From IMG/VR virus record IMGVR_UViG_3300017743_000161, positions 1-21,711 of that record: DNA of 21,711 bases; one strand, 5' to 3'. Shown piece after piece: positions 1 to 21,711 of this stretch. How positions within the stretch are numbered: position 1 is the first letter of the stretch; the number at the start of each line of letters is the position of its first letter. The notes beneath the pieces were generated by a model. The model saw nothing but the letters and a program-made list of their open reading frames with translations, searched no databases and was not told the DNA's origin. The translations under genes were made by a program, and so were the position numbers. This stretch comes from a virus.

Positions 1-3000
1 AAATTTTTCTGTTTCATCAACTGCTCTTAATAATCTGTTCATTGTAGATGTAAAATATCTAAGATCTTTTTTAACATCAATTCTAATGATCCGTGTTCCA
101 GTAAACAAGGCTAGTAATTCATCTGACAAATTAACTGGTTTTCCACCTTTAGTTAAATCTAATGACAAAGCATCACCAATTTTTTGACCACTAGATACAA
201 AACCAGGTTTAACACCATCTAATACGTGGATTAGTGATTTAATAAATTTATCTCCAAGGTCATCTGATTGTGTGTACACAGATCCACCCCCATCTTTCTT
301 ACCATTTCTTGTAGTCACATCTATAAATCTGTCAAACCCTAACGGCTCTGATACAAACGGTTCTAAATAAGATAATACTGGTCCTTCTTCTCCAAACATT
401 AAGTTCATTACAAACTGTTCTGTTTCTTGTGGGTTTAGATTTTGTTTCTGTGCTTGTGCAATAGCTGCATCTAGTGGTTCAAACAAACTATCGTAAGGAC
501 TAAAGTATGAAAAATTAATTGCAGCACTTTCGCCATTCTTCCAACCCTTAACAGCTAATAAGTTTTTATTTGCATCCCAAGACGCAGCTGACGATCTACT
601 GTATGCTGCCCACTGTGAGCTTGTAGAATTTGTTAAGAATTGTGAAAGTTCTGTAAACCCTTTTCCAATAGCATAACTAGTTAAAAATGCACCTGTCAAT
701 CTTCTTATACCCATTTGTTGTATGGCTCTGTTAGGGTGTGCTGATTCTTTTAATCCCGTACTAATAATGTTTGCACCTGTTCTAAGTATTTCTGCAGGAA
801 ATGATATAAAGTTTCCAAGTGGTAACTTTCTTAATTGTTGGATAAGAGGTGGTACTTTACTGTATGTTGGATACGTATCTCTTAATAAAAATGCTGACGC
901 TTCTTCTATCGCATCATCATATGTTTTTTTAACTCCCGTAACGGTATTGATTGGATCAAATTCTTTACCCATGTATCTAAACCATTCTTTAACATCATCT
1001 AAACTTTTTAATGCTTGGTACAATTGTGATTTACCAAATTCGAAACCATAACCTTTCCATAAATTATCACCACCTGCGTATAGTCTTGCAACTTTATCTG
1101 TAGGTGCCATCTTCATTAATCTATCAAATAATTTATCACTAGTATTTATTATATTGTTTTTTATATCTTGAGTTACAGCTTTTAATTCTGCTGCTACAAC
1201 GTTTTCATCCCACACACCTAGTCTAATTAATTTTTCTACATAATTATTAAATTCTACTTCATCAATTTTATTACCACCTGCTTTAAATATATCTCTTGCA
1301 ACAATCTGCATAGCATCTGTTACACTAGCTTTGCCACCTATGTGTCCATTCATTAATGCAAAGAATGAAGCTGACGTTACATTTCTAACTTGTGTTTGTG
1401 GTGAGTATAATGTTTTACCAATCTGTACACCTACTTTAGATTGTAACATGAAACGATAAAAAGCATTTTCAACAAGTTTATCTAAAGAACCACCCACACC
1501 TGCAAAACTTTCTACATACTCAGGTGATGCCCACTTGTTTAATAAATCTGATTTCATTATACCAAGTCTTGGTACACTTTTAATTTGTTGTGCTCCGATA
1601 AAACCTGCATTAGTTGCATCCTCTGCAGTATTAAATAACCAACCATTCTTTAAACCTGATCTTGCAATGTAGTCTGCAGCTCTTTTATTAGCCATGGATG
1701 AAATAGCTTCTGCCGTAGTGTAACCAACAGATGCTTTTAAATTTCTTTCAGGTCCTAATAAATTTTTTATTGCATCTGGTAATTCTTCACCTGTTTTTAA
1801 AAATTTAAATTTATCATTTTGTAGTATACGAGTTCCTATATCCCTTAACTGTACTATTGGTGATTTACCTTCGGCTTTACCTGTTCTCAATATATCTTCT
1901 GCATGCATTTTAGCAGACTCGATGTAAGCTTGTTCTGGTTTTAATTTTGGAAAAGTATTTCTTGCGGATTCTTTTAAGTTTGTATTTTTTTTAATTACTT
2001 TTTCTACTAAAAAATCAACAGCCCTGTTCATAATTTTTTCATCAGGAACATAGTTAGGGTTTCCAAATGTTTTAAAAGATCTAATTAAATATTTACTAAT
2101 ATTATTTATTTCTACATTACCCAATTCTTTTGCCAACTCATCAGCTTCTTTTCCTCTAGGTAATACTTTTTTAAACTCAGTCATAATACTTTTAATATCT
2201 TTTGCTAAATCTTTGGCTCCTGCCTGTAGTTCTACTGGTAGGTCATCTAGTTTTCTTTGACCTTTTAAATATTCATCTATCATATCTAAATAATATTTTT
2301 GTATTGGCGATGATGTAGTTGCTCCGTTATAATCGTCTTGAAATTTTTTAGCTAAATTGTATGCAGTTTTTTCTAAACCTTCATAAGTTCTATCTATTTT
2401 TCTAGCTCTACCTTTTATATATAACTTAACTTGTTCACTTACACCCTCTATGTCTTTAGGTTGTTTACCATAAGATCTAAACCATGATAAAAAATTATCT
2501 ATTCTTTTAACATTTCTATTTACTTTGTTAGGTGATGTTACAGATTTTAATCTCCAATCTTTAAATGGTGGTAGCTGTGTTACGAACTTGCTTCCTAAAC
2601 CTGTACCTGCTGTAGCGTTTACTAATAATGGTGCTACTAATTTATTTATAGTAAATTTACCTGCTTTTTGTAATGTTTCAGATCCTGCTTTTGTTAGAGG
2701 TGATACTAATTTATTACCTAACACTAACTTAGCACCTTTCATTACTGTTTTGTCAATTGCTTTAGCACCTAGTTGCGCTACACCTACACCATATTTATTA
2801 ACCATTAATGGTTTTCCTAAATATTTAAAACCTAGTTGTGTAAATTTACCAACTAATGGAAAACCCCCACCTATTAATGCACCTTCGGCACCGTATTTAA
2901 TTCTGTTTCTAAATTCCGCTCCTGCTTTTTTTCTACCAGTTAAACCTTTAGTGTCTTCTGCATCTACAAAAAAAGATTGTCGACCAGGATTAGATGCTAT

Positions 3001-3726
3001 AAAATCTGTAGCTCCAACTATCGTTGCACCCTCTGCAACTCTCGTTGATACCTGACTAACTTTTCTAAGCTTACCACCTTTAACAGCATCTGCTGCTTTT
3101 TTCATTTTAACCACTGCGGGTATTCTTCCTGCAATTTTTGCAATAGCTGTACCAGGTATACCGTATTGTGTAAGCAAAGATGTAACCTCTCCTCTCCATG
3201 TTTCAGGACGAGTAGGCTCTCTTTCTTTCATAACTTTTTCAAAGTCAGACATAAAATCTGTGTTGAAAGCTAAGTCTGTTCCTGCAAATAATAATGAACC
3301 TAAACTATTTTGTAAATCATATACACCAGAACTAATACCTTTTGCTATTTCATCTAGGCCAGTTGTGTAATCTCTTTCTTGTGTGATCTCTTCGTTATTA
3401 ATTTTAAAACTAGGAGCCTTTGCATCAGGTAAAGCTTGAATATCTTTTATTGATGTCATGTTTACTTTGCCTTTAGTCATGGCTGCTATGGCTTGTCCAA
3501 TTTGTGAGTTAGGACTTAATGTATTATATAATTCTAAAATACTTTTAGGGTCAGGCATAGCTAACCATTTGACAGGTCTTTTAGGTTTTGATTGTCCTGC
3601 TAATTCTTCTTGTATTCTAAATTTAATTTGATCTAAGTCTAAGGGTTTGGGATCTCTTATCTCTATATCAACAGCTTCATCGTCTTTGACATCTTTGAGA
3701 AATCGTTCGTAGGCTGTTTCTGCCAT
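1..3726 (-). CDS. Giant putative internal virion protein, C-terminus cut off by window edge
   Basis: The frame stays open from an ATG at 3726 to the left edge, giving 1242 codons without a stop, so the 3' end lies outside the window. The start follows a good ribosome site (CAGGAG) and sits one base after the stop of the 375-aa gene. I do not recognise a catalytic domain. Visible features are a charged N-terminus, a Gly-rich hydrophobic stretch near residues 215-235 (YGAEGALIGGGFPLVG), a long Lys/Glu-rich helical middle, and a hydrophobic segment near residues 960-990 containing LPLGNFISFPAEILRTG. Large, helix-rich proteins at the end of a podovirus structural operon are often internal virion or ejection proteins, and the position after three other candidate virion proteins fits. 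That role is inferred. The conserved LPLGNFISFPAEI block recalls large structural proteins of marine podoviruses, from memory only. Certain as a gene, unsure of function. Confidence 0.85.
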   Translation of the reverse strand, partial: MAETAYERFLKDVKDDEAVDIEIRDPKPLDLDQIKFRIQEELAGQSKPKRPVKWLAMPDPKSILELYNTLSPNSQIGQAIAAMTKGKVNMTSIKDIQALPDAKAPSFKINNEEITQERDYTTGLDEIAKGISSGVYDLQNSLGSLLFAGTDLAFNTDFMSDFEKVMKEREPTRPETWRGEVTSLLTQYGIPGTAIAKIAGRIPAVVKMKKAADAVKGGKLRKVSQVSTRVAEGATIVGATDFIASNPGRQSFFVDAEDTKGLTGRKKAGAEFRNRIKYGAEGALIGGGFPLVGKFTQLGFKYLGKPLMVNKYGVGVAQLGAKAIDKTVMKGAKLVLGNKLVSPLTKAGSETLQKAGKFTINKLVAPLLVNATAGTGLGSKFVTQLPPFKDWRLKSVTSPNKVNRNVKRIDNFLSWFRSYGKQPKDIEGVSEQVKLYIKGRARKIDRTYEGLEKTAYNLAKKFQDDYNGATTSSPIQKYYLDMIDEYLKGQRKLDDLPVELQAGAKDLAKDIKSIMTEFKKVLPRGKEADELAKELGNVEINNISKYLIRSFKTFGNPNYVPDEKIMNRAVDFLVEKVIKKNTNLKESARNTFPKLKPEQAYIESAKMHAEDILRTGKAEGKSPIVQLRDIGTRILQNDKFKFLKTGEELPDAIKNLLGPERNLKASVGYTTAEAISSMANKRAADYIARSGLKNGWLFNTAEDATNAGFIGAQQIKSVPRLGIMKSDLLNKWASPEYVESFAGVGGSLDKLVENAFYRFMLQSKVGVQIGKTLYSPQTQVRNVTSASFFALMNGHIGGKASVTDAMQIVARDIFKAGGNKIDEVEFNNYVEKLIRLGVWDENVVAAELKAVTQDIKNNIINTSDKLFDRLMKMAPTDKVARLYAGGDNLWKGYGFEFGKSQLYQALKSLDDVKEWFRYMGKEFDPINTVTGVKKTYDDAIEEASAFLLRDTYPTYSKVPPLIQQLRKLPLGNFISFPAEILRTGANIISTGLKESAHPNRAIQQMGIRRLTGAFLTSYAIGKGFTELSQFLTNSTSSQWAAYSRSSAASWDANKNLLAVKGWKNGESAAINFSYFSPYDSLFEPLDAAIAQAQKQNLNPQETEQFVMNLMFGEEGPVLSYLEPFVSEPLGFDRFIDVTTRNGKKDGGGSVYTQSDDLGDKFIKSLIHVLDGVKPGFVSSGQKIGDALSLDLTKGGKPVNLSDELLALFTGTRIIRIDVKKDLRYFTSTMNRLLRAVDETEKF

Positions 3727-3727
3727 G

Positions 3728-4855
3728 TTACGCTCCTGATGGTAATACTAAATTAACGCTATATTTTTGGTTAAACAGATCTACATCTTGTTGTGATGAA
3801 ATCATAGCAAAGTCTTCTAATGCTTCTGCACTGTTAGCCATTAATTCTACAATGTCATCTGTAATCTCTGCTGGTAATCTTGCTCTTAGTTGATCATAGC
3901 TTATAGGATTGTCTGATTGAGCCATTGGTCCGGGGGCCATGGTCTCTGTTTCAGTAACTTGCTCTTCAACCATTTCACCGTTTGCGTATCCTGCTCTCCC
4001 ACCACTAGCATAAGATGATGTTAATTCTTGTATTTCTTTTCTAATAGCATCCAAAGCATCTTTTTCAATTTGTGGATCATTTTGAGATTTATATTTACGA
4101 TTAGCACCCAATTTTAAATCTTCATTATATATTTCTTCTATTTTATTAGGTAGGTATCTTTCACCTTTTCCCTTTACAAAAATGTCAATTAACACTTCTT
4201 GACTCACATCTTTTTTACGATACAAATTAAACTCTTCTTGCAGTTGTAATAATTCTACATCTTCACCTTGACCTAATGTTTCATTTTTTCTTTTTTCTTT
4301 TAATTCTTGTAGTCTTGGAATAATTCTTCTTAGTTCTGCAGCTGCTGCTTCGTCTCTAAAACGACCTGATCCAGATTTTTCTGCTAATATATCTGACTGA
4401 CCTTCGATCAATGATTTAAACATACCTGCTCTTCTAGTATCTAAATTATCTGTTTGTTGTTGCATTAATAATTCTTCGTTAGCTCTTGATGCTTTAAATT
4501 TTTCAAATGGATCTTTAGCTGCTGCTAGTGCCGTGCTTATTGCTCCACTAATACCACTACCTGTTGGTGTTCTAGTTGCAATATCTATTCCAAAGTCAAT
4601 CATTAGATCACCAACTCTACGTTTAGCATAGTTTGGTCTTTCTTTTGGAGTATACATTTGATCAGCTGCCGCTTTCATATCACCGATAGATGCGTTTCTT
4701 AAAAACTCTGCCATGTTTTGATCCATGTTTAATGCTTGTACAGAACCTGCTTTTTCATAACCTTGTCTAGGTGCTTGTAATCCAGATGTAATTCCGCCTT
4801 CAGCAGATCCACCTTTTCTAAACATAGGTCTTTTATATAAATTATTATTATTCAT
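3728..4855 (-). CDS. Putative virion protein with GG-R-x-GY tags and coiled coil
   Basis: A 375-aa protein of unknown function. The N-terminus (residues about 10-33) has the pattern MFRKGGSAEGGITSGL followed by RQGY, and a second tag, ASGGRAGYANG, lies near residue 285. Such short Gly-Arg-Gly-Tyr tags are typical of structural proteins in marine phages. Between them is a charged region around residues 180-215 with heptad-like Leu spacing, probably a coiled coil. The C-terminal third is acidic (EEQVTETE) and ends in a compact helical segment. Its start codon overlaps the stop of the 287-aa gene (TAATG) without a clear ribosome site, suggesting translation by reinitiation, and its stop is one base from the start of the giant gene. 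The position points to an internal or tail-associated virion protein, but this is inference. Confidence 0.8.
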   Translation of the reverse strand: MNNNNLYKRPMFRKGGSAEGGITSGLQAPRQGYEKAGSVQALNMDQNMAEFLRNASIGDMKAAADQMYTPKERPNYAKRRVGDLMIDFGIDIATRTPTGSGISGAISTALAAAKDPFEKFKASRANEELLMQQQTDNLDTRRAGMFKSLIEGQSDILAEKSGSGRFRDEAAAAELRRIIPRLQELKEKRKNETLGQGEDVELLQLQEEFNLYRKKDVSQEVLIDIFVKGKGERYLPNKIEEIYNEDLKLGANRKYKSQNDPQIEKDALDAIRKEIQELTSSYASGGRAGYANGEMVEEQVTETETMAPGPMAQSDNPISYDQLRARLPAEITDDIVELMANSAEALEDFAMISSQQDVDLFNQKYSVNLVLPSGA

Positions 4856-5718
4856 TATTTTATAGCACTCAGATAATCACCGTAACCAGTCATTAGTCCT
4901 CCACCAACTGACGCTATTCCTAACGCATTCTGCAACGGCGTAGGATTAGGTGTTACCATAGACTGATATTGTCCCGGCATTCCAGATGTAATAGTTTGTA
5001 TACCTGAACCTTGGAAACCTAATCTTTCATATGGTTCGTAAGCTCTTAGCCTGTTTCGTTCTCTTATAGCATCTAAGACTGCTTGTTGTTGTGATTGTTG
5101 AGTCGCGCCCGCTGACCCTAAAGTATTAATATCTTGTCCATACAATCCTGGAACTTGTCCAGCTAACATTTGTTGATTTTGTCCTAAATTCATTTGTTGA
5201 CCAAATGCTTGATTAGCTAATTGATTAGCTTGAGTGAAACCTTGTTGTAATAATCCTGATTGTAACAGTGCTCTGTTCATGTCAGATTTGCTTTGGTATT
5301 CTGATCTCATAACACCTTCACGACCACCACCTAAGTTACCAGACATAGCTGCTTGTTGACCTATACCTGCTAGACCAGCTGCTGATTGTGTGTCGTACTC
5401 TGCTAGTGTTGCATCAATTACATCTTGTTGATACGGAGACATAAAAGGTTGGTAAGCTCCTGCTCCTGATAAATTTGCAGCTGCAGTGTCGTATGCTCCT
5501 GCTTGTGAAATGTAAGGTTGAAACGCACCGATACCTTGGCCTTGTGTTGTAGCTATTTGATATGCTGCTTGTTGAGCAGGATTTTGTGAAGCAACAAGAG
5601 GTGCAAATTTATCGGTATCTAATGGTGCAGCGGTTAACGCTGTTACCTGTTTTCCATAATCTTTTTGTAGATCTTCTACATATTGTGGTGGGAGTGCTTG
5701 TGTTTGTGTTACAGCCAT
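4855..5718 (-). CDS. Gln/Ala-rich putative DNA-ejection or tail protein
   Basis: A 287-aa protein strikingly rich in Gln, Ala and Gly, with almost no long hydrophobic segment except GIASVGGGLMTGYG near the C-terminus. Residues 94-109 read MSPYQQDVIDATLAEY, and residues 131-161 hold a GGREGV...NRALLQSGLLQQGF block; both are recurrent in unassigned structural proteins of marine phages. A weak internal duplication is visible, GAFQPYIS (64-71) and GAYQPFMS (87-94). The composition resembles extended helical internal proteins that pass through the tail at infection, such as the P22 gp7/gp16/gp20 class, but I see no specific homology. A ribosome site (GCGAGG) lies inside the end of the 621-aa gene, with TAATG overlap. 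Role inferred from composition and neighbours. Confidence 0.8.
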   Translation of the reverse strand: MAVTQTQALPPQYVEDLQKDYGKQVTALTAAPLDTDKFAPLVASQNPAQQAAYQIATTQGQGIGAFQPYISQAGAYDTAAANLSGAGAYQPFMSPYQQDVIDATLAEYDTQSAAGLAGIGQQAAMSGNLGGGREGVMRSEYQSKSDMNRALLQSGLLQQGFTQANQLANQAFGQQMNLGQNQQMLAGQVPGLYGQDINTLGSAGATQQSQQQAVLDAIRERNRLRAYEPYERLGFQGSGIQTITSGMPGQYQSMVTPNPTPLQNALGIASVGGGLMTGYGDYLSAIK

Positions 5719-7583
5719 TATATTACCTCGCTTAATCTTTGTGATGTTGCAAACATATCTCTAGCGCCTTGCATTCCTTGTGACTCCTCTGATACTTGTC
5801 CACCTTGTTCTAAATGTTTCATCATGTTTTCCATAACTTCTGCGCCTTTATCTATATCTCCACCACCTGCATTTCTAACAGCATCTGCAGTAAATACAAA
5901 CTCATTTACACTTAATCTTGCAGGCACATCGTCTGCTTTTTCTTCTCTTCCAATAGGTACAAACCCACCTTCAGCTCTATAATCTTTTTCCATACCACCA
6001 AGGTCCATTAATCCACCTTCAGCTCTACTAATTCTACTACCCATAAACCCTTCTTCTCTATCATCTATATTGTTAAAATTTTCATCTATAAAATCTTCTT
6101 CGTCTCTAAAATATTGATTATACATTTTTTGATTATAGGAATTATTATTTTGACCACTAACATTTTTAAAAAGGTGTGGATTATTACTAATTAATTTAGA
6201 AAGCATTCCACCCATACCACCACTATTTGACATAGGTAATTCTCTTGATAGGTCTCTTAACCCTCCAGAAGGATCAGGATAATAAGATCCTATAGGGTCT
6301 CCTGGTTGTACAGGTCTATCTAATTTCATAAGTAATCCAGATACGGGTTGAGCCACTGCAGATTCTGTAACTAAACTACCTAAGCCATAACCTATTCTAC
6401 CACCCATAGCCATGTTTTCTATGTCTTTAGTATCTTGTCTACCTAGATAAGGATACTTTGTTTGAAGTGCTTTTAATGCTTCACCTGTCTCATCACTAAA
6501 TGCTTCTTGTACTTCTTTTCTAATAGCATCAAGATCTAATCCTTCACCACGGTTCATAATTTGATTTTCTACTTTTCCTGGATCACCTAATAATACTTCT
6601 GCTGTTTTAAATATACCCACAGCACCTAAAATTTTTTTAGGATCTTTTAAATCACTAAAAGATGTTGGAACGTATTCCATGATTTTAGAACCTAGTTCTC
6701 CTAGTGGAGTTTTAGCAGCTCCTTTATTAATATTTGTAAGATCTAATAAACCATCATTTTCATTTCCTTGAAATAATTGTTTACCTACTGTGTTTTGATT
6801 TGAAGCATCTTTTAATGCTTGACTTTTAGCAGCAGCGTTATCTGCAAGTATCTCTCCTAGTCCACCTGATGCTTGCACAGGACTACTAAAATATTTTCCA
6901 AAACCTGTACCCATTTTACTAGCATTTCCAAATCCTTGAAACCTCTCACCAAAGCTAACACCTTTTCTAAATGGGCTTGCTTGTAAATTTTCTGTACCAC
7001 CACCTATACCTCTCATTAATTGACCCATAGCATAATTTTTTATTCCTGATTTAAGTGATGAACCTATTCTACCTGTTCTATCAAAACCACCCACAGCTGA
7101 CATAGCTGCTGCAAGAGCTGGGTTAAGAGGTGCAACAAACGGCGCTGCAACTTCTGCAACTGCTGCTAATTCGTTAGGTATAATTTTTCTAATTCTTTTT
7201 TTAATTGAACTTCCTATTCCGTATTGACGTCTACCATCTAAACCCATGATACCACCGAAGGCTGCCATCTGTCTGTTAGGTAATACTGGTCCTGTAGGTT
7301 TAGGACCAAAAGGATTAACTGGTTTTGTTGGATCTTGTGGTAGTGGTTGACCACCTGACATATCTCCAATAACCATTCTTTTAAATTCTTCCATTGACAT
7401 GGGTTGAGCGTCGGGTCTTTGTTCTAATAAATCAAAGACGTATTTTTCATACTCTTCTTCTAACATAGCATCGACCATCATCATCTCTTCTTGTGGAGAT
7501 TTAGGACCTTCGTTACCACTATATTTTATAGAGGGTGCGTTAGTCTCAAGTTCTTCTGAAATTTGTATATCTTCTATTCCCAT
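5718..7583 (-). CDS. Large putative virion protein with VNEFVFTADAV C-terminal domain
   Basis: A 621-aa structural-type protein. The acidic N-terminus (1-75) is followed by a Pro-rich linker (80-103) and a conserved block at 109-138 (FGGIMGLDGRRQYGIGSS, then the basic run KKRIRKIIPNE) that recurs in marine phage proteins. An Ala-rich hydrophobic helix follows (139-165). A MGGRIGYGLG tag lies near residue 395, and two RAEGG tags at 520 and 536. The C-terminal domain (about 550-585) reads DDVPARLSVNEFVFTADAV followed by a Gly-rich turn and an amphipathic helix. This motif is shared by many phage virion proteins, often in proteins thought to enter the head. No catalytic motif is visible. A separate tail-tape role is possible but the length is short for that. 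The ATG lies 12 bases after the 55-codon gene, without a clear ribosome site. Confidence 0.82.
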   Translation of the reverse strand: MGIEDIQISEELETNAPSIKYSGNEGPKSPQEEMMMVDAMLEEEYEKYVFDLLEQRPDAQPMSMEEFKRMVIGDMSGGQPLPQDPTKPVNPFGPKPTGPVLPNRQMAAFGGIMGLDGRRQYGIGSSIKKRIRKIIPNELAAVAEVAAPFVAPLNPALAAAMSAVGGFDRTGRIGSSLKSGIKNYAMGQLMRGIGGGTENLQASPFRKGVSFGERFQGFGNASKMGTGFGKYFSSPVQASGGLGEILADNAAAKSQALKDASNQNTVGKQLFQGNENDGLLDLTNINKGAAKTPLGELGSKIMEYVPTSFSDLKDPKKILGAVGIFKTAEVLLGDPGKVENQIMNRGEGLDLDAIRKEVQEAFSDETGEALKALQTKYPYLGRQDTKDIENMAMGGRIGYGLGSLVTESAVAQPVSGLLMKLDRPVQPGDPIGSYYPDPSGGLRDLSRELPMSNSGGMGGMLSKLISNNPHLFKNVSGQNNNSYNQKMYNQYFRDEEDFIDENFNNIDDREEGFMGSRISRAEGGLMDLGGMEKDYRAEGGFVPIGREEKADDVPARLSVNEFVFTADAVRNAGGGDIDKGAEVMENMMKHLEQGGQVSEESQGMQGARDMFATSQRLSEVI

Positions 7584-7595
7584 GGTTTTATTAGT

Positions 7596-7763
7596 TTACT
7601 TTGTTTTACTGAACAAATCAAGAGGAGGCATGATAACTTTTACATCCTGTGCCATGTCCTCATTCTTATAACCTTTGACTTCCCAGTCTTTTCTTTCCTT
7701 AAAAATCTCTCCAGTTTGTTTGTGTCTGTAAGTTTCTTCTACTTTAGCATTATATATTTTCAT
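7596..7763 (-). CDS. Small conserved-type phage protein, 55 aa
   Basis: A 55-codon gene fills the gap between the 111-aa and 621-aa genes. It begins MKIYNAKVEETYRHKQTG and ends PPLDLFSKTK. Its ATG overlaps the stop of the preceding gene as TAATG, and an AGAGG ribosome site lies about 13 bases upstream within that gene. The protein is mixed-charge, with short predicted strands (KIYNAKVEETY, GEIFKERKDWEVKGY), no signal peptide and no membrane segment. Translational coupling and the exact fit between neighbours are the case for it being real; a frame on the opposite strand here has no comparable start context. Function unknown. Confidence 0.72.
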   Translation of the reverse strand: MKIYNAKVEETYRHKQTGEIFKERKDWEVKGYKNEDMAQDVKVIMPPLDLFSKTK

Positions 7764-8098
7764 TATGTTGTTACCTCTTTCTTAATATTTAGATAGCTAA
7801 TAGCTACATCAAACGAGTCTGTTGTGCTTGATTGTACTGTAAAGGCTTTTCCACCTTCAACTATTAATGGTTGAGTTAATAATTCTGTTGTTGTGTTAGC
7901 CGTCAACTGTGCTGATTTAATAGCTGTAACACTATTGTTAAGAATCGTTACACTTGGTGTACCAGCTGATGTAACAAGTATAGATTTTATAACATATGTT
8001 TCACTAACCAAAGGATTACCAGCACCTAATGGTGTAAGAGCACTACCACTTGTACTGTTATCTATGCCTTTAAATTTATATTGGTTTACTACTGCCAT
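7763..8098 (-). CDS. Small beta-rich virion protein, 111 aa
   Basis: A 111-aa protein rich in Thr, Ser and Val, with alternating hydrophobic residues that suggest an all-beta fold. The pattern is an N-terminal strand region, then YVIKSILVTSAG, SVTILNN, a Thr-rich strand, the segment PLIVEGGKAF and a final strand FDVAISYLNIK. The same order of elements occurs in the 131-aa protein at 17152-17547 (KIVKINRITCANVDG ... LFISYEV), so the two may share a fold. Small proteins of this type are common in phage structural operons and are often head-decoration or tail-surface components; I cannot choose between these. Start and stop both overlap the neighbouring 54- and 55-codon genes as TAATG. Confidence 0.78.
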   Translation of the reverse strand: MAVVNQYKFKGIDNSTSGSALTPLGAGNPLVSETYVIKSILVTSAGTPSVTILNNSVTAIKSAQLTANTTTELLTQPLIVEGGKAFTVQSSTTDSFDVAISYLNIKKEVTT

Positions 8099-8262
8099 TA
8101 ATTTACAAAGAAGTTAAATGCTTCTATCTCCTGTTTTAATTCTTCTTGAAACGTACTATTTAATTTTTCAAGAACAGCATCTAAATCCCTAACCAAAGAC
8201 TGTGCTACGTCTTCTTCATACTCTGAACTTGCTCTTGTTAATGTTTGTACTATCTTTGCCAT
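8098..8262 (-). CDS. Small helical phage protein, 54 aa
   Basis: A 54-codon gene exactly bridges the 272-aa and 111-aa genes, overlapping each by the TAATG junction. It starts MAKIVQTLTRASSEYEEDV and ends EAFNFFVN. The sequence is strongly amphipathic and acidic with heptad-like hydrophobic positions (VAQSLVRDLDAVLEKLN), so one long helix or a small helical hairpin is likely. There is no signal peptide or membrane segment. No ribosome site is obvious upstream of the ATG, so reinitiation after the preceding stop is the likely mode. The two-sided coupling strongly supports it as a real gene. Function is unknown; a small assembly factor or minor virion component would fit, as inference. Confidence 0.75.
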   Translation of the reverse strand: MAKIVQTLTRASSEYEEDVAQSLVRDLDAVLEKLNSTFQEELKQEIEAFNFFVN

Positions 8263-9080
8263 TATGAAAATATATTATTAATTCTTTGTCTAATTTGTGT
8301 CATTAAATCTTCTACTCCTCCAGCACCTGCCTGTAATGTCTCACCTGTCTTGTCAAAATATCTAAAGATAAAATCATCTTGATCAACATCGCCATCGCCA
8401 TCAGCATCTCCATCATCAGTGTAGTTAGGAGCATTATAAACATCCATAATACCATTATCTCCTCCAGAACCTGCGTTAATTGCGTTTTGACTTAATTCTG
8501 TACCACCATAAGCTCCTACATTTCCAAGTGATCTTTGTTCCATGTAATCTTTAAAACCATCTATTCCATAACCAAAAGGTTGTCCAGTTGTAGGATTTAT
8601 TTTTCCTCCAATACTATTTTTATTAAAAAAATTTATATTTGCTGGAGTTCCAAGTTTAAAAATATTTAAAAAACCAGGAAGTACTGTTTTTGGTTTATAA
8701 TCTTTTAGTTCATTTTGTAATTGTGTGTTTATTGCAAACTGAGAATTTGGTCCAACTTTAGTAAAATCTGGAGGTAGAGATAGAGTTAGTGGTTTATTTA
8801 ATGTAACAGGAACGCCTAACCCATATTGTTCTTTAACATCTAACTCTGTTACTACTGGGTCTGGTCCTGTATTAAAAGGATGGTTGTCTTCCGGGTTAGG
8901 ACCTGCTCCATCACCAGGAGCGTTATTATCTCCACCTGTAGGACCAGGGGATGAACCAGGTCCATCAAAACCACCTCCGCTACCATCATAATTACTTCTT
9001 CTATAACCTGGTCTTGATCCATCTTTAGATGGTTTAACTATGCTAAAACCTATATCTTGATTTATTTTTTTATCTATCAT
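8262..9080 (-). CDS. Gly/Pro-rich protein with dockerin/EF-hand-like calcium loop
   Basis: A 272-aa protein. Residues 17-28 read PSKDGSRPGYRR, a tag of the kind seen in several proteins of this operon. Residues 29-75 form a low-complexity Gly/Pro/Asp linker. A middle part (about 80-200) has short motifs such as PLTLSLPPDFTKVGPN. Near residues 218-240 an acidic run, DDGDADGDGDVDQDDFIF, has Asp at alternating positions followed by Gly, hydrophobic, acidic and aromatic residues, like a single dockerin or EF-hand calcium loop. The C-terminus is an amphipathic helix (VEDLMTQIRQRINNIF). A strong ribosome site (GGAGGAAG) precedes the ATG, which overlaps the 737-aa gene stop as TAATG. Probably a minor structural or tail-associated protein; calcium binding is inferred from one loop only. 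Confidence 0.78.
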   Translation of the reverse strand: MIDKKINQDIGFSIVKPSKDGSRPGYRRSNYDGSGGGFDGPGSSPGPTGGDNNAPGDGAGPNPEDNHPFNTGPDPVVTELDVKEQYGLGVPVTLNKPLTLSLPPDFTKVGPNSQFAINTQLQNELKDYKPKTVLPGFLNIFKLGTPANINFFNKNSIGGKINPTTGQPFGYGIDGFKDYMEQRSLGNVGAYGGTELSQNAINAGSGGDNGIMDVYNAPNYTDDGDADGDGDVDQDDFIFRYFDKTGETLQAGAGGVEDLMTQIRQRINNIFS

Positions 9081-11293
9081 TATCGTCTTCCTCCAGCATG
9101 TATATCTAACCTAAAAGTTCCTAATTTCCAACTAGTATCCACTGCTGTGTTAGATATTGTAAGAGCTATAGCTCTTGCTCTTGCACGTGTGTCTACTTTT
9201 GTTGTTGTAGATGATACAGTAAACGGACCTAACGATGAGCTAACTGCTGTGTCACTAGGATAATCTCTTAAATCTAATTGTATAATAGCATTTCCTTGTT
9301 GTGATATAAAGTCAGGAATAATTCTACTTACTCTCATAATGTTTTCACCATCACCTCTGAGGTCAGCCATGTTTGTAGCGGCCCCTCTTATAACTTTTTG
9401 TGTAATATCATAATCTCCAGACGTAATGTTTGCTGGAATTGCAACAGCAGCTGTTGCTGCTTCTTGTTGATTAACCCCTGTTTCATGTTCAAAGTATATT
9501 GTTATACCGTCTGTATTACCTCTTACATCAAACGATGCATCATCACCGGCATTATATTTAGTTGCATGAGGTAAACCAAATACTGCTGAGTCTTCCCAAG
9601 TTGTTCTAGGAAATAAACTATTTGCATTTGTAAACCATATAGGTCGTTTAGCAGTTGAATCTAGATAACTATATGTAACTGCTCTGTTAACATTGTTCGA
9701 TGCTGCTGTTGGATAGAACCAAGTAATCTCACCAAACAAGTTATTAATACCACAATAAACTAATTGATTAGATGAAGTATTAAGATCATCATAAACAAAA
9801 TCTTCAACCAAGCAATCCATAGATTCTAGTTTACCAGTGTATCTAAAGAAACCGTTATCAGACATCCAGTACGCAGCACCATCAACTTCAACAGCTGCAT
9901 TCTGTCCTATCAATCCACAGTTAGTACCTACCTGTTCAAAAGCAAATGTAAATGGTTGTCCAACAAAACGCATAGTAAATAAAGATGTATCAGACCAAAC
10001 ATAAATTGCATTCCTACCAAGTTTAGCTCCAATGATCCGTGATCCAGCGGCTAGTCTTTGTGTACCGGCAGTGTTTTCTGCTGTAGGTGTATAGTCATTA
10101 ATATTTTCTTGAGAAGAAAATCTTATAAACATATCATCTTGTGTTGCTTTGTTACCAATAGTTGTTTCTGTTCCAAAAAATACTAAGTGACGGTCAGGTG
10201 TAGAGACCAACATATCACGTGACGCTGTTGGTGCACCGGTTATAATAGTTGCACGTGTTGCTGTTGCATTTGTTGCATCACCATCCCACTCAAAACATTC
10301 ACCATTATGTATTAATGCTATTAATGTGCTTCCTAAATTATCCAATGCCCATAGACCAGGATCAATAACTTGGTCGGTGTTAGCTGCAGCTGAACCCCAT
10401 CCAGTAAAACCAGATGAATTAGTTACTGTTGCACCATTAGAATGAGTCGTAGCTGTAGTTCCTCTCGCTCCTCTTCCTATACCTGTAAGTTTATTTCCTG
10501 AAACACCTGTGTATGATATTTCTTCTGTGCCTATTAAGACATGGTTTGTACCTGTAGTTGGAAAACCTGTTGAATTAGTTAATGTAATTTCTGTAGCAGA
10601 ACCATTGTTTCCGCCTGACGTAGAAGAAATAGCACCATTTAAAGTATTGGTTAACGCTCCTAATAAATTACCACCCCACAATGCAATACCCCAACCAAAC
10701 GCACCAAGTTGTTCTGCTGGTCCTACATGATAGTATTGAAAAAATTTAACACTTCCAGATGTAGTGGCACCTGATCCTGTTTCATTATTATCCATTGTAA
10801 TAGTAATAGTAGTGTCACTTGGAACACTAGTTACCATATATTTTATGTCATCAAAATCTGTTGCCGTATAATTAGAATTAGTTGCAGTTGAAAAATTACT
10901 AAATAATATAATGTCTCCTGCTTTAAAACTATGTGGTGTTGGGAATGTAATTGTAACTGTGTTTGATCCATTAGTTGTAGTAAAACAATTTGATAAAGTT
11001 GTACCTGATGGATTAACTAAAGGGTGTATGTCATAATACACACCTCCAGAATAAACATATAAAATTCTGTTAGTTCCTATAACTGAAAATTTTGTAGAAT
11101 CTTTATTAACAAAATGATGCAAACCTCTTGTAGCACCTGTTAATTTATCTTGTCCTAATTGGTTCCAACCACCTATTTTCTCAGGTGTACCGTATCTAAA
11201 ACGCACGTTTTCTCCATCCGTCCACTGAGATTCAGCGCCGGTAGACGTAACTTGCTTATTAAACCCTGGTAAAAACCCTAATTTTTGTAACAT
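9080..11293 (-). CDS. P22 gp10-like stabilisation / tail-hub protein
   Basis: A 737-aa protein whose N-terminus, LGFLPGFNKQ...W.DGENVRFRYG.PEKIGGW, matches the conserved start of proteins annotated as packaged-DNA stabilisation proteins in marine phages (P22 gp10 type). In podoviruses this class closes the head-tail channel after packaging and helps form the tail hub. The body is beta-rich with many aromatic and Gly residues, as in beta-propeller-like tail proteins; GLIGQNAAVEVDGAAYWMS lies in the second half. Residues about 232-290 form an inserted module (ITLTNSTGFPTTG ... GTEEISYTG ... LTGIGRGARGTTATTH) also present in the 278-aa protein at 20786-21622. The gene is preceded by a 73-base gap with a candidate extended -10 promoter. 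Family assignment rests on remembered motifs; a T7 gp12-type tubular protein is the alternative. Confidence 0.8.
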   Translation of the reverse strand: MLQKLGFLPGFNKQVTSTGAESQWTDGENVRFRYGTPEKIGGWNQLGQDKLTGATRGLHHFVNKDSTKFSVIGTNRILYVYSGGVYYDIHPLVNPSGTTLSNCFTTTNGSNTVTITFPTPHSFKAGDIILFSNFSTATNSNYTATDFDDIKYMVTSVPSDTTITITMDNNETGSGATTSGSVKFFQYYHVGPAEQLGAFGWGIALWGGNLLGALTNTLNGAISSTSGGNNGSATEITLTNSTGFPTTGTNHVLIGTEEISYTGVSGNKLTGIGRGARGTTATTHSNGATVTNSSGFTGWGSAAANTDQVIDPGLWALDNLGSTLIALIHNGECFEWDGDATNATATRATIITGAPTASRDMLVSTPDRHLVFFGTETTIGNKATQDDMFIRFSSQENINDYTPTAENTAGTQRLAAGSRIIGAKLGRNAIYVWSDTSLFTMRFVGQPFTFAFEQVGTNCGLIGQNAAVEVDGAAYWMSDNGFFRYTGKLESMDCLVEDFVYDDLNTSSNQLVYCGINNLFGEITWFYPTAASNNVNRAVTYSYLDSTAKRPIWFTNANSLFPRTTWEDSAVFGLPHATKYNAGDDASFDVRGNTDGITIYFEHETGVNQQEAATAAVAIPANITSGDYDITQKVIRGAATNMADLRGDGENIMRVSRIIPDFISQQGNAIIQLDLRDYPSDTAVSSSLGPFTVSSTTTKVDTRARARAIALTISNTAVDTSWKLGTFRLDIHAGGRR

Positions 11294-11314
11294 ATAAAAA
11301 CCTGTTTATTAGGT

Positions 11315-11341
11315 AGTATATCAGATTTATGTTGAATTCAA
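11315..11341 (-). promoter_or_regulatory. Candidate extended -10 promoter for the stabilisation-protein gene
   Basis: In the 73-base gap before the 737-aa gene, the minus strand reads TGATATACT, an extended -10 (TG-n-TATACT, minus-strand match at 11315-11323). TTGAAT lies 15 bases upstream (11336-11341), a short spacer that an extended -10 can tolerate. Transcription would begin about 15 bases before the ATG at 11293. The region is very AT-rich, so a chance match is quite possible. Confidence 0.35.
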
Positions 11342-11366
11342 ATGTTTTAGTAAGCTATGTACTGTA

Positions 11367-11948
11367 CTATAAAGTAGGCCATTCACCTAAAGGTCTAGAA
11401 GAAACATTGTCTGCACCTCTTGTGTAAGTAAATAAAGCTTCTATTGCTTCAATTGTAGTTGCATTATCTATCGCTGTTTCTATTTCGTTAGATTTAGTTC
11501 TAACTGCTGTTCTAAAAGTTGAAACATTTGCTGGAATTGCAGTTGCTGACTCAGCGTGTCTTACAACATACCAATCTGTAGATTGTAATAATCCTAATGC
11601 TTCAGCTTTGATTTGATTTTTTTCATTTGTTTTAACACCTGAATTAATTATTTGAACACCATCGCTATCTAATATAGCATTACCTTCTTGGTCAACTGCA
11701 TTAACATCATCAATTGTTTTACCTACTGCTGCAGCATAACTTGCTGTCACTACATCGTTAGCGAAAGTAAAACTTTCTGCGCCATTGATATAAAACCTGT
11801 TGTCTTTTAAATTTGTGCTGTCATATACTATTTCGTATATTCCGTTAGCTACAAGTTGTTCTGCACTCCAAGATGGTGCTGCATTATTAAAAGAAGCCAA
11901 GCTTGAATTAACTTTAACTATTGTGTTATTTTCTACTTTTGCGTACAT
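11367..11948 (-). CDS. Putative tail-fibre assembly / chaperone-like protein
   Basis: A 193-aa protein. It opens MYAKVENNTIVKVNSSL, the way many phage tail-fibre assembly proteins begin (short N-terminal hairpin containing -YAKIxNNxIV-). The C-terminal half, about residues 110-175, has IKAEALGLLQSTDWYVVRHAE followed by FRTAVRTKSNEIETAI, resembling the LL-x-SDW-TQ...YR-x-LR helical pattern of the XkdW/DUF4376-type chaperone domain. It lies directly after the fibre block, where such helpers normally sit. It has its own strong ribosome site (AAGGAGAAT) after a 55-base gap. Proposed role is folding or attaching the fibre proteins encoded upstream. An alternative is a small structural fibre tip with a built-in chaperone domain. 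Confidence 0.68.
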   Translation of the reverse strand: MYAKVENNTIVKVNSSLASFNNAAPSWSAEQLVANGIYEIVYDSTNLKDNRFYINGAESFTFANDVVTASYAAAVGKTIDDVNAVDQEGNAILDSDGVQIINSGVKTNEKNQIKAEALGLLQSTDWYVVRHAESATAIPANVSTFRTAVRTKSNEIETAIDNATTIEAIEALFTYTRGADNVSSRPLGEWPTL

Positions 11949-12003
11949 AATATTCTCCTTATAAGTTATTTATATATAGTTGTCTACAGATTAAATTCAT
12001 TAA

Positions 12004-13083
12004 TTATCTAGCAGTTGTAGGCACAAAATTACTACCTACTAATGGATTTTCGGCAAAAGCCATGTAAATCATATCTGCTCCACTTGCATTGTGACCAGTT
12101 CCTGAACTTGTTATTTTAAAACCATTTGAAACAAAATCAAAACTATCGTAACTATCTTCTTCTCCATTTGTATTTGCAAATAATTTTTTATTAACAACAT
12201 TTGATGGATTTCTTACATCATCACATATTAACCAATCACTTGTGCCATTAATTCGTTTTACCATAACAAAAGCAGGTTTAAATCCGGTATTAACAAATGG
12301 GCCATTTGTACTTGCATTACCAGTATAAGAACCAAATTTGCTGTAACCTTGTTTTTGTGCGAAACAGTAAGCAACTAAATTACTTCCATCTAGATTGGTT
12401 CCTTCATAATCTCCTACACTAAATACAGTTGAGTTTATAGTAACACTTGAGTTACCCCAAACATTTGTATCATTAGCTTTTGCTGCTGTTGTGTTTAAAT
12501 ATACTACTCCAGGAGCTGCTTGAGATGTAAAAGAATCTTTATGATAAACAGACCAGTTCCAAGCAGCACTTCTATTTTTAACAATAATTGCATCAGGTGT
12601 AGCTGATAAATTATGAGGAATTGTATGTCCTGCTGTTCCATTACCTCCATAACCAATAATTGAAAAACCTGCTGCAGTATTTACTGAACCTGTATAACTT
12701 TTGCTAGTACCACTACCTGTAGTATTACCAGATACAGCACTACCCGCTTTCCAGTTCCAAGCAACATAGGTTTTTCCATCTTGGTTGTTTGAGTTTGCAT
12801 TTGGGCCTGCTGTATCAGCACCTAACACAAATCCATCAGCATTAGTAGATGTAACTGTATCAGTATTTGTAATTTCAGCAGAAGTTGAATTTGATATTAA
12901 TTGTTTTAACATTCCTGAAACTGAATTGTGTAATGAATGATCGTAACCTGCATCTCCTCTTTGTTTAACCCATATAAAATCTGGTTGATTTCCTACACCA
13001 GAAATTGTTTGTCCACCTGCAGTACCTGTGTAAGTAACTGTATTAAAATAATCTGATGGTTTGTCTATTGTTGAATAACTCAT
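12004..13083 (-). CDS. Tail-fibre protein of three related modules (second copy)
   Basis: A 359-aa protein made of three versions of one module of roughly 110 residues, of the type catalogued as DUF7483 in marine phage fibres. Each has a Y-TG-x-(G/N) strand, a GF-x-PDF-x-(W/V)-x-K start, an NT-x-x-E region and a DGF or NGF turn: near 1-113 (from YFNTVTYTG), 130-243 (GFSIIGYGG) and 250-350 (FGSYTGN). Each module ends in an AWNW, AYCFA or YMAFAE motif. It is a clear paralogue of the 347-aa protein at 14585-15628, with the identical run AYCFAQKQGYSKFGSY and the same C-terminal -TAR ending. Four bases separate its ATG from the preceding fibre stop, so the two are coupled. Likely part of the adhesin that touches the host surface; exact receptor unknown. 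Confidence 0.82.
   Translation of the reverse strand: MSYSTIDKPSDYFNTVTYTGTAGGQTISGVGNQPDFIWVKQRGDAGYDHSLHNSVSGMLKQLISNSTSAEITNTDTVTSTNADGFVLGADTAGPNANSNNQDGKTYVAWNWKAGSAVSGNTTGSGTSKSYTGSVNTAAGFSIIGYGGNGTAGHTIPHNLSATPDAIIVKNRSAAWNWSVYHKDSFTSQAAPGVVYLNTTAAKANDTNVWGNSSVTINSTVFSVGDYEGTNLDGSNLVAYCFAQKQGYSKFGSYTGNASTNGPFVNTGFKPAFVMVKRINGTSDWLICDDVRNPSNVVNKKLFANTNGEEDSYDSFDFVSNGFKITSSGTGHNASGADMIYMAFAENPLVGSNFVPTTAR
12325..12374. repeat. 50-base perfect direct repeat, copy 1
   Basis: This 50-base segment is identical to 14918-14967, in the paralogous gene 2593 bases away. It encodes AYCFAQKQGYSKFGSY at the join between the second and third modules. Flanking sequence diverges immediately on both sides, so identity at every codon third position across 16 codons is notable. 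Confidence 0.95.
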
Positions 13084-13087
13084 AATT

Positions 13088-14557
13088 CTATCCTATTAAA
13101 TTTAAATTTTTTGTACATAAACTATAAAAACCTTCGGGAACTGCATATTCAAAATTACCTAGTCCACTAGAATCTACGTTTCCTGATGAGATTGCGTAAG
13201 TTGGAGATCCAAAATTAAAATCAAAACTTCCTTGATTTAAACCAGCTGAGTTTATGTATTGATTATTAGTGTATAAAAGTTGACTATCTGTCGTAGTATT
13301 TATCAAAACACCATTTTTATAAAACACTACAGAACCATTTTGTGCATTAAAGGTAATACCAATAATATCATTTGTTGTAAAAGTTGCTACACCAGAAGTG
13401 TTACCCTGACCAGATAAACCTTCTCTGTAAATGTATCCAGTACTAGAATATACAATTCTACCTGCATCTACAGCACTATGAACACCACCATCTACACTTG
13501 CTAAAGTTATTCCAATAGTAGCATAAGTAGTTGCTCCAGTGCATTTTGCTTCCCAATACCATTTACCGTTTGCAAAAGCCATGTTTCCAAGAACACTGTT
13601 GTCTGTATTACCGTTTGATGCTGAAAGATTACCGTTTGATAAAGCTATATTAGAACCTTTTGATAATGCGTTTAAGTTTGCAAAATTATTTGTGCAACTA
13701 TCAATAGATTGATCTATGCTTGTTAAATTATTAACCGTGTAGTTATTTCCATTACCTGATACATCTGTTCCTAAAGCACCACTATTTTGAAAATTTAAAT
13801 AAAATCCATTGTTGCCAAATGTTAAACCTGTAACAATTTTAGGAACCCAAATTCCTGTTTGAGAATCAAATTCTCCAAATGATGACGAGTCTAATGCTTG
13901 ACCATCTGCATAAACTACTTCTGCTAGATAACCACTATAATAAGCTGATGTTCCTACTGCACCAACACTATGAACAGTACCTGAAGCAATACCAATTGGT
14001 GTTAAATCATCATTTTGAGGGGGATAACTTGCTGTAGCAAAAGAAGTTTCTCTTACACCATTAACATACATCCTTACTCTGTCTGATGCTGTGCTATCTG
14101 TTGTGTTAACCATTACTACGATATTGTACCACGCACTCGTGTCACGAAAAACCCTATTTGTTTTGACTGAAGTAGTACCACCTGAACTTGGAAATGAAAA
14201 AAATTCTAATTGATCTGATGCACCAAAACGAATCATATCTGTTTGGTATCCATCTGATGCTCTAGAAGCTGAAAATACTTCTTGAATTACACCTAATGTT
14301 GATCTTTTTAACCAAGCTGATACTGTTAATATTTTTTTTGAACTAGCTGTTGTAGAATATGTTTTTGTTAAATAATCTGAACTTGCAGTGTTAAACCTAC
14401 ATGAGTTATCAACTTGAAAATTATTTAAAACTACTGGCCATGTTCCTTGTCTTTTGTAATTTATTGCATCGGATAATTTCCATACTCCAGAAGCTGATCC
14501 GAAAGCTCCCGTGGGTATATTATTTGGTCCTATTATTCCGCCGTTTTGTTTTGACAT
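13088..14557 (-). CDS. LamG + SPRY-like tail-fibre adhesin (second copy)
   Basis: A 489-aa protein starting MSKQNGGIIGPNNIPTG. Residues about 45-235 form a LamG / concanavalin-like jelly-roll: CRFNTASSDYLTK, a VSAWLKR strand, the WYNIVVMVNT core strand, then RVRMYVNGVRETSF and a YLAEVVYADGQALD strand. Residues about 285-460 look like an SPRY-type beta sandwich: LSNGNLSAS, GKWYWEAK, TIGITLA, and DIIGITFNAQNGSVVFYKNG. Both folds are common carbohydrate- or protein-binding modules, so a receptor-binding fibre role is likely. The C-terminus (EYAVPEGFYSLCTKNL) is conserved with the 494-aa paralogue at 15628-17112. It is followed at once by the 359-aa fibre gene. A weak ribosome site (AAGG) precedes the ATG. 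Confidence 0.84.
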   Translation of the reverse strand: MSKQNGGIIGPNNIPTGAFGSASGVWKLSDAINYKRQGTWPVVLNNFQVDNSCRFNTASSDYLTKTYSTTASSKKILTVSAWLKRSTLGVIQEVFSASRASDGYQTDMIRFGASDQLEFFSFPSSGGTTSVKTNRVFRDTSAWYNIVVMVNTTDSTASDRVRMYVNGVRETSFATASYPPQNDDLTPIGIASGTVHSVGAVGTSAYYSGYLAEVVYADGQALDSSSFGEFDSQTGIWVPKIVTGLTFGNNGFYLNFQNSGALGTDVSGNGNNYTVNNLTSIDQSIDSCTNNFANLNALSKGSNIALSNGNLSASNGNTDNSVLGNMAFANGKWYWEAKCTGATTYATIGITLASVDGGVHSAVDAGRIVYSSTGYIYREGLSGQGNTSGVATFTTNDIIGITFNAQNGSVVFYKNGVLINTTTDSQLLYTNNQYINSAGLNQGSFDFNFGSPTYAISSGNVDSSGLGNFEYAVPEGFYSLCTKNLNLIG

Positions 14558-14584
14558 AATTTTTTATACCTTATTTCCCATAAT

Positions 14585-15628
14585 TTATCTAGCCGTAACA
14601 GGGGTTCCCGTACTTGATGTAAATGGAAATTCTGCAAACGCCATGTAGATGTAGTTTCCACTCGAAGCATTATAAGAAGAATTGTCTGATCTTAATTTCA
14701 TGCCATTAGATAATAAATCTATATTTAAAGACGATGATGTGGTTTCTGCACCATTTGTATTTGCATAAAGTGAAGCGTCATTACCATAAGTTGCATTAAA
14801 ATCTCTTTTTGTATCATTAATTCCCCAATTTCCTGTGCCACCTGTTTTTTTAACCATAACAAAAGCTGGAGCAAATCCTGTATAAACAAATACACCATCA
14901 GAAGAACCATTACCAAGATAAGAACCAAATTTGCTGTAACCTTGTTTTTGTGCGAAACAGTAAGCAATCATTGTTCCTGAAGAGTTTGTGTCTCCATTAG
15001 TTCCTACTGTAAAAAGTGTTGATGAAGGAGTAGTGTCATTCCAGTATGTAGTGCTAGTGTCAAATGCTTGAGTATCATTTAAAGCCATAACGCCTGTGTT
15101 ACCTAAAGACGAATGATACACACCCCAATATCGTCCAGAGTTAGTTCTTGCTTTTGTAATTATAACATTTGGTGCAACTCCTAATCCATGTCCGATTGTG
15201 GCACCAGCACTTCCTGTACCTGTATAAGACACAATACTAAATCCTGCTGTTGTGTTTACTGAAACTGTAGAATTTATAGAACCTGCTGTATTAGATGAAC
15301 CTGTACCATTTGCTAACCAGTTCCATGCTGCAAATGTAGCACTATTATCATTAACATTTCCATTAGAACCTACTGCAAATCCATCAGCATCAAAACTTGT
15401 AACCCCGGTAGCATCTGTAACTTCTATATCATTAGTATTTGCGTGCAAATGTTTAGTAGAACCTCTTACGGCATCTTGGTTCATATGGTTTCCTGTAGCA
15501 CTTCTTTTTTTTATCCAAGAATAATCTGGTTGAAATCCAACTCCAGTGATAGATTGTGTAGAACCATTACCTGTATATAATACTGTATTAAAATAAGTTT
15601 CTCCCTTATTGATAGTTGTATAAGCCAT
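14585..15628 (-). CDS. Tail-fibre protein of three related modules (first copy)
   Basis: A 347-aa protein composed of three versions of the DUF7483-type module, near residues 1-107, 125-235 and 240-340. Recognisable elements are YFNTVLYTGNG / GFSIVSYTGTG / FGSYLGNG at the starts, GFQPDYSWIKKR and GFAPAFVMVKK in the strands, and AAWNW / AYCFA / YMAFAEFPF at the ends. It has the same architecture as the 359-aa protein at 12004-13083, sharing AYCFAQKQGYSKFGSY and the -TAR C-terminus, but the second module differs substantially. Its ATG overlaps the stop of the 494-aa fibre gene (TAATG), with a GGAG ribosome site inside that gene. Probably assembles with that protein on the tail fibre; the partnership is inferred from coupling and from the cassette being duplicated as a pair. 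Confidence 0.82.
   Translation of the reverse strand: MAYTTINKGETYFNTVLYTGNGSTQSITGVGFQPDYSWIKKRSATGNHMNQDAVRGSTKHLHANTNDIEVTDATGVTSFDADGFAVGSNGNVNDNSATFAAWNWLANGTGSSNTAGSINSTVSVNTTAGFSIVSYTGTGSAGATIGHGLGVAPNVIITKARTNSGRYWGVYHSSLGNTGVMALNDTQAFDTSTTYWNDTTPSSTLFTVGTNGDTNSSGTMIAYCFAQKQGYSKFGSYLGNGSSDGVFVYTGFAPAFVMVKKTGGTGNWGINDTKRDFNATYGNDASLYANTNGAETTSSSLNIDLLSNGMKLRSDNSSYNASSGNYIYMAFAEFPFTSSTGTPVTAR
14918..14967. repeat. 50-base perfect direct repeat, copy 2
   Basis: Identical to 12325-12374. It lies at the same position in the paralogous fibre gene, at the boundary between module two and module three. Perfect identity in otherwise diverged genes could come from recent gene conversion or serve as a recombination site. 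Confidence 0.95.
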
Positions 15629-17112
15629 TATCCGAACTCCGCTAGGTTTTTTGTGTTTAAAGAATAATATCCACTAGGTACTGCATACTCAAAGTTTCCA
15701 TAGCCATTACCATCTGTATTACCTGATGAGATTGCGTAAGGTGGAGAGCCAAAGTTCCAATTAGATTTACTTCCATTATATTCGTGTGTTGCTATCATAT
15801 TAATATTACCAGAAGTTAAATTTAAAACTGAACCTGTGCCTGTAGCACCACTTGTAGGGTCGCCACTATTATACCAAGTTCCATTATTACCTATATAAAA
15901 TTTTCCATTAACTGCATCTAAAGCATACATAATTATATTATCATTAGCAGGTGCAGTTATAGATATATTTCCATCACTTGAAACTAAAGTTGACAAACCC
16001 TTTTGAATATAAGCATTTAGTTGAAATGCTCCACCACTTGCACCATTCATAGTTCCTTGATTTACTGTTTCCCAATCTTTAAAAATTCCTGCTTTAGGAT
16101 AATCAACATGAGAACCTGTTATTTTCATTTCCCAATACCATTTACCAGAAAAAGCAATAGGTAGTGTAACTGTTGACATTCCACTATCTGTTGCAGTATT
16201 TCCTGTTGACACTAAATTACCCTCTGAAAGAGTTGTCTTTGAACCATTACTTAAAGGATTTAATGTTGCATAATTAACTACAGGATAGTCAGTTGATTGA
16301 TCTACTGATGTTAAACTATTAACTGTAAAGTCATTGTCGTTACCCGATGAATCTTCCCCTAACGCTGCAGCATTTTCAAACTGCAAATTAAATCCATTAG
16401 TGCCAAAGGTTCCTGTATAAGGAATTGGGGTCCAAACTCCATCAGAGTTTGAAACTCCGAATGATGTTTGATCAAGAGCTGTTCCATCGATATATACAAA
16501 TTCTGCTAAATAACCACTTAAGAAATTATTACTTGTATCATAAGTTCCCACATAAATATTTGTATTAATTGTAAGATCTTGGTTTTGACTAGGATATGTT
16601 GCTGTACTAAATGATGTTTCTTGAACTCCATTAATATACATTTTAAATCTATCTGCCTCTGTGCCTTGTGTTGTATCAACTGCTAAAACTATATGATACC
16701 AAGCAGAAGCATCTCTAAAAACTCTATTTGTAGTAAAGTTCATCTTATCTACTCCACTTACTGCTGCATAAGCAATAAAGGTATTGTCGGTTAAAAAAGC
16801 AATAGAAATTCTACTACTAGAATCTTGATAAAAACTAATTGGAAATTGATTGTCTCCAGTTGCTAAAGATCCTCTTTTAATCCAAAAACTTATTGTAAAT
16901 GTTTTTGTATTTCCAGATGTCGAAGATGTCGAAGCTTTATTCAGGTAAGTATTTGTTTCAAACCTAGCAGAGTTAGTTGTGAATAATGCTCTTTGAGGCC
17001 AAGTGCCATTTACTTTTGCTTCGTATTGTTCTTCTTGTTGCCAAACTCCAGAAGCTACTGTGCTTGTTGGATCGTTTACAACACCAATAATTCCACCGTT
17101 GTCGCTAGACAT
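15628..17112 (-). CDS. LamG + SPRY-like tail-fibre adhesin (first copy)
   Basis: A 494-aa protein starting MSSDNGGIIGVVNDPTST. Residues about 45-245 form a LamG-like domain: ARFETNTYLNKAS, FTISFWIKRGS, WYHIVLAVDT, RFKMYINGVQETSF and YLAEFVYIDGTALD. Residues about 285-470 form a SPRY-like sandwich: TLSEGNLVSTGN, GKWYWEMKITGS, NIIMYALDAVNGKFYIGNNGTW and SNWNFGSPPYAISSG. The C-terminus reads EYAVPSGYYSLNTKNL. The N- and C-termini, the domain order and many core strands match the 489-aa protein at 13088-14557, while exposed loops differ, as expected if the two copies recognise different ligands. A good ribosome site (AAAGGAGAATC) follows a 39-base gap. Most likely receptor-binding fibre; the ligand is unknown. 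Confidence 0.84.
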   Translation of the reverse strand: MSSDNGGIIGVVNDPTSTVASGVWQQEEQYEAKVNGTWPQRALFTTNSARFETNTYLNKASTSSTSGNTKTFTISFWIKRGSLATGDNQFPISFYQDSSSRISIAFLTDNTFIAYAAVSGVDKMNFTTNRVFRDASAWYHIVLAVDTTQGTEADRFKMYINGVQETSFSTATYPSQNQDLTINTNIYVGTYDTSNNFLSGYLAEFVYIDGTALDQTSFGVSNSDGVWTPIPYTGTFGTNGFNLQFENAAALGEDSSGNDNDFTVNSLTSVDQSTDYPVVNYATLNPLSNGSKTTLSEGNLVSTGNTATDSGMSTVTLPIAFSGKWYWEMKITGSHVDYPKAGIFKDWETVNQGTMNGASGGAFQLNAYIQKGLSTLVSSDGNISITAPANDNIIMYALDAVNGKFYIGNNGTWYNSGDPTSGATGTGSVLNLTSGNINMIATHEYNGSKSNWNFGSPPYAISSGNTDGNGYGNFEYAVPSGYYSLNTKNLAEFG

Positions 17113-17151
17113 TAGATTCTCCTTTTGTTATTAACATAAAGGTTAACCTCT

Positions 17152-17547
17152 CTATGCGTCGTCTAATACTTCGTATGAAATAAATAAATCTAAATCAGAC
17201 GCTGCACTAGCTCCACCTTTAAGGATGTCACCTTCCATCAAATAAATTGGTGTGTCTGAAATTACTAACGTTGCGTCAGCAGGTACTGAAACTGTTTTTG
17301 CTAGATAAACTGTTGCACTAGCTCCTGTTGGTGTGATTCCAGTTGCACCAGCAGTTGTTAAACCATCTACAAATAATGAAACGTCTGCTGCACTTGTTCC
17401 ATCTACATTAGCACATGTGATTCTATTAATTTTTACAATTTTTTCTGCAGCAACAGTCATTAAAGTTGTTGTTGCTGTAGCTGATAAATTCCAACCAAGG
17501 TTACCACCTAAGATATTTGTTACTGCTACTATATTTGGATTTGCCAT
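17152..17547 (-). CDS. Small beta-rich structural protein, 131 aa
   Basis: A 131-aa protein with many Ala, Thr and Val and short alternating hydrophobic strands: IVAVTNILGG, TTLMTVAAEKIVKINRITCAN, ADVSLFVDG, ATVYLAKTVSVPA, ATLVISDTPIYLMEGDIL, LDLFISYEVLDD. The last two elements (P-I-Y-L-M-E-G-D and ISYEV) are seen in many small proteins of marine phage structural operons. The 111-aa protein at 7763-8098 has the same layout. Such a small jelly-roll could be a head-decoration or fibre-attachment component; its position just before the fibre cassette favours the latter. A modest AGGAAA ribosome site precedes the ATG. Confidence 0.78.
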   Translation of the reverse strand: MANPNIVAVTNILGGNLGWNLSATATTTLMTVAAEKIVKINRITCANVDGTSAADVSLFVDGLTTAGATGITPTGASATVYLAKTVSVPADATLVISDTPIYLMEGDILKGGASAASDLDLFISYEVLDDA

Positions 17548-17569
17548 AATTTATTTCCTATATTTGTTT

Positions 17570-18256
17570 TTATCCGAAAATCATTGCCATTGCAATAGCT
17601 TTTCCTGTTGTAATACCAAAGGTTGATGTTGAGGTAAAACCTAGAGTTCCAGATCCATCTGTTGTCACTAAAGCTTGAGAAGAAGACCCTACAGCTGCTG
17701 GTAATGTTAATGTGTAAGAGGCACTTACTGTTGCTGGTGCATCTATTCCTACAAATGCTGAGTTATCAGCATCATTAAATTTTATTGGATTATTGTTAGC
17801 TAAAACAATTTCTGAAGAATTAGCCATAACATCAACAATGTCAGGGTTTGTTCCATCATTAGCTGATGCATAAATAGTTTTAATTCCTTTATCTGTAGCT
17901 GAAAAAGTTGTGCTGCTTCCTGAACCAGTAGCATATTTAAATTGAACTGTATAAGCTCCAGAAGTAGAATTTTTTAAAATGTAAAAAGTTTCTACGTCAT
18001 TTGGAATTGTTATAATTCTGTTTCCAGTAATTGATCCTGTAAATTCTATAATTCTTTGTTGTGCAGTTCCTGTTAAAGCACCGTCATCTATATCTAAGTC
18101 TTGAGTACCTGCTCCACCAGCAATTGATAAAGTAGCAAAACCACCTGTTAACTGTTCTATAAGATTTAAATTTGCGTTAGTTTTTGTTCCCCATGTACCA
18201 GCATTTTCGCCGGTTGCCATTAGTTCTATACCAAGATCTGTGTATGTTGAAGCCAT
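17570..18256 (-). CDS. Tail-fibre-type protein, 228 aa
   Basis: A 228-aa protein beginning MASTYTDLGIELMATGENAGTW, then GTKTNANLNLIEQLTGGF, a start common to a widespread family of marine phage fibre proteins. The body is repetitive beta structure: IIEFTGSITGNRIITIP, TFYILKNSTSGAYTVQFKYATGSG, and TLTLPAAVGSSSQALVTTDGSGTLGF. The latter resembles short shaft repeats in trimeric fibres. The C-terminus is a hydrophobic GKAIAMAMIFG, a conserved ending of the family. It lies downstream of a good promoter candidate and a strong ribosome site (TTAGGAGAA). A role as a tail-fibre shaft or connector is likely; the copy is complete and full length. Confidence 0.8.
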   Translation of the reverse strand: MASTYTDLGIELMATGENAGTWGTKTNANLNLIEQLTGGFATLSIAGGAGTQDLDIDDGALTGTAQQRIIEFTGSITGNRIITIPNDVETFYILKNSTSGAYTVQFKYATGSGSSTTFSATDKGIKTIYASANDGTNPDIVDVMANSSEIVLANNNPIKFNDADNSAFVGIDAPATVSASYTLTLPAAVGSSSQALVTTDGSGTLGFTSTSTFGITTGKAIAMAMIFG

Positions 18257-18280
18257 TATTAATTCTCCTAATTGTTGTTA

Positions 18281-18309
18281 TTTATATTGGGTATTTAGTT
18301 TTAAGTCAA
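18281..18309 (-). promoter_or_regulatory. Candidate sigma70 promoter for the fibre block
   Basis: On the minus strand, TTGACT (18304-18309) is followed after exactly 17 bases by TATAAA (18281-18286), each hexamer 5 of 6 to consensus with ideal spacing. It lies in the 60-base gap before the 228-aa fibre gene, whose ATG is 25 bases downstream with a proper ribosome site between. This could give extra transcription of the receptor-binding genes. AT-rich background reduces certainty. Confidence 0.55.
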
Positions 18310-18316
18310 ACATAAA

Positions 18317-19564
18317 TTATGCTGTTTTAGTTGTATATCCTGTACTATTTTTAGGTGTCTTGGTAGTATACCCTGTACTATCTTTAGGTGTAATTTTTCC
18401 AAAGTATTTAAGAATAAGATCATCATTTAATTCAGTTGTTGCTTGTACACCGGTTAAAGTAAGGTCCATTGAAAATACAAAACTTAATGAGCCTACTGCA
18501 GATGTAGCACTAACCCCGGATAACGGAACTCCTATTCCAGAAACCAAAGATCCTACAGAAGATGTCGCTGATACTCCTGTTGGAGTTACAAATGTTGCAG
18601 TTTCTTCTATTAAATTTCCTACTTGTGTATTTACTTGTCGTCCTGTTAAACCCATTACATCAGCGGGAGTAATAGAACCAACTTCAGAAGTCATTCCTAA
18701 ACCTGTTAATCCAATAGCATCTGAAGTTGAAACTGTTCCTACACTAGTTGTTGCACTTTGACCTGTTGGTACGACTACAGGACTTATAATAAAACTTAGA
18801 CTACCTACAGCAGAAGTAGAACTTAATCCTGTTAAAGATGCAATTGTTTCTGGTGTAGCTACTAATGATCCAAGACTAGATGTTAAACTTAATCCTGTTG
18901 GTTGAACTAATTTATTAAATGAATCTCCATAAGGTTCTTCACCCCAACCGTTTCTACCCCAACCAACTAATGTACCTGCATTATCAAAATCACCTACTTC
19001 AGATGTAGCTGACACACCTGTTAAATCTACAACGGATAATTGACCTGAAATTATAGAACCTACTGAAGAAGTTGCTAATTGACCTGTTGGTATAACAGTT
19101 TGTATATCAGTAACAGTAACGCTTCCAACGCTTGAAGTTGCAGACTGTCCACTTAAAACTATTTCAACAGGACCTTGATCACCCCATGCATCAGTGTTCC
19201 ATGCCCACATTCCATAACTGTTATCGTCAACAGTATTTGCCTGTCCACCCATTCCTGAATGAGCTGTACAATAATAATAAAGAGTTGGTGCACTAGCAGC
19301 TACTACAATTTGAGTGTAAGCTCCAGCATTACCTGGGCTGCCATTTGTAGTTACGCCTGTTGTGTATTGTGTACCACCACTATGTGTACCACCACTTGTT
19401 GTTGAAAATCTTAAGGGATGACTACTGTTTGAACTATCTGATTGGTCAAATTTATATGTACCATTTTCTGCTAAATTTAAAGTAGCTTGTTGTACACCAT
19501 CTATAAAATATTTATTACCGCCGGCATTAGCTACCGTTACTGTAAAAGTTCTAGTAACGGACAT
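18317..19564 (-). CDS. Cupredoxin-like virion protein with eleven LTG-SATS-VGSL repeats
   Basis: A 415-aa protein in three parts. Residues 1-110 resemble a cupredoxin domain (YFIDGVQQATLNL, then HPLRFSTTSGG and YYYCTAHSGMGG). His49, Cys99, His102 and Met105 occupy the type 1 copper ligand positions with amicyanin-like C-x2-H-x2-M spacing. Residues 120-390 hold eleven copies of a 12-13-residue core, (L/P)(T/S)G-x-SATSxVGSL, joined by linkers of variable length. Aromatic linkers (WAWNTDAWGDQGP and WGRNGWGEEPYG) occur before copy 1 and before copy 4. The C-terminus carries two tandem units of PK(D/N)STGYTTKT. The repeat region probably makes a beta-rich fibre or head-surface protein. Metal binding is inferred from residues only. 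The protein type is widespread in marine phages, function unproven. The ATG follows GAGGT after a 12-base gap. Confidence 0.83.
   Translation of the reverse strand: MSVTRTFTVTVANAGGNKYFIDGVQQATLNLAENGTYKFDQSDSSNSSHPLRFSTTSGGTHSGGTQYTTGVTTNGSPGNAGAYTQIVVAASAPTLYYYCTAHSGMGGQANTVDDNSYGMWAWNTDAWGDQGPVEIVLSGQSATSSVGSVTVTDIQTVIPTGQLATSSVGSIISGQLSVVDLTGVSATSEVGDFDNAGTLVGWGRNGWGEEPYGDSFNKLVQPTGLSLTSSLGSLVATPETIASLTGLSSTSAVGSLSFIISPVVVPTGQSATTSVGTVSTSDAIGLTGLGMTSEVGSITPADVMGLTGRQVNTQVGNLIEETATFVTPTGVSATSSVGSLVSGIGVPLSGVSATSAVGSLSFVFSMDLTLTGVQATTELNDDLILKYFGKITPKDSTGYTTKTPKNSTGYTTKTA
18323..18388 (-). repeat. 33-base tandem repeat, two copies, at the 3' end of the cupredoxin-like gene
   Basis: Two adjoining 33-base units (18323-18355 and 18356-18388) encode the 11-residue unit PK(D/N)STGYTTKT twice, differing by Asp/Asn and several silent bases. 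The unit is the final segment before a C-terminal Ala. Silent divergence shows it is not a very recent slip. Confidence 0.9.
18421..19156 (-). repeat. Eleven degenerate protein-coding repeats (LTG-x-SATS-x-VGSL)
   Basis: Protein-level repeats of 12-13 residues with variable linkers (about 8-12 residues, longer between copies 3 and 4). The glycine, the Ser/Thr pair and the V/L-G pair are the most constant positions; copies 8 (LTGRQVNTQVGNL) and 11 (LTGVQATTELND) are the most diverged. DNA similarity between copies is low, so the repeats are old and kept by protein selection. Confidence 0.85.
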
Positions 19565-19576
19565 CCGTCGCTACCT

Positions 19577-20014
19577 CTACGCTATACGAAGGATTGCGTT
19601 TGATGCGTCTGCTGCTGGGAATTGAATTGTAAAAGTTCCACTTGATACAGTTTTATCTCCACCAAATGCGATTGCACAAACTGCTCTATCAGCGTTTGTA
19701 TCATTATATATTAAACAACCATTAGCTGTAAATGAAGCAGAAGTATAACTTATATCTGCAAAGTCACAACACGCTGTGTCAGTTGATAAAGCTGGAGTTA
19801 CACTTGTAAGTGCTTTTCCACCAGCAACATAAGCAGATCCTGATGTGTTAGAAATTTCGTTTGTAGAATTATATACTGTAGTTGATTTATTTAAAGTAGC
19901 ACTACTTGTATATAAAGCTAATTTAAAACTGTTTCCAGATGATGCTGTAAAATTGTGTAAAGCTTGTAAAACTTCTGCTTTAAAACTGTTACATACTGCT
20001 GATGTTATTGCCAT
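19577..20014 (-). CDS. Conserved small phage structural protein, 145 aa
   Basis: A 145-aa protein of a widespread but unnamed phage family. The start MAITSAVCNSFKAEVLQALHNF is a conserved helix; it is followed by FKLALYTSSATLNKSTTVY, a segment around AYVAGGKALTSV, the strand CDFADISYTS and a C-terminal beta region (GCLIYNDTNADRAVCAIAFGGDKTVSSGTFTIQFP) ending AILRIA. Relatives occur in tail or head-completion regions of many environmental phages. Its place directly after the adaptor fits a small head-tail or tail-surface component, but I know of no assigned function. A clear ribosome site (TAGGAGAAA) precedes the ATG after a 16-base gap. There are four cysteines (Cys8, two adjoining near residue 86, one near 98), uncommon in this operon. 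Confidence 0.8.
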   Translation of the reverse strand: MAITSAVCNSFKAEVLQALHNFTASSGNSFKLALYTSSATLNKSTTVYNSTNEISNTSGSAYVAGGKALTSVTPALSTDTACCDFADISYTSASFTANGCLIYNDTNADRAVCAIAFGGDKTVSSGTFTIQFPAADASNAILRIA

Positions 20015-20030
20015 AATTTTTTTCTCCTAA

Positions 20031-20783
20031 TTATTGAGGCGCTGACTCGATTGGAATTCTTATTGTACCATCCGTGTAATCGTCTCGTCTTCTTCTTCCA
20101 ACTTGCATCGCTGCAAACTTTTGTAGTTCAGTTTTATATCTATTTTCATATAGTGTCAACATATCTGTTGGACCTTTTAAAAACATAAATGCTTCTACTA
20201 AACATGCATATAATAGACCTTGAGGAAAGTAATTACTTAAATAAGTATTAGAATCACCATCTCCACCAGAACCTAAACCTGTGGGCATTGCGTTATAGTG
20301 AATAATATATTTATAATTTTTATCGGGTGTTGGAGCTACATATATAGCACCAGACGTAGCTGTATTAGCTCCTGTTGTTGCACCACCAAACATTGAATAG
20401 TATTTAGGAAGTCCTGTAACATCTTGTGCAGCAGAGCCACCTGCAGTTCCTGTTAAATTACCAACATATTCTGACATAAAAGTTTGATCACGTTTTTCTA
20501 ACCATATTCCTTGTCCATTTGTGTTTGCTGTTGATTCATATACTTCTATACCTCTAACAAACAATAATTTTGTTGGCATTGTAATTGTATTAAAATCTGT
20601 TGCAAATTGAGCTTCTGCTTGAAGTCTGTCTGAGTCCATTGGAAGATCTAAATTAATTCTATTTTGTGCAGCCATAATAAAACCATCTAAAATAGTTGTA
20701 GTAAATACAGTAGACCCAACTTCAGTATAGTCTTGAATAGCTTGTTTTAATGTAGTGTAATTATAACTTGTAAGTCCTGACAT
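20031..20783 (-). CDS. Head-tail adaptor protein (SU10 adaptor-like)
   Basis: A 250-aa protein resembling the adaptor family that docks on the portal and forms the head-tail joint in podoviruses and SU10-like phages. The N-terminal third is helical (LKQAIQDYTEVG, FIMAAQNRINLDLPMDSDRLQ), with the characteristic AQNRINLDL stretch, followed by a beta region LLFVRGIEVY, an inserted Gly/Thr-rich loop and YKYIIHYNAMPTGLG. The final part, YFPQGLLYACLVEAFMFLKGPTDML then YENRYKTELQKFA, is the helical ending of the family. The C-terminus has a basic RRRR patch at about 230-233, plausible for contact with DNA or portal. Its start is two bases from the preceding stop. Assignment is by motif pattern rather than by search. 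Confidence 0.78.
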   Translation of the reverse strand: MSGLTSYNYTTLKQAIQDYTEVGSTVFTTTILDGFIMAAQNRINLDLPMDSDRLQAEAQFATDFNTITMPTKLLFVRGIEVYESTANTNGQGIWLEKRDQTFMSEYVGNLTGTAGGSAAQDVTGLPKYYSMFGGATTGANTATSGAIYVAPTPDKNYKYIIHYNAMPTGLGSGGDGDSNTYLSNYFPQGLLYACLVEAFMFLKGPTDMLTLYENRYKTELQKFAAMQVGRRRRDDYTDGTIRIPIESAPQ

Positions 20784-20785
20784 AA

Positions 20786-21622
20786 TTAAGCTCTATCATT
20801 TACGGGTCCAATTGTACACTGAAAACCGCCTCCTGTTGCTGTGCTTCCAGCATTAGATACTAAAGGCACTGTTATAGAATTAAATTGTTGTTCTGTTGCT
20901 TGTGTTCCGTTTGGTAATGTAGGGCCAACTTCTACAGTAGTTGCAATTGCTGTTGCTAAATATGATCCAAAAACTTTTGCTCCTGTAGCATGAGTTGTTG
21001 CTATAGTATTAGATGGAGTTATTCCTCTAAAAGGTGCAGCTGTGCCTCTTGTTAATCCAGATAAAACTCCTGTGCCGGTATTGTTACCTGTGTATTGAAT
21101 TGTTTCATTTATGTATCTTCCAAAAGTTGCACTAGTTGAATCTTGATTTACTTTTTCTATTACAATAAAACCAGCGTTTGGAAATGCTGCAGAACTGGTT
21201 AAAGTTAAAGTGTTAACTGTATCATTAATTGCACCATTTAAAGTTGTTTCTAATTCTAAAGTTGCAATTGCAACACCCCCTACTATTTGTTTAACAGATT
21301 GAAATCTAACATGAGATGTTCCTTCGTTAATTTGATTAGAAGGATAAGACACACTTAAAGTTTGAGATCCAGCTGTTGTAGTAAATGGATTGTTAGGTAA
21401 AATATCTTGTACTGGAAATTCTGTTCTTGCAGGTCTTGCATTTTTTAATCCTTGTGGATCTGCTCCTACAGGATGTGGCTCTAATTGTGGTTGCTTAGGT
21501 TCAAATTCAGAGTTATGTACTAAAGCTCCGGTCCATTCTTTTACCATTTCTTTATATGGAAAAGCTGCGCCTGATCTATCAGAGATTGCTAATGCTCTAT
21601 TTCCTTTTGCAAATCTAGCCAT
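20786..21622 (-). CDS. Phage structural protein sharing a module with the stabilisation protein, 278 aa
   Basis: A 278-aa protein starting MARFAKGNRALAISDRSG. Residues 1-75 are a conserved block in marine phages (ISDRSG-x-x-FPY-x-EMV-x-EW, HNSEFEPKQPQL, ADPQGLKNARPAR). Residues 76-130 are beta-rich (NNPFTTTAGSQTLSV). Residues about 132-219 carry a module (NTLTLTSSAAFPNAG, ETIQYTGN, LSGLTRG, TTHATGAKV) with the same order of elements as residues 232-290 of the 737-aa protein. The C-terminal end is Thr/Gly-rich. It sits immediately before the adaptor and just after an unknown gene. Probably a minor virion protein near the head-tail joint; no enzyme motif is seen. Its ATG overlaps the preceding stop as TAATG. 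Confidence 0.78.
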   Translation of the reverse strand: MARFAKGNRALAISDRSGAAFPYKEMVKEWTGALVHNSEFEPKQPQLEPHPVGADPQGLKNARPARTEFPVQDILPNNPFTTTAGSQTLSVSYPSNQINEGTSHVRFQSVKQIVGGVAIATLELETTLNGAINDTVNTLTLTSSAAFPNAGFIVIEKVNQDSTSATFGRYINETIQYTGNNTGTGVLSGLTRGTAAPFRGITPSNTIATTHATGAKVFGSYLATAIATTVEVGPTLPNGTQATEQQFNSITVPLVSNAGSTATGGGFQCTIGPVNDRA

Positions 21623-21711
21623 TATATACTCTCGTAATATGTTTTAGGAGTAATAAATGTGCTAGCTGCAGAACCATCTTCAGATAATGCTCTAGCAAGT
21701 TCATCCTCGTA
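21622..21711 (-). CDS. C-terminal end of an upstream gene (partial)
   Basis: The last 29 residues and stop codon of a gene that enters from the right edge. The residues read YEDELARALSEDGSAASTFITPKTYYESI. The stop overlaps the next ATG as TAATG, the junction used throughout the operon, which supports the frame. The segment is too short to identify; it is acidic with a possible short helix followed by an extended tail. Confidence 0.7.
   Translation of the reverse strand, partial: YEDELARALSEDGSAASTFITPKTYYESI

Follow-up and report, generated by a model that had tools for sequence, protein, structure and literature searches.

Positions 12,004 to 17,112 of the viral DNA studied here probably harbor two old, anchored adhesin slots arranged in series, the contents of which would be renewed by recombination between phages at conserved linkers. 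On the minus strand of the window (the whole 21,711-nucleotide stretch that was analyzed), the list of open reading frames gives the gene order A1-B1-A2-B2. Slot 1 consists of A1 (15628-17112; 494 aa), a predicted LamG-SPRY protein, and B1 (14585-15628; 347 aa), a DUF7483 protein; slot 2 consists of their counterparts A2 (13088-14557; 489 aa) and B2 (12004-13083; 359 aa). The initial annotation had described a LamG/SPRY gene followed by a triple-module gene, twice in a row, and both the coordinates and the four reading frames agree with this. A1 can be divided into an N-terminal tag (residues 1-46), the LamG domain (~47-245), a linker (246-300), the SPRY domain (~301-452), and a C-terminal tail (453-494); A2 begins with a slot-2 tag. 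In the B proteins, a unit of about 110 aa is repeated three times in tandem, as the triple-module description implied; in B1, these modules (N, M, and C) span residues ~10-121, 122-229, and 230-347, respectively. The conserved gene E131 (17152-17547) forms the upstream border of the island, and the gene for a conserved virion protein, W737 (9080-11293; phrog_3287, virion structural protein, E 3.4e-93), its downstream border; Q193 (11367-11948; 193 aa) lies between slot 2 and W737. These three genes are also located on the minus strand.

Both B proteins match DUF7483 (PF24299) from end to end and above the curated cut-off of 27 bits (B1: E 8.3e-121, 403.6 bits, model positions 3-330 of 330; B2: E 1.8e-105, 353.2 bits, positions 1-330 of 330). 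A2 matches Laminin_G_3 (PF13385; residues 61-214, E 3.4e-10, 40.7 bits, cut-off 27.6) and SPRY (PF00622; residues 332-423, E 1.1e-8, 35.6 bits, cut-off 26.3); A1 stays below the Pfam thresholds for these two families, and both A proteins match phrog_27411 (E of at most 1.4e-90, the value for A1). Structure prediction had been proposed as a check, and the AlphaFold2 model of A1 (mean pLDDT 74.8; N-terminus disordered) indeed matches laminin/neurexin LG and TRIM/Ash2L/RanBP SPRY structures in the PDB, its SPRY domain resembling that of TRIM67 (TMt 0.80). A2 is thus assigned to the LamG and SPRY families by Pfam, and A1 by its predicted fold alone. The B1 model has a pLDDT of 89.8. In a PDB search with the B fold, the best match was the beta-rich domain of T. 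gondii PLP1 (E 6e-4), a match that is not interpretable (TM 0.22; rmsd 13.8). Literature searches gave no paper on DUF7483 or on tandem fiber genes with N-terminal anchors.

The two copies are clearly homologous. Global alignment gave 47.5% identity between A1 and A2 (472 columns) and 50.0% between B1 and B2 (342 columns). Direct repeats link the copies as well: the longest three in the region measure 155, 123, and 115 nt, are 73-79% identical, and lie 2540-2593 nt apart, a nearly constant distance. The initial annotation had stated that the A proteins share both ends; this holds for the C-terminal tail, their best-shared part (74%), while the N-termini have the motif NGGIIG...ASGVW...TWP in common but are only 46% identical and differ between the slots more than any other part of A. 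Since the two pairs are homologous, the pair must have been duplicated somewhere in the past of this family. A tandem duplication in the recent lineage of this very phage, followed by rapid divergence under selection for two receptors, would explain the repeated gene order, the identity of about 50%, and the constant spacing, and it could draw on codon sharing between B1 and B2 that slightly exceeds the saturation expectation around residues 220-270 (z=3.3). We nevertheless regard it as highly improbable. At identical residues, the codons of A1 and A2 match in 56% of cases versus 51% expected by chance (z=1.5), so that synonymous codons are saturated and the copies ancient. Moreover, a sister grouping of B1 and B2 was rejected (AU p=0.00035); the tree pairs B1 with L003, and B2 with L008 and L040 (L-numbers denote the compared loci, mostly metagenomic contigs).

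The initial annotation had itself named closer partners elsewhere as the finding that would speak against duplication, and this is what we found: all four genes are closer to a gene of another phage than to the neighboring copy. B1 is nearest to its relative in L003 (70% aa identity), and B2 to the slot-2 proteins of L008 (75%) and L040 (66%). At the protein level, A2 is related to its counterparts in L008 (77%) and L040 (75%), and A1 to that in L040 (88% across the 295 residues available in that locus); the LamG domain of A1 and that of the L008 A2 protein are 82% identical. The duplication is consequently not proper to this phage. What survives of the proposed ancestral event is a duplication of the pair at some earlier point in the family; the present locus is better explained by single domains that were exchanged independently into two old slots.

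The double order is, in fact, a standing architecture. Relatives with a single cassette, which the initial annotation had proposed to look for, are common: many other phages have one A-B locus. A-B-A-B occurs in 25 other contigs, in which the slot tag is conserved as well, and in the cultured phages HTVC103P and HTVC104P. Seven of these 25 are complete from E131 through W737, and E131 is followed by A-B-A-B in L161, L231, L240, L244, L249, L251, and L255. Q193 follows slot 2 in almost every double locus, W737 being the next gene, and the Q193 counterparts in L008 and L040 are 90% identical at the amino acid level. Residues 1-46 of the A proteins are 63.9% identical within slots versus 42.1% between slots (p=0.001). 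SPRY carries no slot signal (29.2% versus 28.7%; p=0.22), and that of LamG, linker, C-terminal tail, and B modules is small (1-6 points), so that exchange between slots is rarer than exchange within a slot. Strong slot specificity is confined to the N-terminal ~46 residues of A. Each A protein combines a conserved N-terminal part with exchangeable distal domains, and unrelated Gly_rich_2 proteins that occupy the same island in backbone relatives also start with the NGGIIG motif; by analogy, we take the slot-specific tag to be probably a virion-docking element. The persistence of distinct tags across the lineage indicates that the double order was inherited rather than assembled afresh. It also argues against the idea that two whole A-B pairs were acquired independently from different phages and came to lie side by side by chance. 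The closer relatives of each gene elsewhere and the abundance of single A-B loci would fit such an origin, but every close comparison revealed a mosaic of domains, so that the usual unit of exchange is the domain and not the pair, and we consider this origin quite unlikely.

As to the lineage, homologs of TubA, g145, F228, and W737 are found in the same order in HTVC027P, and some of them also in HTVC023P and 023Pt_psg01; at the amino acid level, W737 is 43-45% identical to its homologs in this group, and 44-45% to those of HTVC023P and HTVC027P. The window is a genome fragment, and the virus is tentatively read as a podovirus with a distant relationship to HTVC023P-type pelagiphages.

Comparison with the nearest relatives reveals DNA blocks of 93-100% identity that alternate with blocks of 45-65%, the changes falling at module boundaries. 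Relative to L040, the SPRY half of A1 is 95% identical and B1 63%; in slot 2, tag and LamG of A2 reach 95%, SPRY 50%, the C-terminal tail together with the B2 N module 97%, and the rest of B2 50-65%, followed by 96% for Q193 and W737. The pattern of A2 is reversed against L008, with 44-64% in LamG and 98% from SPRY through the B2 N module. In DNA, the LamG domain of A1 is 88% identical to its slot-2 equivalent in L008, codons agreeing at 94% of the residues that the two share, and the M module of B1 matches L003 at 98% over 284 nt, even though the backbone proteins of L003 are merely 37-39% alike. At least 80% amino acid identity is reached by 32 module pairs; for 24 of these, no neighboring module attains that value, and four are cross-slot. 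LamG and SPRY are swapped independently of each other, as is each of the three B repeats, and some of the swaps are between slots. Diversification by a retroelement was also considered: Pfam and PHROGs searches detected no reverse transcriptase among the genes of the window, which is part of the genome, and the variation takes the form of replacement of whole modules.

Conserved junction blocks of three types, each present in both slots, hold sharp breakpoints (all blocks on the minus strand). The LamG/SPRY linker block of A1 (16289-16411; breakpoint 16323) is 73% identical to that of A2 (13701-13823; breakpoints 13795 with L040 and 13731 with L008); the SPRY/C-tail block of A1 (15647-15761; breakpoint 15685) is 73% identical to that of A2 (13107-13221; breakpoint 13199); and the M/C junction block of B1 (14813-14967; breakpoint 14960) is 79% identical to that of B2 (12220-12374; breakpoint 12306). 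Seven of the 15 sharp breakpoints fall inside junction blocks, which make up 15% of the region (a rough p of 0.004 that treats linked breakpoints as independent). Conserved blocks are also the likeliest sites at which an assembler would join reads of different phages, the majority of the loci are metagenomic contigs, and an exact terminal repeat of 984 nt occurs in L160; the mosaic could hence be suspected to be an assembly artifact. Yet it recurs in many different contigs, the double order is present in the cultured isolates named above, and complete genomes of cultured pelagiphages display the same domain exchange: HTVC031P and Skadi-4 share 94% in LamG versus 31% in SPRY, and Greip and HTVC011P 53% versus 88%. 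We attach very little weight to the artifact explanation.

The tail-gene neighborhood and the PHROG labels suggest that A and B may reside on the virion tail, and the predicted folds and the hypervariability that they may bind receptors. Q193 contributes a weak match to phrog_4912 ('tail fiber assembly', E 9e-7) in residues 103-151 only. Alternatively, the pairs could serve the virion as structural or enzymatic components that play no part in receptor choice, with drift or escape from some other pressure behind their variability. Since the receptor role is deduced from folds and hypervariability, B has no convincing structural relative in the PDB search, and related proteins are classed as head and packaging in phrog_19943, this deserves consideration; but both domains of A, LamG and SPRY, have binding folds, B-like proteins carry the label tail fiber in phrog_24898, and the pair corresponds to the hypervariable region of Skadi, which has been read as arms-race associated. 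We judge the alternative to be unlikely.

Under the two-slot reading, each slot would hold an A protein, attached through its tag, and a B partner of three beta-rich modules, with the putative fiber-assembly protein Q193 beside both slots; the slots would be old and common to a lineage of pelagiphage-like podoviruses, and they may serve two receptors. Recombination between phages, most likely homologous and in co-infected cells, would renew their contents: crossovers at the conserved linkers would replace single domains (LamG, SPRY, B-N, B-M, or B-C), and larger units may be whole genes or the whole island. Most exchange would stay inside one slot and some would cross from one to the other, the tag remaining with its slot. 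Somewhat short of an even chance, in our estimate, is the further-reaching version of a combinatorial adhesin system, in which two differently tagged virion sockets accept any combination of modules (LamG, SPRY, the B repeats) or unrelated Gly-rich adhesins, the linkers act as recombination seams, the module pool is shared across phage families, and transfer from the phage's own other slot is a further source. SAR11 phages are among the commonest marine viruses, and the locus bears on the cause of the strong variation in their host-recognition islands: trading domains could let a virus renew host recognition piece by piece. Should such islands be assembled from interchangeable modules in tagged slots, it would become possible to assign specificity to individual modules and perhaps to read host range from metagenomes, and a mechanism would be at hand for the hypervariable region known in the skadi group.

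A region with the same proteins and the same variability is known from Polarivirus skadi and HTVC010P-like pelagiphages, where it is read as arms-race associated (Skadi-1 13,646-15,713; PMC10504331). The single pair of Skadi-1 (A, 14417-15724; B, 13356-14408) overlaps this region, which was recognized from read recruitment only; it contains one pair rather than two and was described without domain-level exchange or slot tags. In the metaviromic islands of marine phages (PMC3909814) and the host recognition cluster of pelagimyophages (PMC7029224), host-recognition genes are likewise the hypervariable part of related genomes; however, whole islands or fiber C-termini vary there, whereas the unit found here is a single module in a two-slot locus. 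Ongoing and recent domain exchange between different phages has been described for receptor-binding proteins (PMC10684548), and it is of the same kind as that reported here, albeit without a LamG/SPRY or tandem example; what the present locus adds is a pair of tagged slots and transfer from one slot to the other. Fused A-B and A-B-A-B virion proteins (phrog_19943; Roseobacter phage CRP-406 and phage C72C1) possess the same domains in the same order, but in one polypeptide instead of four separate genes. Several fibers are mounted on adaptors in K1-5 and CBA120. The T5-like phage DT57C has branched LtfA/LtfB fibers (PMC4728585). By analogy, the present locus may share with these three phages more than one recognition protein per virion and a conserved N-terminal attachment; theirs are different enzymes or fibers with experimental proof, whereas here two homologous pairs are known from sequence. 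The locus adds in this way to the already known modularity of phage fibers.

The long ORFs of the window, a complete IMG/VR record of 21,711 bp, form a single minus-strand run of virion genes, in which ORF analysis recovered the four genes A1-B1-A2-B2 at positions 12004-17112, exactly where the initial annotation had placed them. We refer to A1-B1 as slot 1 and to A2-B2 as slot 2. The A proteins (47.5% identity between A1 and A2) both match phrog_27411; A2 consists of LamG_3 and SPRY domains, and the structure model of A1 (mean pLDDT of 74.8, with low confidence at N-terminal residues 1-26 and 31-43) matches laminin/neurexin LG and B30.2/SPRY structures. DUF7483 spans the entire length of the B proteins (50.0% identity). 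B1 consists of a ~110-aa repeat present in three tandem copies (modules N, M and C); its structure model is confident (pLDDT 89.8), and a PDB structure search found no convincing relative. B proteins of about 460-495 aa in the compared sequences L156, L231, L244, L248, L249, L251, L252, L255, and L256 possess an apparent fourth copy of this repeat, and the repeat number is thus variable. The DUF7483 protein gp2 of Greip EXVC021P (L215) was deposited as a 'SprT-like protease', probably a misannotation.

The longest DNA blocks common to both copies are offset by 2540-2593 nt, and the initial annotation had proposed an ancestral duplication of the A-B pair. We found that the nearest relatives of each of A1, B1, A2, and B2 reside in other phages, which speaks against a recent event of this kind and is the pattern that the initial annotation had named as refuting its proposal. 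In B trees, B1 groups with L003, and B2 groups with L008 and L040. A topology constrained to make sisters of B1 and B2 was rejected (AU p = 0.00035). Identical residues of A1 and A2 are encoded by the same codon in 56% of cases, compared to 51% expected at saturation. The corresponding values for B1 and B2 (64% versus 52%) reveal a small excess that peaks in residues 220-270, where limited conversion between the slots may have occurred. Judged from these sequence comparisons, the A-B-A-B arrangement is not the product of a recent duplication.

Comparison of the window with L040 at the DNA level revealed blocks of 95-97% identity alternating with blocks of 50-67%; identity breaks at the B1 ends, in the LamG/SPRY linker of A2, ahead of the A2 C-tail, and where modules N and M of B2 meet. 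Compared with L008, A2 exhibits the inverse of its pattern against L040, with a common SPRY domain (98%) and a foreign LamG domain (44-64%), and the slot-2 LamG of L008 is 88% identical in DNA to the LamG block of A1. Over 284 nt, the middle module of B1 shares 98% identity with L003; the backbone proteins of L003 are only 39% (W737, the virion protein bounding the island downstream) and 37% (the neighboring F228) identical to those of the window. Among the double loci, 32 module pairs share at least 80% aa identity; 24 of them lack an adjacent module at that level, and four are cross-slot. Seven of 15 sharp breakpoints fall inside three conserved junction blocks making up 15% of the region (p = 0.004, a guide only, since the breakpoints are not fully independent). 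Decoupling of LamG and SPRY is also present in the genomes of cultured phages: HTVC031P and Skadi-4 share 94% identity in LamG and 31% in SPRY, Greip and HTVC011P 53% and 88%, respectively, and DNA identity changes in sharp steps. The mosaic is therefore unlikely to be an artefact of metagenomic assembly.

Across the double loci, A residues 1-46 are 63.9% identical within slots versus 42.1% between them (p = 0.001). No slot signal was found there for SPRY (29.2% versus 28.7%, p = 0.22), and the remaining segments differ by 1-6 points. Single-pair loci with the tail-fibre-assembly-like gene Q193 upstream possess a third type of A N-terminus. The NGGIIG-type motif of the A N-terminus also opens 78 non-A ORFs, of which many islands carry two, with differing residues after the motif. 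We read the motif as a virion-docking tag, an interpretation that these ORFs support without proving it.

The entire island can be replaced. The backbone relative L072 is 79-97% identical to the window up to about position 17,150 and 73-86% from 11,347 onward; between these flanks (L072 3705-9395, with similar islands in L073-L142), the site of A-B-A-B is taken by other genes, among them those for a 2OG-Fe(II) oxygenase and for two Gly_rich_2 proteins whose N-termini carry NGGIIG.

The two-slot locus is an established architecture: scans with both A and both B genes of the window, the F gene, and Q193 as queries detected 25 further contigs with A-B-A-B order, seven of them complete from the upstream bounding gene E131 to W737. 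Single A-B pairs are common in pelagiphages; double pairs are present in cultured HTVC103P and HTVC104P, as fused proteins in CRP-406 and C72C1, and with one inverted B in cultured HTVC200P. In HTVC200P, a pelagiphage (L202, MH598801.1, 4405-9276), the genes run A, inverted B, A, B, which places one DUF7483 gene in antisense orientation inside the fibre operon. Each B gene has its leader and start within a 58-nt inverted repeat (95%), and a 157-nt stretch is 97% identical between the two A copies; an inversion or a switch is possible. L242 carries a single A-B pair flanked by Q193 genes on both sides, possibly an intermediate between single-pair and double-pair loci. In HTVC202P (L207, 2015-3491), A is split near the LamG/SPRY linker into two overlapping ORFs (254 aa and about 250 aa) by a frameshift or a genuine split. 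The 3545-bp contig L160 has an exact 984-nt direct terminal repeat containing the SPRY half of A and the N-module of B. Either recent conversion has left the two slots of one genome with an identical block, or the repeat is a loop formed in assembly.

HTVC027P encodes homologues of W737 and several neighboring genes in matching order, and HTVC023P and 023Pt_psg01 encode part of this set; their W737 homologues are 43-45% identical in aa sequence. The phage is likely to have a SAR11 host.

The hypervariable region of Skadi-1 (13,646-15,713; PMC10504331) overlaps the A (14417-15724) and B (13356-14408) matches in that genome, and hence corresponds to the A-B gene pair. Metaviromic islands (PMC3909814) and domain shuffling in receptor-binding proteins (PMC10684548) have been described before, and a literature search found no mention of DUF7483; we therefore regard the locus as one form of the modularity already known from phage fibres. 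Its apparently novel aspects are the two-slot layout with slot-specific tags, the resolution of exchange down to individual ~110-aa repeats, and modules common to both slots.

Follow-up and report, generated by a model that had tools for sequence, protein, structure and literature searches.

The window, by which we mean the whole stretch of 21,711 nucleotides that was analysed, comes from the part of a podovirus-like phage genome in which the virion genes lie. The phage is related to the Pelagibacter phages HTVC027P and HTVC023P and to phage 023Pt_psg01, and its host probably belongs to the SAR11 bacteria. A 278-aa gp65-like protein, an SU10-like adaptor, a phrog_644 protein, a 415-aa protein and a 228-aa tail-type protein are encoded in the same order as gp65 to gp69 of HTVC027P. 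The features referred to below are as follows, A1 being an alignment of 24 diverse phage copies of the domain under study, made after setting aside one truncated copy and four second copies with degenerate sequences.

18317..19564, minus strand: 415-aa CDS with an N-terminal cupredoxin domain and a repeat tail (ORF translation; synteny with HTVC027P gp68)
18425..19153, minus strand: repeat tail, residues 138-380 (repeat count; beta strands recur in the model)
19229..19564, minus strand: cupredoxin (type 1 copper) domain, residues 1-112 (AlphaFold2, PDB neighbours, relatives)
19250..19252, minus strand: codon of Met105, predicted axial ligand (A1 alignment, family conservation)
19259..19261, minus strand: codon of His102, predicted copper ligand (A1 alignment, family conservation, codon counts)
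19268..19270, minus strand: codon of Cys99, predicted copper ligand (A1 alignment, family conservation, codon counts)
19418..19420, minus strand: codon of His49, predicted copper ligand (invariant in A1)
19577..20014, minus strand: 145-aa neighbour, phrog_644 (order as HTVC027P gp67)
20031..20783, minus strand: SU10-adaptor-like protein, head-tail connector region (PF24175, 1.8e-19)
20786..21622, minus strand: 278-aa gp65-like protein (gene order, relatives)

The start codon of the 415-aa CDS is preceded by a GAGG-like site, and gene order and relatives suggest that the product is a virion protein. The syntenic gp68 of HTVC027P contains TGxxxTxxLG-type repeats and GWG motifs, and no cupredoxin domain; nor did one turn up elsewhere among the virion genes of that phage. 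In the window protein, the repeat tail is made of 11 copies of TGxSATSSVG at a spacing of about 20-22 residues, with GWGRNGWGEE-type inserts between them, and it is probably a fibre or solenoid rich in beta structure. Modelling of the full-length protein gave a poor result (pLDDT 48.6), with beta strands recurring along the tail at a pLDDT mostly below 55, and for this reason the tail is called beta-rich and nothing more. The extreme C terminus (18317-18380) is a short tandem repeat (DSTGYTTKTPKNSTGYTTKTA), while several relatives end in GSNTSYTDVA. No export signal was found in the 415-aa protein, whose N terminus leads directly into the first strand of the domain. Elsewhere in the window, a DUF7483 protein and a similar-looking 359-aa neighbour (12004-13083 and 14585-15628) alternate with two LamG/SPRY-like or virion-structural proteins (13088-14557 and 15628-17112); these gene pairs are probably duplicated receptor-binding or fibre genes.

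A previous sequence-only reading of this DNA had claimed, for the interval 19200-19564, a virion protein with a complete type 1 copper ligand set. The interval agrees with the domain as delimited here (residues 1-112, 19229-19564), and the codons of His49, Cys99, His102 and Met105 were all checked against the sequence; the ligand loop reads YYYC-TA-H-SG-M-GG, that is, C-x2-H-x2-M.

The AlphaFold2 model of the domain, based on 70 family sequences, is confident (pLDDT 91.9, pTM 0.86) and has nine strands, including 36-40, 51-54, 95-99 and 107-112. In the model, His49 lies directly ahead of strand 51-54, Cys99 closes strand 95-99, and His102 and Met105 are located in the loop ahead of strand 107-112. 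The modelled placement of the ligands is the canonical cupredoxin layout, so that structure prediction, proposed along with the original claim as a way to check it, returned a cupredoxin with the four residues at the type 1 ligand positions of its strands and loop.

When the model was compared with the PDB using Foldseek, copper nitrite reductase, rusticyanin and multicopper oxidases ranked first. In VIA-align, the N-terminal cupredoxin domain of the nitrite reductase of Hyphomicrobium denitrificans (2dv6, 6tfo) scored Z 10.0 with 2.6 Å across 103 residues, and rusticyanin and two-domain laccases scored Z about 8. The Hyphomicrobium domain is likewise a cupredoxin attached to a larger protein, but it shares 19% identity with the phage domain and is part of a secreted enzyme rather than of a virion. 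At the sequence level, a PDB search with the single window sequence gave only noise, whereas the family profile matched copper nitrite reductase (9e-4), pseudoazurin (5e-3) and, at a lower level, plastocyanins. The copy in the second domain of a Prochlorococcus phage P-HM1 protein matches plastocyanin directly (4.9e-5), and two members gave weak matches to the NCBIfam plastocyanin and amicyanin models. The Pfam and NCBIfam search with the window domain returned no family match, to cupredoxins or otherwise. Membership of the cupredoxins is thus indicated by the ligand set, the Greek-key beta-sandwich, the modelled strand placement and the sequence relation through the profile.

The likeness to amicyanin that had been noted from the sequence stands in part. 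The C-x2-H-x2-M spacing of the loop is indeed that of amicyanin, but in fold the nitrite reductase N-terminal domain, rusticyanin and laccases are closer. The phage domain shares the ligand order His...Cys-His-Met with plastocyanin, amicyanin and pseudoazurin, to which it is related through profile and single-copy matches; these small blue-copper proteins, however, are free periplasmic or lumenal carriers with export signals, which the phage domain does not have. The His-to-Cys distance is mostly 45-51 in the relatives with all four ligands, among the matches listed, against 39 in amicyanin, and the first His, usually followed by Asn in small blue-copper proteins, is followed by Pro in 290 of 302 such relatives among the matches listed. 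Two other assignments were considered and rejected for the window domain. It has no match to the amicyanin model TIGR02657, which matched 2 of the 24 A1 relatives weakly (best 0.0059); and no immunoglobulin-family Pfam model matches the window protein, the fold matches being cupredoxins. Within A1, the immunoglobulin-type matches are limited to weak ones of Ig_GEX2_N to 2 members, the best at 0.0023.

The invariant columns of A1 are exactly F39, H49, C99, H102 and M105. The set was then much enlarged; three of the IMG/VR scans each gave at least 600 stretches, and a profile search across all the fetched loci gave 310 distinct full domains, overlapping IMG/VR loci being counted as distinct sequences. 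The ligands, whose free loss among homologues would have spoken against a copper site, are not freely lost: all four are kept in 302 of the 310 among the matches listed, the remaining eight being two Met to His substitutions and six domains lacking the Cys-His-Met end. Among the four-ligand relatives in the matches listed, 301 of 302 have a Cys-to-Met span of 7 residues, and in 300 of 302 the domain has no Cys besides Cys99, which disfavours a disulphide role. Dereplication at 80% left 111 sequences with the ligands among the matches listed, and in these the four ligand columns take conservation ranks 1-4. This contrasts with the rest of the domain, since relatives drift to about 16-30% identity while the ligand columns stay (for representatives dereplicated at 50%, mean pairwise identity is 31% and the minimum 16%). 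Among the matches listed, the codons are split between synonyms (CAT/CAC 156:146 at position 49, 182/120 at position 99 and 162/140 at position 102), and it is therefore the identity of the residue that is held, at the protein level.

Because a profile containing the ligands is biased towards ligand-bearing copies, the search was repeated without the Cys-His-Met segment, using a profile that stopped before Cys99 and loci fetched by peptide seeds without that segment. Among the matches listed, 276 distinct domains could be scored, of which 264 have C-x2-H-x2-M, one has C-x2-H-x3-M and 11 have neither, so that the motif is kept in 265; in the loci fetched without the segment, it is present in all 38 scorable domains among the matches listed. 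The 11 exceptions are two Met to His copies and nine domains that form the second copy in a large virion protein of cyanophage type (about 1180-1365 aa). Seven of these nine were read and show an insertion of about 60 residues and a graded loss of ligands, some having His49 with displaced Cys and His and some having none, while a ligand-bearing first copy stays in the same protein wherever this was checked. From these sequences, ligand loss is restricted to one type of paralogue. Second cupredoxin-like domains were seen at about residue 760-1010 in L101, L092, L095, L100, L091, L262, L263, L267 and L268. In L320 and L322 (about 2977-3291), the loop reads C-x2-H-x2-H, the sole substitution of the axial Met in an otherwise complete site among the matches listed.

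The domain is not confined to this phage. Using tblastn, it was found in 53 of 50,697 phage records; where these give an origin it is marine, and they include cyanophages, pelagiphages, Methylophilales phages and marine single-cell virus contigs. More than 500 IMG/VR stretches contain relatives. Among cultured phages, the domain is carried by Pelagibacter phages HTVC028P and EXVC032P Baldr and by Synechococcus phage S-TIM5. It may lie at the start, in the middle or at the end of tail fibres, of a neck-type protein and of other virion proteins of marine phages. In 023Pt_psg01 it is located at the N terminus of a gp64-like neck-type protein; in at least 33 distinct IMG/VR ORFs, by a rough motif-based sorting, it is on the C-terminal side of a gp65-like protein; and the myovirus copies, going by the annotation, are internal to tail fibres, to products of the baseplate gene region and to further virion proteins. 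The occurrence of the same domain on different virion proteins and at different positions is the behaviour of a modular virion decoration domain, and these varied positions and carriers point to a graftable display module. The gp65-like protein of the window (20786-21622) lacks the module that relatives have at their C terminus, and on this comparison of sequences adjacent genes seem to exchange the module.

A scan of GTDB genomes gave 26 loci, several of which look like phage contigs and others like genes for cellular surface proteins, and all four ligands are kept in 26 of 26 full domains. The latter include a lipoprotein-like protein with an apparent lipobox from Marine Group II archaea (L360), Prochlorococcus proteins in which the domain is accompanied by ends that by eye resemble DUF4214 (L368, L370 and L372), and large adhesin-like proteins of Bacteroidetes (L355-L357). 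In the Marine Group II loci L360 and L361, the domain is C-terminal and about 50% identical to the phage domain.

In existing annotation, the domain sits inside PHROGs families described as tail fibre or unknown, and the copies of P-HM1, P-HM2 and MED4-213 are annotated as immunoglobulin domains (PF07686). Our literature search, with most subscription journals outside its reach, found no paper linking cupredoxins with phage virions. The fold is already known; the new element is the recruitment of a cupredoxin domain as a virion module.

The explanation that we consider likely is that residues 1-112 are a cupredoxin in which the type 1 (blue) copper site is complete, used as a movable module on virion parts that are exposed or act as connectors, and that copper locks it as a display module. 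In the window, the module stands at the N terminus of a fibre-like protein with repeats, whose gene follows shortly after that of the head-tail adaptor. Copper binding itself, the time of loading and a display or adhesion role are inferred. The protein would be made in the host cytoplasm without metal and built metal-free into the particle; copper would then be acquired from the host envelope, or from seawater once lysis is done, and would lock a small, disulphide-free beta-sandwich as a stable display module, which may in turn touch a cell surface. We think that copper mainly stabilizes a small adhesion or decoration domain that takes up its metal once it has left the cytoplasm; docking by means of copper in particular would be speculative. 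Some points do not favour this explanation, namely the missing Pfam or NCBIfam match for the window sequence, Pro instead of Asn after the first His, the lack of an export signal, and the survival of some cyanophage second copies that have lost the ligands. The conservation in the sequences supports a predicted type 1 copper site that is retained by selection in a module presented on particles and on cell surfaces.

Several other readings were weighed against this one. It is improbable that the domain is a metal-free immunoglobulin-like or beta-sandwich decoration domain whose conserved residues are purely structural. Such a reading would agree with the PF07686 labels of earlier annotation and with the persistence of cyanophage second copies that have lost their ligands, but a structural role needs no invariant His, Cys, His and Met amid that much drift in identity, an immunoglobulin disulphide is impossible with a lone Cys, and cupredoxins lead the fold matches. 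Ig-like decoration domains of tailed phages are beta-sandwich modules grafted onto many virion proteins, but they differ from the phage cupredoxin in topology and have neither a metal site nor the His/Cys/His/Met set. The persistence of eroded copies does indicate that the scaffold can serve without copper, and therefore the site presumably brings a specific benefit to those copies that have kept the ligands. We regard it as equally improbable that the site holds another metal (zinc, or Cu(I) only) or that Cys99 is a reactive thiol linking proteins. The Met to His variants L320 and L322 would suit another metal, but two His, Cys and Met in a cupredoxin ligand loop are the textbook type 1 copper set, and for a reactive thiol His49, His102 and Met105 would be unneeded.

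A redox role, in which the domain would carry electrons in a host that receives or expresses it, as with cyanophage plastocyanin, appears very improbable. The fold is typical of electron-transfer proteins, and blue-copper domains are familiar as components of enzymes or as free carriers of electrons; here, however, the domain is fused to virion proteins without a signal peptide and occurs in phages of unrelated hosts. Plastocyanin appears in cyanophages as petE (PMC3037559), which is likewise a blue-copper protein encoded by marine phages but is a separate small metabolic gene acting in the infected cell, not a virion module. Rather more room, though still the standing of an unlikely alternative, is left for a copper 'Trojan horse', in which the copper of the virion, or the face of the copper site, is recognized by a copper-handling surface protein of the host. 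The location of the module on tail fibres and connector proteins and the span of its phage relatives across several ocean host groups fit this idea, and there is a parallel in the HxH tail fibres of T4 (gp37), cyanophages and Alteromonas phages such as R22Y, a metal site on a tail protein for which an ecological role has likewise been proposed, the iron in the fibres being recognized by siderophore receptors (PMC11705849). In those trimeric fibres, however, iron is held by His-x-His and there is no cupredoxin fold, and a single receptor does not agree with a module that also occurs at the neck and in the surface proteins of cells. In its broadest form, which we hold to be unlikely, phages that are abundant in the ocean and infect SAR11, picocyanobacteria and OM43-type hosts would carry copper in type 1 sites, use the metal or the face of its site for docking to host-surface proteins that handle copper, and constitute an unrecognized pool of strong copper ligands in seawater.

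With the assignment as a cupredoxin, copies so far labelled as hypothetical, tail fibre or immunoglobulin acquire a fold and a function that can be tested, and the eroded second copies of cyanophages offer a natural metal-free control. The fold and ligand set of free carriers and enzymes recur here in a graftable module that is found on marine phage particles and also on bacterial and archaeal surface proteins from the sea, and the particles of these phages probably expose sites for copper. If the sites do bind the metal, virions would both carry and ligate copper in the ocean, and the stability of these phages or their binding to the host could hinge on copper.
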